64,000 nt of DNA from Bacteroidota bacterium (GCA_016787485.1 JAEUUL010000022.1:115887-179886), one strand, 5' to 3'. Positions 1 through 64,000 are shown, counted from the stretch's first letter. A program made the numbers and translations. The notes: generated by a model from the sequence alone, not told the origin.

Positions 1-1
1 G

Positions 2-949
2 GACCTCTACCTGAACGGCGCCCTGCGATTAAAATCGGTGCAAAAACTGGTGCTGGATGAAGTGGATGAAATGCTGGGGCTTGGGTTTCAAAAACAACTG
101 ACAGACATACTGGAAATTCTGCCTGAAAAAAGACAAACTCTGCTGTTCAGCGCTACCACCAATGAAGATGTAGAAGAAATTTCTGCCGTCTTTTTCCGCA
201 ACCCGGTCCGTCTGGATGCAACTTCTGAAGGCACACCCATAGAAAAAGTAAAATTCCGTGCCTATTGCCTGCCCAATTTTCTTACCTCAGTAGGTCTGCT
301 TTCTCTGCTAATCAAAGAAAATCAGGACATGAACCGGGTACTCGTATTCTGTAATTCACGCAAACTGGCTGACAGACTTTGGGAGCATATCGCTGAAAAA
401 CTTCCGGGCATTTGCGGCCTCATGCATGCCAATAAATCACAGAATTTCCGGATTCAGTCACTGCAGAATTTTGAGTCGGGCAAAACCAGGGTGCTTATCG
501 CAACAGATTTGATCGCCAGAGGTATAGATGTACAAAACATCAGCCACGTGGTACATTTCGATTTACCCGATGACCCGGCACAGTTCCTGCACCGCAGTGG
601 ACGAACCGGCCGCGCAGATGCCAGCGGAGAGGTCATTGTCTTCCATTCTGAAGAAGAAAAAGAATTGCTGGATAATATTTCCCGCACACTCAGAATCGAA
701 TTGCCGGAACAACCCTTGCCCGGAAATCTCATGATGATTCAAAAGCTGATGCCGGATGAGCAAGAGCCCGATTCAAGACTGGGTGCAAGCCTTAAAAGCA
801 ATTTATTGCCTGAAACTCCAACCGGTGGGTTTCATGAAAAACATGAAAAAAACAAAAAAGTAAATCAGGGCGGTTCCTATCGCCGTAAACTGGCAGAGAA
901 ATACAAAAAACCAATCAGCCGCGGCGCCAAACGCAAAGGAGGCAAATAG
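2..949 (+). CDS. DEAD-box ATP-dependent RNA helicase, 3' part (5' end outside window)
   Basis: The frame is open from the first bases of the window, so the gene starts upstream and only motif II onward is present. Visible are motif II as LDEVDEML (DEVD, a variant of DEAD), motif III SAT in LLFSATTNEDV, the C-terminal RecA domain with ATDLIARGID (motif V) and HRSGRTGRA (motif VI), and a lysine/arginine-rich tail ending in KRKGGK that probably binds RNA nonspecifically. The family unwinds short RNA duplexes in ribosome assembly or RNA decay in the cytoplasm. The stop lies 5 bp before the copper ATPase gene, so the two are probably cotranscribed. I cannot assign a subfamily (RhlE, CsdA, DbpA) from this part. 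Confidence 0.93.
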   Translation, partial: DLYLNGALRLKSVQKLVLDEVDEMLGLGFQKQLTDILEILPEKRQTLLFSATTNEDVEEISAVFFRNPVRLDATSEGTPIEKVKFRAYCLPNFLTSVGLLSLLIKENQDMNRVLVFCNSRKLADRLWEHIAEKLPGICGLMHANKSQNFRIQSLQNFESGKTRVLIATDLIARGIDVQNISHVVHFDLPDDPAQFLHRSGRTGRADASGEVIVFHSEEEKELLDNISRTLRIELPEQPLPGNLMMIQKLMPDEQEPDSRLGASLKSNLLPETPTGGFHEKHEKNKKVNQGGSYRRKLAEKYKKPISRGAKRKGGK

Positions 950-954
950 CTGCC

Positions 955-3351
955 ATGTCTGTTCATTTGCTGATTTCAGTCCCGGACATGCACAATTCGC
1001 AATGTGCCCGTATGATCGAATCAGTTTTAACGGAGTTGGATGGCGTGCAAAACTTTTCAGCCAATCCGGCTGAAAAATGGCTCCGCCTGGAACTGGAAGA
1101 CAACACTGTCCTTGCCGGTGTAGTTCAGAAATTGGATGCCATTGGATATCCCGTTCACGAAAAATCCGGCAGATTTCCGGTTATGCATATGACCTGTGCC
1201 GCCTGCGCTGTAAGTACCGAAAGCATGCTCCGCTATCATCCCGGGGTAATTTCTGCAACTGTTGAAGCCGCCGGACATACCGCTTTTATCCGATGGATTC
1301 CGGAAATCACCAATCCTGAAGCCATGGCTGCTGCCTTAAGGAGTATTGGTTACGATCTTAACCTCAACACTGATTCATCCGATGATTCAGAATCGACTGA
1401 GCACCTGAAAAAATCAAGATTGAAATCGTTGATTTCACTCACCCTGGCCATACCTCTGGCCATTGCAGGCATGTTTTTTATGCATCATGCCTGGGCGCCA
1501 TGGATCATGTGGCTGCTTTCCACACCCATCGTTTTCTATTCCGGCAGCAGCTTTTTTATCAGGGCCTGGAAACAAATCAGACACAGACAAACCGGAATGG
1601 ACACGCTGGTTGCTCTGAGTACCGGAACAGCCTATCTATTCAGCATCTTCAATCTGTTTTTTCCTCACCTGTGGCACAAATCGGGTATACATGCCCATGT
1701 GTGGTTTGAATCTGCAGGGGTTGTAATTGCATTTGTGCTGCTGGGCCGATGGCTTGAAGAAAAAGCCAGAAATAAAACAGGTGCTGCCATTCAAAAATTA
1801 ATGGGATTGCAACCCAATGAAACGGTGCGCATAAAAAACAATGGTGAATATGAAACCATACCCATTTTCCGTGTGATGAAAGGAGACCTTTTGCTCGCCA
1901 GAAAGGGAGAGAAAATCTCAGCAGACGGTGTAGTGGCAGAAGGAAACGCATGGGTAGACGAAAGCATGATGACCGGTGAGCCAATCCCGGCAGAAAAATC
2001 AGCAGGTTCCCATGTTTTGGCAGGCACAGTCGTTCATCACGGAAATTTCACCTACCGGGCGGCCCAAACAGGGGATCAAACACTATTGGCCGGCATCATT
2101 CAGGCTGTGAAAGTAGCGCAGGGCAGCAAAGCTCCTGTTCAAAAACTGGTGGACCGTATTTCAATGGTATTTGTCCCGGTAGTCGTGGGCATTGCCATTG
2201 TAAGTGCACTTGTCTGGGGGATGGCAGGGGGAACAGATGGCTGGCTCTATGGCCTGCATGCCTTTGTTACTGTCCTGGTGGTGGCCTGCCCCTGCGCACT
2301 GGGTTTGGCCACACCGGCAGCGCTTTCAGCCGGAATTGGAAAAGCCGCAGAATCGGGCATTCTTGTCCGGGATGCAGAATCCCTCGAAAGGATTGCAAAT
2401 ATTCAGATTCTCGCGCTTGACAAAACAGGCACATTGACTGAAGGCAAACCCCAGGTGGTGAGAATGCTGCCTTCTGATCCCGACACCCCTGTTCTGAATG
2501 CTTTTTTCACCCTCATGTCACTGAGTTCACACCCCCTGGCCTCAGCCATTGCAAGCCAGTTGCTGAATTGCAGTAAAAGGGATGACCTTACCGTGGAAGA
2601 AATCGCCGGAAAAGGGATAACCGGAAAAAATGACCGCGAATTCTGGATTGCCGGCAACCGCACTTTCCTTCAGGAACAAGGTTTTGCTGTAGATTCGATG
2701 CTTGAAAATCTGGAAAAAGACTGGGATAACCGTGGAAACTCTCTGGTATGGTTGGGATTCAATGGAAAAGCCATTTTACTCACCGTTTTGCAGGATTCAC
2801 CGAGACCTTCGGCCCATGCCGCTATCCAGGCGATGAAAGATGCGGGAATCCGGTTGTATCTGCTTTCAGGTGACAATATTTCATCTGTCTCCAAATGGGC
2901 CGCAGAATTCGGAATCACAAACTTTCAGGGTGAGCTGACCCCTGCCCGTAAAGCAGAAATTCTAACAACATTGAAACGGGACCATAGAATGGTGGCCATG
3001 GCAGGAGACGGGATCAACGACAGTGAAGCTTTGGCTGTCGCTGATGTTTCTATAGCCATGGGCACCGGTACGGATGTTGCTATGCACGTGGCAGGCCTCA
3101 CTCTGGTGGGCAGCGATCTGCAAAAAATTCCGGTCGCTATTAAACTGTCCCGGTTTGTCAGTGCCATCATCCGGCAAAATCTTTTCTGGGCTTTCATTTA
3201 CAACGTAATTGGCATTCCGGTTGCTGCCGGAATCCTGGTCCCGTTTACAGGCTTTCAGATCAACCCAATGATTGCAGGCGCAGCCATGGCCCTGAGCAGT
3301 GTTTCCGTTGTGCTGAACAGCCTGAGAATTACCCGGTTTAAGACCCTGTGA
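955..3351 (+). CDS. copA: Cu(+)-exporting P1B-type ATPase
   Basis: 798 aa, the usual length for a bacterial copper ATPase. The order is: a degenerate HMA-like domain (about residues 1-72), a second HMA domain with the metal motif MTCAAC (about 79-84), membrane segments, the actuator TGEP (about 340), the membrane metal site CPCAL (about 445), the phosphorylation site DKTGTLT (about 489), the hinge GDGINDSEA (about 684), and the last two helices with YN and MALSS. CPC plus YN plus MxxSS is the known signature of the Cu+ (P1B-1) subgroup. The protein pumps Cu+ out of the cytoplasm using ATP. In the first HMA domain the CxxC is NSQC, so one metal-binding cysteine is lost. It follows the helicase gene by 5 bp and its last base is about 40 bp before the next promoter. 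Confidence 0.95.
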   Translation: MSVHLLISVPDMHNSQCARMIESVLTELDGVQNFSANPAEKWLRLELEDNTVLAGVVQKLDAIGYPVHEKSGRFPVMHMTCAACAVSTESMLRYHPGVISATVEAAGHTAFIRWIPEITNPEAMAAALRSIGYDLNLNTDSSDDSESTEHLKKSRLKSLISLTLAIPLAIAGMFFMHHAWAPWIMWLLSTPIVFYSGSSFFIRAWKQIRHRQTGMDTLVALSTGTAYLFSIFNLFFPHLWHKSGIHAHVWFESAGVVIAFVLLGRWLEEKARNKTGAAIQKLMGLQPNETVRIKNNGEYETIPIFRVMKGDLLLARKGEKISADGVVAEGNAWVDESMMTGEPIPAEKSAGSHVLAGTVVHHGNFTYRAAQTGDQTLLAGIIQAVKVAQGSKAPVQKLVDRISMVFVPVVVGIAIVSALVWGMAGGTDGWLYGLHAFVTVLVVACPCALGLATPAALSAGIGKAAESGILVRDAESLERIANIQILALDKTGTLTEGKPQVVRMLPSDPDTPVLNAFFTLMSLSSHPLASAIASQLLNCSKRDDLTVEEIAGKGITGKNDREFWIAGNRTFLQEQGFAVDSMLENLEKDWDNRGNSLVWLGFNGKAILLTVLQDSPRPSAHAAIQAMKDAGIRLYLLSGDNISSVSKWAAEFGITNFQGELTPARKAEILTTLKRDHRMVAMAGDGINDSEALAVADVSIAMGTGTDVAMHVAGLTLVGSDLQKIPVAIKLSRFVSAIIRQNLFWAFIYNVIGIPVAAGILVPFTGFQINPMIAGAAMALSSVSVVLNSLRITRFKTL

Positions 3352-3388
3352 TTTCGCATGATTATCGATAGAAAACCAATATCACAGG

Positions 3389-3420
3389 TTTGCGCTGTCT
3401 TTACAATTGCCGTATTCTTG
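3389..3420 (+). promoter_or_regulatory. Bacteroidota-type promoter of the SpoIIM-MoxR-DUF58 operon
   Basis: TTTG at 3389-3392, a 20-nt spacer, then TATTCTTG at 3413-3420. This fits the Bacteroidota consensus TTTG/N17-23/TAnnTTTG with one mismatch in the -7 box. The ATG at 3429 follows by 8 nt, giving a very short leader. It also argues against the longer in-frame start at 3390, which would lie inside the promoter. Confidence 0.5.
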
Positions 3421-3428
3421 TAATCCCG

Positions 3429-5351
3429 ATGCGCGAATCCAAATTCATCGACCAAAACCGCGAAAAATGGCAGCAATATGAGCAGGGTATTAAAAACAAC
3501 ACCCTTGATGCTGAAAAGATGGAACGCGCTTTCATCGAGCTCAATGATGATTTGGCTTATGCCCAGACTTTTTATAAAAACAGATCCGTCCGTGTATTTC
3601 TCAACAATCTGCTGAGCCCGGTTTACAACCGAATTTACAGGGGCAGAAGTCTGAACAGAAAATCCGTAGCCACATTTTTTATCCATGATGCACCTCTGAT
3701 GAATTTCCGGGCCAGACATTTCATGCTCATCAGTCTCATCACAGTGATGCTCGGTTTCTCCACCGGATTTTTCGGCACCCGGCACGACTATCAGTTTGCG
3801 TATACTGTGCTGGGAAACCGATATGTGGAAATGACCGAGAAAAACATTGAAAAAAAAGACCCCCTGGCGGTTTATAAATCAAGCGATGCCGCAGAAATGT
3901 TTTTCAGAATTGCCACTAATAATCTATCTGTAGCGTTCTACTTTTTTCTGTTCGGGGCACTTTTTTGTGTCGGTACCCTGTATCTGCTCTTTATGAATGG
4001 CATTGTACTGGGTGTTTTTACTTACATGTTCACCTCCCGCGGTTTGGCCACAGAATATCTTCTCACAGTATACCAGCATGGCACACTCGAGATTCTGACC
4101 ATGGTAATAGAAGGGGCTGCCGGACTGATGATGGGGGCCGGATTTCTGTTTCCCGGCACCATCAGCCGGCTGCAGAGCATACAGGAAGCTGCCCGCAGAA
4201 GCATTATCATGTTTCTTGTGTGCATACCCATCATTATCCTGGCTGCGTTTATCGAAAGCTATCTCACCCGGCACACAGAAATCCCCAATGCTGCCCGTTC
4301 CATGGTGCTCATTCTCAGTTTTCTTTTTATGCTTTATTACTTCGTCATCTATCCATGGTGGCGGTTCCGCGGCGATAAACAATATCTTTCCCAGAGTCCG
4401 GATGTAAAAGCCGAGAAAAACAATGGTTGGAAGCCCGGAAAATTGTACCGTCTTGGTGAAACAATCCTGCTGAGTTTTCAGTATCTGAAATCGAATGCCG
4501 GAGCACTTCTTACCGGTGGCGCAATAGTTTTGTCTGCCTGGTGGGGTCTTTCACATTTTATGGGCGATGGCGGTGTGGCCGAAGATGTGGAATTCCAACT
4601 CAGACGATACGCCACTGTTACAGACGAGTCCGGATACGATGGCAACCTTGCAGCATCCCTTTTAAGTCAGCTTGAAGCAGGTGCAAAACTCATTTTCTTT
4701 AATCTTTACGCCAGCAATTACCTGCTTGCCCCCGGGCTTTTCAGCGTTTTTTTCTACACCTGGGCGGCATTGTTCACCGCATTCCTTCTGCCAGCGGCAA
4801 ATTTTAAACACTTCCATTCCGGCAATAACAACACAGGTACTTACAAACGTTTGGTTCTATCCGCAATGCTATCGCTGGTTCTCAGCCTTTTACTGCTCGT
4901 CAGTGGCTCCCTGTGGTGGCTTACCCTGCTATTGACCCTCCCCATTTTCGCGGGCTATATTGCCATGTTTTCTGATTCAGAAAAACACTCCTTTTCGAAA
5001 ACCACCGCAATCGTTTTTGAAAATTACTTTGAAGGTTTTCTGCGAATGATGGGCGCCGTTCTGGTCTGCCTTCTCCTCTATTTCCTCACCATGTTCGGCA
5101 TATGGTTTCTTGTTACCATTATCCTCGCATTTTCCTCCGCAGTACATGGATTAAACAGCTTTTCAGACAACACCCTTCTGTTTTTTGTTCGTGTCAATTA
5201 TGTCATTCTGCCCGCCATCATCAGCCTCACCACATTTGTCTTTGTTTCCATTCATTTTGTACTCAGGGAAAAACTGAAAGGAAGGCATTTATTAAACAAT
5301 ATCCGTTCCATATCCTTTAAGAAATCAGCTTATGGCGTGGAAACTGAATAA
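3429..5351 (+). CDS. SpoIIM-family membrane protein fused to a second polytopic membrane domain
   Basis: 640 aa from the ATG at 3429; an upstream in-frame start at 3390 overlaps the promoter. Residues about 1-320 match the SpoIIM-like integral membrane family (PF01944): a soluble N-terminus containing DLAYAQTFYKN, then helices around FGTRHDYQ and a conserved segment with HGTLEI and EGAAGLMMGAG. After a basic linker, residues about 340-640 hold another five or six membrane helices, which in related operons I would expect as a separate gene. First gene of an operon with DUF4129, DUF4350, MoxR and DUF58 genes, overlapping the next by 20 bp. The operon type is widespread in Bacteroidota, but its role (envelope assembly or stress) is not settled. 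The sporulation name does not imply spores. Confidence 0.85.
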   Translation: MRESKFIDQNREKWQQYEQGIKNNTLDAEKMERAFIELNDDLAYAQTFYKNRSVRVFLNNLLSPVYNRIYRGRSLNRKSVATFFIHDAPLMNFRARHFMLISLITVMLGFSTGFFGTRHDYQFAYTVLGNRYVEMTEKNIEKKDPLAVYKSSDAAEMFFRIATNNLSVAFYFFLFGALFCVGTLYLLFMNGIVLGVFTYMFTSRGLATEYLLTVYQHGTLEILTMVIEGAAGLMMGAGFLFPGTISRLQSIQEAARRSIIMFLVCIPIIILAAFIESYLTRHTEIPNAARSMVLILSFLFMLYYFVIYPWWRFRGDKQYLSQSPDVKAEKNNGWKPGKLYRLGETILLSFQYLKSNAGALLTGGAIVLSAWWGLSHFMGDGGVAEDVEFQLRRYATVTDESGYDGNLAASLLSQLEAGAKLIFFNLYASNYLLAPGLFSVFFYTWAALFTAFLLPAANFKHFHSGNNNTGTYKRLVLSAMLSLVLSLLLLVSGSLWWLTLLLTLPIFAGYIAMFSDSEKHSFSKTTAIVFENYFEGFLRMMGAVLVCLLLYFLTMFGIWFLVTIILAFSSAVHGLNSFSDNTLLFFVRVNYVILPAIISLTTFVFVSIHFVLREKLKGRHLLNNIRSISFKKSAYGVETE

Positions 5352-6126
5352 AGCAAATCCCCGCATAAAAGTATCGTGGCAAAAACTCCACGCTTTTTTC
5401 TGCATTTTCATTTTTTTTCAGCACACCATTCATGCACAAAATTTTGTAGAAACTGAACCGGCTCTGGAAACCGGGCAAAAACAACCCACAAAAGGCACAC
5501 TGCAAAAAACCTATGAATCCAACGAACCCGGCGGTAAAAACATAGACCAGGACGCTGTAAAAAAAGAGGTGGATAAACTCCTTTGGCAACAAAAAGAAAA
5601 AATTGCACCCCAAAAAATCAATCAACAGCGTATAACGGCACCCAAACCCAGTGTACCGGCATCGGGCATTTCCACCACTTTTATCTACATCCTTGCCATA
5701 GGTGCAATAGCTGCATTGCTTGTTTGGATACTCCTGAAAAGTGGCAAAGGAAACAGAAAGATAAAAAAAGAACCACTCGCTGCTCTTTCTCATCTGGATG
5801 ACATAGAGAAATTAACAAATCTGGAACTGAATCCACTGCTTGATGCAGCACTGCGCGAAGGAAACTACAGGCTGGCAGTGCGCATTCTCTATCTGCAAAA
5901 CCTGCAGCTTCTGTTCAAAAAAAATGTGCTCGTCCCGTCCAATGAAAAAACAAACATGGATTATTTACGCGAACTGGGTACTGCTCCGTACTATGACCTT
6001 TTTCAGTATCTTACCCGTGTATTTGACTATGTATGGTATGGAGAAAGCCATATTGATTCAGAAGGTTACAAAGTCATTCTTCCCTCTTTTCAGAATTTAC
6101 ACGCAAAAATTGAGTCAAGGCAGTGA
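5332..6126 (+). CDS. DUF4129-type membrane protein of the MoxR/DUF58 operon
   Basis: 264 aa. An N-terminal signal-like segment (ending near HTIHAQ, about residue 38) is followed by a low-complexity Lys/Gln/Pro-rich periplasmic stretch, one membrane helix (FIYILAIGAIAALLVWIL, about 116-133), then a cytoplasmic domain with YRLAVRILYLQNLQLL and a C-terminal YLTRVFDYVWYGE. The last two match the DUF4129 family. Function is unknown; the domain is almost always found beside MoxR and DUF58 genes and may act as a scaffold for them. Its start overlaps the previous gene by 20 bp and its stop overlaps the next start as GTGA, so expression is probably coupled. Confidence 0.8.
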   Translation: MAWKLNKANPRIKVSWQKLHAFFCIFIFFQHTIHAQNFVETEPALETGQKQPTKGTLQKTYESNEPGGKNIDQDAVKKEVDKLLWQQKEKIAPQKINQQRITAPKPSVPASGISTTFIYILAIGAIAALLVWILLKSGKGNRKIKKEPLAALSHLDDIEKLTNLELNPLLDAALREGNYRLAVRILYLQNLQLLFKKNVLVPSNEKTNMDYLRELGTAPYYDLFQYLTRVFDYVWYGESHIDSEGYKVILPSFQNLHAKIESRQ

Positions 6127-7427
6127 ACAGTCGCAGCACCATATGGATCGTGAGTATTACAGCCATTGTGCTGGCACTTCTGCTATACTGGCTCCTCAGC
6201 TCCGGGGCTGAAACAAAATGGGAACCCCGCTTAAAAAAAGAGGGCACAGAGCCTTATGACCTGAGTGTATTCCATCACACCCTGAAAAACACATGGGGTA
6301 CACAATACACAGAAATTGCCGAAAACAGCAGTCTTGAAAAATCCATCTCCCGCATGAATCCTGCCAATGGAGATGTGTATTGCTATGCAGGTAAAAACTG
6401 GTACCTTACCAAAAAAGAAACCGAATTACTGCAAAAATTCGTCTCCGCCGGCGGACATGTTTTTGTATCAACTTATGGTTTCTCTTCTGATTTAAACAAA
6501 TCCTTTCAGCCGCTGAAAAATTACGAATTATCTAACTTCACAAGCCAAACCGCCCTTTCCGTTTTCCGCAACAAAACACTCAGACAGCCCAATACCAGTT
6601 TCACATTCTTCAATGGCCAGGATACTGTAAAATTGATGGACTGGTTTTATTTCATAGAAACAAATAAAAAACCCCTTTTATCTGAACAAGATTTTGAAGA
6701 TGCTCTCTCGGAATCCGATCCGGATCTGGTGGTAACCCTGTCTGAATTAAACAGCAAAGGTCCTGATTTTTTACGGGTACATTATGGGGCCGGAACAATG
6801 ATGCTGCATACCAATCCACTGTTTTTCAGCAACTATTTTCTGAAATCGGAACAAGGCAGGCAATATCTGGCCCAGTGCATTTCACATATGCCGGCAGGCA
6901 GGCTTTGGTATGACCTGAGTGGTGGCATTCAAAAACCGGAATCCCGCACTGGCTATGCACGCAGGGATATGCTGGATTTTATCCGCAGCAGCCGCGGATT
7001 GAGCATGGCTTGGAACCTTATGCTGGCAGGTATTGGCCTGTTTTTATTGTTCAGCGGGCGGCGTTTGCAGCGCATTATCCCTGTGAAAGAACCACCCGCA
7101 AACAGCACCCTCGCATTTGCCGATGCAATAGGATATTTTTATTACTCAGAAAACGAAAATACCGTGGTTTTTCGCAGAGAATGGAATCAATTTGTTCAAT
7201 TTCTGCGTTTTCATTACCGTATCCACGAACCCAAAAACACGGCTGAAGATATAGCCCGGCTGAGTGAAAAAAGTGGGGTCCCCGAGAGGGTTATTCAACA
7301 CGTATACAATCAATATGAAAAATTCAGGTTGTTAAGTGCATTGAATCAGGATGACCTGCTGGAAATGAACATCGCCCTTACTCAATTTTATACATCTTGC
7401 AATAAAACACATGGAAAATTTAGATAA
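6123..7427 (+). CDS. DUF4350-type membrane-anchored protein of the MoxR/DUF58 operon
   Basis: 434 aa starting with GTG in a GTGA overlap with the previous stop. There is an N-terminal helix (about residues 6-25, IWIVSITAIVLALLLYWLL), a large extracytoplasmic domain (about 30-290) with LLQKFVSAGGHVFVSTYG, the glutamine-amidotransferase-like 'unveiled flag' region seen in DUF4350 proteins, a second helix near WNLMLAGIGLFLLFSGRR (about 297-314), and a cytoplasmic tail. Placement directly before moxR is standard for this family. No catalytic residues can be assigned; function is unknown. Confidence 0.78.
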   Translation: MNSRSTIWIVSITAIVLALLLYWLLSSGAETKWEPRLKKEGTEPYDLSVFHHTLKNTWGTQYTEIAENSSLEKSISRMNPANGDVYCYAGKNWYLTKKETELLQKFVSAGGHVFVSTYGFSSDLNKSFQPLKNYELSNFTSQTALSVFRNKTLRQPNTSFTFFNGQDTVKLMDWFYFIETNKKPLLSEQDFEDALSESDPDLVVTLSELNSKGPDFLRVHYGAGTMMLHTNPLFFSNYFLKSEQGRQYLAQCISHMPAGRLWYDLSGGIQKPESRTGYARRDMLDFIRSSRGLSMAWNLMLAGIGLFLLFSGRRLQRIIPVKEPPANSTLAFADAIGYFYYSENENTVVFRREWNQFVQFLRFHYRIHEPKNTAEDIARLSEKSGVPERVIQHVYNQYEKFRLLSALNQDDLLEMNIALTQFYTSCNKTHGKFR

Positions 7428-8406
7428 TCCGATTCCGGGCCTGCCGGAACATCAGGCAGAACTTTCCACTTTTGCCAACGCAGTGCAGCAAATCCGCACA
7501 GAGGTGGGCAAAACCCTGGTGGGACAAACCCAAATGGTAGACCTCATTGTCGCTGCACTGTTCAGCAACGGGCATGTACTGATTGAAGGAGTACCGGGTA
7601 TTGCAAAGACACTGACCGCCAAATTGCTCGCACGCTGTCTGGACCTGCAATTCAGCCGCATTCAGTTCACCCCGGACCTCATGCCTGCCGATGTAACCGG
7701 CACCAGTATCTTCAATGTAAAAACCCAGGATTTCGAGTTCCGCAAAGGCCCTGTATTTGCCAATGTGGTTCTCATCGACGAAATCAACCGGTCACCGGCA
7801 AAAACCCAGGCTGCCCTTTTTGAAGTTATGGAAGAAGGGCAAATCACCACCGATGGGACCCCAAGAATGGTGCCCCAGCCTTTTATGGTGCTGGCTACCC
7901 AAAATCCCATTGAACAGGAAGGAACCTATAAATTACCCGAAGCACAACAGGACCGGTTTATGATGAAAATCATCATCGGTTATCCCACCCTGGAAGAAGA
8001 GTCAGAAATTCTGCAGCGATTCAGTCAGCCCGGTTCCGGTCATGCACTTACGGATATAAAACCGGTTCTGAATTCCAGGGAGATACAGGACATTCGCGAT
8101 ACGGTCAGCCAGGTGCATATTTCCAAAGAACTGATGAAATATGTGGCCGGTGTGGTGCATGCAACACGGTCGCACAAAGACCTCTATCTGGGCGCATCTC
8201 CCCGGGCATCACTGGCCATTATGCGATGCAGTAAAGTGATTGCCGCCATGAACGGTCGCAATTTTGTAACACCAGACGATATCCGTTTCGTTACCTTCCC
8301 TGTACTCAATCATCGCCTCATTCTCACACCAGAAAGCGAAATGGAAGGCGTTGAAATCAGACAGGTTGTGGATGAAATTTTAAAAACCGTAGAAATTCCC
8401 CGTTGA
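7411..8406 (+). CDS. MoxR-family AAA+ ATPase
   Basis: 331 aa, normal for MoxR. It has a Walker A of MoxR type (GVPGIAKTLTAK, about residues 54-65), Walker B LIDEINRSPAKTQAAL (about 118-133), sensor 1 ATQNPIEQEGTYKLPEAQ with the downstream DRF arginine, and a C-terminal lid. MoxR ATPases act as chaperones that remodel or insert cofactors into partner proteins, typically a VWA or DUF58 protein encoded nearby. Here the DUF58 gene follows immediately (TTGA overlap) and the start overlaps the DUF4350 gene by 17 bp. Confidence 0.93.
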   Translation: MENLDNPIPGLPEHQAELSTFANAVQQIRTEVGKTLVGQTQMVDLIVAALFSNGHVLIEGVPGIAKTLTAKLLARCLDLQFSRIQFTPDLMPADVTGTSIFNVKTQDFEFRKGPVFANVVLIDEINRSPAKTQAALFEVMEEGQITTDGTPRMVPQPFMVLATQNPIEQEGTYKLPEAQQDRFMMKIIIGYPTLEEESEILQRFSQPGSGHALTDIKPVLNSREIQDIRDTVSQVHISKELMKYVAGVVHATRSHKDLYLGASPRASLAIMRCSKVIAAMNGRNFVTPDDIRFVTFPVLNHRLILTPESEMEGVEIRQVVDEILKTVEIPR

Positions 8407-9746
8407 TACGAAGACTGCTATACCGGTTTGACCTGTTTCTGAGCAAACGCCTGTTCTGGCTTCTGGCAGCGCTTGTCATTGCCTTTATCCTCTCTTATCC
8501 GTTTGGCTGGTTATTGGCCCCTGCCCGTGTAGCACTGATTGCCCTTGCCATTGTCACACTTACCGATGGTTTGCTGATTTTCCTCTTTGCAAATCCCATT
8601 AAAGTTGAAAGATTTACCACAGAAAAATGGTCACTCGGTGATGAAAATTCCGTTCGGATTGAACTGAAAAACCGCTTTCCACTGCCATGGTATGTACACA
8701 TTGCAGATGAACTGCCCTTTCAACTGCAGGAACGCAATTTTCTTATTCGTCAATGGCTGCTGCCCCTGGCAAAAAAAACAGTTCCGTATACCGTGAAACC
8801 ACTTTCAAGAGGAGAATATGGCTTCGGTGCCATCCGCGTTCTCCTGCATAGTCCCCTGGGTTTGCTGGCAAGAAGAATCACTACCCCTGCCGAAGAAACA
8901 GTGGCAGTATTTCCCAGTATTATTCAGATGAAAAAGTACAGCATTTATACGTCACAGCGACTTGCACAATATTATGGCGTAAAAAAAATAAGGCGACTGG
9001 GACTCAGCTTTGAATTTGAACAAATCAAAGACTACGTGGCAGGCGATGATATACGCCATATCAATTGGAAAGCCACCGGTCGTACAGCTTCCTTAAAAAC
9101 CAACCATTTTATTGAGGAAAAATCACAACCGGTTTATTGTGTGATTGACAAAAGCAGGGTAATGAATCTGGCATTTAACGGACTCACTCTGCTTGACTAT
9201 AGCATCAATGCATCACTGGTTATTGCCAATACCGCATTGCAAAAGGGTGACAGGGCGGGACTGATTGCTTTTTCAGACAAAATGGGTGCGGCTCTGAGGG
9301 CAGATAATTCCCCCGGCCAGTTGCGGCGAATAATGGATGCTCTTTACAATCAAAGCTACAGAGAAACAGAAGCAGATTATGAATTTCTGTACAATGCAAC
9401 CCGTCGCATTACTGGTTCAAGAAGCCTGTTGTTTTTGTTCACACATTTTGAGAGCATGTATGCATTGCAAAGGGTACTGCCGGTATTGCGCAAATTGAAT
9501 AAAAGCCATTTGCTTATTGTTATTTTCTTCAGCAATTCCGAAGTGGAATCTTATGCCTATGCACCGTCTGAAAACATGAAAGAAATTTACAACCGGATGA
9601 TCGCGCGCCAAATGGTGGCAGATCTGCGGCAAATGGCCATAGAGCTAAACAATCACGGCATACAGTGCATCGTCACAAAACCACAGGATCTCACCATTTC
9701 CACCCTGAACAAATACCTGGAATTAAAAGCAAAAGGAATTGTATAA
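8403..9746 (+). CDS. DUF58 (VWA-like) membrane protein, MoxR partner
   Basis: 447 aa, starting at TTG in a TTGA overlap with the moxR stop; no ATG lies near. Two N-terminal helices (about residues 11-55) precede a beta-rich segment and the DUF58 core, RRLGLSFEFEQIKDYVAGDDIRHINWKAT being split around the signature YVAGDDIRHINWKATGR (about 214-230). A VWA-like fold follows: VYCVIDKSRVM replaces the canonical DxSxS metal site, so metal binding is uncertain. DUF58 proteins are the usual substrates or partners of MoxR ATPases. Confidence 0.9.
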   Translation: MIRRLLYRFDLFLSKRLFWLLAALVIAFILSYPFGWLLAPARVALIALAIVTLTDGLLIFLFANPIKVERFTTEKWSLGDENSVRIELKNRFPLPWYVHIADELPFQLQERNFLIRQWLLPLAKKTVPYTVKPLSRGEYGFGAIRVLLHSPLGLLARRITTPAEETVAVFPSIIQMKKYSIYTSQRLAQYYGVKKIRRLGLSFEFEQIKDYVAGDDIRHINWKATGRTASLKTNHFIEEKSQPVYCVIDKSRVMNLAFNGLTLLDYSINASLVIANTALQKGDRAGLIAFSDKMGAALRADNSPGQLRRIMDALYNQSYRETEADYEFLYNATRRITGSRSLLFLFTHFESMYALQRVLPVLRKLNKSHLLIVIFFSNSEVESYAYAPSENMKEIYNRMIARQMVADLRQMAIELNNHGIQCIVTKPQDLTISTLNKYLELKAKGIV

Positions 9747-9749
9747 ACC

Positions 9750-10649
9750 ATGATACTCATTACAGGATCCAACGGATTACTGGGTCAGAAACTAACCGAC
9801 CTGTACCTGCAACATCCGGATATTCCCTTTGTTGCCACCGGCAAAGGACCGAACAGACATCCGGTAAAAGACGGCTATATCTACGAAGAGGCCGACATTA
9901 CCGATCATACCCGCATGGCAGAACTGGTGCAGCAGTATACACCCGGGGCTATCATCCATACCGCAGCTATGACCAATGTAGATGCCTGCGAAACGCAACA
10001 GGAAGAATGCAGGACATTGAATATCGATGCAGTGGAAAATCTGGCCAGACTATCTGCAAAGTTCAATTTCCGGCTCATCCATCTGAGCACAGATTTTATT
10101 TTTAACGGAACACACCCCATGTATACCGAAGATGAAACAGCTGAGCCCCTGAGTTATTATGGCTGGAGCAAATGGGAAGGGGAAAAACGGGTGATGGAAT
10201 TTGCCAAAGACTGGGCCATTTTACGCACAGTACTGGTGTATGGCGTAGTGGCCGATATGAGCCGGAGCAATATTCTGCTATGGGCATACAACACCCTGAA
10301 AAATGGCAGCTCCGCCAAAGTGGTGGATGATCAGTTTCGTACACCCACACTCGCAGAAGACCTGGCCATGGGCTGCTATCTGGCACAGTCAAAAAATGCA
10401 CAAGGCATATACAACATTTGCGGACCCGACTATATGGGCATACACGAATTCGTTAATAAAGTTGCGGCACATTTTCACTTTACCACCCACAATCTGCAGT
10501 TTGTAAAAAGCCGGGACCTGAACCAGCCGGCCATGCGGCCACCCATTACCGGACTGGATATATCCAAAGCACAGAAAGAACTCGGATATAATCCCCACAC
10601 TTTCACCGAAGGACTGGATATTGTGGCCCGTCAGGCCGGATGGAAGTGA
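9750..10649 (+). CDS. SDR-family sugar-nucleotide reductase, dTDP-4-dehydrorhamnose reductase (RfbD)-like
   Basis: 299 aa, the usual RfbD size. N-terminal Rossmann motif GSNGLLGQKL (residues 6-15), HTAAMTNVDACE (about 70), LSTDFIFNG (about 112) and the catalytic YGWSKWEGEK (YxxxK, about 134-143) match the reductase of the dTDP-L-rhamnose pathway and its relatives. Substrate is not certain: rfbB lies 38 kb away and no rfbA or rfbC is seen. It follows the DUF58 gene by 3 bp and is likely the last gene of that operon, converging on the next gene with a 7-bp gap. Confidence 0.8.
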   Translation: MILITGSNGLLGQKLTDLYLQHPDIPFVATGKGPNRHPVKDGYIYEEADITDHTRMAELVQQYTPGAIIHTAAMTNVDACETQQEECRTLNIDAVENLARLSAKFNFRLIHLSTDFIFNGTHPMYTEDETAEPLSYYGWSKWEGEKRVMEFAKDWAILRTVLVYGVVADMSRSNILLWAYNTLKNGSSAKVVDDQFRTPTLAEDLAMGCYLAQSKNAQGIYNICGPDYMGIHEFVNKVAAHFHFTTHNLQFVKSRDLNQPAMRPPITGLDISKAQKELGYNPHTFTEGLDIVARQAGWK

Positions 10650-10656
10650 CCGTGTA

Positions 10657-11157
10657 TTAATTGCAATAAGGCGGGCAGGTTACCGGCTTTTTAGGAGGCA
10701 ATATATAATAATACCTTGTTTGATTGTCCTTACACCCTTTAGAAATAAACATCAGAACCGGCTTCTTAAAGGGCAGCTTTTTGGGCATACCCCAGCGCCA
10801 ATGGACCTCAGTGCACGCACTGTCGCAAAGAAATTTCAGAAAATCCTTTGGCAATAACGAGCCCATAGATCCTGTATCCTTGCTGGTTATCCCCATTTGA
10901 TTCCTGTATGTTTCTGACCAGGAATTAAAAGTCGATTCTTTCATTTCGGCGTAAGATATCGGATCAGAAATCAACTTGTCCTTTTGGCCCTTTTTCATGT
11001 CTGTCACTGGTGTTTTGGTCGTGTCGGCCATCACAGACTGCCCCTTTGTGCCAAACGGTTTTACCCCTGCATAGGCCAGCGCAAGGCAGATACCTGCAGC
11101 TGCCACAAATCCCACAATAAAATTAAGGATTCCTGATGATTTTTTGTTGTTTTCCAT
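10657..11157 (-). CDS. Small membrane-anchored protein with C-terminal CPPYC (paralogue of 13130-13663)
   Basis: 166 aa from MENNKKSS. A longer start at 11184 falls inside the -7 promoter box and is rejected. One N-terminal helix (about residues 11-32) anchors a roughly 130-residue, presumably periplasmic, domain with LLPKDFLKFLCDS, HWRWGMP and a C-terminal RYYYILPP...CPPYCN. The layout (anchor, variable linker, 'WGMP/LGMM' core, YY, final CPxxC) recurs in the gene at 13130-13663. The two genes flank the TPR cyclase on the opposite strand. I do not recognise a named family and assign no function. Confidence 0.7.
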   Translation of the reverse strand: MENNKKSSGILNFIVGFVAAAGICLALAYAGVKPFGTKGQSVMADTTKTPVTDMKKGQKDKLISDPISYAEMKESTFNSWSETYRNQMGITSKDTGSMGSLLPKDFLKFLCDSACTEVHWRWGMPKKLPFKKPVLMFISKGCKDNQTRYYYILPPKKPVTCPPYCN

Positions 11158-11181
11158 GGATGATTGATTAAGTTGTATTTT

Positions 11182-11212
11182 CAAAACTACAGGATTCTAT
11201 CACATTTCCAAA
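11182..11212 (-). promoter_or_regulatory. Promoter of the 10657-11157 gene
   Basis: Read on the minus strand: TTTG (11212-11209), 19-nt spacer, TAGTTTTG (11189-11182). Both boxes match the Bacteroidota consensus exactly. It is back-to-back with the cyclase promoter at 11241-11272 and sets the start of the minus gene at 11157. Confidence 0.6.
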
Positions 11213-11240
11213 CATTCTGCGCAGGTTCGCAGACCATGCA

Positions 11241-11272
11241 TTTGGCAAAACACCAAATTTGCTGTAACATTG
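11241..11272 (+). promoter_or_regulatory. Promoter of the TPR adenylate cyclase gene
   Basis: TTTG at 11241-11244, a 20-nt spacer, and TAACATTG at 11265-11272 (one mismatch to TAnnTTTG). The GTG start at 11283 is 10 nt downstream. Only 28 bp separate it from the divergent promoter, so one regulator could act on both genes. Confidence 0.5.
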
Positions 11273-11282
11273 TTTCAATTCC

Positions 11283-13094
11283 GTGAAATCCTCTGCATCC
11301 AGATTGTTGCTATGCTGCCTGTTTATCACAGCCAGCAGTCTGCATGCGCACGCGTTAGACAGTCTTTTGCAGAAAGCCCTTTCGTACCCTGATGACAGTT
11401 TGAAAATTGAAGCCCTTTTCAAACTGAATGACAGGTTCTGGAATGGAAGCGCGGATTCTGTGCGGTTGGGCATGAAATACCTGCAGGAAGCCCAAAAAAT
11501 TGCTGAAAGAAATGGAAACCGGAGGATGCTGGTGAGAACCTATCAGTGGATGGCAACGAACAGCAATGTACTGGGTAACCCGACACAGGCTGTAACCTAT
11601 TTTTACATCAGTCTGCGTGAAGCTGAAAAAATCAGATACAAAGACGGAATTGCCAGATCGAACAAAGGGATAGGGGTAACACTGTATTCTCAGGGTATGT
11701 ACAAACGGGCACTGCAATACCTTCAGACAGCGCTGGATTATCAGGACAGTCCTGAAATCTCGTGGGATGGAATCACCTTGTTTTATCTCATTGGTTTATG
11801 CCGCATGGAAACCAAAGATTATATCAATGCACAGCATTATCTTCTCCGTGCACTCAAAGCAAGTGAATCTGAAAACTACATACAAAGGAAGTACGAATGT
11901 TGCATGGCACTCGGAGAACTCAGCAGGCTCCGCGGTGAACTGGAAAAAGCATTGGAATACTGCAACAAAGCACTACCCTACCAGCTTGCCAAAAAAGAAT
12001 ATATAGCCCTGAGCTGGATTTACACCACCATGGGTGAAGTGTATTTGCAAAGAAACCAACTCACTGAAGCAGAAAAATACGCCGTGCTGAGTTTGCACAA
12101 TTCCCGGATGCATATTTATAAACCCAGAATTGCCGTTTCCGCCGGATTGCTGCATAAAGTGTATGCCAAAAAAGGCAAATACGAACTGGCCTATAAATAT
12201 CTTTTTCTCAAAGACAGCATACAAAAGATTGTCAATGCCAATGAACAAGCCATAGATATTGCCATCATTCAGGCGGGGTTTGAATTTGAAAAAAAGGAAA
12301 ATATTCTCAAATCAGAACAGAAATATAAAGAAGCCCTGCTGCAATCAAAACTGGAAAAACAGGAACGCCGCAGGAACCAGGCTCTGGTTCTGGCTCTTCT
12401 CGCTTTACTGGCTATAGTTATTATTGCATTCGCTTATAGATTTGTTCTGAAACAACGCAGAATATCGGAAAAACTTTTGCTGAATATTTTACCCAAAGAA
12501 ACTGCTGCCGAACTGAAAGCTTTCGGCCGGGCCAAACCCCGCGTTCACCCGAGTGTTACCATTGTTTTTTGCGACATTAAATCATTTACCGTTCTGGCTG
12601 AAAGTCTGGGTCCTGAACAATTGGTGGATATGCTGGATTTTTATTTCAGACATTTCGACCAACTCATGGAAAAATATCAGCTCGAAAAAATAAAAACCAT
12701 TGGCGACGCCTATATGTATGCTGCCGGCCTGCACAATCCTGCATCAGACGATGCCCACCGGGCACTGATGGCTGCCATGGACATGATTACCTACAACAAG
12801 TCTGCCGAAGAGCAAATGCAGACAAGGTTTGGTTGTCATTTTCAATTCCGCATAGGCATTCATACCGGCACTGTCATCAGCGGAGTGGTGGGCCAGAACA
12901 AATATGCCTACGACATTTGGGGCGACGCAGTAAACATCGCAGCACGGATGGAACAAAGCTCAGAACCGGGCCACATCAACATTTCCGGACAAACCCATGC
13001 CTTAATCAAAGACCGGTTTCAATGTGAATACCGCGGGAAAATTGATGCAAAAAACAAAGGTGCCATTGACATGTATTTTGTAAAAACAAAATAA
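11283..13094 (+). CDS. TPR-repeat membrane class III adenylate cyclase
   Basis: 603 aa from GTG; the start gives a clean signal peptide ending near SSLHAHA (about residue 24). Residues about 30-330 are TPR-like helical repeats in the periplasm, then a coiled segment, one membrane helix (about 366-388, ALVLALLALLAIVIIAFAY), a short linker with LLNILPKE, and a cytoplasmic class III cyclase domain (about 420-600). Metal aspartates are in FCDIKSFT (about 429) and IKTIGDAYMYAAG; the transition-state Asn/Arg are in WGDAVNIAARME. The base-selecting positions are Lys (EKIKTIG) and Asp (YDIWG), the adenylate type. It probably makes cAMP in response to a periplasmic protein or peptide signal. Similar small-protein genes flank it on the other strand. 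Confidence 0.9.
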   Translation: MKSSASRLLLCCLFITASSLHAHALDSLLQKALSYPDDSLKIEALFKLNDRFWNGSADSVRLGMKYLQEAQKIAERNGNRRMLVRTYQWMATNSNVLGNPTQAVTYFYISLREAEKIRYKDGIARSNKGIGVTLYSQGMYKRALQYLQTALDYQDSPEISWDGITLFYLIGLCRMETKDYINAQHYLLRALKASESENYIQRKYECCMALGELSRLRGELEKALEYCNKALPYQLAKKEYIALSWIYTTMGEVYLQRNQLTEAEKYAVLSLHNSRMHIYKPRIAVSAGLLHKVYAKKGKYELAYKYLFLKDSIQKIVNANEQAIDIAIIQAGFEFEKKENILKSEQKYKEALLQSKLEKQERRRNQALVLALLALLAIVIIAFAYRFVLKQRRISEKLLLNILPKETAAELKAFGRAKPRVHPSVTIVFCDIKSFTVLAESLGPEQLVDMLDFYFRHFDQLMEKYQLEKIKTIGDAYMYAAGLHNPASDDAHRALMAAMDMITYNKSAEEQMQTRFGCHFQFRIGIHTGTVISGVVGQNKYAYDIWGDAVNIAARMEQSSEPGHINISGQTHALIKDRFQCEYRGKIDAKNKGAIDMYFVKTK

Positions 13095-13129
13095 TTCAAC
13101 AGCACCTGTGTTTCGCGAACAATTCCTGA

Positions 13130-13663
13130 CTATCTGCCGGGTCTTGGTATGTTGCCTGATGGAGTTTCGCAATTCAGCGGACACATGCTTTCCGCCCCAT
13201 TGTTACGGTAATACATTCTTGAGCTGGTGGCTTCAATTCCTGTGGTAAACATCATCACGGTTTCTTCACCCATCATACCCAAACGGAAATACAAATACGG
13301 GTCCCCGCCGTTTTTGGCATTGATTAGGAGATTCTGAATGGCGCCTCTGCCTATTCTGCCACCATACAAACCCAATCTCCGGTCAGTTGCAGTTACCGGA
13401 TACTTGTTGGCAAATTCATCAGAAAAATGGTTAAAATCACTTTCCGCGATTTCCTGACCCTTGTCCGGCTCAATAACCACAATGCGGGGGGTATCGCAGG
13501 GCGGACATTCCGGGGTATCTGAATGATCGTGGGTAACAAGTGGCATTGTATGGGTGTAGCAGGCCAGCCAGCACAGGCCCAGACAGATGCAAAATCCCAT
13601 TAAAAATGCGAACAATTCACGGGCCTTTTTCGATTGAACAACGGGTTGTAAGGGGGTACTCAT
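13130..13663 (-). CDS. Small membrane-anchored protein with C-terminal CPLNC (paralogue of 10657-11157)
   Basis: 177 aa. It has an N-terminal helix (about residues 18-36, FAFLMGFCICLGLCWLACY), a proline/cysteine-rich linker (ECPPCDTPR), then a domain with GAIQNLLINAKNGGDP, YFRLGMMGEE, MFTTGI, RMYYRN and the final CPLNCE. The same order of elements occurs in the 166-aa protein at 10657-11157, although identity is low. It converges on the cyclase gene with a 35-bp gap. The paired cysteines suggest a disulfide or metal site outside the cytoplasm. No known family recognised. Confidence 0.7.
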   Translation of the reverse strand: MSTPLQPVVQSKKARELFAFLMGFCICLGLCWLACYTHTMPLVTHDHSDTPECPPCDTPRIVVIEPDKGQEIAESDFNHFSDEFANKYPVTATDRRLGLYGGRIGRGAIQNLLINAKNGGDPYLYFRLGMMGEETVMMFTTGIEATSSRMYYRNNGAESMCPLNCETPSGNIPRPGR

Positions 13664-13730
13664 TTTCTTAGTTGTTTATGGTTATACTCTGCAAGTTAAA
13701 GCAAGATTTGAAAATTGCAAATAAATCTGC

Positions 13731-13761
13731 TTTGCCCATCCCGGCCTTTGGCCGACATTTG
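13731..13761 (+). promoter_or_regulatory. Probable promoter of the acyl-ACP desaturase gene
   Basis: TTTG at 13731-13734, a 19-nt spacer, GACATTTG at 13754-13761 (mismatch only at the first base of TAnnTTTG). The ATG at 13770 starts 8 nt later. Confidence 0.42.
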
Positions 13762-13769
13762 CACCGCAG

Positions 13770-14756
13770 ATGGGTGTAAAGGGACAGAGACTGGAGGTGA
13801 TGCGTTCGCTGGAACCGGCGATTGAGGGATATGTCCAAAAGTACCTGCTCCCGGTAGACAACATATGGCAACCCGCCGATTTTCTGCCGGACTCCAGACA
13901 GCCCGACTTCACCGAACAGGTGAAAAACCTGCAGGGCGAGGCCCGGGAACTGGATTACGACTTCTGGATCGTGCTCATAGGCGACATGATTACCGAAGAA
14001 GCCCTGCCCAGTTATGAAAGCTGGCTGATGGGAATGGAGGGCGTGGACCAGCATGGCAGAAACCCCTGGAGTGACTGGGTGCGCCAATGGACGGCTGAAG
14101 AAAACCGCCACGGCGACGTATTGAACAAATACCTGTACCTGAGTGGAAGGGTGAACATGCGCGAGGTGGAAATAAGTACCCAATACCTGCTCAGCGATGG
14201 TTTTGACCTGGGCCTGGACAATGACCCCTTCCGCAATTTTGTGTATACCAGCTTTCAGGAACTGGCCACGCATATCAGCCACAAAAGGGTTGGCGAACTT
14301 GCTGCTGCAAAAGGCATTCACGGTCTGGCCCGCATGTGCCGCACCATTGCTGGCGACGAAATGCGCCACCATCTGGCATACCGTGAATTCGTAAAACAAC
14401 TCCTGTCTGCCGACCCTTCGGGTGTAGTGGAAGTATTTGCGGATATGATGAAACAAAAAATCGCCATGCCGGCCAATCTGCTTCGCCAATCCGGTGAAAC
14501 GCGGGGACAATCTTTCCCGGCTTTTGCCGATGCGGCCCAGCGGTTGGGAGTATACACTGCCTCAGATTATATCGATATCCTGAAAATCCTGTTGGCTCAC
14601 TGGCAGATAGACCGCATCACCGGACTCAATGACAAAGCCGAAAAAAGCAGGGATTACCTGATGGCACTGCCCGCCAGACTGGCCAAATTGTCAGACAGGA
14701 TGAAAGTGCCTGCTGAGCCCACCCGGTTTAAATGGGTCGACCCCTGGGGTAAATAA
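13770..14756 (+). CDS. Acyl-ACP desaturase (soluble diiron stearoyl-ACP 9-desaturase family)
   Basis: 328 aa, close to the length of plant and bacterial soluble desaturases without a transit peptide. The two diiron-binding helices are clear: TAEENRHGDVLNKYL (EENRH, about residue 110) and AGDEMRHHLAY (DExRH, about 195), with the conserved LATHISH between them. The family removes two hydrogens from a saturated acyl-ACP using O2 and ferredoxin to make monounsaturated fatty acids for membranes. It stands between a minus-strand gene and polA with its own promoter. An overlapping 280-codon minus-strand frame at 13668-14510 is a shadow. Confidence 0.92.
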   Translation: MGVKGQRLEVMRSLEPAIEGYVQKYLLPVDNIWQPADFLPDSRQPDFTEQVKNLQGEARELDYDFWIVLIGDMITEEALPSYESWLMGMEGVDQHGRNPWSDWVRQWTAEENRHGDVLNKYLYLSGRVNMREVEISTQYLLSDGFDLGLDNDPFRNFVYTSFQELATHISHKRVGELAAAKGIHGLARMCRTIAGDEMRHHLAYREFVKQLLSADPSGVVEVFADMMKQKIAMPANLLRQSGETRGQSFPAFADAAQRLGVYTASDYIDILKILLAHWQIDRITGLNDKAEKSRDYLMALPARLAKLSDRMKVPAEPTRFKWVDPWGK

Positions 14757-14804
14757 ATTCACGCCACTCCTCCGGTCGTTTCAAGCGGTTTCTGTATTTT
14801 CACG

Positions 14805-14812
14805 TACTTTTA
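14805..14812 (+). promoter_or_regulatory. Possible -7 box before polA
   Basis: TACTTTTA, one mismatch to TAnnTTTG, 12 nt before the polA ATG. No good TTTG lies at the expected distance upstream. Confidence 0.28.
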
Positions 14813-14824
14813 CACCCTTCACTT

Positions 14825-17599
14825 ATGGCTGAAAAGAAACTCTTTCTGCTCGATGGCATGGCCCTGATTTACCGGGCTTTTTTTGCCTTTAACCAAAACC
14901 CCCGCATTACCAGCACCGGCCTCAATGCCAGTGCCATGTTCGGCTTTACCAACACACTGCTCGATGTACTGAACAAACAGAAACCCACCCATATCGCCGT
15001 GGTTTTCGATACAGACAAACCCACAGAACGCCACCTTGAATACGAGAAATACAAGGCACACCGTGAAGAAATGCCGGAAGATCTGCGAAAAAGCATTCCC
15101 TACATCTTTCGCATCATCGAAGGATTTGGCATTCCCGTAATCACACACGACGGGTATGAGGCAGATGACATCATCGGCACATTTGCCCTGCAGGCTGCCG
15201 ACCTGGGTTTTGATGTTTACATGATGACCCCGGATAAGGATTTCGGCCAACTGGTGCGCGAACATGTGTTCATTTATAAACCCGGTCGTATGGGCAATCC
15301 GGACGAGGTGTGGGGTGTGCGCGAGGTACTGAACAAATGGGAAATCGAGAGGGTCGATCAGGTCATTGACATTCTGGGTCTCTGGGGCGATGCCGTAGAC
15401 AATATACCCGGCGTACCCGGTGTGGGTGAAAAAACCGCCAAAAAACTCATTCAGGAGTATGGCACTGTAGAGAATATTCTGGAAAATACAGACAAACTCA
15501 AAGGGGCCATGAAAGAGAAATTTGAAAACCACCGCGAACAAGCCCTCATGAGCAAGCGGCTGGCCACCATCAATACCGCTGTGCCGGTAGAGTTGCACCC
15601 CGATGAGCTGATACTGACCGGAGTGAGGGATGAAAAACTGCGGGAAGTTTTCAATGAACTGGAATTCCGCACCATGATGAAACGCGTATTTGGTGAATCA
15701 GGTGGAAACCAGGCTCCGGTAAATGGACCCGTGCAGGGCAGTTTGTTTGACCAGCCGCCGGCAGAAGCCAAACCGGTAAGCATAGAATACCGCACCATAG
15801 AAAACACAGCACATACTTACAAACTGTGCGATACAGATGCATTGATTGCGGAAGCCATAGAGGCCATGAATCAATCCGCAGAGTTTTGTTTTGATACAGA
15901 AACCACAGGCCTGATTGCCTTTCAGGCAGACATTGTGGGGCTGGCACTGAGCTGCAAAGCCCGGGAAGGGTATTACATTCCTTTCCCTCCGGAATTTGAA
16001 CAGGCCAAAGCGTTGTTCGCCCGTTTTCAACCGCTTTTTGAAAGCGATAAAACAAAAATTGCACAGAATATCAAATATGATCTGATGGTGCTGAACCGCT
16101 ATGGAATTGATGTAGCGGGACCCTGGTTCGATACCATGCTGGCCCATTATCTGATAGAACCGGATATGCGCCACAACATGGATTTACTGGCCGAAAGCTA
16201 CCTGCACTACCATCCCGTTTCCATTGAATCACTCATCGGGAAAAAAGGTCCGCATCAATTAAACATGTCGCAGGTGGAAGTGGAAAAAGTAAAGGAATAT
16301 GCAACAGAAGACGCGGACATTACTTTTCAGCTGAAACAAAAACTGGAACCCGAAGTAAAAAACAGAAATGTAAACAGTGTATTTACCGAACTGGAAATGC
16401 CTCTGGTGCCCGTGCTTGCCGCCATGGAAACAGAAGGGGTGCGTATCGATACCGGTTTTCTTACCGAATACAGCAAAGAACTGGCTTTGCAAAGCAGCGA
16501 TATTCAAACCCAAATATTCCAGTTGGCAGGTGAAGAATTCAATATTTCATCACCACAACAAGTAGGTAAAATTCTGTTTGATAAATTAAAACTGATTGAC
16601 AAACCCAAGACGACCAAAACGGGACAGTACCAGACCGATGAGGAAACCCTGCTTACCCTGTCCGGTGAACACGAAATTGTGCAGAAAATTCTCGATTTCC
16701 GGCAATTGCAAAAACTGAAAGGCACTTATGTAGACGCTTTACCCCAACTTGTCAATCCGCATACCGGAAGATTGCATACCAGTTTCAACCAGGCTGTGGC
16801 TGCCACGGGAAGACTCAGCAGCCAGAACCCCAATTTGCAGAACATTCCTATCCGCACAGAACTGGGCAAAGAAGTGAGGCGCGCATTTATCCCGCGGGAC
16901 AACAACCATGTGCTCTTAAGTGCAGATTATTCGCAGATAGAATTGCGTGTGATTGCCCATGTAAGCAAAGACGAAGGCATGACCGAAGCCTTCCGGCAGG
17001 GACTGGATATCCATACGGCCACAGCGGCCCGGGTTTGGGGTGTACCCCTGGAATCGGTGGATAAGGACATGCGCAGAAAAGCCAAGACAGTCAACTTTGG
17101 AATCATTTACGGCATTTCAGCCTTCGGACTAAGCCAGCGTGTGGGCATTCCCCGCAAGGAAGCCAAAGAAATCATCGACAATTATTTTGAAAAATTTCCC
17201 GGCATCAAATCCTACATGGACAGCACCATTGACTTTGCCAGAAAACATGGATATGTAGAAACCCTTTTGGGCCGCAGACGTTACATCCGCGACATCAACA
17301 GTGCCAATGCCACCGTACGTGGGTTTGCGGAACGCAACGCCATCAACGCACCCATACAGGGCAGTGCAGCAGACATGATCAAAATGGCCATGATTCATAT
17401 TCATGACTGGATGAAAAAAGAAAAACTGAAATCACGCATGATTTTGCAGGTGCACGACGAATTGTTGTTTGATGTAACCCGGGATGAGATTGACATCATC
17501 GCGCCCAGAATCAAAGCCCTGATGGCCACAGCCATGCCCCTGGAAGTACCTGTTGAAGTGGAATACGGCACCGGAGAAAACTGGCTGGAGGCGCATTGA
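14825..17599 (+). CDS. polA: DNA polymerase I
   Basis: 924 aa, full length. The 5'-3' exonuclease domain fills about residues 1-300 (LLDGMALIYRAFFAF; DGYEADDIIGT; TPDKDFGQLV). The 3'-5' proofreading domain looks active, with FDTETTGL at about 355 and NIKYDLMVL at about 418. The polymerase domain has motif A SADYSQIELRV (about 699), motif B RRKAKTVNFGIIYG (about 749) and motif C QVHDELLFD (about 876). It fills gaps and removes primers in replication and repair. The downstream side borders the cassette array, which is inserted between polA and a porin gene. Confidence 0.97.
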   Translation: MAEKKLFLLDGMALIYRAFFAFNQNPRITSTGLNASAMFGFTNTLLDVLNKQKPTHIAVVFDTDKPTERHLEYEKYKAHREEMPEDLRKSIPYIFRIIEGFGIPVITHDGYEADDIIGTFALQAADLGFDVYMMTPDKDFGQLVREHVFIYKPGRMGNPDEVWGVREVLNKWEIERVDQVIDILGLWGDAVDNIPGVPGVGEKTAKKLIQEYGTVENILENTDKLKGAMKEKFENHREQALMSKRLATINTAVPVELHPDELILTGVRDEKLREVFNELEFRTMMKRVFGESGGNQAPVNGPVQGSLFDQPPAEAKPVSIEYRTIENTAHTYKLCDTDALIAEAIEAMNQSAEFCFDTETTGLIAFQADIVGLALSCKAREGYYIPFPPEFEQAKALFARFQPLFESDKTKIAQNIKYDLMVLNRYGIDVAGPWFDTMLAHYLIEPDMRHNMDLLAESYLHYHPVSIESLIGKKGPHQLNMSQVEVEKVKEYATEDADITFQLKQKLEPEVKNRNVNSVFTELEMPLVPVLAAMETEGVRIDTGFLTEYSKELALQSSDIQTQIFQLAGEEFNISSPQQVGKILFDKLKLIDKPKTTKTGQYQTDEETLLTLSGEHEIVQKILDFRQLQKLKGTYVDALPQLVNPHTGRLHTSFNQAVAATGRLSSQNPNLQNIPIRTELGKEVRRAFIPRDNNHVLLSADYSQIELRVIAHVSKDEGMTEAFRQGLDIHTATAARVWGVPLESVDKDMRRKAKTVNFGIIYGISAFGLSQRVGIPRKEAKEIIDNYFEKFPGIKSYMDSTIDFARKHGYVETLLGRRRYIRDINSANATVRGFAERNAINAPIQGSAADMIKMAMIHIHDWMKKEKLKSRMILQVHDELLFDVTRDEIDIIAPRIKALMATAMPLEVPVEVEYGTGENWLEAH

Positions 17600-17614
17600 G
17601 GCTGCTCCGCATGT

Positions 17615-17662
17615 CATGGTGAGCCCGCCCCTTCCAGGTTAGGGCAGGCCTGTCGAACCATG
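17615..17662. repeat. Palindromic element after polA, possible terminator hairpin
   Basis: Outer arms CATGGT (17615-17620) and ACCATG (17657-17662) enclose an inner stem of 17623-17630 with 17642-17649 (GCCCGCCC with GGGCAGGC, one mismatch) and an 11-nt loop. It starts 16 bp after the polA stop. The sequence resembles the interspersed GTGAGCC/CTGTCGAAC palindromes common in Bacteroidota intergenic DNA. It could end polA transcription, though no T-run follows directly. Confidence 0.45.
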
Positions 17663-17872
17663 CATGCGGCGCCACAACCTTTTTTATAAAAACAGGGCTC
17701 CCCTCTTGAAAATTATTGCTCCGTAGACTAAATTGCACTGAGAAAAGGCAGCTGTGTAGTTATGTTATTGCCAGAGGGGATTCCTGTTCAAACAAGGAAA
17801 TATCTTTGGTTCCCGGAAAAGCATTGAGGAAGAGTATGTGGCAGACTGGTGCAAGTTCAAAAGAAATAAGGC
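17663..17872. other. Non-coding left shoulder of the cassette array
   Basis: No credible gene; the only frame (74 codons, 17716-17940) has no family resemblance and runs into the attC-like site. A GTTATTGCC at 17764-17772 partly resembles the expected 5' end (GTTATAGC) of a module ending with the R'' box at 17873-17880, so a roughly 175-bp empty or decayed cassette may lie here. That reading is tentative. Confidence 0.35.
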
Positions 17873-17947
17873 GCTATAACATAGCGTGTATACAGCCAGA
17901 TTGGGCAGATTGGCGCTATTTTGTAGCGCATATAAGCTAGTTAGCTG
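17873..17947 (+). mobile_element. attC-like site at the left edge of the cassette array
   Basis: R''-like GCTATAAC (17873-17880), L'' region ATAGCGTGTATA, L' region CGCATATAAGCTA, and R' GTTAGCTG (17940-17947). The inside holds small GCGCTA/TAGCGC hairpins. It is shorter (75 bp) and less regular than the next two sites. R' is certain because its TTAGCTG is the exact complement of the R'' box ending the helicase cassette. The left half is less sure. Confidence 0.5.
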
Positions 17948-17991
17948 TAATGCTATGACGACCACCCAACACTAACAGACAAAGACAAAAA

Positions 17992-19551
17992 ATGAAAATA
18001 TTACTTGCAGGACCTGGGACAGGTAAAACGACAAAGATTAAGCAAATCATTGCAGACGAATTTCCAAAAGCGGAGAAGATAAAAGTGGTTTCTTTTACTA
18101 ATGCCACAGTAAAAGACTTGACAGAAAGTTTCAGCAAAAACGAAAGTGTCTCTTGTTCAACGTTACACAGTTTCGCACTCAAATTAAATCATCTGCCTGA
18201 AGTTCACATCATAGACAACAAGATTGAATTTAAAATCCTCTTCTCATTATCAACAAAGTTAGAAATTGACTTTCCGACAATATGTGAGTTTGTTAGATGT
18301 ATAACATTTGACGGAATGATAGCAAGTTGCGTTAGTTTCATTAAAGCCAACCCAGCATATGCGGAAGACAAAATCGGAAAATTAGATTTACTACTCGTTG
18401 ACGAGTTTCAGGACTTTAACCCTGACGAGCAAAAACTTGTAATGCTGGCTTCTCAATTGGCGACAGAAACAATAATACTCGGTGATGACGACCAATCAAT
18501 TTACGGTTTTAAAGATGCTGACCCCGATGGAATTATTGCACTTTACAATGATGCGACAGTTGAAAAAATACCACACGAAAACATTTGTTATCGCTGTCCA
18601 GACGAGGTTGTAGATTATTGCGTAAAACTTTTACAGCGTAACAAGAAAAGAGTTGAGAAAGAGTGGAACAAATCAAAAAAGGAAGGCAAAATATATTTCA
18701 ACCAATTATTAACTCAAGACCAATGTGACGAATATATACTTGGTATTATCGCCAATATCAAAGCCGCAGACCCGCAAGCAAGTATTCTTGTTCTTAGCCC
18801 GTTGGGGGTAGTTGTAGAAACACTCAAAGCAAAGTTAGGACAACAAAATATTGAAATAAATGACTGTTGGAATGAAGATTGGGACAAAGAACTATTGGCT
18901 AAAATTTGGTGGATGAACGCCATCTACAGCAAAAACAAACTCCCTTACATTCTATTTTTATTAAAGCATTACGGACACTTTCAAAAGGCTAAACTCATAG
19001 GTTTATTAAAAACAAAATTCCAGACAGGCTTCAAGGAAGCCGATTTAATTATTGAACTATTAAATTTAAAATATCTGCCTGACCCATTAGCATCATTCAT
19101 TTCCAACCCACCGACAATTCAAGATTTTTTTGCCACACAAAATGACTTTGAGATATTGAAAGAGCATATAGACGAAAACAACATTGAGGAAAGTATATCT
19201 TACTTAACAAACAAAGTGAAAACCAAGAAAGAGTTTGAAAAAGGCAAGATTAACTTTATGTCAATTCATAAATCCAAAGGACTTCAATCGGACTTCGTAA
19301 TCATTAATGGACTTGTTTCAGGCATTTTGCCTAATGAAGCGAGGGGTTTAGACACTATAGAAGCACAAAGACGTTTACTCTTCGTTGGTATGACAAGAGC
19401 CTTGAAAGAATTGCATATGGTTTCTACAGTTGAGTGGCAAGGCAAAGACTTAATGGGTAACAACGCAGATATGGGAGAGTTCAAGTTTGACAAGTATAAA
19501 CGTAAATACAGCGGCAAGACATCAAAATTTGTTGAAGAAATAAAAGCGTAA
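17992..19551 (+). CDS. Compact UvrD/Rep-like SF1 DNA helicase (cassette 1 cargo)
   Basis: 519 aa, shorter than UvrD (about 720). Helicase motifs are in order and intact: Walker A AGPGTGKTTK (residues 6-15), Ia SFTNATVKDL, Ic STLHSFALKL, Walker B LLVDEFQDFNPDE (about 134), III GDDDQSIYGFKDAD (about 162), V FMSIHKSKGLQ (about 421) and VI RRLLFVGMTRALKE (about 460). The inserted 1B/2B regions are small. It should be an ATP-driven 3'-5' single-strand DNA translocase. AT-rich, with no TAnnTTTG box before its ATG, so it may rely on an outside promoter. Lone UvrD-like helicases occur in phage defence (for example as the GajB part of Gabija), but no GajA-like nuclease is next to it; a defence role is only inference. 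Confidence 0.88.
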   Translation: MKILLAGPGTGKTTKIKQIIADEFPKAEKIKVVSFTNATVKDLTESFSKNESVSCSTLHSFALKLNHLPEVHIIDNKIEFKILFSLSTKLEIDFPTICEFVRCITFDGMIASCVSFIKANPAYAEDKIGKLDLLLVDEFQDFNPDEQKLVMLASQLATETIILGDDDQSIYGFKDADPDGIIALYNDATVEKIPHENICYRCPDEVVDYCVKLLQRNKKRVEKEWNKSKKEGKIYFNQLLTQDQCDEYILGIIANIKAADPQASILVLSPLGVVVETLKAKLGQQNIEINDCWNEDWDKELLAKIWWMNAIYSKNKLPYILFLLKHYGHFQKAKLIGLLKTKFQTGFKEADLIIELLNLKYLPDPLASFISNPPTIQDFFATQNDFEILKEHIDENNIEESISYLTNKVKTKKEFEKGKINFMSIHKSKGLQSDFVIINGLVSGILPNEARGLDTIEAQRRLLFVGMTRALKELHMVSTVEWQGKDLMGNNADMGEFKFDKYKRKYSGKTSKFVEEIKA

Positions 19552-19574
19552 AACGGTGGACAGAAAAAGCACTA

Positions 19575-19708
19575 CAGCTAACAAGGGGTTTGCGATAGCG
19601 GGGGTTCCGTGCTTCGCAGACACATTTGTGCAAGGTGGAAGTTCAGTTCTCCGAACAAGGTTTAGTGCTAAAACACCCCGCCATCGCAAACCCCCGAAAC
19701 GTTAGCCG
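19575..19708 (+). mobile_element. attC site between cassettes 1 and 2
   Basis: R'' CAGCTAAC (19575-19582), R' GTTAGCCG (19701-19708), total 134 bp. The arms pair over about 20 bp: the region around GGGTTTGCGATAGCGGGG (from 19584) with CCCCGCCATCGCAAACCC (to 19695), leaving unpaired bases like those that set strand choice by the integrase. The centre is variable. Confidence 0.82.
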
Positions 19709-19724
19709 AAATCCAGAAAAGATT

Positions 19725-20609
19725 GTGAACAAAATAAAGAACCAACATTTTGTACCAAGATTCTATCTTGAGAAATTTACTGATTCAGATGGTAAAATTT
19801 ATGCTTTTGACTTTAGAACGAAGAATCAGTTTGAAACTTCAGTTGACAATATTGCGAATCAAAAATACTTTTATGATTACGAGCCTATTGATAGCATTCT
19901 TGGAGATCAGACAATAGAAAAGCTTCTGTCTAAATTTGAAAGTGACATTGCAATTGTATTTAGTAGGATTATCGATCAACTAAATAAAGGCAACATAGAG
20001 GATCCAAGCCATAACAATCGAATAGAACTAGCACGGTTTATACTTATCCAGCAGAGCAGAACTGAAGAAAGTAGAACTTTAAGTCGCCATGCCTTGCTAG
20101 AGGCAGAAAGACAATTATTAGCTAAGAGTGCTACAAAGGAATTTATTGGATCTTATGGACTCACGCCAAAAAATCATGACGCGAAGTTAGATCAAATTAG
20201 ATCCTTCATAACCCTTGACAATGATGATGTGGTTAATGAGTTGTGTGATAGATATTGGGTTTATTGGAGAAATAATACCGATTCGCTATTTTATACATCA
20301 GACCATCCAGTTGTTGGACATATACACGAAGATTTAAATATGAATGCCTATGAAATATTTTTTCCACTTACTCCGACATTAGCAGTAAGTATTCTGTTGA
20401 AAGATCAATTCCCTACTTGGGCGGGCATGAACAATAAAATTGTTGAATTGAATAATCCTGAATTTATCAAGTTTTACAATGGATTAATAATACACAACTG
20501 CAACCGGCAAGTTTATAATTCATCAAATGAACTTGATTTAGCAAAAGCTATACTGTTACAAAAGCCTGAATTATCAAATCCTGACAGACAAAGATTTGCA
20601 AAGATGTAA
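19725..20609 (+). CDS. DUF4238 protein (cassette 2 cargo)
   Basis: 294 aa from GTG at 19725. The frame is open upstream to 19626, but that part is the attC site, so the first plausible start inside the cassette is this GTG (ATT at 19722 also possible). The N-terminus KNQHFVPRFYLEKFTDSDGK is the hallmark of DUF4238; the rest has IYAFDFRTKN, ARFILIQQSRTEESR, and SDHPVVGH followed by FFPLTPTLAVSI, a pattern also usual in the family. The biochemical role of DUF4238 is unknown. The gene is AT-rich and sits just 24 bp inside the cassette start. Confidence 0.8.
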   Translation: MNKIKNQHFVPRFYLEKFTDSDGKIYAFDFRTKNQFETSVDNIANQKYFYDYEPIDSILGDQTIEKLLSKFESDIAIVFSRIIDQLNKGNIEDPSHNNRIELARFILIQQSRTEESRTLSRHALLEAERQLLAKSATKEFIGSYGLTPKNHDAKLDQIRSFITLDNDDVVNELCDRYWVYWRNNTDSLFYTSDHPVVGHIHEDLNMNAYEIFFPLTPTLAVSILLKDQFPTWAGMNNKIVELNNPEFIKFYNGLIIHNCNRQVYNSSNELDLAKAILLQKPELSNPDRQRFAKM

Positions 20610-20614
20610 GACCT

Positions 20615-20748
20615 CGACTAACACAAGCTTAACAATAGCAGGGGTAATTTCCTCGTTATAAAGATTAAGGTATATTTGAGAATAGACAAGTTTCTTTTAA
20701 AAGTAAGAGTAAAATCCCTGCCCTCCTTAAGCCCGAAAACGTTAACTG
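20615..20748 (+). mobile_element. attC site between cassettes 2 and 3
   Basis: R'' CGACTAAC (20615-20622), R' GTTAACTG (20741-20748), also 134 bp. Arms GCTTAACAATAGCAGGGG and ATCCCTGCCCTCCTTAAGC pair imperfectly (GCTTAA with TTAAGC; GCAGGG with CCCTGC). The ATAGCAGGGG core is shared with the next site. Confidence 0.75.
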
Positions 20749-20755
20749 CCATTTA

Positions 20756-21226
20756 ATGAACCATCCAACTCTTACAGCCAAAGTAACATTGGAACTTGAT
20801 GACTACCTCAGATCTCATAATTATTATGACGGCAAAGAAAATAATAGAGTAAATCAAGAAATCCTTGATTTGTGGGATCCAAAATTTAAATCAGCAATTA
20901 TCTATGATATAAAATTAAAGTTTGAGAATGTCGAAATTGATTTTGAAACTTCTGCCTTTGAATTGACTTCTGACAATCAAGGTGCGACTATATTTTTTCA
21001 CAAAGTAATTATCACCGACAAAATAAATTCGGAATCATTAAATGCTTATATAAAAACTTTGGTCGGTTTCAACAAAACAAGCGTTTATCTTGCAAGTAAT
21101 TATGCGAACCTCGAAAAGTGGGGAGGCAAGAGTAAAACTCTGAATTGGATTTTTGGTAAACTTAAAAGTGCGGACGAAAAATTTGGATACTTCAACCCAT
21201 TATCATTGACTGAATTTTTGAAATAA
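20756..21226 (+). CDS. Uncharacterised 156-aa protein (cassette 3 cargo)
   Basis: 156 aa, ATG 15 bp after the attC crossover and stop 3 bp before the R'' box, so it fills its cassette. No signal peptide or membrane segment; it is acidic, with alternating short strands (IIYDIKLKFENVEIDFE, TIFFHKVIITDK) and a C-terminal helix rich in Lys and Trp (LEKWGGKSKTLNWIFGKLK). I do not recognise a family. It is very AT-rich. The tight packing between recombination sites argues that it is a real gene. Confidence 0.7.
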   Translation: MNHPTLTAKVTLELDDYLRSHNYYDGKENNRVNQEILDLWDPKFKSAIIYDIKLKFENVEIDFETSAFELTSDNQGATIFFHKVIITDKINSESLNAYIKTLVGFNKTSVYLASNYANLEKWGGKSKTLNWIFGKLKSADEKFGYFNPLSLTEFLK

Positions 21227-21228
21227 AC

Positions 21229-21317
21229 GGCAGTTAACAGCGGTTTTGCAATAGCAGGGTGAAATCAGTAACTTCGGTCAGTCGCCCCGCCCTTCGCAAA
21301 TCTGCAAACCGTCACCC
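21229..21317 (+). mobile_element. attC-like site at the right end of the array, R' degenerate
   Basis: R'' GGCAGTTAAC (21229-21238) is the perfect complement of the start of cassette 3. L'' GCGGTTTTGCAATAGCAGGG and L' CCCCGCCCTTCGCAAA/TCTGCAAACC are present, but where GTTRRRY is expected the sequence reads GTCACCC (21311-21317). This may be the scar of insertion at a non-attC site or decay. It lies 3 bp from the stop codon of the porin gene on the other strand. Confidence 0.65.
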
Positions 21318-21320
21318 CCA

Positions 21321-23237
21321 TCAATAAAAAAACTTCCAACTCAGCCCTATCCGCAGCCGGAAGGGTTCCAGCGGATAGTGCAGGGCACTGAAGTATTGGT
21401 TGTTAAAACCGTAACGGGTGAGGTTGTTGTTGATATGCTCCAGTTTTACAAAAATCTGCACGGTTTTTACTTCCCCGCTTACATACACATCCAGCATGGG
21501 ATAATTGCCGGCTTTGCTGTTTGATTTTACAGGATAAAACGCAGCTGCATCGGCCCGGTACACATAAGGGTCATACTTCGTCGTGTACCACACATCTGCA
21601 CCCAGCCTCGCCAGCATGGCTCCCTTAAACACACGGCCCTGATAATACCAGGAAGAATACCAGAAAATGGCCGGTGCACTGATGATTTCTGATTTGTTGA
21701 ACGTTTGCCACACCAAGCGGTAATCCATATGCCAGCGGCCCAACCGGAACATGGCAGAAACTCTTGCCTGGGCAAAATTCAGGTTTGCAGCTTGCTGATA
21801 ATTCAGGCTGCCATAATTGTAAGGCAAATGGTTTGTAGTGCCTGCGATGATTGTACCCTCAGCACGGATATGAGAACCCGATGTGGCAACCCCGGCCTGC
21901 AATTGCTGCAGATTTGCCGGTGAGAAACCCGCGTTTGAAATGTCAAATGAATTGTTCCAGAAGCGGTTTACCATCAGCGGCATATGGTATTGTTGCAATA
22001 CAAGTCCCGCATGGGCTTTTAATTTCCCTGCCGTATACCGTGCATTGGCTGCCAGTTTGTAATCCCCCTGTGCGTAACCCGACAGGTAATAGTCTGCCTG
22101 AACATGGGCCTGCCAGGATGGGGCATTGGCGATTACACTGCCATGCAGCGCCTGTGTTCGCTGAATGATGGATTCATACAAATATTCTGCAGAATAACGG
22201 GACCATTCATAGCCCCAGGTTCCGCGCAACAGGAGTTCTGTACTTCCGGCAACTGCCCGGGCTCCGATGCCTGCTTCATTTTTCAGAAACGACCAGGCAA
22301 AACTGTCGTTTACAAAGCCCGTTGCATATTGCGACCAGCTCCCGTAATAGGCAGTGTCTCTGCGGGAATCTTTCAACTGATATTTGTCTTTGTTCCAGTC
22401 CAGCCGGTGCACAAGCCACAGGTTTTTCCCACGCACGGGCTGAAACTGATGCTCCACCAGATGATACCGGCTGGCATAGAAAGATTTCGCTGCGGCAAGC
22501 ATGGGATCATATTCCCCTTCCACCCGTTTCAATGGATTTTTTTTGCCAAACAGGGTACCGGTGTCGTTGCGAAAAAACAGGGAATCGTCAGACAGGCCAC
22601 CGTTTTCATTCCGCCTTGCGCGGTTCCACGAAACCACCAGGTATTGGCTGAACCGGCCGTTTTGCGTTTTGAAGCGACTACCGGCTGTGGTGCTTTTGTG
22701 CATGTGTTCCTGCAGGCTGCCGGCATAAATTTTATTGTTGCTGATGCTGGAGAAATCGGCCGTCACATTCCAGGTGGGCGAAAAATTCTGGGTATGGGTT
22801 CCATTGAACGCAGTGCGGCCATTTCCACCCTGGGCGTAGGAAAACCGGGTAAACGGCACAGCGGCTTTATAGAATATAAAATCGGGCGCAAATTTGTTTT
22901 GAAACGGATAGGGATTGAAACCCGACTGCAGTCCGGCTGCCTGTTCTGCTGAGAAAAACAGGTTGCGCTGGGGACTGCCTGCCACCCCCAGATCTGCAAA
23001 AGGCATAGCAGATGCAAGTGCCGGAACATAGCGATGCACAAAGGGAAAAGCACTGTCCCAGGGAACAAATGAATCGTTGCCCATGCTCAGATTCCGCAGG
23101 GATTGCGAGCCCGGACTGCTGCGTTTGCGGGTGATTGCTGTATCGCCAGAATTGTCATCCTGCGCATTCAGCACAGAACTGCAGAGAACCAGAAGGATTC
23201 CGGTGAAAATATGCCTGAGGGGGTGGAACAAAAGCAC
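21321..23237 (-). CDS. Putative porin (Bacteroidota PF14121-like outer-membrane barrel)
   Basis: About 638 aa from GTG at 23237, which gives a signal peptide (LLFHPLRHIFTGILLVLCSSVLNAQ) ending at the usual Bacteroidota NAQ. The frame is open further upstream to 23420, but that part is basic and does not look like protein. The mature part is rich in alternating aromatic/polar strands and motifs such as FYKAAVPFTRFSYAQGG and YHLVEHQFQP, and it ends in Trp-Lys-Phe-Phe-Tyr, a beta-barrel assembly signal. It probably forms a barrel in the outer membrane; substrate unknown. The cassette array ends at its stop codon without damaging it. Start uncertain. Confidence 0.75.
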   Translation of the reverse strand: MLLFHPLRHIFTGILLVLCSSVLNAQDDNSGDTAITRKRSSPGSQSLRNLSMGNDSFVPWDSAFPFVHRYVPALASAMPFADLGVAGSPQRNLFFSAEQAAGLQSGFNPYPFQNKFAPDFIFYKAAVPFTRFSYAQGGNGRTAFNGTHTQNFSPTWNVTADFSSISNNKIYAGSLQEHMHKSTTAGSRFKTQNGRFSQYLVVSWNRARRNENGGLSDDSLFFRNDTGTLFGKKNPLKRVEGEYDPMLAAAKSFYASRYHLVEHQFQPVRGKNLWLVHRLDWNKDKYQLKDSRRDTAYYGSWSQYATGFVNDSFAWSFLKNEAGIGARAVAGSTELLLRGTWGYEWSRYSAEYLYESIIQRTQALHGSVIANAPSWQAHVQADYYLSGYAQGDYKLAANARYTAGKLKAHAGLVLQQYHMPLMVNRFWNNSFDISNAGFSPANLQQLQAGVATSGSHIRAEGTIIAGTTNHLPYNYGSLNYQQAANLNFAQARVSAMFRLGRWHMDYRLVWQTFNKSEIISAPAIFWYSSWYYQGRVFKGAMLARLGADVWYTTKYDPYVYRADAAAFYPVKSNSKAGNYPMLDVYVSGEVKTVQIFVKLEHINNNLTRYGFNNQYFSALHYPLEPFRLRIGLSWKFFY

Positions 23238-23331
23238 TGCAAAATTGCGCAAAAGCAGGCATAACGCCAGCAAGGTTCTTTGCAGATTTGCGAAATCCTT
23301 TGGTTTTGCGGAACTTTGATGCAATCTACCC

Positions 23332-23781
23332 TTGTCTGTCGGTGCTGCGATTCTGGTGTTTTTATGGAGTACATTCAAATATGTGCTCGGGGTAGGCTTT
23401 GCCCTTACCACCCTGCCCAATCACTTCGCAGGATTTGTGTGTTGCACCACCGGAGCCATGGTGGGCGTAAGTGTTTTTACGTATGGTGGCCTGTGGCTGA
23501 ATGAACGCATGCGCAGATTCTGGAAAAAAGGCAGTCATTTCAACCGCCGCAACCGGCTTCTCATCAAAATAAAACACAACGGAGGGCTGCCCTTGCTGGC
23601 CATTCTCACACCGGTTATCATCAGTATACCTGTGGGCTGCATTCTGGCAACGACCTTTGTACACAACCGGCACAAAATCGTGCTGTGGATGTGGGCAATG
23701 GTATGGATTTACAGCCTGGTCATTTTTGGTTCCATGTGGCTGTTCAACCTGAATCTTGCAGAATGGATCATGCGCCGTTAA
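23332..23781 (+). CDS. Small polytopic membrane protein, unknown
   Basis: 149 aa with about four hydrophobic segments: residues 3-30, 35-54, 85-107 and 118-140. Between the second and third is a strongly basic cytoplasmic loop (RMRRFWKKGSHFNRRNR). No motif points to a function. The gene is divergent from the porin, with about 95 bp between the chosen starts, and precedes the lipoprotein gene by 70 bp. The exact start is unsure. Confidence 0.6.
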   Translation: MSVGAAILVFLWSTFKYVLGVGFALTTLPNHFAGFVCCTTGAMVGVSVFTYGGLWLNERMRRFWKKGSHFNRRNRLLIKIKHNGGLPLLAILTPVIISIPVGCILATTFVHNRHKIVLWMWAMVWIYSLVIFGSMWLFNLNLAEWIMRR

Positions 23782-23851
23782 GTCCGTATTCTGTCAGGTT
23801 TATTCCTGCACCTGCTGTAAAACTCTGAGATTTACCTGAAATTTGAAACTT

Positions 23852-25903
23852 ATGCACCCTCGGCATTTCACCCGGAACCATTTCACCCTGATTCTGTCCG
23901 GGCTGCTGGCCATTTCGGCCTGCTCCCGCAAACCCGCCCGCTGGGATACCCGTTTGGGTGTGCCGCTTTTCAGCACAGATATGGATCTGAATGGGATAGA
24001 CAACACCTATCTCAGAAACAATCCCGGAGATACCAGCTACACGCTGGTGTACGACAATCTGGTGTACAGCGGCACCCTGGCCCAGGTAAAAGTTCCCGAC
24101 ACCAGCATTGGCACAAGCTTTACCCTGCGCCGACTCAAACTCAGCGACCGGAGCATTTCACAACGGGTAACACTGGCACAAATTAATCCTGCCTTTGGGT
24201 TGCTGAACGGACAGACCGTGGATGTGCCAGCCCAGGACCAGAGCAACCTGAACCCGGTGGATATAGATGCAAGCGCATTTTTTGAAACGGCAACCCTCGA
24301 CAGCGGTTGGCTTGATATTTCCATACACAATGAATTGCCGGTTACCGTGGGGCTTGTTGTATTTGAACTGAGAAATGCCGACGACAACAGTCTTGTAGCA
24401 AAAGACTCTTTCCTGAACATTCCTACAGACGGGGCTGTAACAAAATCCATAGACCTGCGCAACAAAACGGTGCGCAAAACACTGAAAGGAGTAATTACCC
24501 GATTGATGACCAATGCCAGCTCTGGTCCGGTTCTCATCAATACCGCCAAAGGGGTGGAGCTGATATTGTCTGTACGGAAACTGAGACCCAGAACCGCCGT
24601 AGCGGCCTTCCCCAACCAGACCGTACTGGATCAGGATGAAGGGCTTACCATGTATATGGGCGGACCTGAAGTAAAATTCTTCAAAGCCAGACAGGGCCGG
24701 TTGCGCATAAAAATTGAAAGCACCATACAGGAAAACATGACCATGTATTTTGCCATTCCCAGTGCCACGCTGAACGGAGTACCCATAGAGAGAACCGTAA
24801 AACTGCCCGGCGCTGTAAATGGTGTGGCGCAGGTAGATGAAACTACGGTGGACATGAACGGGTATTTGCTGGATTTCAGAGGCAAAAACCCGACAGTGAA
24901 AGACACGGTGAATACCTTTCACCAGATTCTCAGGGTCTCACTGGACAGCAGCGGCAGAAAGGTTCAGATCACGCTGAAGGACAGCATACGTATTTTTTAT
25001 AGTCTGGAAGATCTGAAACCAGAATACGCCATAGGGTACCTGGGAAACACCCTCAACCAATCCGGCGACCAATCGGCTCCGTTTGAGTTGTTCAAAGGCG
25101 CCAGTGGTAACCTCACACTGAAGGATTTCAAAGCCTCGGTGCTGGTGAAAAATTACATTGGTGCCGAAGGCCGGATTAAAGTGAATAAACTACAGGGCGA
25201 AAATGTATTCAGTACAGACAAAGTTACCCTGAATGCCACTCCTCTGAACAGCGATATATTCATTGCCGCCCCGCCCTTTGTGCCCAATGCATTTACCGAA
25301 AAACAGGTGGATTTAAATGCATCCAATTCCAATATCAAGGCTTTTGTAGAGAATTTGCCCCAGATGATTCATTACAATCTGGATGTGGAAACCAACCCGA
25401 ATGGAAACAGCAGCAACTGGAAAGATTTTGTATTTGAAAACAGCAGGGTGGATATTTTTCTACGGCTGGAAACCCCTGCCACATTTGCAGTAGGTGGGCT
25501 CAATCTCAGGGACACACAGGCGCTGGACATGAGTTCAGTAAAAGACATACAACGCATAAAAAGTGCAACCCTTTTATTTGACATATTCAATGATTTTCCA
25601 TTTGATGTAACGCTGGAAATGCAATTGCTGGATGCGAATGAACAGGGCATAGAAAGCATAGATTTAATACCCGACGGCCGCATAGCACCCGGGAAAACGG
25701 ATGGTTCGGGAAAACCCGCAGGAGCTGCGCGTACACAACTGAAAGCGCAAATTCCACGCAACAAAATGGAGGCATTGAGAAAAGCCCGTTTTATTGCCAT
25801 AAAAGCCCATGTGCAGGGCAGTGGTGCACAGCAAAAAATATACAATTCGTATAAACTGAAAGTAAGAGCCAATGCCACATTTGAGTATGAAGCGAATTTG
25901 TAA
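23852..25903 (+). CDS. Large beta-rich lipoprotein, unknown
   Basis: 683 aa from ATG 23852 (an in-frame TTG lies 9 bp upstream). The signal peptide ends in a lipobox, ISAC at about residue 27. The mature protein consists of repeated beta-rich segments of similar flavour (LQPLF-type strands, D-x-S/T-rich turns) without a catalytic motif; a Pro/Gly-rich stretch near residues 610-635 precedes the C-terminal strand domain. It overlaps the next gene by 17 bp and the two probably form a unit in the envelope: a lipoprotein and an outer-membrane partner. Confidence 0.72.
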   Translation: MHPRHFTRNHFTLILSGLLAISACSRKPARWDTRLGVPLFSTDMDLNGIDNTYLRNNPGDTSYTLVYDNLVYSGTLAQVKVPDTSIGTSFTLRRLKLSDRSISQRVTLAQINPAFGLLNGQTVDVPAQDQSNLNPVDIDASAFFETATLDSGWLDISIHNELPVTVGLVVFELRNADDNSLVAKDSFLNIPTDGAVTKSIDLRNKTVRKTLKGVITRLMTNASSGPVLINTAKGVELILSVRKLRPRTAVAAFPNQTVLDQDEGLTMYMGGPEVKFFKARQGRLRIKIESTIQENMTMYFAIPSATLNGVPIERTVKLPGAVNGVAQVDETTVDMNGYLLDFRGKNPTVKDTVNTFHQILRVSLDSSGRKVQITLKDSIRIFYSLEDLKPEYAIGYLGNTLNQSGDQSAPFELFKGASGNLTLKDFKASVLVKNYIGAEGRIKVNKLQGENVFSTDKVTLNATPLNSDIFIAAPPFVPNAFTEKQVDLNASNSNIKAFVENLPQMIHYNLDVETNPNGNSSNWKDFVFENSRVDIFLRLETPATFAVGGLNLRDTQALDMSSVKDIQRIKSATLLFDIFNDFPFDVTLEMQLLDANEQGIESIDLIPDGRIAPGKTDGSGKPAGAARTQLKAQIPRNKMEALRKARFIAIKAHVQGSGAQQKIYNSYKLKVRANATFEYEANL

Positions 25904-27227
25904 TATTTTATTTTTTGTAATGTTATTATTTGTTGCAAACGCCGGGGTACAGGCAGGCGATTCTGCCTCCCGCGTGAACAGAACATCCCTAGGGATCCGG
26001 TATTACAGACCCCTGGTTTCCTTTGATCTGCAAACCGGCAGCAGCGCGCTGAACGCAGCCATCATGCGCAAACTCGCGTTTGGAGGCTATATTTCTGAAA
26101 AACAGATTACAACAGGTGAAAAACGTCAGCAAAGCACCAACCGATTCGGTTCTTCTGTTTCGTTCAAACTCCTGTTGTATCCCTGGAAATTTTTATCAGT
26201 AAATCCGGATAATAAAATTCATTTGCAGGGGATATCCGTTTCGCAAACCAATCTGGTAGGGGGCACCTATTCCGGCGACCTGTACCGCCTGGTTTTTCAG
26301 GGCAATGCGCCCTATGCCGGGCAAAAACTGGCACTGAACCATACCCGCATTCAGCAGTTTGCCACACGCGACTGGAAATTTCAGTTTCAGGAAATCAAAC
26401 TGGACAGTGCCCGCAAATGGTTATTCGCACCTTCGTTTCAGGTTTCCCAGTTGCTGGCCTTCCGGCAGTTGCGCATTTCAGACAGCTATTTGTACACCGA
26501 CACCTTTCTGAATTACCTCCAGGCCGACCTTACCGCTGATTTTTTGAACAGCGGGCGCAATAATTGGTTGGGCAAAGGTATCGGTGCCGGCTTTTCTTTT
26601 TGGCTGCATGGGCAAACCGGACCCAAATCCTCTGTACATTTTTCGGCGGATAATCTGGGTGTATTTTATGTTCCCGGCGTGGAAAAAAACAGCCGAAACC
26701 TGCAAAATCCCGAATCTGGTTTGCAATCGTTCGAAAAAGGAAATCTGGGATCCGCACAAGTTTATCAGGCAGATATTCAGTTCAAAGACCTGAGCAATGG
26801 AAGCTGGTTCATCAGCCGCAGGGATACTATATGGAAACAAATGCAGATTGATTCGCAAAAACTATCAGGCTATATTCCCATGCCCTTCCGATTGTCTGCC
26901 AACTACAGTTTCGGTAAAAATGCACTATCACTACAATATTTGCATATTCCCGGCTACATACCCAGATTAGGGTTCAGCAGAACCACGCGTATTGCCTCAA
27001 ACAACTGGCTGCGGAATCTTTTCATTACCCCTTCCCTGGCCATTGGTGGTTTTGACACCTGGGATGCCAATCTGTTTCTGGCATATTATAACAGCAAAAT
27101 CGCAAAGAAATCCTTTGGCTGGCAGGTGGAACTGCGTGGACTGGAATCCTGGATTCTGCCGGGACAAACGCATGGTTTTGGAGGTTTCGCCTCGCTGATG
27201 ATTCCGTTGCAAATGAAATCTAAATAA
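25887..27227 (+). CDS. Probable outer-membrane beta-barrel protein, unknown
   Basis: 446 aa from MKRICNILFF, whose start lies inside the end of the lipoprotein gene. The signal peptide runs to about residue 23 (NAGVQAG). The mature part shows repeated amphipathic strands with aromatic girdles (FSADNLGVFYVPGV, LSLQYLHIPGYIPRLGF) and Gly-rich turns typical of Bacteroidota barrels. Possibly related to DUF5723-type proteins, but this is not certain. Confidence 0.68.
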   Translation: MKRICNILFFVMLLFVANAGVQAGDSASRVNRTSLGIRYYRPLVSFDLQTGSSALNAAIMRKLAFGGYISEKQITTGEKRQQSTNRFGSSVSFKLLLYPWKFLSVNPDNKIHLQGISVSQTNLVGGTYSGDLYRLVFQGNAPYAGQKLALNHTRIQQFATRDWKFQFQEIKLDSARKWLFAPSFQVSQLLAFRQLRISDSYLYTDTFLNYLQADLTADFLNSGRNNWLGKGIGAGFSFWLHGQTGPKSSVHFSADNLGVFYVPGVEKNSRNLQNPESGLQSFEKGNLGSAQVYQADIQFKDLSNGSWFISRRDTIWKQMQIDSQKLSGYIPMPFRLSANYSFGKNALSLQYLHIPGYIPRLGFSRTTRIASNNWLRNLFITPSLAIGGFDTWDANLFLAYYNSKIAKKSFGWQVELRGLESWILPGQTHGFGGFASLMIPLQMKSK

Positions 27228-27263
27228 TTTTTTTCTCTGCAAATATTCTATTTTTAAACACAA

Positions 27264-29309
27264 ATGAAATATTCATTTCGTCTCCTGCTGATTTCCGCCA
27301 TTCTGCTGCACACAGCCTGCAAATCCGGACCCGGCACAAATGAACCCGATCCGCTGCTCTCGCACATTGACTCTACCGTAAACCCGGGGGATGATTTTTT
27401 CCTTTATGCCAACGGGGCCTGGTTTAAAAAACACCCCATACCCGAGAGTGAACAGAGCAATGGACTGTGGCAGATGATACAGGACACCATCAATGCACAG
27501 GTGCAGCAAATCTGCATGAGTTCGGCCGCACTGAAAAACCCGGAAAAAGGCAGCGCAAAACAAAAAATCGGGGATTTTTATTTCAGTGGCATGGACAGTG
27601 CCGCCATCAACCGGGCAGGAATAACAGCCATAAAAGAAGAATGGGAAGCAATAGGCTTGTCAGCCGACAAAACAGGCCTGATGAAAATTGCAGCAATGTT
27701 GCACAAAACAGGTGTCTCTCCCCTGTTCAATTTTTATGTGGGACAGGACGACCGCAACAGCAGCAAAAATGCCATATTTATCGGTCAGGGCGGGCTAAGT
27801 CTGCCCGACCGCAGTTATTATTTCGACAAAGATGCAAGGGCCATGGAAAACCGCAAAGCTTTTGTTGCGCATTTGAAGAAAGTACCCGGCCTGTATCCAG
27901 AAAAAACGTTTTCCAGTGTAAGAACCTTTTTCCATGAACAGGTTATGGAACTGGAATCGGCTATGGCACAGAACCACCGCAGGCGGGAAGACACACGGGA
28001 CCCGGTGAAAAATTACAACAAGATGTCTGTAACCGCACTGAAGAAACTCACACCGGGCTTGGACTGGGATGTTTTTCTGAATGAACTGGGATTGAAAAAT
28101 GCAGACTCGGTGATTGTGGGACAACCTGAATATCTGGTTTCGTTGAATAAACTGGTTACAGAAAAATCTTCCGAAGACTGGACGAATTATTTCAAATACC
28201 AATTGCTGCGTGGAATGGCACGCTATCTTGATGACAAAACCTACACAGAATTCTTTTCATTTTATTCCGGTGTATTGCGGGGTGTAAAAGTAGCCAAGCC
28301 CCGTTGGAAAAGGGTTGTGGAGCAAACCAACGGTTCACTGGGCGAATTGATTGGACAGGTATATGTGGCAGAATATCTGCCAAAAGGAACCAAAGAAAAA
28401 TTACAGGAAATAGGCGAAGCCATACGCACTGTATACAGAGAACGGATTAAAAAACTCGACTGGATGAGTGCGGAAACCAAGCAAAAAGCGCTGAAAAAAC
28501 TGGATGCCATTGTCATGAAAATGGGATATCCTGATAAGTGGAAAGATATGGGCAGCCTGCAGTGTGACCGCAGTTCCTATGCCCGCAATGTAATGGCCGC
28601 CAACCGATGGGCAACACAATATATGCTAAGCAAATATGGCAAGCCCGTAGACCGCAGTGAATGGGGCATGCAGCCCCAAACTTATAATGCGTACTATAAT
28701 CCTTCCAACAATGAAATTGTGATTCCGGGTTGCAACATCATGGTGCCGGGATTTGAACGCAAACTGGCCGATGATGCCATCCTGTATTCCATCATTGGCG
28801 GCAGTACCATCGGGCATGAAATCACACACGGATTTGATGATCAGGGCAGCCAGTACGACGAGAAAGGCAACCTGAACGACTGGTGGACCGATGAAGACAG
28901 GCGCCGTTTCAAAGAAAAAACCGAATCCATCGTAAAGCAATTTGATGCATTCATCGCTGTGGACAGCCTGCACATCAACGGCTCACTTACACAGGGTGAA
29001 AATATTGCGGATTTAGGTGGAATTGTGATGGGTTTCGAAGCATTTAAAAAAACAAATCAATTTAAAAACAAAGAAATCATCGCAGGACTCACTCCGGAAA
29101 AACGGTTCTTCCTGGGGTATGCGCTGGCATGGATGATCAATGACCGTCCTGAGGCAATTGCAAACCAGGTGCGAAGCAACGAACACAGTCCGGCCAAATT
29201 CCGCGTACTTGGCCCGCTGAGCAATATGCCTGAGTTTTATGCTGCATTTGGCATTAAACCCGGACAAAAAATGTACAGAAAAGAAACAGATCGGATTGTT
29301 ATTTGGTAA
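27264..29309 (+). CDS. M13-family zinc metallopeptidase (neprilysin/PepO-like) lipoprotein
   Basis: 681 aa. Lipobox HTAC (about residues 16-19) suggests anchoring in the outer or inner membrane. N-terminal M13 domain begins DDFFLYANGAWFK. Catalytic features: NPSNNEIVIPG (substrate-binding NxxxNE), HEITHGFDDQG (HExxH, about residue 517), and ENIADLGG (third zinc ligand Glu plus Asp, about 579). It should cleave peptides on the amino side of hydrophobic residues outside the cytoplasm. TATTTTTA at 27249-27256, 7 nt before the ATG, is a possible -7 box. The Hcp-like gene follows by 11 bp. Confidence 0.95.
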   Translation: MKYSFRLLLISAILLHTACKSGPGTNEPDPLLSHIDSTVNPGDDFFLYANGAWFKKHPIPESEQSNGLWQMIQDTINAQVQQICMSSAALKNPEKGSAKQKIGDFYFSGMDSAAINRAGITAIKEEWEAIGLSADKTGLMKIAAMLHKTGVSPLFNFYVGQDDRNSSKNAIFIGQGGLSLPDRSYYFDKDARAMENRKAFVAHLKKVPGLYPEKTFSSVRTFFHEQVMELESAMAQNHRRREDTRDPVKNYNKMSVTALKKLTPGLDWDVFLNELGLKNADSVIVGQPEYLVSLNKLVTEKSSEDWTNYFKYQLLRGMARYLDDKTYTEFFSFYSGVLRGVKVAKPRWKRVVEQTNGSLGELIGQVYVAEYLPKGTKEKLQEIGEAIRTVYRERIKKLDWMSAETKQKALKKLDAIVMKMGYPDKWKDMGSLQCDRSSYARNVMAANRWATQYMLSKYGKPVDRSEWGMQPQTYNAYYNPSNNEIVIPGCNIMVPGFERKLADDAILYSIIGGSTIGHEITHGFDDQGSQYDEKGNLNDWWTDEDRRRFKEKTESIVKQFDAFIAVDSLHINGSLTQGENIADLGGIVMGFEAFKKTNQFKNKEIIAGLTPEKRFFLGYALAWMINDRPEAIANQVRSNEHSPAKFRVLGPLSNMPEFYAAFGIKPGQKMYRKETDRIVIW

Positions 29310-29320
29310 TTTAACATAGC

Positions 29321-29827
29321 ATGGCACTCACAGCATATTTAAAAATCACAGCGGCAAATAGCGGCTTAATCAAAGGCAATGTGAAAATAAAAGGAAGAGA
29401 AGATACAATTGCCGTTTATGCATTTGATCATAGTATAACTTCTCCCAGAGACCCTGCCAGCGGATTACCTTCCGGCAGGCGACAACACAAACCACTCATT
29501 ATCACTAAGGAAATAGACCCAAGCACACCGTTGTTATATCAAGTACTGGTGAACAATGAAAATATTTCACGGCTGGAGTTGAATTTCTGGGCACCTGCTG
29601 CCAGTAGAATTGCCGGGGTCGCCGGAGCCGAAGTGAATGTACTGCGCATAGTGCTGACCAATGCAAACATTGCAGATATACATGCAGAAATGTGGAACAA
29701 CCGGGTGGCAGAAAATGCAACGATTCCTGTACTTGAAACGGTGTCCTTTTCTTACCAAAAAATAGAATGGACATGGCTGCAGGGAGGCATTACAGCCATG
29801 GATGACTGGGAATCTGCACAGGTATAG
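29321..29827 (+). CDS. Orphan Hcp-like protein (T6SS tube family, PF05638)
   Basis: 168 aa, normal for Hcp. The characteristic segments are in order: KGNVKIKGREDTIAVYAFDH, SPRDPASGLPSGRRQHKP (Hcp signature), ITKEIDPSTPLLYQVLVNNE, TNANIADIHAEMWNN, and VSFSYQKIEWTWLQGGITA near the end. Hcp hexamers stack into the tube of the type VI secretion system and can carry effectors. No other T6SS gene (tssB, tssC, vgrG, clpV) is in the window. It lies between the M13 peptidase (11 bp) and a glycosyltransferase (6 bp). It may serve a system elsewhere in the genome or have a different role. Confidence 0.85.
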   Translation: MALTAYLKITAANSGLIKGNVKIKGREDTIAVYAFDHSITSPRDPASGLPSGRRQHKPLIITKEIDPSTPLLYQVLVNNENISRLELNFWAPAASRIAGVAGAEVNVLRIVLTNANIADIHAEMWNNRVAENATIPVLETVSFSYQKIEWTWLQGGITAMDDWESAQV

Positions 29828-29833
29828 CAGACC

Positions 29834-30571
29834 ATGAAAAGACTTGCCTGGTTCATTTTCAAATCCCCCCAGCGAAAATGGGTGGGCTGGCACAGTCTGT
29901 TTACAGATTTTACAGGAAGCACAGAATGGCTGCTTAATGGTTTGTTGCGTCCAAACCGCAATAAAACAGTATGGGTTTGTGTGGGAATCAAGGACCGGAC
30001 GGAGCCATTTCTCACCCATTTACTGCCTTCACTGGCTGCACAGGCCAGGGAACAAAATCTCGCATTGTCGGTATGGGACTGTGGCAGCATTGACGCCAGC
30101 CGCATTGAATCTGCCATACAGCAAGTCTGGCCCACACAATGGGTTTTCCACTCCAGCCCTTCTCCGTTTGCGCGCAGCATGGCATTTAACAAAGCCATGA
30201 ATCTGGCCGGTGGTGAACTCCTTTTTGCCTGCGATGCCGACATGACAGTACCAGACAAACTAGGCGAAAAAGTGCGCAGGAATACAGGGCAACGTTATGC
30301 TTGGTTTCCGGTATGCCAGTGGCAACTGGATCCGGAAAAAGAAGCCTGGAAATGGTTCAGCGCCGGTACCGGCTTGTTTTCAGCCACCAAAAAGCAACTT
30401 GAATCGACCGGCGGATACGATGAAGGTTTTACAGAATGGGGCAAAGAAGACTGGGATTTGTTTTTCCGGTTCTACGCTAAAGGAATCATGCCCCTGCGCA
30501 CCCGGTGTGACGGATTGTACCACCACTGGCACCCCTCTTCAAAACCCGACAATTTTATACCCATGTTTTGA
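29834..30571 (+). CDS. Family 2-like (GT-A) glycosyltransferase
   Basis: 245 aa. A GT-A fold is indicated by WVCVGIKDRTEPF near the start, FNKAMNLAGGELLFACDADMTVP with the metal-binding DAD (about residue 137), and the acceptor/catalytic block GGYDEGFTEWGKEDWDLFFR (about 197-216), which matches the galactosyltransferase C-terminal signature seen in chondroitin-type enzymes. It should transfer a sugar from a nucleotide donor in the cytoplasm. The acceptor is unknown. It lies 6 bp after the Hcp-like gene. Confidence 0.86.
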   Translation: MKRLAWFIFKSPQRKWVGWHSLFTDFTGSTEWLLNGLLRPNRNKTVWVCVGIKDRTEPFLTHLLPSLAAQAREQNLALSVWDCGSIDASRIESAIQQVWPTQWVFHSSPSPFARSMAFNKAMNLAGGELLFACDADMTVPDKLGEKVRRNTGQRYAWFPVCQWQLDPEKEAWKWFSAGTGLFSATKKQLESTGGYDEGFTEWGKEDWDLFFRFYAKGIMPLRTRCDGLYHHWHPSSKPDNFIPMF

Positions 30572-30645
30572 TTTACCTCCGGGCATTTTGTGTAATAAAT
30601 CACTGTCACAGAGATTCGGCACACCATTTGACAATTGATAATCGT

Positions 30646-30653
30646 TAAATTTG
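30646..30653 (+). promoter_or_regulatory. -7 box before the TPR-protein gene
   Basis: TAAATTTG matches TAnnTTTG exactly, 14 nt before the ATG at 30668. A TTTG at 30627-30630 is 15 nt upstream, slightly closer than usual. It places the transcript start after the in-frame upstream start at 30635. Confidence 0.42.
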
Positions 30654-30667
30654 AGGAATTGATTGCA

Positions 30668-32476
30668 ATGAAAAAAATATGGGCACTGCTCGCCACAGCT
30701 AGTATGGCGCTGTGTGTATTTGCGCAGCCTGCAAGCACGGATAAGCTGGCCACCCAATATTTTGAGAACGGGGAATATGAAAAAGCATTGCCCCTGTATA
30801 AGGAGTTGGCAGAGGATAACCCATCCAGTTTTTACCATTACGAACACTATCTGCTGTGCCTGATTGAAACCAAAAACTTTGACCAGGCTGAAAAGTTTGT
30901 AAGAAAACGGAGTAAAAAATATCCGTCAAACCCACAATTCAGGGTAGATGAAGGATATGTGATGGAAAAAAAGGGCAATGGCAAGGATGCAGAAAATCAT
31001 TATAAAAAGCTGATAGACGATTTAGGCACCCAGGTGGATTTATACCCACCCATGGCTTCGGCATTTCAAAAACGGAAACGAACCGATATGGCTATCGCAG
31101 CGCTGGAAGCAGCTGAACTGAAAACCGGCGGAATGGCAGATTTCAGCACCCAACTCGCCGGCCTTTATATGGAAACCGGAAACCGGGAAAAAGGCATTGA
31201 AAAATATGTTGCACTCGTGTTAAGGGCAGGTTACCCATACGAACAAAGCAAACAGCTGTTTGAGATGAACATTACAGACAGCACCGATTTTGTTTTTCTG
31301 CGCAAACTCTTGCTGCAATCGATAACCCGACAACCCGACAGCTATGAACTTGCTGATTTGCTGAAATGGACTTTTATCAAGCAGAAAGACTGGCAGGGGG
31401 CTTTTGTTCAAACGCGTTCGCTGGATAAGCGGCTGAAGGAAAAAGGGCAGCGTGTGGTGGAGTTGGGCGAGTTGTGCATGAGCAATGAAGCCTGGGATGT
31501 GGCAACCCAATGTTTTGAATATGTAAGAACGTTGGGCGCAGACGGGCCCTTTTACGATGATGCTGGTGCCGGACTGCTGGAGACCCGGTATTATCAGTTA
31601 AAGACGCAGACCACGACCGACCCTGTTGCCATGAAAACTCTGGAAACCGACTGCCTCACATTTCTTCGGGACAGGGGTTACTCTGACTATACCTATCGCG
31701 TATGCAACCGGCTTGCCGAATTGTATACCCAGTATATGCACACACCAGAGAAGGCTGTGGAAATGCTGGAAAACTTTGTGAAAAGCCCGGGATTGAGCCC
31801 GCGGGTGCTGGCTTTGGGGAAACTGGCATTGGGCGATGCATATACCATTGACGGTGACGTTTGGAGCAGTGAACTCCTCTTTGCACAAGTGGAGAAAGAT
31901 TTTCCTGAAGAAGCACTGGGGCAGGAAGCCAAATTCCGCCGGGCCAGACTCAGCTACTACAGGGGAGATTTCGATTGGGCTATGCTGCAACTGGATGTGC
32001 TGAAGGCAGCCACCACACAACTTATCAGCAACAATGCCATACGGCTTGCCCTTACGGTAACAGAAAATCTCGGATTGGACAGCAATTACGATGCCTTGGA
32101 ACGTTTCGCAATGGCCGAACTGCTCATTACGCAAAATAAGCTGGAAGAAGCAACAGCCACATTGGACAGCATACAACAACTGTATTTAACCACTCCATTA
32201 GCAGATGATATTTTGATGCAAAAAGCCATCATCTCAGAAAAAAGGCAAAACTGGCCTGATGCAGAGAAATATTACAAACAACTCATTGCCGGCTATGGAA
32301 CAGATATTTTGGCAGACAACGCCTGGTACAGACTGGCAATGCTTTATCTGCAGAGACTGAATGACCCTGAAAATGCAAAAAAGGCATTTGAAAAAATCAT
32401 TCTGGACTATCCGGGCAGTCATTTTCTGCCGGAAGCAAGAAAACAATACCGAAAATTACGGGGAGACCAGGTTTAA
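30668..32476 (+). CDS. Exported TPR-repeat protein
   Basis: 602 aa from MKKIWALLATASMALCVFAQ, a clean signal peptide ending at about residue 20. A start at 30635 would add residues before the signal and lies over the promoter. TPR-like helical hairpins run from KLATQYFENGEYEKALPLYKEL to the C-terminal DNAWYRLAMLYLQRLNDPENAKKAFEKI with DYPGSHF, resembling YbgF/BamD-type repeats. It is probably a periplasmic scaffold. No enzymatic motif. It precedes the barrel gene by 24 bp. Confidence 0.82.
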   Translation: MKKIWALLATASMALCVFAQPASTDKLATQYFENGEYEKALPLYKELAEDNPSSFYHYEHYLLCLIETKNFDQAEKFVRKRSKKYPSNPQFRVDEGYVMEKKGNGKDAENHYKKLIDDLGTQVDLYPPMASAFQKRKRTDMAIAALEAAELKTGGMADFSTQLAGLYMETGNREKGIEKYVALVLRAGYPYEQSKQLFEMNITDSTDFVFLRKLLLQSITRQPDSYELADLLKWTFIKQKDWQGAFVQTRSLDKRLKEKGQRVVELGELCMSNEAWDVATQCFEYVRTLGADGPFYDDAGAGLLETRYYQLKTQTTTDPVAMKTLETDCLTFLRDRGYSDYTYRVCNRLAELYTQYMHTPEKAVEMLENFVKSPGLSPRVLALGKLALGDAYTIDGDVWSSELLFAQVEKDFPEEALGQEAKFRRARLSYYRGDFDWAMLQLDVLKAATTQLISNNAIRLALTVTENLGLDSNYDALERFAMAELLITQNKLEEATATLDSIQQLYLTTPLADDILMQKAIISEKRQNWPDAEKYYKQLIAGYGTDILADNAWYRLAMLYLQRLNDPENAKKAFEKIILDYPGSHFLPEARKQYRKLRGDQV

Positions 32477-32500
32477 AGTCCAAATGTGTATTTTCGCCCT

Positions 32501-33607
32501 GTGAGGCGATTGTGCATTCTTACTTCTCTGCTGATTCCGGCCTCTTCCGTCATTGCCCAGCTCAGTAACCGCAGTTTTCTGTTGCAACCGTCTGCACCCA
32601 CTACCCGATGGGGAATGAGTCTGGATGTACTTCATTTCATCAAAAACAACGAATATTTCAGCAACCTGAACCCGGGAGCAACCTTCATTGGTGTGCAGGG
32701 ACAGGGCCTGATCCATTATCGTCTGAATGAGCAGAATACACTTCGGACGGGAATTTTTCTGCAACAGAATTACGGGGAAAGCAAACCCATAGCCCGACCG
32801 GTTTTTCAGCTTGACCTGAAAAAAAAGAAATGGAATTTCCTTTTTGGCAATGTATTGCCACATGTAAACCATGGATTGCCTGAACCTGTCTATAATTACG
32901 AAAATGTATTTACCCACCCGCTTGAAACCGGGCTTCAGATAAAACACCGCAGTTCCCGCATAGATTACGACCTTTGGCTCGACTGGCGGCAACGGGCCAA
33001 TGCTGAAAAAGGCCGTCAGGAGCAACTGTTTTTTGGCCAGTCAGCCGAAATCTCATTGATAAAAACCCATACACTCAAATTCAGTGTACCTGCATTTGCC
33101 ACCATTTTTCACCGGGGCGGACAGGCATTGCAAACCAATTACATACCCATGGCCACCCGGATACTGGCAGGAGGCGGCGGACGATTTTACCTTGCAGACA
33201 GTGCACTCATTCTGGAGGGGCTTTGCTTCCAGAGTCTGGACAACAGTCCAACACCCAGTCAGCCATTTACCAATGGATGGGCAGGAATGGGAAATATACG
33301 ATTGCGTCTGCACCACTGGCACGAGGTGGCACTGAGTATGTGGTATGCCCGTGAATTTACCAGCACATTTGGTGCACCTATGTTTTCAAATGTAAATCTG
33401 CAGGATGTGTATTTAAACCGGAACACCCGGTATCTGGCCATGCTGAGGTATGTCGTAAGCCGGCCATTGGTAGAACGAAAACTATGGATTGACTTCAGGG
33501 TTGAGCCCTACTACGATTTCCAGTACAAAAAGACTGAATTCTCCATGGGCCTTTATTTCAGGTATCTGGGCAGCAACAACCTGCGCATTCCCGGCCGGTT
33601 GTTCTGA
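32501..33607 (+). CDS. Outer-membrane beta-barrel protein, unknown
   Basis: 368 aa from GTG at 32501 (MRRLCILTSLLIPASSVIAQ is a good signal peptide); an ATG at 32486 would add five residues and overlies TATTTTCG, a near -7 box at 32489-32496. The mature part has barrel-like strands (GIFLQQNYGES, VEPYYDFQYKKTEFSMGLYFRYLG) and a C-terminal Phe (PGRLF). No family recognised. It converges on the PagL-like gene with a 4-bp gap. Confidence 0.68.
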   Translation: MRRLCILTSLLIPASSVIAQLSNRSFLLQPSAPTTRWGMSLDVLHFIKNNEYFSNLNPGATFIGVQGQGLIHYRLNEQNTLRTGIFLQQNYGESKPIARPVFQLDLKKKKWNFLFGNVLPHVNHGLPEPVYNYENVFTHPLETGLQIKHRSSRIDYDLWLDWRQRANAEKGRQEQLFFGQSAEISLIKTHTLKFSVPAFATIFHRGGQALQTNYIPMATRILAGGGGRFYLADSALILEGLCFQSLDNSPTPSQPFTNGWAGMGNIRLRLHHWHEVALSMWYAREFTSTFGAPMFSNVNLQDVYLNRNTRYLAMLRYVVSRPLVERKLWIDFRVEPYYDFQYKKTEFSMGLYFRYLGSNNLRIPGRLF

Positions 33608-33611
33608 TTGT

Positions 33612-34757
33612 TTAAAAATTCAGGTGCGGGGGCTTTCGCCTGAACGGACTGCCCAGCCATCGTAAACCCTTGCCAAATCCGGGATTTACCCCACGTCTTC
33701 CATTGATGGAATAACAAATACCCCATTCAAAAAAATCTGCAGAGGTGAGATGCGCTTTCAACCGGTTCATCACCACCAGGTGATCATTGACATAATACCG
33801 CAAACCCAGGGCTTCGTAGTATGCCCGCTTGGTCCGGTCGGGACGGTAAACATAAACACCCAGATCGCCGGTAAACCCGACTCTGCCGATGCGGTACTCT
33901 TGTCCGCCGGAAATGGCAATTTCACTTGCTCTGTCCAGTCTGGCTCCGGGCATTGGCTGAAACTTGGTATACTGGTAGGTGCGGTCGTAATAGTAACAGA
34001 TGCCCAAACGCCAGCGGCGCACCGGATTCTGAGGGTATTGTATCATCAAATCGGCGATGGCAATGGTGAAATTCATTTCATCATCCACACTGATTTGCCT
34101 GAGTCCCAGCCGAAAACCCAATTGCCATTGTACTGTATGCACCCGTGTGGTTCCCAAATCCGGGTTTGAGATCTTTCTGGCGTAATCACTCAGTTTGCAA
34201 CCCACAAACAGACTGGGTTCGTTTACACCCAGATTGGGTTGGCTGAAATTGCCATTGCTGTGATGACTTAAGCCCAATCCCAGTTGAAAAGCGAGTCGTT
34301 TCGAGGGCTGATATTGCATATAACCCAGCACCTGCATAAACCCGTTGAAATGGCTGCCGATAGCCCGATTCATGGGATTTGCCTGGCTATACATTTTGGT
34401 CAGATAACCCGTGCCAACTCCCAGTCTGCCGCGCAAACTCCACTTTTGTGTGCCCAGCAGGCCCAGGTCGTAGCAGGCAAAGAAAGTAAAGGCTTTTCCA
34501 TTGATGGAATTTCCGAGGTCCATATAATTCAACCCAAGGCCTACAAAAGGATTTCTGTGTCTTTTGAAAAGTATACCGGAAGAATCCAGTCTCCATTCCC
34601 GGGTTAGTTCAAACGCAGTGGTATGCGCCATCATGGCCTGCATATCCTCATGGTGTGGCACCAAAAACCCCGGCAGGGTGCGGAAACCCCAGTTATGTTG
34701 GCCATAGGCTAAACTTATGCACCCTAAGACCAGACCAAGAACAGCCGGGCGTTTCAC
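33612..34757 (-). CDS. PagL-like acyloxyacyl hydrolase / lipid A 3-O-deacylase family protein
   Basis: 381 aa, signal peptide ending at about YGQ (residue 20). The central block GLSHHSNGNFSQPNLGVNE (about residues 155-173) fits the PagL active-site region, where a His-x-Ser pair and a Glu about a dozen residues later form the catalytic triad. The rest is beta-barrel-like and ends in Asn-Phe. PagL trims an acyl chain from lipid A in the outer membrane. The spacing to Glu is one residue longer than in PagL as I recall it, so activity is likely but not certain. Confidence 0.78.
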   Translation of the reverse strand: MKRPAVLGLVLGCISLAYGQHNWGFRTLPGFLVPHHEDMQAMMAHTTAFELTREWRLDSSGILFKRHRNPFVGLGLNYMDLGNSINGKAFTFFACYDLGLLGTQKWSLRGRLGVGTGYLTKMYSQANPMNRAIGSHFNGFMQVLGYMQYQPSKRLAFQLGLGLSHHSNGNFSQPNLGVNEPSLFVGCKLSDYARKISNPDLGTTRVHTVQWQLGFRLGLRQISVDDEMNFTIAIADLMIQYPQNPVRRWRLGICYYYDRTYQYTKFQPMPGARLDRASEIAISGGQEYRIGRVGFTGDLGVYVYRPDRTKRAYYEALGLRYYVNDHLVVMNRLKAHLTSADFFEWGICYSINGRRGVNPGFGKGLRWLGSPFRRKPPHLNF

Positions 34758-34772
34758 GTGTTGTAATGAGAT

Positions 34773-35195
34773 TTATTTCGACTTGTCTGTTGCAAGCACC
34801 ATCTTGATTCCAAGATTAGCCCCCACCTGCATGACGTCTACCAGATCCTGAACTTTTAGTTCACTGTCTATGCGAAGTACAATATTCAATCCACCATCTT
34901 TGGAATCCGGATTTTTAAATTGCTCTTTCAGTTTCTTCAATTCAGCCTCCAGTTCGTCATATGCCACTTCCCTCTGCTCAATATACACATGCAAATCTTT
35001 GGTCACGGTAAGCGGGACTGTCTTGGGCAATACGCGGTCTGTCTTGTCTTTGCTTTTGGGCAAATTCACGGGAAACACATTGGGATTTGCCAGAGTGCTG
35101 GCAATCAGGAAAAACAGCATGAGAAAGAACATGATGTCATTGAGTGATGAGGATTCAACCTCAGCTTCTTCACGTCTTCTCCGTCCTATGCGCAT
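34773..35195 (-). CDS. exbD: ExbD/TolR-type proton-channel subunit
   Basis: 140 aa, standard length. The single N-terminal helix carries the essential Asp of the family: SSLNDIMFFLMLFFLIASTL (about residues 15-35). A periplasmic domain follows with DLHVYIEQREVAYDELEAEL. It pairs with the ExbB-like gene 11 bp upstream on the same strand to use the proton gradient for TonB-dependent uptake or a related task. No tonB is in the window. Confidence 0.9.
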   Translation of the reverse strand: MRIGRRRREEAEVESSSLNDIMFFLMLFFLIASTLANPNVFPVNLPKSKDKTDRVLPKTVPLTVTKDLHVYIEQREVAYDELEAELKKLKEQFKNPDSKDGGLNIVLRIDSELKVQDLVDVMQVGANLGIKMVLATDKSK

Positions 35196-35206
35196 GTGCT
35201 CTGGTA

Positions 35207-35920
35207 TTAGAGGTTAGACTTGTTCAACAGTTCCAGAAAGCCAAGACTTTGTTCCTGAATCCGTTCGGCAAATTTGTCTATTTTCCGCTGCAGCAACTGG
35301 TATCCGATGAAAGAAATGATACCAACAACAAGACCTGCTAGTGATGTAACCATCTTGATGTACAAACCCTCGGAGATACCACCGATTTCCAGATTCCCTT
35401 TTACAGAAATGGTGTAGAAAATGGTAATTACACCCCAGATTGTACCTACAAATCCAATCATAGGGGCAATGCGGGAAATAAGGCTCAGATAATTCAGATT
35501 GCTTTCCATCGCACTCAGTTCCACATTGGCCCTGGTTTCCATCGCCGATTCTATTTCGCGCATATTACTCCCCAAAAACCGCATACCGGTGGCAATTACC
35601 TGTGCCTGAGTAGTGGGTGTACGTTCACAATAACTCAGAGCCGCGTCGGGCCTGTTCTCCTTGAGGTTGTCTTTCACTACATTCAGCACATTGGGGTCAA
35701 TTTTGGCCCTGCCACTGATGTACATAAACCTTTCAAATATGAAGAAGATGGCTGCTATCAGACACAAAGCGAGCAGAATCATGATACCGCCACCTTTGAA
35801 CAACATATCAATCAGTGGTGCACTTTCGGCGGCAATTTTTTCTCCGGTCTCTGCGGCTGCTTTAACCGTTGAATCTTTGGTGGTTGCTGCAGCATCCAGC
35901 AATGTGATGAGTATATGCAT
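35207..35920 (-). CDS. exbB: ExbB/TolQ/MotA-type proton-channel subunit
   Basis: 237 aa with three helices: about residues 39-62 (GGGIMILLALCLIAAIFFIFE), 150-172 (SRIAPMIGFVGTIWGVITIFY) and 190-213 (VTSLAGLVVGIISFIGYQLLQ). The GxxGTxxG-like FVGTIWGV and the downstream Thr/Ser are conserved in ExbB/TolQ. Residues 1-30 are a charged/Ala-rich periplasmic lead. It works in the inner membrane with ExbD. Confidence 0.9.
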   Translation of the reverse strand: MHILITLLDAAATTKDSTVKAAAETGEKIAAESAPLIDMLFKGGGIMILLALCLIAAIFFIFERFMYISGRAKIDPNVLNVVKDNLKENRPDAALSYCERTPTTQAQVIATGMRFLGSNMREIESAMETRANVELSAMESNLNYLSLISRIAPMIGFVGTIWGVITIFYTISVKGNLEIGGISEGLYIKMVTSLAGLVVGIISFIGYQLLQRKIDKFAERIQEQSLGFLELLNKSNL

Positions 35921-36002
35921 ATTACAATGTGCGAAAAAACAGGATTTTACCTACATAACGTAGCATCTGAAAGTAAAATTATCCCCAGATGCAAAGTTTG
36001 CA

Positions 36003-36623
36003 CTATTTGCCATCCAGGTTTGCAACCCCACCACTGATGACAAACTTGGTCACGTGGCTGCTGTCTTGCGTAATGTGCCTGATTTTACTGGTCTCCACAA
36101 TCATCATTTCCCCACTCAGTCCGTAACTGTAAGGAAAGTAAACAGCAGCAAAACCCGGCATATTGATAATATCCATGCTTTCCTGGGTAAGAAAGCCCAT
36201 TTTGAACACACCTTCCGACAATTCAGCAACCACCGGCTTATTAAATTTCTTTTTTTCACCCACGAAAGCTTCCGTCATGTCGCGTGTGGTTCCGAATATA
36301 AAACTGAGTCCGGGTGCTTTTTCAATGATTCCTTCAAAGAAATCGAGAATTTGTGTGGCTACAACACCGCGGGTTACAAAGCCTACGAAAAAGATGAGTG
36401 CCAATACGGCAATGGCCCAGAAAAAAAACTCTTTCGCAGTCATGCCATCCTGGCCTCCTATATGCAACCAGCCACCAACCAGATTCACCAGCCATATAAT
36501 AATACCGGCCGTTAAAGCGATAGGCAGCAGTACCAGCAAACCACGCAGGAAATAGTTAAGCACAATCTGCCAGGAGCTGCGTGCCCGTTGGCGCTGATGT
36601 TGAAGCAATGGGTGATTTTTCAT
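36003..36623 (-). CDS. DUF502 membrane protein
   Basis: 206 aa. Two helices (about residues 19-43, LNYFLRGLLVLLPIALTAGIIIW, and 68-92) are followed by the DUF502 soluble part with GLSFIFGTTRDMTEAFVGEKK, FLTQESM and the C-terminal SGGV. The N-terminal 'RGLLVLLPIALT' segment is the clearest family mark. Function in bacteria is unknown; plant homologues (COV) affect vascular patterning. It ends 82 bp before the exbB start and its own ATG is 11 bp after purD's stop. Confidence 0.85.
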   Translation of the reverse strand: MKNHPLLQHQRQRARSSWQIVLNYFLRGLLVLLPIALTAGIIIWLVNLVGGWLHIGGQDGMTAKEFFFWAIAVLALIFFVGFVTRGVVATQILDFFEGIIEKAPGLSFIFGTTRDMTEAFVGEKKKFNKPVVAELSEGVFKMGFLTQESMDIINMPGFAAVYFPYSYGLSGEMMIVETSKIRHITQDSSHVTKFVISGGVANLDGK

Positions 36624-36634
36624 GGATTTGAATT

Positions 36635-37897
36635 TTACATCAGGTCTTGTCCTATGTCCCGACGGTAGGTTTTCCCTTCAAAGGTAACGCGTTCTGCCGT
36701 GGTTAGAGAGTTTGCCACAGCGGTAATTATATCAGGTCCGAGTGAGGTGATGGCCAGCACCCGTCCCCCATTCGTTACGATTGACCCGTCTTTCTCTGCC
36801 ATTCCCGCATGAAAATAAACCGAACCCTCTGCGGGTGCCGGCAGATGAACCGGATATCCCTTTTGTATTTCTCCCGGATAACCCGCTGATACCAAAAAAA
36901 CAGTGGCAGCTGTTTGTGGGTTGAGTGAAAATGCTACTTTGTCCAGATTTCCATGCGCAATGGCATGCACAAGTTGCACCATATCCGTATTCAGACGGGG
37001 AAAAATCGCTTCGGTTTCCGGGTCACCCATGCGAACATTGTACTCGATTACACGCGGATCTCCACCACAATTCATGAGTCCTACAAACAAAAAACCGCGG
37101 AACGGATGTCCTTCCTCTCTCAAGCCTTTCAAGGTGGGAAGCACAATTCTGTCCTGTACTTTTTGCATAAATTCCTCATCTGCAAACGGCACTGGACTGA
37201 TGGCCCCCATCCCTCCGGTATTCGGGCCGGTGTCCCCTTCGCCAATGCGTTTATAATCTTTTGCGCTGCCCAGCATTTGCCAGTGCTCACCATCACTCAC
37301 CACAAAACAACTGATTTCTATTCCATGGAGAAATTCCTCAACCACCACCATACTTCCGGCTGCCCCAAACCTGCCACCTGCCAGCATATCATCAAGAACT
37401 GTCTGCGCCTCTGCCAGATCCGGGGTAATGATAACACCCTTGCCGGCAGCCAGCCCGTCTGCTTTCAGAACATACGGAGGTTTCAGTTCAGAAAGAAACT
37501 GTTTTCCTTCTGCCAGGGTTTGCAGTGAGAATGATTTGTATGCCGCGGTTGGTATGTTGTGCCGATGCATAAAAGCTTTTGCAAAATCCTTACTTCCTTC
37601 AAGTGCAGAGGCATAGGTGTCTGGTCCCGCCACAGCGATACCTGCATTACCAAGTGCATCAGCAATTCCTGCTACCAGCGGATCTTCATTTCCGGGCAGA
37701 ACCAGATCCACTTTATGTTCCGCAACAAATTTCTGAATGGCTTCAAAGTCCAGCGGATTCAGGGCCACATTTTCCCCGCACTGTGCGGTTCCTGAATTTC
37801 CCGGAGCAATATACAATTTGGTGAGAAGCGGGCTTTGACTCAGTTTCCATGCAAAGGCATGCTCTCTTCCTCCCGAACCCAGCAGTAATAGAATCAT
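36635..37897 (-). CDS. purD: Phosphoribosylamine-glycine ligase (GAR synthetase)
   Basis: 420 aa, the standard length. N-terminal LLLGSGGREHAFAWKL is the family signature; the ATP-grasp core has VLKADGLAAGKGVII (about residues 143-157), and the PurD signature RMGDPETEAIFPR lies near residue 290. It joins glycine to 5-phosphoribosylamine with ATP in purine synthesis. The gene leads a minus-strand run with the DUF502 gene 11 bp downstream. Confidence 0.96.
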   Translation of the reverse strand: MILLLLGSGGREHAFAWKLSQSPLLTKLYIAPGNSGTAQCGENVALNPLDFEAIQKFVAEHKVDLVLPGNEDPLVAGIADALGNAGIAVAGPDTYASALEGSKDFAKAFMHRHNIPTAAYKSFSLQTLAEGKQFLSELKPPYVLKADGLAAGKGVIITPDLAEAQTVLDDMLAGGRFGAAGSMVVVEEFLHGIEISCFVVSDGEHWQMLGSAKDYKRIGEGDTGPNTGGMGAISPVPFADEEFMQKVQDRIVLPTLKGLREEGHPFRGFLFVGLMNCGGDPRVIEYNVRMGDPETEAIFPRLNTDMVQLVHAIAHGNLDKVAFSLNPQTAATVFLVSAGYPGEIQKGYPVHLPAPAEGSVYFHAGMAEKDGSIVTNGGRVLAITSLGPDIITAVANSLTTAERVTFEGKTYRRDIGQDLM

Positions 37898-37902
37898 GAT
37901 GG

Positions 37903-37910
37903 CAAAGGTA
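37903..37910 (-). promoter_or_regulatory. -7 box of purD
   Basis: On the minus strand TACCTTTG, exact TAnnTTTG, 5 nt before the purD ATG. No clear -33 TTTG is seen. Confidence 0.42.
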
Positions 37911-37959
37911 CAACCGCAAATCCTGTCTCTCAGGTCTTACGAAAAGAATCCTTCCCGTG

Positions 37960-37991
37960 TGTAATAACCCACTTCATTCCGCGTTATTACA
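37960..37991. promoter_or_regulatory. Perfect 9-bp inverted repeat between purD and the VWA gene
   Basis: TGTAATAAC (37960-37968) and GTTATTACA (37983-37991), 14-nt spacer. It ends 12 bp before the VWA-protein ATG. Either an operator for a dimeric regulator or an RNA hairpin in the leader; the low GC of the arms makes a terminator unlikely. Confidence 0.5.
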
Positions 37992-38003
37992 TCCACAACA
38001 AAC

Positions 38004-39638
38004 ATGAAAAACCTCTTTTTCTGCCTCACGTTGTTCAGCGCCGCAGGCATCAGTGCACAGGGACACCTGCCGGAAAAATATGGCAAAGTAACCCGGATCA
38101 TCACGCCGGTATATCATTCCGCAGCGCCGGATTCCCTCACAATATGGCTGCCGATGGGATTCAACGGGTCTGTTCCGAAAGAAAAACTTGCCGGAATCAA
38201 CATTGAGGAGATTCAAAGCGTTACACTGGTATATACCCAGTACCGGTTAAGTGAAACATTTAATCAACTGGAACTGAATGCCGCCCGCACAATGGAGTTG
38301 TATAAACAACTACCCGGTCTGAAATCCGGCACAGGCATTCAGTGGTACTGGACAGAGCAAACAGGGTGCACCAGTGCCAGCGGGTGCCAGGGGTTTTTTC
38401 ACGGATTTGTCATTCATAAAAAAGCACCGGCTGAAGTATACAAAGCCAAAACCGAAGTAGCACTGCTCGATTATTATATCAGCCTCTATGAAGGAAAACC
38501 AGATACAAAGGTTGTGGATTCCCTGATTAAAAAAGGAAACCTGAAAATGGTCAAAATGTGTGATACTCTCATGTATATGGCACAAAATCCGGGCAATAAA
38601 CTGGCCAAATTAAGGGGTTTAAATTCGGGATTTAATACCGGTATAAAAAAGTTATTGCGCAAAGAAATCAAAGAAGAAGGCAGCGTTCAATTGTCTTTGC
38701 TTTTGACGAAACGGGGAAAATGGGAATGGGACGAAGATGCAAGCGAACTGCCGCATAAAAAGCGCATTTTACAATTGTTGCAGGAAAATGTAAAAGCCAC
38801 ACCGGCAAGATATAAAAACAGAAAAATCCCTGTAAAGGCAGACATGCACATTATGCAGCAAGGTGGAAAAATCCGCATTACCTGCGATCAGGAACCTGTA
38901 ATTCCGGACACTGTACATATGACCACGGACGAATTTCTTTTTCATCCTGTTTACAATATTTCATGCGAATACCGCGACACAAGCCTGAAGACATATAACA
39001 CCGGATGGAGGACAGAAGCGGTTGTAACCAAAGTATTGGATCGCAATACACAATGGAGCAATTGCCTTGTGGTTACAGATGTTACCGGAAGTATGAGTCC
39101 ATATCTGGCTCAATTTTTACAATGGCACAAATTGCATTTGAAAATTACCGGTGGCAACCATGATTTTGTTTTTTTCAATGATGGGGACAACAGACCTGAC
39201 AATACCAAAAAAACGGGTGAAGTAGGAGGCATTTATTATATAAAAACAGGACAATATGAAGACCTGAACAAAAAAATAAAAATTGCGATGGCAAACGGAG
39301 GAGGTGGCGATGGACCGGAAAACAATATCGAAGCTATATTGGAAGGACTCCGCAAATACCCGGACTGCAAAGAAATCATCATGATTGCCGACAACTGGGC
39401 AACACCCCGGGATCTGTCTTTGCTCAAACACGTTAAAATACCTGTGCGGCTAATTTTATGCGGCGCAAGCCTTGGGTACAATTCCGCTTATCTCAATATG
39501 GTAAGACAGAACGGAGGCAGCATACATACCATGGAAGAAGATCTGTATCAGCTGAATACATTGGCTCAAAATGCAGAAATCACCCTGTCCGGGCTGAAGT
39601 ACAAATTGCAGGGGGATGATTTCGTACCTGTAAAATGA
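38004..39638 (+). CDS. Exported von Willebrand factor A domain protein
   Basis: 544 aa with a signal peptide (residues 1-18, ending ISAQ). Residues about 20-340 have no recognised domain. From about 345 a VWA domain follows: VVTDVTGSMSPYLAQFL carries the DxTxS-type metal (MIDAS) site (DVTGS), and ANGGGGDGPENNIEAILEGL is the usual second VWA loop. VWA domains bind protein partners in a metal-dependent way. It is alone on its strand, next to the 9-bp inverted repeat, and converges on rsmE with a 14-bp gap. Confidence 0.82.
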   Translation: MKNLFFCLTLFSAAGISAQGHLPEKYGKVTRIITPVYHSAAPDSLTIWLPMGFNGSVPKEKLAGINIEEIQSVTLVYTQYRLSETFNQLELNAARTMELYKQLPGLKSGTGIQWYWTEQTGCTSASGCQGFFHGFVIHKKAPAEVYKAKTEVALLDYYISLYEGKPDTKVVDSLIKKGNLKMVKMCDTLMYMAQNPGNKLAKLRGLNSGFNTGIKKLLRKEIKEEGSVQLSLLLTKRGKWEWDEDASELPHKKRILQLLQENVKATPARYKNRKIPVKADMHIMQQGGKIRITCDQEPVIPDTVHMTTDEFLFHPVYNISCEYRDTSLKTYNTGWRTEAVVTKVLDRNTQWSNCLVVTDVTGSMSPYLAQFLQWHKLHLKITGGNHDFVFFNDGDNRPDNTKKTGEVGGIYYIKTGQYEDLNKKIKIAMANGGGGDGPENNIEAILEGLRKYPDCKEIIMIADNWATPRDLSLLKHVKIPVRLILCGASLGYNSAYLNMVRQNGGSIHTMEEDLYQLNTLAQNAEITLSGLKYKLQGDDFVPVK

Positions 39639-39652
39639 ATTTGCAACTGCGA

Positions 39653-40348
39653 TTAATGGTGCACGACATAGGCAGCCGCCACCGCCATAGCTGCTGTTTC
39701 TGTGCGCAGCACGGCACTGCCCAATGACAGATTCCTGAATCCCGCTGCGTGAGCCCTTTCTATTTCCTGGGCCGTAAAATCTCCTTCGGGACCAATGAGT
39801 ACCAGACAATCTCCTTTTAAATCTGCAGAGGAAGCAGATAACAATTCATCACCTGACTGACAGTGACAAATCAAACGCGATTCTGCCGGTTGATTCAATA
39901 CCTCATTAAAAGAAATCAGCCTGATATGCGGCAACCGGCACCCATGGCTCTGCTTCAGTGCAGACACAGCAATTCTCTGCAACCTCTCTTCATTGATTCT
40001 GTTTTTAATGGCATTTGTTGTCTGCATCAGCCATAATTTTTTTACACCCAATTCCGTACATTTTTCTACCATCCATTCAAGCCGGTCAGCATGCTTCAGC
40101 AATCCCACTGCCAACTGCAGTTCAGGTAAATTTTCGTCGCTTTGAACGGAAACTACAGCAGCTGTAAATCCATTTTTAGAAATTTTTTCAATATTTCCGG
40201 TGTACCGGTTTCCAAACCCATCTGTAAAGTGGATGGCCTGTCCTGCTGTATAGCGCAGTGCGGTAATGGCATGACGTGCCTCCTGCTCATCAAAAAATGC
40301 CAGGTTCCCTTCCAGTTGTCGGGTATAAAAGGTAAAATGTCCGGGCAT
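39653..40348 (-). CDS. rsmE: 16S rRNA (uracil1498-N3)-methyltransferase
   Basis: 231 aa, standard length. N-terminal PUA-like part (HAITALRYTAGQAIHFTDGFGN) and a SPOUT methyltransferase domain with CTELGVKKLWLMQT, SALKQSHGCRLPHI, the SAM-binding knot LIGPEGDFTAQEIERA (about residues 185-200) and LSLGSAVLRTETAAMAV. It methylates U1498 of 16S rRNA using SAM. Confidence 0.95.
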   Translation of the reverse strand: MPGHFTFYTRQLEGNLAFFDEQEARHAITALRYTAGQAIHFTDGFGNRYTGNIEKISKNGFTAAVVSVQSDENLPELQLAVGLLKHADRLEWMVEKCTELGVKKLWLMQTTNAIKNRINEERLQRIAVSALKQSHGCRLPHIRLISFNEVLNQPAESRLICHCQSGDELLSASSADLKGDCLVLIGPEGDFTAQEIERAHAAGFRNLSLGSAVLRTETAAMAVAAAYVVHH

Positions 40349-40352
40349 GCAA

Positions 40353-40360
40353 CAAAGTTA
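40353..40360 (-). promoter_or_regulatory. -7 box of rsmE
   Basis: Minus-strand TAACTTTG, exact TAnnTTTG, 4 nt before the ATG: an almost leaderless transcript is implied. Confidence 0.42.
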
Positions 40361-40383
40361 ATGGGTGTTGCAGAAAACTGATT

Positions 40384-41697
40384 CTATTGCTTTTGTTTTC
40401 CTTTGCTTTTCATCAACCTTTGAATATCCGCAGCAAGCAACTGCCACACAGGCCTTCCCATAGAGGGATATTTCAATTGCAACTGCAGCCCGGTTTCTGT
40501 TGGCAATGCTGAAATCTCAGAGCATAGCATTCCCTCGGGGACGGCCCATGGAAAAACGGTCTGTTTCAGGGTTTTTTGCAACCTTGCAGTATTCAGATAA
40601 AACAATCCCGGCACAGTTGTCGCTTCCCTGCGGGATTCTGATTTACCGGCAACCTGCACAATGGCAAAGGATTGCTTATTCTCTATGCCGCATGGCCAGC
40701 CAAACAAATTCCTGAACTTCATCTGGCCTGGCTGACTGTCACTTTTCGTTTGGGTATACCACCCGGAATTGCGGCAAGTTGCACTCATTCTGAGTCCTGG
40801 CAAATGTTTTACCTGCCAGCTCACTTTTTCCACCCGGTTAAATTCTTCATCGTAAGCATAACTGATGCTGCGGGTAGAATGATGAACCACCCCAGCAAGT
40901 GCAAGATTGAACAGCCCCTTGTCAGCCAACAATCCGCTGGTGTCAAGACCTTGTTTTTTGATCATACCCAGACCCTGTTGTTTTGCGTCCGGCCAAAACC
41001 GGAACCAGCTTAACGGAAGCGATAAACTCACATCTGAACCCGTATCGATTCCTGACTCCGGCATATGAAATCCATGAAAAATCAAACGCAGCGATTCCGC
41101 ATCAGACCAGAGGGCAAAAACAGGATTCCCGTGCCATTCGGGCAGTGGGGAATTGAACACAGCACCTCTGAGCAGTGTATCTCCCAAATTGCCCTCCAGA
41201 CGCTGAATAATGCCAGCCCCAATGCCTGAAGCATTCTCCAAAACCGGACTGCCTTTCAAAAAGATATAAAGCAATCCGCCCTGGAGAAAAAAGGAATTTT
41301 CTGCAACCTGATATCTGCCGCTTTTTTTCTGATAAACGGCTTGTAATTCCGTTTTCAAAAATTGTTTTAACCGCAGGGAGTCAGAAATTTTCACTGCCAG
41401 TCCGTAAAATGCTTTTTGTTTTGAACCAAATACCCAGAAAGGGGTAAGCACGTCAATGCCGCTTTCACGCACCCAACGCTTGAGCAAGGTGCTGTCCCCC
41501 TTTACATTCATTTTACTCCCAAGTGCTTCTTCAATAACCCGATGGGTATTTACTACGCCGAGAATTTCTGTACCTGCCGGCAACCAAAAACCCTGCACAG
41601 CCCTGGGATGTTTCCACTGGTACCAAAACCAGCCTGCTGCACCTGCAATAATGAGTAGCGCTGCAGCCAACAGCAGTGCTATGCGGCGCCGCATCAT
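40384..41697 (-). CDS. Membrane-anchored protein, unknown, partner of the next gene
   Basis: 437 aa with an N-terminal helix (about residues 5-25, ALLLAAALLIIAGAAGWFWY) and a large domain outside the cytoplasm. Its pattern (PAGTEILGVVNTHRVIEEAL near the start; short beta/alpha repeats and WFRFWPDAKQQGLGMIKKQGLD) is reminiscent of the Bacteroidota DUF4836/DUF3352-like proteins that begin 'P-A-x-T/A-x-x-x-V-D/N'. The start is immediately after the stop of the upstream 669-aa gene, so both are in one transcript and may form a complex. Confidence 0.65.
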   Translation of the reverse strand: MMRRRIALLLAAALLIIAGAAGWFWYQWKHPRAVQGFWLPAGTEILGVVNTHRVIEEALGSKMNVKGDSTLLKRWVRESGIDVLTPFWVFGSKQKAFYGLAVKISDSLRLKQFLKTELQAVYQKKSGRYQVAENSFFLQGGLLYIFLKGSPVLENASGIGAGIIQRLEGNLGDTLLRGAVFNSPLPEWHGNPVFALWSDAESLRLIFHGFHMPESGIDTGSDVSLSLPLSWFRFWPDAKQQGLGMIKKQGLDTSGLLADKGLFNLALAGVVHHSTRSISYAYDEEFNRVEKVSWQVKHLPGLRMSATCRNSGWYTQTKSDSQPGQMKFRNLFGWPCGIENKQSFAIVQVAGKSESRREATTVPGLFYLNTARLQKTLKQTVFPWAVPEGMLCSEISALPTETGLQLQLKYPSMGRPVWQLLAADIQRLMKSKGKQKQ

Positions 41698-43707
41698 TTA
41701 CTTCCACATTACATCAGCCAAATCGAGCAATTCAATAAGGCTGTTCTGACTTTTGTTGCGGAATTCTATTTCCACTTTCGTGCGCAGAATGCCATCTGCA
41801 CTCTGGCTGGTAGCTTCGATTTGTTTAACCGCATCGGTAAGGCGGCTGGTTTGAGACAATGCAATGGGACTCATGTCTGCTATACCTCCAAGCATTTTAC
41901 CGGCAGCTTCACTGTTCATGTAGCTGTATGCAGCCAATGAAGATGCCTTGGCCACCAGTTCAGGAGACAAACCGGCCGGTCTGCTCAGATAATCTGGATT
42001 GGTATAAAGGCTGTCGTTTGTAAACAGCAATACATTTCCTTTTTTCAGCATGTTCAACCTGAACCCCCATTCACCGGGTACATCAAATACCCAGGCATTT
42101 TCGCGCATTCTGGTGATAAAATCATACCGCAATAAAGGGGCCATTAACCGGTCGAGATTCGCAGCATTCTCCACTTTCATGGCAAGCACCAACGCAGGTA
42201 TAGGCCTCACTCCGGTCTTCTGAATCCGGCTGTAATTGCCCTCGGGATCGTAGTCATAGGTGTAATAGCTGTACTTGCGGTAGGTAACTCCTGTGATTGC
42301 ACCCACCATTTCACCGGTAAAAGTGTGATGCAATAAATCCTTATCCACCATACCATACAACAATTCAGCCATTGCAAAGCCATATTGCTCACTTCGTTTT
42401 TCAATTTCCGGATGATTGTTCATGACCAGTTTCCGGGTTTGGTAGCTGGTTTCCATGGCTTTTGTAAAGAGACCCAACATTTCTGAATAATTGGAATGCT
42501 GAGCTATCATTACAGGAATATCAGGGGTTTTTATTACGTCAAACAATTCAGCAGACACGCCCTGTGTCATAACTTTAGACACAAAGGGTTTCACAGAATC
42601 GGAGAATAAACTCTGATACTCCAAACGGATTCTGCCGGCATCAAAATCACCGGTACCACTCATGGCCAGATTGCCAAAAAACTTACCTACAGGTGTTTTC
42701 TCATAAGGAATGCTGTCATATCCGCTGTTGTAATTCCCCGCAGAATCTATGGAATAATACCGCAGTTGTGAATTGGCCATTTCACGCGGTATAAATGAAT
42801 AATCAACCCAGTGTTTCAAATCAGACGGAACGGCCATTTGTCGGGCAAACTCAGCATTTTTCGAGACAAGTCCTTTCCCGCTGCCAACGTTGGCGTACAA
42901 TTTTTGCATATATGCAATAAACCTGCTTTCTTTTTGCTGCCAGTATTTATTGCGTTTTACCACTTTCTGACCCTCCCACCATTGACGGAATGCAATCATC
43001 AGTGAATCTGAATCATAATCATAATAATCTTCAGGATAATAGGTTTCCGTTTCTTCCTCTTCTCCTTTTTCCTCGTCAGACCCCTCCTTATCTTCAGGAT
43101 TAACTTCTACTGGTGTTGCAGTTTCCCGCCTTGACCAGCGAATGCTGTCGATAATCGACTTTATACTATCCTCCGCACGGTTCTTCAAATAATCGTCCTC
43201 GTCATAATAATATTCATAGGGGCTTTCTGCAATTACAGCCAAATCTTTAAAAACAGCGCAGGCAACCTGGTTTTTACTGTTCATGAAATAGGTGCCTTTC
43301 TTGTCTGAGGTTTTTTTCAACCGGGACTCCTCCCAACTGATTTTATTATTAAACCCTTCCACTGCCTGAATGAATTTTTTATCGGATGCAAGTGGCAGCA
43401 GATACGCGTTTACACGATAAGGGTAGGAATCTTTAGCCTCAAACAGGAAAACCTTTCGCTTAAGATCCACTCCGTTGCCGGTGAGTCCCGAGATTGCCGT
43501 TTTCGCCAGTTCCCTGTAATACGAATAGTTTACTGTGTCCTTTGGTTTAAAAAAGGTGTACTTGCCAATGGTTTTTAAATCCATTTTCTTTTCCAAACGG
43601 GCCAAATCGAACACAGAAACTGACAGGGCTGTAGACGGTACATACTCCTGCTGAGCCTGCAAAGAACCTGCAAAAAACAAGGCTCCAACAATCAGATATA
43701 ATCGCAT
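41698..43707 (-). CDS. Exported protein, possibly DUF4836-like
   Basis: 669 aa from MRLYLIVGALFFAGSLQAQQ (signal peptide about 19 residues). Longer starts at 43737 and 43875 lie upstream of the -7 box and overlap the divergent tetR region. The N-terminal part VPSTALSVSVFDLARLEKKMDL resembles the opening of DUF4836-type proteins. An unusually acidic tract (about residues 205-240; SDEEKGEEEETETYYPEDYY) interrupts the chain. No active site recognised. Followed with no gap by the 437-aa gene. Confidence 0.68.
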   Translation of the reverse strand: MRLYLIVGALFFAGSLQAQQEYVPSTALSVSVFDLARLEKKMDLKTIGKYTFFKPKDTVNYSYYRELAKTAISGLTGNGVDLKRKVFLFEAKDSYPYRVNAYLLPLASDKKFIQAVEGFNNKISWEESRLKKTSDKKGTYFMNSKNQVACAVFKDLAVIAESPYEYYYDEDDYLKNRAEDSIKSIIDSIRWSRRETATPVEVNPEDKEGSDEEKGEEEETETYYPEDYYDYDSDSLMIAFRQWWEGQKVVKRNKYWQQKESRFIAYMQKLYANVGSGKGLVSKNAEFARQMAVPSDLKHWVDYSFIPREMANSQLRYYSIDSAGNYNSGYDSIPYEKTPVGKFFGNLAMSGTGDFDAGRIRLEYQSLFSDSVKPFVSKVMTQGVSAELFDVIKTPDIPVMIAQHSNYSEMLGLFTKAMETSYQTRKLVMNNHPEIEKRSEQYGFAMAELLYGMVDKDLLHHTFTGEMVGAITGVTYRKYSYYTYDYDPEGNYSRIQKTGVRPIPALVLAMKVENAANLDRLMAPLLRYDFITRMRENAWVFDVPGEWGFRLNMLKKGNVLLFTNDSLYTNPDYLSRPAGLSPELVAKASSLAAYSYMNSEAAGKMLGGIADMSPIALSQTSRLTDAVKQIEATSQSADGILRTKVEIEFRNKSQNSLIELLDLADVMWK

Positions 43708-43713
43708 AAACCG

Positions 43714-43721
43714 CAAAAATA
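43714..43721 (-). promoter_or_regulatory. -7 box of the 669-aa protein gene
   Basis: Minus-strand TATTTTTG, exact TAnnTTTG, 6 nt before the ATG at 43707; this decides the start. Confidence 0.42.
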
Positions 43722-43784
43722 GGTCAAATATTGCCATAATAACAGCCGGATAGAATCTTACATGGCGGGTATGGCGCGATTGTC

Positions 43785-43792
43785 TATTTTTG
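43785..43792 (+). promoter_or_regulatory. -7 box of the tetR gene
   Basis: TATTTTTG, exact TAnnTTTG, 20 nt before the ATG at 43813; it rules out an in-frame start at 43762. Confidence 0.42.
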
Positions 43793-43812
43793 TCGCTGAA
43801 ACCCATACAATC

Positions 43813-44376
43813 ATGGACAGAAAGGAAAGATTGCTGAAAGCGGTGCTGAAATACACCCACAAACAAGGGTTGCATAATCTGGCTATGGGCAGATTAAGCA
43901 AGGAAACCAAAGTAGCCACAGGAACCTGGTATCATCATTTCCAAAACCGGGAAGACCTGCTGGAACAGGTGTATTTATATTGCCGGCACAACCTGGCCCA
44001 AAGTTTTCGCATGAATCCCGATACAGAAAAGTCTGTCAAAAATCAGCTTCAGACTGCTATTCAAACCGCCTGGGAGCATGTGTGCAAAAATCCGGAGGAG
44101 CTGCGGTTCATTGTTGAAATGGAAGCCGGGAGTCACACGTCATCTGCGGCCATGCGGGAGAGCATCCTGTATTTCGAAGGACTGCACAGGTTGTGCGAAA
44201 AAGGTACACACGAAGGCATATTGAGAACCATGCCAGCTCACGAAATGGTTTTATACATACAGCATATGATATACAGCGCACTGCGAACAGCAATGAACAA
44301 GTCTGCAAAACCTGCTGCAGAATCAGGCCCTGTTTTGTCTGAAATGATCTGGCAGGCGCTTAAAGCCCGCAGGTAA
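43813..44376 (+). CDS. TetR/AcrR-family transcriptional regulator
   Basis: 187 aa from MDRKERLLKAVLKY. The N-terminal DNA-binding domain has the HTH AMGRLSKETKVATGTWYHHFQNREDLLEQVY split around the recognition motif ATGTWYHHFQNREDLL (about residues 36-51). The C-terminal half is an all-helical ligand/dimer domain of no assigned ligand. It is divergent from the 669-aa/437-aa pair (about 105 bp between starts) and may control it. It converges on the MiaE-like gene. Confidence 0.9.
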   Translation: MDRKERLLKAVLKYTHKQGLHNLAMGRLSKETKVATGTWYHHFQNREDLLEQVYLYCRHNLAQSFRMNPDTEKSVKNQLQTAIQTAWEHVCKNPEELRFIVEMEAGSHTSSAAMRESILYFEGLHRLCEKGTHEGILRTMPAHEMVLYIQHMIYSALRTAMNKSAKPAAESGPVLSEMIWQALKARR

Positions 44377-44382
44377 ATCCAA

Positions 44383-44967
44383 TCAATGCAGGGCTGCACG
44401 CAGCGGCATACCGGCCACTATCCGGCCTTCTTCATCTGCAAATTGATGCAATCGGGAATACACCGTTTCTTCATCAAAATACATCAAAGCCATTTTTACA
44501 AAAATGTGCGCATGCTTTGCCTCGGCAGCCCATAAACGGTGATAGAACTTTTTGAGGTCACCCTCCGGCAGTCGTTCCCAAATCATTTTAAACCTTTCCA
44601 TTCCCCGGGTTTCAAAAAGAGAAGCGAGCAAAAGTCTGTCAAGAAATCGTTCATTGGTGCTTGTTCTCACAAATGCCATGAGTCCCTTTATATAAGGATC
44701 CTCTCCGAATGGATTTTCCAATTGTCTGCCCCGTGAATGGATGATGGCAGCGACATCGCGGAAATGCTCCAGTTCCTCCAGCGCGGTATCAATAATTTCA
44801 GGAATGATTTCTGTCCGGTTCGGGTATTTGGCCACCATGCTCAGCATCATGCTGCTGGCCTTTCTCTCACAATCGGCATGATCCTGCAGGAAGGTATCAA
44901 AATCAGCCATCACCGTATCGGCCCATTCAGCCCGGGTGGGATTGCGCAAATCAATGGATAGTTTCAT
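44383..44967 (-). CDS. miaE: MiaE-like tRNA 2-methylthio-N6-isopentenyladenosine hydroxylase
   Basis: 194 aa, a ferritin-like four-helix diiron protein. Iron-ligand helices: DHADCERKASSMMLSM (Glu, about residue 35), TALEELEHFRDV (ExxH, about 68), and LWAAEAKHAHIFVKM (ExxH, about 150). The HADCERKA and LEELEHF segments match MiaE. It hydroxylates the isopentenyl group on A37 of tRNAs with O2. I saw no miaA or miaB in the window, so the substrate is by family only. cysS lies 20 bp upstream on the same strand. Confidence 0.85.
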   Translation of the reverse strand: MKLSIDLRNPTRAEWADTVMADFDTFLQDHADCERKASSMMLSMVAKYPNRTEIIPEIIDTALEELEHFRDVAAIIHSRGRQLENPFGEDPYIKGLMAFVRTSTNERFLDRLLLASLFETRGMERFKMIWERLPEGDLKKFYHRLWAAEAKHAHIFVKMALMYFDEETVYSRLHQFADEEGRIVAGMPLRAALH

Positions 44968-44987
44968 ACACAGATAGGTTCAAACCA

Positions 44988-46457
44988 TTATAAACTCCAA
45001 CTGCTGCCGTCTTTACCGTCTTTTATGGTAAAACCAAGGGCGGTAAGGCGGTCGCGGATAGAATCGCTGAGGGCATAGTTTTTATCCTGCTTTGCCTGCA
45101 CACGCATATCCAGCAACATTTGCATTACTCCGTCCAGTGCGCGGTGATCACTGCTCTCCTCGGGTGCAATTCCCAGAATCTGCACCAGCCAGGTTTCGAA
45201 CAATGCATTCAGTTCGGTTATCTGTGTTGCGGTAAGTTTCATCTTGCCATCGTTGACCAGATTGGCAACCCTTGCCGCTTCAAAGAGTCTGGCAATTACC
45301 TGCGGTGCATTCAGGTCATCGTCCATACTCACACGGCATTCTTTTGCCAGCGCCTGCACATCGTATTCGCCAGATTCGGAAGCCACCAGGTTTCTGGCAA
45401 CCTTCACCGCGTTCCACAAACGTTGCAGACCTTTTTCTGCAGCGGATAGAGCCTCATTGCTAAAATCCAGTGTGCTGCGGTAATGTGCCTGAAGGATGAA
45501 AAAGCGCAGGGTCATGGGACTATATGCCTGTTCCAGCAGGGGATGATTCCCGGCAAACAACTGATCTACAGTGATTCCATTGTTCAGGCTTTTGGCCATT
45601 TTCTGCCCGTTTATGGTAATCATATTGTGATGAATCCAGTAACGTGCGGGATTATGACCGGTGCAGGCCGTACTCTGGGCAATTTCACTCTCGTGGTGCG
45701 GAAACAACAAATCCATACCACCCCCGTGAATATCAAACACATCTCCCAAATATTTACGGGCCATGGCAGAGCACTCGATATGCCAGCCAGGAAACCCTTT
45801 GCCCCAGGGGCTGCTCCACTGCATGATATGCTCGGGGTTTGCGCGTTTCCAAAGTGCAAAGTCGTTCGGATTCTGTTTCTCGTCCTGCCCTTCGAGTTCG
45901 CGCGATTCATTGCCTGCTCCTGCTATCAGATCATCAAGCACCCTGCCACTGAGTTTGCCATAGTCGTAGTTCTTGGCATAAGCAAACACATCAAAATAAA
46001 CAGAGCCATTCACCTCGTAAGCCAGGCCCGCGTCCATTACAGCCTGAATCATTTCTATCTGCTCGATGATATGTCCGCTGGCCCGGGGTTCAATCCCGGG
46101 AGGCAACACATTCATCTGCCGTATCATTTCATTGTATGACAATGTGTAAGCCTGAGCAATTTCCATAGGCTCAATCTGTTCAAGCCTTGCCTGTTTTGCC
46201 AGCTTATCCTCCCCTTCATCCGCATCACCCACCAGATGACCCACATCGGTGATATTGCGCACATGGCGCACCGCAAATCCTGAAAATTCCAGATATCTGC
46301 GCAGTACATCAAACACCACCGGTCCACGCACATGACCCAGGTGGGGCGGTCCGTATACGGTAGGACCACACACATACATACCCACTCTGGATGGATGCAA
46401 TGGACGAAATTCTTCCATGTTTCTTGAATACGTGTTGTATATGTGCAGTGTAGACAT
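44988..46457 (-). CDS. cysS: Cysteinyl-tRNA synthetase
   Basis: 489 aa from [12 protein letters not shown] start at 46466 is rejected because it falls in the -7 box. The HIGH motif is PHLGHVRG (about residues 36-43) following [10 protein letters not shown] (zinc Cys). Further zinc ligands are in [10 protein letters not shown] (about 230) and [11 protein letters not shown] (about 258). The KMSKS motif is [10 protein letters not shown] (about 290), a Ser-to-Ala change in the third position. The C-terminus has the anticodon-binding helical domain. It charges tRNA-Cys. Confidence 0.96.
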
Positions 46458-46463
46458 AGGTTG

Positions 46464-46471
46464 CAAAGTTA
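46464..46471 (-). promoter_or_regulatory. -7 box of cysS
   Basis: Minus-strand TAACTTTG, exact TAnnTTTG, 6 nt before the ATG at 46457. Confidence 0.42.
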
Positions 46472-46608
46472 ATCATTCTGTTTCAGGGATGGAAAGACCC
46501 TGACGGAGTGCAAAATTTCCCCGTTGAAATTTATATCCGACCTCCTAAGGATACAATGAATTAATATAAATTGAATTATATTTACATTTTGTTACAAGTT
46601 TATTGATC

Positions 46609-46937
46609 ATGCACGTATCCATCACAGGCTTAAAACCCAAAGGGTTCACCGGTTACATCCGTTTCTGGCTTCATGCCGTACCCACTTTCCGGCAGGCCCA
46701 AACTGCCAAAGGCAATCTAACCATGCAGTGAAACGCATACATGGGCATCAGTGCACCCTCACTGCCTGGGAAAGCCGCGAAATCATGCTGGAATTTATGC
46801 GCAGCGGAGCTCACCTGAAGGCCATGAAGAATTTTCCAAAAATTGCAACAGGAAAAATCTACGGGTATGAATCAGCCGAGATTCCCGCCTGGGATGAGGC
46901 TTTTGCTTTGCTGATGGAAAAAGGAAGGGTATATTAA
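46609..46937 (+). pseudogene. Frameshifted small-protein gene (ABM/DUF3291-like)
   Basis: The ATG at 46609 opens a frame (MHVSITGLKPKGFTGYIRFW and on to FRQAQTAKGNLTMQ) that meets TGA at 46729-46731. The rest of the same protein continues in another frame from about 46722: VKRIHGHQCTLTAWESREI, FMRSGAHLKAMKNFPKIATG, ending DEAFALLMEKGRVY at 46937. One missing base near 46722-46729 would rejoin them as a protein of about 109 aa. The joined product resembles small dimeric alpha-beta-barrel (antibiotic-monooxygenase-like/DUF3291-type) proteins common in Bacteroidota. Either a true pseudogene or an assembly error; residues on both sides look unmutated, so the break is recent. Confidence 0.72.
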
Positions 46938-47095
46938 CTACGAGGTTGCACATTCCTACAGGCTCCACCGTGGCGTTGCTCCGGGGTGTAAACCCAAATC
47001 ACAGATTCGGAAGCAAGCAATGTGAAAGCCCCGAAGCTTGGCTACCTGCGTGTCATTCCATCATCATGGGTCTGAAAATTCCGTATGAATAAAAT

Positions 47096-47650
47096 CTATT
47101 TTTTCAGCCAGATTTGCTGATTCTTAATATCAAATCCAAAAATGGTTTGCACCGGCTGCAGCAAATTACACTCCACCCCATTGATTTGAATTCTCCGGGC
47201 CAATAATTTTTTCCCGGAACAACCATCTTCATACTTGTACAAATCCGGACGGGAAACAAAGGTCCACTTCAAATGCCGCGTGTTTACCCAAACAGTATCG
47301 GTTTCTGAAACATTGCTCAGGTAAAAATTCAACGGAACAGCAGTAGTGTCTCCTCCAGTGAAAAAATAACCAGTGGTGCCCGAATGCCTGAAAAGTACTG
47401 TATCGTGTGCCCGTTTCCAGGCATGGGGATAAAGGCTGTCCTGCCATATTCTGATTCGCGTGATATGAACTGTATCCACATCAGCAGCAGACAATCCGGT
47501 ATGAAGGGATGTGTCGGGATAAAGGGTGTAATAAGAAAAGGGCGGAGGTCCGTCTACCAATATTTTGCAGCATGATGTGAGCATATAACCCATACCTGCA
47601 CATAAAACAATCAGCAATAATGAACAGCGGTGAGATTTATTTATCATCAA
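47096..47650 (-). CDS. Small lipoprotein, unknown
   Basis: 184 aa. Signal peptide with lipobox LTSC (Cys at about residue 27, followed by another Cys). The mature domain is rich in beta strands and Thr/Asp, with VHITRIRIWQDSLYP, WVNTRHLKWTFVSRP and the C-terminal FGFDIKNQQIWLKK. Two later cysteines (CSGKK, ECNLL) may form a disulfide. It starts 4 bp after the rfbB stop, so it is the last gene of the nrnA-FKBP-rfbB operon. No family recognised. Confidence 0.68.
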   Translation of the reverse strand: MMINKSHRCSLLLIVLCAGMGYMLTSCCKILVDGPPPFSYYTLYPDTSLHTGLSAADVDTVHITRIRIWQDSLYPHAWKRAHDTVLFRHSGTTGYFFTGGDTTAVPLNFYLSNVSETDTVWVNTRHLKWTFVSRPDLYKYEDGCSGKKLLARRIQINGVECNLLQPVQTIFGFDIKNQQIWLKK

Positions 47651-47654
47651 TCAA

Positions 47655-48707
47655 TCACCCTCTTTTTGCATACATATGCTCGTAATATTTCTGGTATTCA
47701 CCGCTGGTTACATGGTCCAGCCAATCCTGATGATTCAGATACCAGTCTATGGTTTTTTCAAATCCCTCGTCAAATGCCACTGTGGGTTTCCAGCCCAATT
47801 CATTCATCAGTTTTGATGCATCGATCGCATACCTGAAATCATGACCCGCCCTGTCTGTAACGTAGGTAATCAATTGCTCGCTTTCGCCCGGATTCCTGTT
47901 CAGTTTACGGTCCATAATTTCACACAGTTTTTTTACCAGATCAATGTTTTTCCATTCATTGTTTCCACCAATATTATATGTTTCTCCATTACGCCCACGG
48001 TGAAAAATAAGGTCTATGGCTTTGGCATGATCCTCCACATATAACCAGTCTCTGACATTTTCTCCCCTGCCATATACCGGTAAACTTTTTTTATGGCGGA
48101 TGTTGTTAATCATCAGCGGAATCAGTTTTTCAGGAAAATGATGGCTCCCGTAATTGTTGCTGCAATTGGAGATAACCACAGGCAATCCAAAAGTTTCATG
48201 ATAGGCCCGCACAAAATGATCACTGGCGGCTTTGCTGGCGCTGTAGGGACTGTTCGGGCTGTACGGGGTGCTTTCTGTAAACTTGCCATCATCGCCCAGT
48301 GTACCATAGACTTCATCTGTACTTACATGGTAAAAACGCCCCTCCACTGTATTTCCATAAGTTTTGAAATTGTTCAGCAAATTCACCGTTCCCACCACAT
48401 TGGTCATTACAAATTCTATGGGATTTGATATACTCCGGTCCACATGACTTTCAGCAGCCAGATGAATCACCGAATGAAAACGGTGCTCTGCAAACAGCGC
48501 TTCCATAACTGCGGCATCGGTAATATCTGCACGCACAAAACTGTAATTGGAAGCATTTTCCACGTCCCGCAGATTCTCAAGATTTCCGGCATAGGTAAGT
48601 TTATCTACATTCACAATCTCATACCCCGGATAGGTATTTACAAATAACCGTACCACATGGCTGCCAATAAATCCCGCACCACCGGTTATGCATATTTTTT
48701 TACTCAT
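47655..48707 (-). CDS. rfbB: dTDP-glucose 4,6-dehydratase
   Basis: 350 aa, standard length. N-terminal NAD-binding GGAGFIGSHVVRLF (residues 9-22); HLAAESHVDRSI (about 83); HVSTDEVYGTLG with the catalytic Thr-Asp-Glu (about 128-139); and YSASKAASDHFV (YxxxK, about 157). It dehydrates dTDP-glucose to dTDP-4-keto-6-deoxyglucose for O-antigen or other surface sugars. Its ATG overlaps the FKBP gene's stop (ATGA). Confidence 0.95.
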   Translation of the reverse strand: MSKKICITGGAGFIGSHVVRLFVNTYPGYEIVNVDKLTYAGNLENLRDVENASNYSFVRADITDAAVMEALFAEHRFHSVIHLAAESHVDRSISNPIEFVMTNVVGTVNLLNNFKTYGNTVEGRFYHVSTDEVYGTLGDDGKFTESTPYSPNSPYSASKAASDHFVRAYHETFGLPVVISNCSNNYGSHHFPEKLIPLMINNIRHKKSLPVYGRGENVRDWLYVEDHAKAIDLIFHRGRNGETYNIGGNNEWKNIDLVKKLCEIMDRKLNRNPGESEQLITYVTDRAGHDFRYAIDASKLMNELGWKPTVAFDEGFEKTIDWYLNHQDWLDHVTSGEYQKYYEHMYAKRG

Positions 48708-49606
48708 TTTTTGTTTATTTTCTGAATGTTTTTAATCTGAATGACCAACGGTGCATAACCCGGCACTCCTATTCTGCCACGGGCACCAAAGCCCAATTCC
48801 GAAGTGGTCACAAAATCTGCACTCTCTCCTTCTCCCAGATAATAAGGCAACACATCCAGTGCAGGCAAAAAGAAAGCCGGTTTTCCCAGAAGTGCGGTGT
48901 ATCTTCTGCCCTCCTGCCGGCTATCCAATACCAAAACACCGCTTATGGTGTGAACGGTTACGTCATATTCCACTTCATCCCCATCTTTAAACCTGTCAGT
49001 GTTTTTTGGGGTTGTAATACAATATTTAAAATGCCGCACACTATCCAGTACCCAGTTGGCCTTATGCCGGCTGCAATACTGGTCCACCAGACTGTTTTCT
49101 GCCATCATCCGTGTAAGCCGTTTCTGGTTGATATAGGCCGCAAAATCTTCATCGTTCAGCACCTTTTCCACGGATACCACAAATTTTGCCCAGTCATTTT
49201 CCTTCATCATCAGTATTTTTGGATGTTTGGGAATTTTCTTTTTCAGACTATCCGTAGAAACCCTTACCTCAATGGTACTGCCGGCGCCGGTTATCTGCAG
49301 CGCCTCCATCAGTTCATTGTGGGCTTCTACCGGATAATCCATTTCCATGAGTGTATCCGAATTGTATGAATTTGTAACTGTATCCTTATCCGGACCGATT
49401 AACAAATAATTAAACAACATATGGTTTCCGGGTCCAAGATTTTTTGTTAATCTGGCACCTTTTAAAAATCTGTATTCCAGACCCGAGGCAGTGGTGCTGT
49501 ACCCACCCAGCCAGGATGAAAGTGGTTTTTTAAACACCAGGAGCAATATGAGTGCGGCACCCAGGCCCAATCCCAGAAGGAGTTTCTTATTTCTCAGCAG
49601 ATTCAT
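48704..49606 (-). CDS. Membrane-anchored FKBP-type peptidyl-prolyl isomerase-like protein, two domains
   Basis: 300 aa with an N-terminal helix (about residues 8-25) that may be uncleaved, then two FKBP-like halves. The first (about 38-135; SGLEYRFLKGA, LMEALQITGAGSTIEV) is divergent. The second (about 200-295) has GDEVEYDVTVHTISGVLVLDS, ALLGKPAFFLPALDVLP and SELGFGARGRIGVPGYAPLV, the clearest FKBP signature. It likely assists folding of envelope proteins. Both ends overlap neighbours by 4 bp (ATGA), so it is tightly coupled to nrnA and rfbB. Confidence 0.83.
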   Translation of the reverse strand: MNLLRNKKLLLGLGLGAALILLLVFKKPLSSWLGGYSTTASGLEYRFLKGARLTKNLGPGNHMLFNYLLIGPDKDTVTNSYNSDTLMEMDYPVEAHNELMEALQITGAGSTIEVRVSTDSLKKKIPKHPKILMMKENDWAKFVVSVEKVLNDEDFAAYINQKRLTRMMAENSLVDQYCSRHKANWVLDSVRHFKYCITTPKNTDRFKDGDEVEYDVTVHTISGVLVLDSRQEGRRYTALLGKPAFFLPALDVLPYYLGEGESADFVTTSELGFGARGRIGVPGYAPLVIQIKNIQKINKK

Positions 49607-50625
49607 ATGGCATTCAACTCTGTTGCGTACAGTTTTATTGTGTCCTTAAAGCGGGTTACAACCTCTTCCAGTGGCCTGTCACTCTGTCCGCCAGCTGCGT
49701 TTCTGTGACCACCACCGTTAAAATATCTTGCGGCATACTCATTTGCTGCAAAATCCCCTTTGCTGCGAAAACTCATCTTCACCAATTTGGTCCGGTCAAT
49801 GATCAATACACTCAAAACAATTCCTTTCAGGCTCAGACCAAAATTGACCAACCCCTCGGTATCTCCGGTGCGCACATTGAATTCCTTCAGCTCATCAGCA
49901 CTGAGATAAATCAGAGCTGTTCTCAGTTCCGGCAATACCTCCAGTTTATGGTAAAGGCAATAGCCAAATAAACGGCTGCGGTCCAGACTGAAAACATCGT
50001 AAATCTGCTCATGTATTTTTACATGGTCCGCACCTTTGTCCAGCAGTTCTGCAGCCACCATGTGGGTGGTGCTGTTTGTATTGTTGTGCTGAAAGTTTCC
50101 GGTATCGGTCATTAAACCCGTATACAAACAGGTAGCACCATCCTTGCTTAAATGCTCAATCCCGAAATAGTGTTTGATAAAATGGAACACCAACTCACTG
50201 GAACTGCTGCTGTGGGTATCCCAAAAGGTGTAATCTTCAAAACATTCAGGCTCAAGGTGGTGGTCTATCAGTACTTTTTCAGCACGGCAATTCCTAACCA
50301 CCTCGCCATACTCATTGATTCTGCTGAGTCTGTTAAAATCCAGGCAAAAGACCAGATCCGCCTCATTTGTTATGCGGGCTCCTTCTGTCTCATTGCCTTC
50401 GTAGATAAGCACGGTATCATTGCCCGGCAACCAGTTCAGGAATTCCGGGTAGTCTGTGGGTGTAACCACCTGCACATGGGTAACAAAAGAGGTGAGAAAG
50501 CTGTATAAACCCAATGCGCTGCCCATAGCATCCCCGTCGGGCTTATGGTGTGTGGTTATCACGGCTTTCTGGTAATTGCGGGCTTTTAGTTTTTCTACCA
50601 GTGGCCCTGTGGTATCGGTAAGCAT
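49603..50625 (-). CDS. nrnA: DHH/DHHA1 phosphoesterase (oligoribonuclease / pAp phosphatase, NrnA family)
   Basis: 340 aa, standard. DHH motifs: ITTHHKPDGDAMGSALG (motif I, about residues 23-39), VFCLDFNRLSR (II, about 96), LIDHHLEP (III, the DHH, about 123), and LYTGLMTDTGNFQH (IV). The C-terminal DHHA1 domain has ARYFNGGGHRNAAGGQ (about 305-320). It degrades very short RNA and/or adenosine 3',5'-bisphosphate. First gene of the four-gene operon ending with the lipoprotein. Confidence 0.92.
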   Translation of the reverse strand: MLTDTTGPLVEKLKARNYQKAVITTHHKPDGDAMGSALGLYSFLTSFVTHVQVVTPTDYPEFLNWLPGNDTVLIYEGNETEGARITNEADLVFCLDFNRLSRINEYGEVVRNCRAEKVLIDHHLEPECFEDYTFWDTHSSSSSELVFHFIKHYFGIEHLSKDGATCLYTGLMTDTGNFQHNNTNSTTHMVAAELLDKGADHVKIHEQIYDVFSLDRSRLFGYCLYHKLEVLPELRTALIYLSADELKEFNVRTGDTEGLVNFGLSLKGIVLSVLIIDRTKLVKMSFRSKGDFAANEYAARYFNGGGHRNAAGGQSDRPLEEVVTRFKDTIKLYATELNAI

Positions 50626-50633
50626 TTACTGCG

Positions 50634-50641
50634 CAAAAATA
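50634..50641 (-). promoter_or_regulatory. -7 box of the nrnA-FKBP-rfbB operon
   Basis: Minus-strand TATTTTTG, exact TAnnTTTG, 8 nt before the nrnA ATG. Confidence 0.42.
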
Positions 50642-50655
50642 CGGCTTCAGTAGGG

Positions 50656-50663
50656 TAAATTTG
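50656..50663 (+). promoter_or_regulatory. -7 box of the M16 peptidase operon
   Basis: TAAATTTG, exact TAnnTTTG, 7 nt before the ATG at 50671; divergent from the nrnA box, with only 14 bp between the two. Confidence 0.42.
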
Positions 50664-50670
50664 CCGGTAA

Positions 50671-51909
50671 ATGACCCGCGAAGATTATACAGTGCACACT
50701 TTACCTAACGGTTTGCGAGTTGCGCACAAGAGGGTAAGCGGCACCCGTCTGGTTCACTGCGGTTTCATTATCCACAGCGGCAGCAGGCACGATGGCGACC
50801 ATCCCGGTCTGGCTCACTGCCTGGAGCATATGGTGTTCAAAGGCACCCAAAAACGCAAAACCCTGCAGGTGCTCAACCACCTGGAAGTGGTGGGTGGTGA
50901 AATGAATGCATTTACCACCAAGGACCTTACGGCCATATACGCATCCGTTCAGTCGAGCCACTTCGCCAGAGCCATAGATATCCTTTGCGACATTACCCTC
51001 AACAGCAATTTCCCGGAGAAAGAACTGCAAAAGGAAAAACGGGTCATCGCCGAAGAAATCCTGATGTACCAGGATACGCCGGAAGAAAATATTTACGACG
51101 AATTTCAGGAAATGGTGTTTCGCGGACACCCGCTGGCCCACAACATTCTCGGCTCGGTAGATTCCCTCGGTTCCATCCGGCAGGAAGACCTGTTTGCCTT
51201 TACCCGTGCACATTACAATGCTTCCAATATGGTGCTTGTGGTGATTGGCAATGTCGGGCTCAACCGCACCCTGGATCTGGCAGCACGGTACTCATCTGCT
51301 GTTCCTGCGGGAAAAAGCCGCCCTGCATCTGTAAAACTTCCTGCATACACGCCGGAAAGCCTAACCAAAGAAACGGACCATGTGCAGTCCTACTCTATTT
51401 TTGGCGGACCCGCCTATGCCGAAAATGACCCGAGACGATGGACCCTGTTGTTGCTGAACAATTTGCTGGGTGGTCCGGGACTTAACAGCAGGCTCAATCT
51501 GGCCATCCGCGAAAAATACGGACTCACCTACCATGTGGAAAGTGGCTACCAGGCGTACGAAGAGACCGGTTTGTTCCATTGCTATGTAAGTTGTGAGCCG
51601 GCACAGATGCAGCGAAGCACAGAGCTGATTCTTAAAGAATTAAAAAAACTCTGTGAAAAAGAACTGGGACCTTTGCAACTTTCCGGATACAAAAACCAAC
51701 TAAAGGGTCAAATGATAATGGGAGATGAAAACCGCAGCGGGCTGATGGTGCATATCGGCAAAGGAATACTTCGCTATGGCAAAGCCCACTCCCTTCAGGA
51801 TGTTCTGAACGAAATAGATGCCATCACTTCGGATAAACTCCTGGAAGTGGCAAGGGAAATTTTCAATCCGGACAAATTCAGTTATCTCAATTACATCCCA
51901 GCCCCGTGA
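50671..51909 (+). CDS. M16-family zinc peptidase (processing-peptidase type)
   Basis: 412 aa, the single-unit M16B size. The inverted zinc motif is HCLEHMVFKG (HxxEH, residues 49-53); the third ligand is probably in KRVIAEEILMYQDTPEENIYDE (Glu about 127). The C-terminal half has YGLTYHVESGYQAYEETGLF and the Arg/Tyr-type substrate region of active subunits. No signal peptide. It may act on small peptides in the cytoplasm. The stop overlaps the next GTG start (GTGA). Confidence 0.92.
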   Translation: MTREDYTVHTLPNGLRVAHKRVSGTRLVHCGFIIHSGSRHDGDHPGLAHCLEHMVFKGTQKRKTLQVLNHLEVVGGEMNAFTTKDLTAIYASVQSSHFARAIDILCDITLNSNFPEKELQKEKRVIAEEILMYQDTPEENIYDEFQEMVFRGHPLAHNILGSVDSLGSIRQEDLFAFTRAHYNASNMVLVVIGNVGLNRTLDLAARYSSAVPAGKSRPASVKLPAYTPESLTKETDHVQSYSIFGGPAYAENDPRRWTLLLLNNLLGGPGLNSRLNLAIREKYGLTYHVESGYQAYEETGLFHCYVSCEPAQMQRSTELILKELKKLCEKELGPLQLSGYKNQLKGQMIMGDENRSGLMVHIGKGILRYGKAHSLQDVLNEIDAITSDKLLEVAREIFNPDKFSYLNYIPAP

Positions 51910-52544
51910 TTCCGCCGCCAATACAGAAAATGCTGGCACAAGGCGAGGGCATCAATCTGGATTTTAAACAAACCGTAAGCAGCGCCGCCAAAATTGCCAA
52001 GACCATGGTAAGTTTTGCCAATACACGTGGCGGAACATTGCTGGTAGGGGTCAGAGACAACAAAAGCATAAGCGGTGTTCACAGCGAAGATGAAAAGTAT
52101 ATGCTGGATCTGGCTGCAAATTTCTTTTGCAAACCAGAATTGAATATTGATATACAGGAATGGAATGCTGAAGGGAAAACCATACTGCAGGTGGTTGTGC
52201 CCGAGGGTACACACAAACCCTACTATTCAAAAGATGAAAACGGTAAATGGTGGGTATATGTGCGGGCTGAGGATAAAAGCCTGCTTGCCAGCAAAACCAC
52301 AGTAGATTTTTTACACCATCAGAGAAGTGAAATACGACAACCCGTTGAGTTTGGAAAAATTGAAAAGGGAATATTGGAATACATACATCTGCATGGCAAA
52401 ATCACATTGCCGGAGGTGTGCAAAAAATTCAATATCGGGCGCCGCAGGGCCTCCCGCATACTGGTAAACCTGATGAGTCTGGATGTGGTACGCAGCCATA
52501 CCACCGAAAAAATGGAATATTATACCGGAATCAATCCCCAATGA
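51906..52544 (+). CDS. Schlafen AlbA_2-domain protein with C-terminal winged helix
   Basis: 212 aa from GTG, in a GTGA overlap with the M16 gene. Residues about 8-115 match AlbA_2: GEGINLDFKQTVSSAAKIAKTM, SFANTRGGTLLVGVRDNKSISGV and YYSKDENGKWWVYVRAEDK. The C-terminal 70 residues look like a winged helix (ITLPEVCKKFNIGRRRASRILVNLMSLDVV). Related proteins are putative nucleic-acid binders or regulators, some nucleases; function here is unknown. Its stop overlaps the next ATG (ATGA). Confidence 0.85.
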   Translation: MIPPPIQKMLAQGEGINLDFKQTVSSAAKIAKTMVSFANTRGGTLLVGVRDNKSISGVHSEDEKYMLDLAANFFCKPELNIDIQEWNAEGKTILQVVVPEGTHKPYYSKDENGKWWVYVRAEDKSLLASKTTVDFLHHQRSEIRQPVEFGKIEKGILEYIHLHGKITLPEVCKKFNIGRRRASRILVNLMSLDVVRSHTTEKMEYYTGINPQ

Positions 52545-52867
52545 AAACATACGATACCCTGCAGGAAGCCGTGGCAGAATGGCAAAAACAAGGCTACACG
52601 CACAATTTCAATGTGCAGGATGCACAGTTGACAGCGGCAGAACACGGCGAGGTTTTGCTGCCTGAAGATTTTCACATCGAAGCGGTATTGCGGTTTGAAG
52701 GAGACGCAGACCCGGATGTCCAGGATGTGCTGTATGTGCTGGCCAGCGACAGATTGCAGATGCGTGGATTGCTGGTAAATGCCTTCGGTGTTTATGCCGA
52801 CGCAGAAACAGAACATATTATCAGCAGGCTCAACTGGAGGCCCGGGGTCAATACCCCACCACACTGA
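52541..52867 (+). CDS. Small conserved Bacteroidota protein (often misnamed PRPP synthetase)
   Basis: 108 aa from ATG at 52541; the frame extends upstream to 52418 but that part overlaps the AlbA_2 gene. MKTYDTLQEAVAEWQKQGYTHNFNV, EDFHIEAVLRFEGDADPDVQDVLYVLASD and LVNAFGVYADAE match the family, which lacks any PRPP-synthetase motif. Its last 20 bp overlap the convergent outer-membrane gene. No function is established. Confidence 0.8.
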   Translation: MKTYDTLQEAVAEWQKQGYTHNFNVQDAQLTAAEHGEVLLPEDFHIEAVLRFEGDADPDVQDVLYVLASDRLQMRGLLVNAFGVYADAETEHIISRLNWRPGVNTPPH

Positions 52868-55808
52868 GTACAAAGCGGTACTGCATGGTGCCCCGGTCCA
52901 GATCCCTGCCCACCTGAACACCCACATTGAATGGTACCAGAAAGCGGATAAAATTCAAATCTGCTGTTTGTTCAATACCCACTGTTCTCCATGTTTTCCA
53001 TTGGCCTGCATCTGCATACCCGGCTGGTGCTCTTCCGTAGCCAAAATCACTGAAAAAGGCAGTACGCAGGCGCTGAATAAACAACATGCCCCCAACATTT
53101 AAATCCGGAAATGCAAGGGGTAAACGATATTCTGCAGAGGCTATATACATTTCATCTGCCAGCATATTTGGTGCACCCCGCACCATAATGAAAGGATTTC
53201 TGAAATAATAGGAAGAAGCAACATTATACTGATACAATCCTCTCAATCTGATGGCATGGTGCCTGCCAATTCCCGGTAAATACCATTCCGAATTCAGGGC
53301 CAGTTGTTTTCCCTGCAACTCTGAACCGAAAGGTGTATGCATATACGACACATCTACAGAATACCCCAGTCTGGGTGCCACATCCATGATGCTTTGTCTC
53401 AATTTTACTGCGTAAGAAAATCTGTATTTCACGCCGTGAAACCCAGCACTGGGTGCAATGGCATAATCCTTACTGAGTATATGTGCCTGAGAAATGCGTG
53501 AATAAAAGGGTGAAAGACCCAAATGCATCTTTTTCATAAATCTGGATTTTGAGAAATTCAGCGGCACCCCTATATCCAATTCTGTGGTTTGGTAATAATA
53601 ATCATGAAAGGGTGGCTTAAATACATGACCATATCCCTGAAATGAATAAAAATCATTGCGGCTGTTCTCGGTCCAGCTCAGTGTCAACACTGGATACCAA
53701 CCCAGGTATTTAGCTTCGAAAAACCGCCCGGTACGGCGTTCGTTTGCATCCCAGGAGACACCGCCATTCAGCATGGTGCTCGAGATCAGATCCTGCGAAT
53801 GAAATCCCAGGTGTAAATCTGACGAGGAAGTGGTGGGCTGGTATCCCCAGCCGTAAATATTGATTGAATTGTACAGTCTGCGGTAACGGGATACCGGATA
53901 TTTTTTCTGAGGAATATTTTTTAAAAGATTGCCACCCTCTTTGTGTTCAAAGCCCGCAAAATAATTGTATTTTTTTTCAAAATCTCTGACCATTTCTGCG
54001 GGTTTCCAATTCGATGAATCCAGTTTCATTCTGCATAGCCGTGCCCCATCCAGAGTGTAATTGTGGAATACGATTTCTTCCCTTTCCGGACTGACTGTGG
54101 CGTGAAACGCGCCGTAGGGAACACCAGTTATAGGATACGTTTCACCATTGGTATAATCGAGGGCATAGACATTGTCAATTCCTGTCTGTGCAGAATTAAA
54201 AATCACATAATTTTTGTACAGAACCGGTGTTGCCAGATTTTCCGGTACCCAATCCAGTAAAACTTCCCAATTTCCTGTCTCAGGATAAACACGATGGATG
54301 CTTTTAAATCCCGGTTTTGCCAGCAATACGCACAATGATTTTCCATCTTCTGCCCAATGGGGTTGCAACATGAACAGATTTCCCGGACTGGGTATTCTCT
54401 GTATTATGCTGCCGGTTTTACTATCTGCAATACACAAATTGTACATGGAATTTGTGGTGAGCTCCACGGCAGCAATTTTATCTCCCTGAACCGTAATATC
54501 AGGGGCATGCAGGCGCTGTTTTTTTGTCAGCTGCTTTTTGCGGTTGCGCTGTACGTCGTATATAAAAATATCCGTATAATTTCTGGCACCCCACCTTGGA
54601 TCCCAGGTGGTTTCTGTCCACACTACTTTGTTGCCTCCGGCACTCAATTTGCCGTTGTCGTCCAGCACACCGGTCATACAGAGTATTTTCTCCCTGCCGG
54701 ATGTGTCCACCAATACCAGTTTCGAGATATCCTGTATGGCACTTTTGTGCGCAACCACCCCACCGGTGCCCATTCCTGATTTGAATGCAACCATTTTACC
54801 GTTGCTCAGATAACAGGGAAAACGGTAATTGGTAAAGTGTTTCGGTGCGGGTGTGGGTACAGCTCTGGCAGGCAATAATTCCGCTGATTGAAGTTGTTTG
54901 CTCCAGCTATCCTTTAGTTCCAGCGTCATTGCCCTGTACAGCGCCGGAAGCCCCATTCCCGTGTACTTTTTTACGCTGCGGGAAAAGGTATGCGGCCAGG
55001 GGAATTTCCTGTAGGAACGGCTGAGGATACTATCCCAGGTTTGTATTGAATAGTGATTTTTTATATAGGTGGTTATAAAATATCCCAGCACATAATGATT
55101 GGAAACAAAATCATGCATACTTCCGCAGGTGGCCTTTTCATAACCAAATGCTTTATTTTCCAGCAAACGCATGCGCAGGGTTACATCAAATGAAGGCAAT
55201 CGCCCTCGGCCACCATAGCCCATGGCAGTTTCACAACCCACTGCATCTCCTTCCCAAAACCACCACGGATTGGTAAGTCCTTCGGCCATGGTAAGCCCGG
55301 TATTTCCAAAGAAATAATACAATCCTTTTCCCCAACCCATCATGGCTTTGTCCAGTTGCACCACATGCCTGTATTCATGTACACACAACTCTTCCAGCCA
55401 GTCATTCAAACCCAGACCATAAGGGTTTTGTGGGGGCGTAATGTAAAATTCTGCACGGCGGGCACCGCCGGTCACAAATGCATTGTTGTCGGTATTCTGA
55501 TTCTGAATCACAATGGCAACCGGTCTTACTTTGCAATTCAAAGACCGGGTAACAGGATCCCTGATATGCATGAGTGTATTCAACGCTTTCTGTGCAAAAG
55601 AATCTGCCCCGTCCGGGTAGACCACTCTGAAACCCGTATCGCTGATTTCATGCCACTTTATACGGGGTGGATTCTGCCCGCTGAGTTCGGCCAACTGTGC
55701 ACGCAGTGAGACTTCACAAGTAAACACACTCAACACAAGCAGCAAAAACCTGCTTATATGTCCTATTCCATAGCAACACGGATATTTCACGTACTTGCAA
55801 AATACCAT
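52848..55808 (-). CDS. Exported gluzincin-like domain / TolB-like propeller / outer-membrane barrel protein
   Basis: 986 aa. The signal-like segment ends at SLRAQ (about residue 38); a GTG at 55790 is an alternative start. Residues about 50-300 look like a peptidase-MA-type domain: LEELCVHEYRHVVQLDKAM gives HExxH (about 142-146) and WWFWEGDAVGCE supplies a Glu in the place of the third zinc ligand. Residues about 325-640 are WD/TolB-like propeller repeats (ISKLVLVDTSG, NIYDVQRN-type blades). The last 330 residues form a barrel like the BamA/surface-antigen type (FMVRGAPNMLADE, AFFSDFGYGRAP) ending in Gly-Tyr. It probably sits in the outer membrane with the protease-like part outside or in the periplasm. 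Substrate unknown. Confidence 0.78.
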   Translation of the reverse strand: MVFCKYVKYPCCYGIGHISRFLLLVLSVFTCEVSLRAQLAELSGQNPPRIKWHEISDTGFRVVYPDGADSFAQKALNTLMHIRDPVTRSLNCKVRPVAIVIQNQNTDNNAFVTGGARRAEFYITPPQNPYGLGLNDWLEELCVHEYRHVVQLDKAMMGWGKGLYYFFGNTGLTMAEGLTNPWWFWEGDAVGCETAMGYGGRGRLPSFDVTLRMRLLENKAFGYEKATCGSMHDFVSNHYVLGYFITTYIKNHYSIQTWDSILSRSYRKFPWPHTFSRSVKKYTGMGLPALYRAMTLELKDSWSKQLQSAELLPARAVPTPAPKHFTNYRFPCYLSNGKMVAFKSGMGTGGVVAHKSAIQDISKLVLVDTSGREKILCMTGVLDDNGKLSAGGNKVVWTETTWDPRWGARNYTDIFIYDVQRNRKKQLTKKQRLHAPDITVQGDKIAAVELTTNSMYNLCIADSKTGSIIQRIPSPGNLFMLQPHWAEDGKSLCVLLAKPGFKSIHRVYPETGNWEVLLDWVPENLATPVLYKNYVIFNSAQTGIDNVYALDYTNGETYPITGVPYGAFHATVSPEREEIVFHNYTLDGARLCRMKLDSSNWKPAEMVRDFEKKYNYFAGFEHKEGGNLLKNIPQKKYPVSRYRRLYNSINIYGWGYQPTTSSSDLHLGFHSQDLISSTMLNGGVSWDANERRTGRFFEAKYLGWYPVLTLSWTENSRNDFYSFQGYGHVFKPPFHDYYYQTTELDIGVPLNFSKSRFMKKMHLGLSPFYSRISQAHILSKDYAIAPSAGFHGVKYRFSYAVKLRQSIMDVAPRLGYSVDVSYMHTPFGSELQGKQLALNSEWYLPGIGRHHAIRLRGLYQYNVASSYYFRNPFIMVRGAPNMLADEMYIASAEYRLPLAFPDLNVGGMLFIQRLRTAFFSDFGYGRAPAGYADAGQWKTWRTVGIEQTADLNFIRFLVPFNVGVQVGRDLDRGTMQYRFVLSVVGY

Positions 55809-55860
55809 TTATGATACCAGATATACAAATCTGCTCCGGAAAATGGAATAATATTGCAAC

Positions 55861-56691
55861 ATGAACAATCAACGGGTTTGGTTTATTACCGGTGTATCAG
55901 GCGGATTGGGCAGAGCCATTGCCCTTGCAGCGGCGGCTAAGGGTGATCTGGTTTATGGAACAGTGAGAAAGCCTGAACAAATGGCAGATTTTGAATCTCA
56001 GATCCCCGGCTTTACCAAAGCCGTTTTGCTGGATATAAATAACCATGAAGCGGTTAAAAAGGTGGTTGCTGAATTGCTGGAGCAGGTGGGAATTGATGTA
56101 CTGGTAAACAACGCCGGGTATGGATTGTTTGGAGCCATTGAAGAAGTAACGATGGATGAGTGCAGAAAACAAATGGAAACCAATTTCTTTTCAGCGCTTC
56201 ATTTATGTCAGATTGTATTGCCATATATGCGCAGAGCCGGCAAAGGACATATCGTACAAATCAGTTCCATTGCCGGCTTCAGGGGTACAGAGGGGCTGGG
56301 AATTTACAATGCCAGTAAATTTGCACTTGAAGGCTTCAGCCAGGCATTACAAAAAGAGGTAAAACCCTTTGGTATACACGTTACACTGGTTGAACCCGGA
56401 CCCTTCCGCACGGAATGGGGAGGCAGCAGCAGCATAAGAAGCCATAAAACCATGCCAGAATATGCAGATACAGCGGGTTTACGCATTCGCACAATTCATG
56501 GTTACAGCGGCACACAACCAGGTGATCCGGCAAAAGCTGCAGACGTAATCCTAAGTGTTGTGAATCATCCTGAGCCACCCATGCATTTGCCTTTGGGCGC
56601 TTTTGCCATAGAGGGTTTCCGCGATAAAATGAAAGCTTTGCAAGCAGAAATCAATGCGTGGGAAAAGCTATCCACCGCAACCAGTTTTTGA
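55861..56691 (+). CDS. Short-chain dehydrogenase/reductase
   Basis: 276 aa. Classical SDR motifs: TGVSGGLGRAIALAA (TGxxxGxG, residues 10-24), DVLVNNAGYGLFG (NNAG, about 80), and the catalytic Ser (ISSIAGFRG) with YNASKFALEG (YxxxK, about 152). An oxidoreductase using NAD(P) on an unknown alcohol/ketone. TAATATTG at 55849-55856 (one mismatch) may be its -7 box. The gene is divergent from the 986-aa gene and converges on the next. Confidence 0.92.
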   Translation: MNNQRVWFITGVSGGLGRAIALAAAAKGDLVYGTVRKPEQMADFESQIPGFTKAVLLDINNHEAVKKVVAELLEQVGIDVLVNNAGYGLFGAIEEVTMDECRKQMETNFFSALHLCQIVLPYMRRAGKGHIVQISSIAGFRGTEGLGIYNASKFALEGFSQALQKEVKPFGIHVTLVEPGPFRTEWGGSSSIRSHKTMPEYADTAGLRIRTIHGYSGTQPGDPAKAADVILSVVNHPEPPMHLPLGAFAIEGFRDKMKALQAEINAWEKLSTATSF

Positions 56692-56705
56692 GGCAATGTT
56701 GTCAT

Positions 56706-58145
56706 TTATTTCTTTAATTTCTGACGCACAGTCCTTTGCAGCTTTAACATATTGCAAATGCGGGTTACCGGCAGCAATGCTTTGAAATGATACACCGGTA
56801 CATTTGCTACCGGGGCATTTTTGTATTTTAAATTGTCAAAACCCAGGGAAAGCATACCCATTTCTATGGCCGCACCAAAACCATAAAACGGCGTACTTCC
56901 ATTTACCAGTCTTGCATCACTGAAAGTAGTATGGGCAATATTTTTTGCAGCATACAATGCATCCATTTCTGCCATTCCCTGAGAGTGCGTAAACCGGGCA
57001 CTGGATTGGAATTGCGTCATACCATACTGGAAATTAACAAATACACTGTAAAAAGGCAATTTGCCAAAAATAGCTCCCCCTTTTCTGTTGGTACTCCCGG
57101 TCATATTTTTAAAAAACCAACCCAGATTAATACCTGTTGTGGCACCATATTGCAGCGCATCTATCTGCGAAGTAAAATCCAGATCCTGATTGGATGGTTT
57201 ATACCCTCTGATTTCTGAAAAATGCACTCCATTGTTCAGTCCCATCTGGCCCTGTCTTACAAATCCCTCAAGACGAAACATGCCGAATTTTGCACCTGCA
57301 TTGAGTCCGAACATCCGGGTATCTGCACGCGTGTCATTGCGGGGTGTAAAGAGGTATGAACCGCCTATGCCCAAATACGGATTGATCTGATAAATCATTT
57401 GCTCAGAACTGCTTCGGCTGCTTTGATAAGTAGTTACTGTTGTAACCGTTCTGTCGCTGTAGTCCACATATTCCCGCTGACTCAGCTCCCTGCGGATGGA
57501 AACACTTTGTTGAGAACCAAAAGCGGAGGGTGCCAGTACATCCCATGCATTGTCTATGGCCAGTGAAACCACCGGCTGAAAAATGAGTCCGGTGGCCAGA
57601 TTATTCACCCGCCGGCTTTTGTGCATAAAGGGTATCCAATTTGAAAGGCCATGCACTTCAGCCATTACAGTGAGATAAATGGAAGACAAACGCAGTGTAA
57701 ATCCCGGACTAACATGGAAACCAAAGGACATAGGAATATCGTCACGATCAGAAGGAAAACTGTCTTTGGTCAGTCTCATATAGGTCACTCCCATATTGAC
57801 AAACGGAATGGCTTTAATACTGTTGATCACCAGCCTTCTTTCATGGAGTGGATCTGCACCGAGGGTCACCCCCCATTGTCCGAAAATACCAGTGGTATGA
57901 GGCACAGACGGGTCGGAATTTTTCCGCTTGGTTTGCCCCATGGCCAGTGACCCTCTCATTTTCCCCGACCGTATGTTCACACCCTGCCACAATCCCAATG
58001 CATGGTAGGGTTTGCCCACAAAAATGGGGCTCTGCCATTGGACACCCAAACTGCCTGTGCCTGTATATCCGGCATCGGACTGTGCCCTTGCAGGGTTGAA
58101 CCCGGCAAACAGCAAAGTGCTGAAAAGGATAAAATACCGATTCAT
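56706..58145 (-). CDS. Probable outer-membrane protein, unknown
   Basis: 479 aa from MNRYFILFSTLLFAGFNPARAQ (signal peptide about 22 residues); a start at 58181 is rejected because it falls in the -7 box. The mature part is rich in Gly/aromatic strands (GVTYMRLTKDSFPSDRDDIPM, NPYLGIGGSYLFTPRND, FVNFQYGMTQFQ) as in Bacteroidota barrels. A Ser-rich run (YQSSRSSSEQ, about 250) separates two halves. No family recognised. Confidence 0.68.
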   Translation of the reverse strand: MNRYFILFSTLLFAGFNPARAQSDAGYTGTGSLGVQWQSPIFVGKPYHALGLWQGVNIRSGKMRGSLAMGQTKRKNSDPSVPHTTGIFGQWGVTLGADPLHERRLVINSIKAIPFVNMGVTYMRLTKDSFPSDRDDIPMSFGFHVSPGFTLRLSSIYLTVMAEVHGLSNWIPFMHKSRRVNNLATGLIFQPVVSLAIDNAWDVLAPSAFGSQQSVSIRRELSQREYVDYSDRTVTTVTTYQSSRSSSEQMIYQINPYLGIGGSYLFTPRNDTRADTRMFGLNAGAKFGMFRLEGFVRQGQMGLNNGVHFSEIRGYKPSNQDLDFTSQIDALQYGATTGINLGWFFKNMTGSTNRKGGAIFGKLPFYSVFVNFQYGMTQFQSSARFTHSQGMAEMDALYAAKNIAHTTFSDARLVNGSTPFYGFGAAIEMGMLSLGFDNLKYKNAPVANVPVYHFKALLPVTRICNMLKLQRTVRQKLKK

Positions 58146-58178
58146 AAATAATTGCTGAGAATAGTTGCAAAAATGATG

Positions 58179-58186
58179 CAAATCTA
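58179..58186 (-). promoter_or_regulatory. -7 box of the 479-aa outer-membrane protein gene
   Basis: Minus-strand TAGATTTG, exact TAnnTTTG, 33 nt before the ATG at 58145. Confidence 0.36.
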
Positions 58187-58215
58187 ATCAGTATAAAACA
58201 AAAGGATGTCAGCGG

Positions 58216-61200
58216 CTAACTACCCGCTGCAGCTGCCAATGGACCAAGCAGGGTATAGGTTGACATTTGCCCTTTGCCTTTGATTTCCATCATGCCACGC
58301 GGTTTAAAATGGTACTCATTCTGCAGCTTTTCCATAAAATCGGGTGAACAATGTATGGTACCTGCTTCTCCATGACTTTCCATTCGGGCAGCGGTATTAA
58401 TTGTATCCCCATAAAAATCAAAATGGTACTTGCCACTGCCGATTACACCACCTACAGCTGGTCCGCAGTGCAAGCCTGCCCGCAATACAATTTTTACCCC
58501 TGACGGTATTTTGTCTTTCCAGAACGCCTCATCGGCAATAAGATCCATCAATTCAAGGGTGGCATTGGCCATCGCTTTTGCATGGTCCGGATTGGTAATG
58601 GGTGCTCCACTTACCGCCATATATCCGTCGCCCAGCGTTTTAATGGGCTCACAACCATGCTTGCGCATAATCTTGTCAAACTCGCGGAAGAGAGCATTCA
58701 GCAACATGATCAAATCTGCCGTATCCATAGAACTGGCAAGAGGTGTAAAATTCACAATGTCTGTAAATATTACACTGATTTCATCATAATAATCTGCAAT
58801 ATACGTTTCACCCGCCTTTAACCGTTGTGCGATACTGGACGGCAACATATTCAGCAACAAACGTTCGTTTTCTGCATACAAATTGCTCAGTTCACGGGTG
58901 CGTTCCCTCACCTTACTTTCAAGGTCTTTGTTGCTTTCCTCCAGTTTGCCATAGAGTTCGGCATTCTCCACAGATATTCCAATCTGAGAGGCTAACAGCA
59001 AAATCATCTCCTGCACATCTTTACCAAAAATATGGTTCGACAAGTTATTTTCCAGGTACAGGATTCCTTTCAACCGTCCTTTGTGCCTGATGGGTGCGCA
59101 CAGTACACTCTGTGACTTTTCATGGATAAAATATGGATCATTGCCAAATTTTTCATCTTCCACAGCCTTTGGCAATGCCAGCAATTCACCTGTGCGTTCT
59201 ACATATTTGATTACACTGTGCGGAAAAGTAAATTCCGGATCAGAACCGGCATGCCATTCTCCCATTTGTGTGGCAACATGCCATTGCATATTGTCGCGAA
59301 GCAGAAAGAGTCCGCGTTGTGCCCCTGCATTTTCATTGCAAATGGTAAGAAATTCACGTCTCAATACCTCGGGATCCATTTCTCCGGAAAGCAATTGAGA
59401 AGCTTTGATTACGGTAAGGTAATCCAGTCTTGCGGCAAACTTCTGCGTATTGCTCAGTGTGGACTTCCACTCTGCCGGCGCATCACCCCGCAGATCATAC
59501 AGAAGTTGCGGATGCTGCTTGCGCATGGCTTCTGTTTTTCTGAATACACCATACTTTTCATATGCCAGATGCGAATCAGTGAGATATGCCTTTGACAAGG
59601 ATATTTTACCAGATGTGAGGTAAAGCTCACCCACTATTTCATTGGCAAGACCCAGCATCATATAATTGCGGGAATCCCGCGCCACTTCTATCACCTTCTC
59701 CATGGCATCCAGGCAGGCATCTGATCCATTCAGTGCCCACTTTTCCATGGCATTCATCCATGTACATATATTGTTAAAAATGCGGTTATTGGACGCATTT
59801 TGTGCGTTTGTCTGGGCACATAGTTCTGCAATTCTTTTTGCATTTTCTTCGGTAATGTTGCCCGATTTCAGCCCGGAACGGGTAAGGGCAGTTACCTCCA
59901 GAAAACGCATATATACACTTACCAGGTTTGAAAAAAATGCGTCTTTGTACAATTGGAATCTGCCCACGCAGGCCAAAACTGACGCATCATCTCCATTGAT
60001 TAAATGCATGGCCCCGCGAATGCTGTCGTATACTCCTACAGGAAATATAAATCCTTCGGCAAACATTTTACCCACCCATTCCTCTTCAGTGACCTCTTCA
60101 ATCCGCAATTCGGAAATGCTGGGATCCATTTCATAAACCACTACGTCACGTGAGCCGTGTAATGAGGATAGTACATCTCTTGCACCCAGACTTTGTGCCA
60201 AAGGAATGGCCTGATCCAGTGCAGAAACAAAATCGCGCAACGGGTAAAAATTGTAAAAATAAAATCCTGTTTTTACCTGCAAACTGTAACCCGCATAAAT
60301 CAAATCTCCATACTGTAATCCGCTGGAAGTTGATTCATCCAGACGGTCTATGCAAAATTCAGGGTCTTTAACCCATGAGGACAGGAATGCACCTGATACA
60401 AATTTGAGTTGAGAATCCCTGGTAGGGTCATCCAGTTTTTCGGTAATGGCGATTGCTGTTTCTCCGATATCGTGGGCTTTCTGTGTATCTCCAAGAATCT
60501 GTCCCACCATCATACCGAAAGAAGCAAGTCCGAGAGCTCCGGGTTGTGTAATGCCCTTTTCCAGCAGCAAGGAGGTCATCTCAAGCACACCTATGGTCCA
60601 CAAATTGGATTGTTTGCTCAGGAATGCCGCTGGCAACAATATGGCGAGAATATTATTCACCATAATCATATTGGGATCAGACATGGCTTCTGAATCCACG
60701 ATGCTTTGCACATCGCGGTTGCCCAGCAATCCAAGTGTTTTGCCCATGGCATTCGGAATAGAATCGGGCAATTCCGGATTGGGTAAATCAAATCCGAATA
60801 ATGCGAGACCCTTGTGCGCCATGTCTATTGCATCTCCATACCGGCCCGAATAAATGTACAAAATCATTTTGAGACAAATTGCAGCTGCCTGCTGATGCAG
60901 ATCCGTTGCCTCTTCTAAAATATGATTGTAAATATTCTCTGACTCCGGGAAATTTCCGTGCAAAAATTCAGATTCAGCCAATAAAATATTGGCACCAAAT
61001 GCAAGTTCATTACAGGTTTTCCAGGCATCTGGGGGCAAAAGATCTATGGCTGTTCTGAAGAGTTCTATGGCATGGGCATATGCATTGCTTTCCTTTGCTT
61101 TTTTACCAGCGCCCACATTCATTCCTGCCAGTGCCATCCTTTGTTCGGGAACAGTAATCATTGGAAGAGCCTGATTCAGGTGACCCACCACTTCCATCAG

Positions 61201-63366
61201 TTCCACTTCTATTCCTTCATTCATCCGACCGGCCAGAATCCAGCCCAGTTGCAGGTGCATCACACTGCGTTCTTCATCGGCGGTAAGAGAGTACAATGCC
61301 TGCTGAATGCGGTCATGAACAAAGCTATAGGTTGCATTCAATACAGCACTGGACTGGCCGATGTACTTGTAGTTTTCGCTTACCGGAAAAATAAATTCCT
61401 CCCGGATGGCCAAATCCAGATTATGTGCAATTTCTTCCCGACTGATGTCTGAAATCAACAGTCCAATTGTTTCAATATCAAATGTGCGGTTGATGGCGGC
61501 TGCATTTTTTAAAACCCGCACACAAACCGGAGACAATTTACTGGCACGCGCCAAAATCAGATCCACCACATTGTCTGTAATGGTTATCTGCTGGATCCCA
61601 TCCTGATTCCAGGTCCAGCATGCAGGGAGTCGGGTTATATCATAAACAAGCAGATTTTTTTCGCATAATGTTCTTACAAATTCTGAAATAAAAAATGGAT
61701 TTCCCCGTGTTTTTTCAAACACAATATGCGAAAGTGGCTGCACCTGGCTCGCGGTTTGTCTCAGGCCATCAGCAAGCATTTCTGTTACATGTTCTTCTTT
61801 CAATGGCTCAAGAGTAATGCTGTGAAAACCTCTTGCATGTTCTGCCACTTCATGCAACCAGGATACAAAAGGACTTCTTTCATCCAATTGCTGATCGCGG
61901 TATGCGCCAACGAACATAATAAATCCGGATGTACCATTTTCAAGCAGCCATTTCATGAGATTAAGGCTGGCCTGATCCGCCCACTGCAGATCATCCAAAA
62001 AGATAACCAGTGGGGTTTCTGTGTTTACCAATGAGGAGATAAACAGACGTATGGCCATACGAAACCGGTTTTCCGCTTCCTTGGCGGTGAGTGCAGGAGG
62101 TGGAGGTATGCTCCCTACGATATGCCGGGTGCTGGGAATCAATTCCACAATCAAACCCAGATTCGGACCCAATCTTTCATGCAATGTTTCATTGATGATT
62201 TGCAGCTTTTGGTCAGACTCTTTCAGCAATTTCCCTACAATATCATCGAAGGCCTGCAGCATGGCGCTGTAAGGAATATTGCGGCTGTACTGATCGAACT
62301 TTCCTTCTACAAAATACCCTTTGGAGCCTGTTACATGCTTTTTCAATTCATGCACAAAGGCCGTTTTACCTATACCGGCAGTACCCTTTACTAGCACAGT
62401 GGTGCTGCTGCCATTCATCATTTGTTGAAAGGCACTTTCCAGTTTCAATAACTCTTCTGTGCGGCCATATAATTTTTGCTGTAAATTTAATTCACCTGAA
62501 AAATCGTGAACACCCAGTGAGAAAGCAGGGATGATTCCATTGTGCGCGTATTCCCGCAAACAAAATTCCAGATCAACAAGCAAACCAGCGGCACCCTGGT
62601 ATCTGTCTTCGGCCTGTTTGGCCAGTAGTTTCAAAATAATTTCTGAAACCATTTCCGGAATCACAGGCCTTATATGCGATGGCGATTCCGGTTTTTCCGC
62701 CATATGTGCGTGCACCAATTCCAGCGGATCGGTAGCCAGAAAAGGAAGTCGCTGTGTAGCCAGTTCAAAAAGGGTTACACCCAGAGAATACATATCGGCC
62801 CGGGTATCCAGGCTGCGGTTCATTCTTCCGGTTTGTTCAGGAGACATATACAGCAAGGTACCTTCCATGTCTTCACTGCTGATCAGCCGGTTAATTTCGC
62901 TGCGTTTTCCTGTAGAAATACCAAAATCAATAATGCAAATCTGCAGCGTATTCGGATCAATTAAAATATTGGCCGGATTGATATCCTTGTGAATGATTTG
63001 TCCGGCATGTATTTGCTGCAATGCTTTTGTAATACCCATTGAAATTTCCAAAAACTGGAGTATTCCAACGTGCTTGTGGTAAATGAAATTTTTAAGAGAA
63101 ATTCCCTTAAAATCATCCATAATTAAAGCATATACACCTTCTGAATCGATAAATTCAATGGGATTTGGCACTCCGTCTGCTTTGAGATTGCCAAGAATTT
63201 CGAATTCATGGCGGAGTGATGCGATTTCCCGTGGCATGGGAATGGCTTTGCGGAGAACTTTGGCCACTACACTGGCATTGCTTCCGTTCCGCACGGCTCT
63301 GCAAATGGTTTTGGTGTGGTCGTTATAGATTTCTTCTACCACAGTATAGCCCGGTATCTGAATCAT
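58216..63366 (-). CDS. Giant signalling protein: Ser/Thr kinase - STAND-like AAA ATPase - helical repeats - GAF - adenylate cyclase
   Basis: 1716 aa, no membrane segment. Order: Ser/Thr kinase (about residues 6-280; VVAKVLRKA lysine, IIHKDINPANIL catalytic loop, IIDFGIS, YMSPEQTGRMN); AAA_16/STAND-like ATPase (about 300-600; Walker A KGTAGIGKTAF, Walker B FLDDLQWAD); TPR-like helical region (about 640-1270); GAF (about 1290-1440; LRREFLTICNENAGAQRGLFLL, YLENNLSNHIF); coiled coil (about 1455-1490); class III cyclase (about 1500-1690). The cyclase has FTDIVNFT and TLGDGYMAVSG (metal Asps), Lys in PIKTLGD and Asp in HFDFYGD (adenylate type), and TINTAARME. It should make cAMP under control of kinase, ATPase and GAF. 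Its ATG overlaps the stop of the upstream carotenoid-oxygenase-like gene (ATGA). Confidence 0.92.
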   Translation of the reverse strand: MIQIPGYTVVEEIYNDHTKTICRAVRNGSNASVVAKVLRKAIPMPREIASLRHEFEILGNLKADGVPNPIEFIDSEGVYALIMDDFKGISLKNFIYHKHVGILQFLEISMGITKALQQIHAGQIIHKDINPANILIDPNTLQICIIDFGISTGKRSEINRLISSEDMEGTLLYMSPEQTGRMNRSLDTRADMYSLGVTLFELATQRLPFLATDPLELVHAHMAEKPESPSHIRPVIPEMVSEIILKLLAKQAEDRYQGAAGLLVDLEFCLREYAHNGIIPAFSLGVHDFSGELNLQQKLYGRTEELLKLESAFQQMMNGSSTTVLVKGTAGIGKTAFVHELKKHVTGSKGYFVEGKFDQYSRNIPYSAMLQAFDDIVGKLLKESDQKLQIINETLHERLGPNLGLIVELIPSTRHIVGSIPPPPALTAKEAENRFRMAIRLFISSLVNTETPLVIFLDDLQWADQASLNLMKWLLENGTSGFIMFVGAYRDQQLDERSPFVSWLHEVAEHARGFHSITLEPLKEEHVTEMLADGLRQTASQVQPLSHIVFEKTRGNPFFISEFVRTLCEKNLLVYDITRLPACWTWNQDGIQQITITDNVVDLILARASKLSPVCVRVLKNAAAINRTFDIETIGLLISDISREEIAHNLDLAIREEFIFPVSENYKYIGQSSAVLNATYSFVHDRIQQALYSLTADEERSVMHLQLGWILAGRMNEGIEVELMEVVGHLNQALPMITVPEQRMALAGMNVGAGKKAKESNAYAHAIELFRTAIDLLPPDAWKTCNELAFGANILLAESEFLHGNFPESENIYNHILEEATDLHQQAAAICLKMILYIYSGRYGDAIDMAHKGLALFGFDLPNPELPDSIPNAMGKTLGLLGNRDVQSIVDSEAMSDPNMIMVNNILAILLPAAFLSKQSNLWTIGVLEMTSLLLEKGITQPGALGLASFGMMVGQILGDTQKAHDIGETAIAITEKLDDPTRDSQLKFVSGAFLSSWVKDPEFCIDRLDESTSSGLQYGDLIYAGYSLQVKTGFYFYNFYPLRDFVSALDQAIPLAQSLGARDVLSSLHGSRDVVVYEMDPSISELRIEEVTEEEWVGKMFAEGFIFPVGVYDSIRGAMHLINGDDASVLACVGRFQLYKDAFFSNLVSVYMRFLEVTALTRSGLKSGNITEENAKRIAELCAQTNAQNASNNRIFNNICTWMNAMEKWALNGSDACLDAMEKVIEVARDSRNYMMLGLANEIVGELYLTSGKISLSKAYLTDSHLAYEKYGVFRKTEAMRKQHPQLLYDLRGDAPAEWKSTLSNTQKFAARLDYLTVIKASQLLSGEMDPEVLRREFLTICNENAGAQRGLFLLRDNMQWHVATQMGEWHAGSDPEFTFPHSVIKYVERTGELLALPKAVEDEKFGNDPYFIHEKSQSVLCAPIRHKGRLKGILYLENNLSNHIFGKDVQEMILLLASQIGISVENAELYGKLEESNKDLESKVRERTRELSNLYAENERLLLNMLPSSIAQRLKAGETYIADYYDEISVIFTDIVNFTPLASSMDTADLIMLLNALFREFDKIMRKHGCEPIKTLGDGYMAVSGAPITNPDHAKAMANATLELMDLIADEAFWKDKIPSGVKIVLRAGLHCGPAVGGVIGSGKYHFDFYGDTINTAARMESHGEAGTIHCSPDFMEKLQNEYHFKPRGMMEIKGKGQMSTYTLLGPLAAAAGS

Positions 63367-64000
63367 TTGTCTGCCTCCTTTCTATAGTAAGGATAGACAT
63401 GTTTTTCAAAAAGTTTTTCCATCCTTTTATTTCCTATCAATTTAAGTCTTCTTCTGAATTCCTTCTCTTCATTTACGTGATAATCAGTACGTGGTCTTTG
63501 CATTGCATCTTCAGACCAAGCCGTATGCAAAGACATGCCAAAAATAATTTCCGGATGACCCAGTTTACATACCGGGCCTTTTTTTAAATCTCCTGCGTCA
63601 AAAATCCATATTTCGGACCCGCCGCTTTTGGGAAGATGCGGATGATAATCGCTGTATACTGTGCACACGATATATCCGTCGAGTTCATCCTCAGTTCCTC
63701 CCTTTCTGGGCACAAATACCGGTGACATGCCCACTGTATTGCCAGGAAAAACAAAATAATCTGCAATCTCCATTTTGTTATTGTCCACACGAATGATATT
63801 GCTGGGCTTGCCGGTTTTTGTGTGTTTTTCAAACAATTCCAGGGGTATTAAACGATACTCATAGTCCTTGTATAGTTTATAAATAAAATCCGTGAGTAAT
63901 TCAGGAAATAACCCTCCGCACATCCAGAAAATATGGTTTATTTTCTCGGGCAATTTGTCCACCGGTGATTGACCCCGATAAGCATAAAAACTCAGATTAA
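63363..64000 (-). CDS. Carotenoid-oxygenase-like protein, C-terminal part (5' end outside window)
   Basis: The frame is open to the window edge (64000); 212 codons and the stop are visible. GNTVGMSPVFVPRKGG, LDGYIVCTVYSDYHPHL, SEIWIFDAGDLKKGPVCKLGHP and IFGMSLHTAWSED match the C-terminal blade of the carotenoid cleavage dioxygenase (RPE65/NinaB) family, where the His of the last segment is one of four iron ligands. These enzymes split carotenoids or related polyenes with O2. An in-frame GTG at 63962 is not the true start. Its stop codon is shared with the start of the kinase-cyclase gene (ATGA), so the two are translationally coupled. Confidence 0.8.
   Translation of the reverse strand, partial: NLSFYAYRGQSPVDKLPEKINHIFWMCGGLFPELLTDFIYKLYKDYEYRLIPLELFEKHTKTGKPSNIIRVDNNKMEIADYFVFPGNTVGMSPVFVPRKGGTEDELDGYIVCTVYSDYHPHLPKSGGSEIWIFDAGDLKKGPVCKLGHPEIIFGMSLHTAWSEDAMQRPRTDYHVNEEKEFRRRLKLIGNKRMEKLFEKHVYPYYRKEADK

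Follow-up and report, generated by a model that had tools for sequence, protein, structure and literature searches.

A probable integron-like, recombinase-less cassette array behind polA in a Bacteroidota bacterium, and a candidate second integron lineage

The window, which is the whole stretch of 64,000 nucleotides analysed from a Bacteroidota bacterium (GCA_016787485.1 JAEUUL010000022.1:115887-179886), was found to contain the end of polA at position 17599 and a convergent Porin_10 gene at 21321-23420, with three codirectional genes in between. The region 17870-21312 contained an attI-like entry site, three sharply bounded cassettes and three attC-like hairpins, all on the plus strand. As the original prediction had held, the three genes (17992-19551, 19725-20609 and 20756-21226) ran in the same direction and each was followed by a hairpin site. 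Its claim of an insertion between polA and the porin gene was also borne out: in 17 relatives the polA-to-porin spacing was 6-94 bp with no gene between, so the whole platform is an insertion at polA here.

The attI-like entry site (17870-17940) was found to contain inverted as well as direct repeats, all imperfect (TAGCGTGTATAC ... CGCTATTTTG TAGCGCATATAA), followed by the terminus CATATAAGCTAG. The predicted crossover lies right after G17940, and the sequence across it reads GCGCTATTTTGTAGCGCATATAAGCTAG|TTAGC. The segment 17873-17954 had earlier been taken for an attC-type site; it proved to be attI-like instead, as set out below. No remnant of a recombinase was seen to the left of this site, and no recombinase was found near the array.

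Cassette 1 (17941-19701) was found to contain the left end TTAGCTGTAATGC and the right end AGCACTACAGCTAAC...CG, and its inverted-repeat ends were complementary at 16/18 and 10/11 positions, the left end having been placed by means of the cassette's own R''. It contained a gene of 519 aa for a UvrD/Rep-like, GajB-like helicase (17992-19551; PF00580, 4e-22; PADLOC GajB, 2e-43). Cassette 2 (19702-20741) contained the ends TTAGCCGA and TCGACTAAC with a single mismatch, and a DUF4238 gene of 294 aa (19725-20609; PF14022, 3e-41) whose GTG start lies within the cassette. Cassette 3 (20742-21311) contained the ends TTAACTGCCATTTA and TAAACGGCAGTTAAC, complementary at 14/15 positions, and an orphan gene of 156 aa (20756-21226) with no match in Pfam, NCBIfam or PADLOC. 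The DUF4238 gene was matched in 3 of 395 Bacteroidota genomes, the source genome included, and another gene of the window in 1 of the 395. Two homologues of the DUF4238 gene located elsewhere contained no such site within 1.5 kb.

The attC-like site B (19571-19712) was found to contain the R'' box GCTAACA and the R' box CGTTAGC, with 19-bp arms at 19585-19603 and 19676-19694 that were 95% complementary. Site C (20605-20752) contained R'' ACTAACA and R' CGTTAAC. The distance from the AAC of R'' to the GTT of R' was 119 nt in both, which is the equality behind the earlier statement that two of the sites measure exactly 134 bp. Site D (21221-21311), the final site of the array, was shorter than sites B and C and had lost the R' motif (CCG|TCACC). 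It was followed by the right junction G|TCACC (21312-21320). A covariance model built from seven sites of the source genome scored sites B, C and D, all three of them training sequences, at 148, 107 and 70 bits, respectively. An Rfam search of the locus assigned the three sites to no family.

With this model, 22 matches were found in the source genome. Across other loci, 84 additional matches at E <= 1e-5 were aligned, and 91 sites were collected. Stem covariation was 0.501 among 90 distinct sites, against 0.128 when shuffled and at most 0.094 with the partners slid. The bottom strand gave the better fold in 78 of the 87 sites compared (p=2e-14), the value for cassette 3, which had been given a wrong right end, not being relied on; this advantage comes from conserved positions that are A.C mismatches in the top strand but can pair as G.T in the bottom strand. 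The L box contained such conserved mismatches (A.C on top, G.T on the bottom) where clear bulges would represent extrahelical bases. Judged by computed folds and covariation, the sites are predicted single-strand hairpins with the bottom-strand bias by which integrons are recognised.

The conserved core of the sites was limited to YAACA...CGTTR. The canonical RYYYAAC box was fitted by 6 of 88 sites and GTTRRRY by 3, so that 82 and 85 sites, respectively, did not fit; sites B and C were among those that depart from both. The R-box layout originally proposed for the window, and with it the description of its hairpins as integron attC sites proper, was therefore given up. The site model found zero matches in four class 1 integron regions, and this result, together with the R-box misfit, points to attC-like sites of a different class. 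A strict GTTRRRY...RYYYAAC pattern was rarer in the source genome than its reversed control, and a hand-made site pattern returned no matches. The four class 1 integron regions contained sites too few and too variable in length for a fair canonical attC model.

The left end of a cassette was found to be the inverted repeat of the right end of the same cassette, as was established in 98 cassettes forming two sets. In the set of 37 cassettes, 5.65 of 8 variable positions matched within the cassette as against 3.10+-0.19 when permuted; in the set of 61 cassettes, largely separate from the former and taking in named Bacteroidota, the values were 5.41 and 2.52+-0.17. In either set, 0 of 20,000 permutations attained the observed value. 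The R'' and R' boxes of one same site were not correlated in the 37-cassette test (3.06 vs 2.89). A match of ends within the cassette is what is expected if the moving unit consists of a gene and its site, recombining at G|TT. By this end rule 118 cassettes were delimited, with a median of 0.99 kb and a range of 0.4-9 kb, and for 111 of 115 the longest ORF had sense orientation. Comparison shows each cassette to be a separate unit that is delimited at the predicted G|TT crossover and closes with a hairpin site. The view that the window holds an integron-type cassette array was upheld.

The first cassette of the array on contig C27 in the source genome matched a cassette from another genus at 99.1% identity across 919 bp, and the matching stretch opens exactly with the G of the predicted G|TT crossover. 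The left flanks of the shared cassette were unlike, being attI in one genome and another site in the other. A PolA segment compared between the same two genomes was 75% identical. By this comparison, cassettes evidently travel between genera as units.

A tyrosine recombinase of about 370 aa was found to co-locate with the sites in 28 of 39 neighbourhoods; in the neighbourhoods of XerC/XerD of the same genomes, sites were present in 0 of 40 (727 kb). At 10 of the 11 recombinase loci without sites, the contig ends within 1.4 kb downstream. Of 54 sites, 51 pointed away from the recombinase gene; most of these lay downstream on its strand, and some were divergent. When GTDB species genomes were searched by the recombinase alone, 80 loci were obtained, 25 of them with sites, and all 62 sites at these loci lay either downstream on the same strand or upstream on the opposite strand.

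The source genome contained no IntI above the curated cut-off, the recombinase itself scoring below that of TIGR02249. The IntI-specific insertion was absent from all 30 aligned recombinases (relative to IntI1), and IntI4 (2A3V) aligned as two pieces around the insertion, its residues ~185-245 remaining unmatched. The AlphaFold model of the full recombinase (pLDDT 86.5) gave 2A3V as the best Foldseek match (E 2.4e-16), and the best NCBIfam match was the XerA-type NF040815 (196 bits, below cut-off). In a quick tree, which contained one IntI and carried no support values, IntI1 grouped with the recombinase family and apart from the Xer proteins that these genomes encode. An assignment to XerC/XerD was considered and rejected, as the recombinase formed a separate clade in the tree and scored below the XerC/XerD cut-offs.

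The recombinase also contained an additional N-terminal domain of ~60-75 aa, which matched HARP (PF07443) in 3 of 25 members with a best E of 5.7e-6. Its model retrieved the SMARCAL1 HARP domain 4o66 as the second Foldseek hit, a weak one (E 0.13), and scored VIA Z 5.5 against the XPB N-terminal domain, slightly less than against eIF1-type folds. HARP domains aid the recognition of DNA forks and folded DNA by proteins, and in view of this role the N-terminal domain may read the folded site.

At many loci, an imperfect repeat region was present ~75-120 nt past the stop codon of the recombinase. It terminated in (G)TATAAACAAG or a sequence close to it, and the first cassette's left end came immediately after. 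The stretch 17870-17940 of the window was found to contain the same anatomy as these regions downstream of recombinase genes, and the first 'site' of the window is accordingly read as attI, which makes the array a left attI part followed by three cassettes and the right junction G|TCACC. A conserved G|TCARACTGTCTAA closes several other arrays and is probably the right half of attI, and the right junction of the window (21312-21320) is probably the copy of that half. An empty attI, searched for by the joined pattern TATAARCWAG|TCAAACTGTCT, gave no match above control. In the source genome, contig C17 contained an intact recombinase gene together with attI and a single cassette, and two further attI arrays without recombinase were found on C27 and C34.

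The window array is very probably a copy of an integron-like platform that lacks the recombinase and is composed of the left part of attI, three cassettes and the right part of attI. Given the intact recombinase on C17, the array is probably served in trans. The earlier suggestion of a recombinase encoded elsewhere was correct insofar as a plausible one was found on that contig; service by an IntI, as in an ordinary CALIN, was not supported. In the proposed mechanism, the recombinase would consist of SAM-like and catalytic domains related to IntI/XerA and would have the HARP-like N-terminal domain instead of the insertion specific to IntI. It would recognise the site as a folded bottom strand and cleave at 5'-G|TT. 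Cassettes would leave as circles and enter at an attI ~100 nt beside the recombinase gene, and the recombinase of C17 would serve, in trans, the window array as well as the arrays of C27 and C34. We infer excision, strand choice and trans-activity of the recombinase by comparison. Of all the steps in this reading, trans activity of the window array is the least secure; the array may be inactive, since no proper R' is present in site D and no recombinase is encoded within the array.

That the window array is a dead relic, its recombinase lost and its recombination ceased, is a possibility of some weight, albeit one that we regard as the lesser. It agrees with the absence of a recombinase remnant from the window, with the degenerate site D and with the mismatch in the ends of cassette 2, but attI and the sites B and C are intact, as is the recombinase on C17. 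Moreover, arrays with attI and no recombinase recur (C27, C34), and one of their cassettes is recent by its 99.1% identity to a cassette of another genus.

An ordinary CALIN, in which canonical attC cassettes were left behind or are served by a canonical IntI, would present an equal cassette logic, a YAAC/GTTR core, arrays of same-direction genes and a preference for the bottom strand, all of which were found here. This explanation, which was the original one, is nevertheless improbable: few R boxes fit the canonical boxes, the sites co-locate with a recombinase that lacks the IntI domain, the site model stayed blank on the class 1 integron regions, and the array retains attI. IntI at E <= 1e-60 was found in none of 108 genomes of the order, in a search that gave no positive-control signal. 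The hairpins might instead be scattered palindromes of the MITE or REP kind, or transcription terminators that simply happen to fall between genes; this idea can draw on their position downstream of genes and on a family of many copies in the source genome. We give it hardly any credence, as the cassette-specific inverted ends enclose each gene and not each hairpin, the sites are strictly tied to one recombinase family and to attI, and the boundary of one cassette that has moved falls on the crossover base.

The platform of the window and its relatives resemble integrons and CALINs in their cassettes of one or few genes closing in a recombination hairpin, the long arrays, the G|TT crossover, the R'' at the 3' end that is complementary to the cassette start and the favoured bottom-strand fold. 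Across the family attI lies beside the recombinase gene as in integrons, the window copy being an attI without integrase. Unlike integrons, however, the recombinase lacks the IntI-specific insertion and contains a HARP-like N-terminal domain, the R boxes deviate from RYYYAAC/GTTRRRY, the cassette ends carry longer repeats (about 14 bp), attI usually lies on the downstream side of the recombinase gene in the same orientation, and attI arrays without recombinase are dispersed over the genome. The recombinase has its best structural match in VchIntIA/IntI4 (2A3V) and shares the C-terminal SPLD/SPFD motif that also occurs in IntI1. It has the catalytic fold of XerA, XerC and XerD, with a XerA-type profile as its best NCBIfam match, but differs from them in its separate clade and in the lack of sites by the 40 Xer genes. 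According to the available part of Smyshlyaev et al. 2021 (PMC8138268), the IntI insertion is incompletely conserved in an 'integron-like' subgroup of tyrosine recombinases; for its insertion-less members, that part reports no attC-like sites, cassettes or Bacteroidota arrays, unlike what was found here. A literature search over sources other than preprints and most subscription journals returned no published description of this system.

What IntegronFinder 2.0 lists for Bacteroidetes is limited to In0 elements and a single complete integron, from Salinibacter (PMC9024848). In these bacteria, nearly integron-free in published surveys, sites of the same logic were found at E <= 1e-6 in 175 of 392 well-assembled sampled genomes and in 98 of 179 genera; at E <= 0.01, 70 of the 108 genomes examined from the order contained them. 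We lean, with some reserve, towards a second large, Bacteroidota-wide integron lineage with a HARP-domain recombinase devoid of the IntI insertion and its own classes of attI and attC, which would gather and spread phage-defence systems and serve scattered attI platforms in trans; IntI may derive from within it. If the recombinase works as proposed, single-strand cassette recombination would be independent of the IntI-specific domain, which a HARP-like domain reading DNA structure may replace. Bacteroidota would then have a general route for exchanging phage-defence systems, including whole multi-gene operons. Direct testing is feasible in cultured hosts, namely Algibacter onchidii, Seonamhaeicola aphaedonensis, Flavobacterium aciduliphilum and Algoriphagus ornithinivorans. 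The sites often border phage-defence genes. In the source genome, a 5.8-kb cassette was found to contain a reverse transcriptase (RT) of type UG19 with its partner and TmtA, and other sites adjoined a type IIG restriction enzyme, TOTE/PDC-M16A proteins, and a ThsB-like TIR with SLATT.

The cassette common to two genera was found in L064 (5567-6555, in minus orientation, on contig C27 of the genome under study) and in L048 (1637-2588), the coordinates being those within each compared locus. The two copies were 99.1% identical in DNA, and the boundary of the common cassette was found to lie at the predicted crossover base. The product was a 265-aa membrane protein, judged by eye to be cation-efflux-like.

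Several arrays, across different families, were found to end in the conserved terminus CCG|TCARACTGTCTAAAAAC, which was present in L071 (8286), L072 (5321, minus strand), L073 (7610, 14697, 15500 and 16368), L076 (4657), L060 (11693), L157 (9638) and L255 (12943). This terminus is probably the right half of attI, the entry site; an empty attI bearing TCARACTGTCTAAAAAC was looked for and not found. In one recombinase subfamily (L138, L143, L145, L136, L141 and the named loci L225 and L226) attI was absent after the recombinase stop codon, and the array was divergent from the recombinase gene, as in classical integrons.

Similar recombinases followed downstream by an attI-like stretch, GAG|TTATGT, were found in Firmicutes and Spirochaetota MAGs (L232, L240), with a single weak match to the site model in L240 (E 0.0085). 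This occurrence outside Bacteroidota could reflect either mis-binned contigs or a wider spread. Recombinases related to the array-associated family were also found in the sphingomonads Sphingobium, Sphingomonas and Sphingopyxis (L266-L268, L272); zero matches to the site model were found beside them, and they may use a different site class.

Multi-gene systems can be housed in cassettes of the genome under study. A single 5.8-kb cassette (L022, 5667-11530, contig C33) contained a whole defence operon, in which TmtA (1087 aa) accompanies the UG19 reverse transcriptase and its partner, RTas1465. In the defence-rich array of contig C29 (L023, 365-7076), three sites flanked an HNH gene together with TOTE conflict-system proteins and a ThsB-like TIR that is partnered by a SLATT protein.
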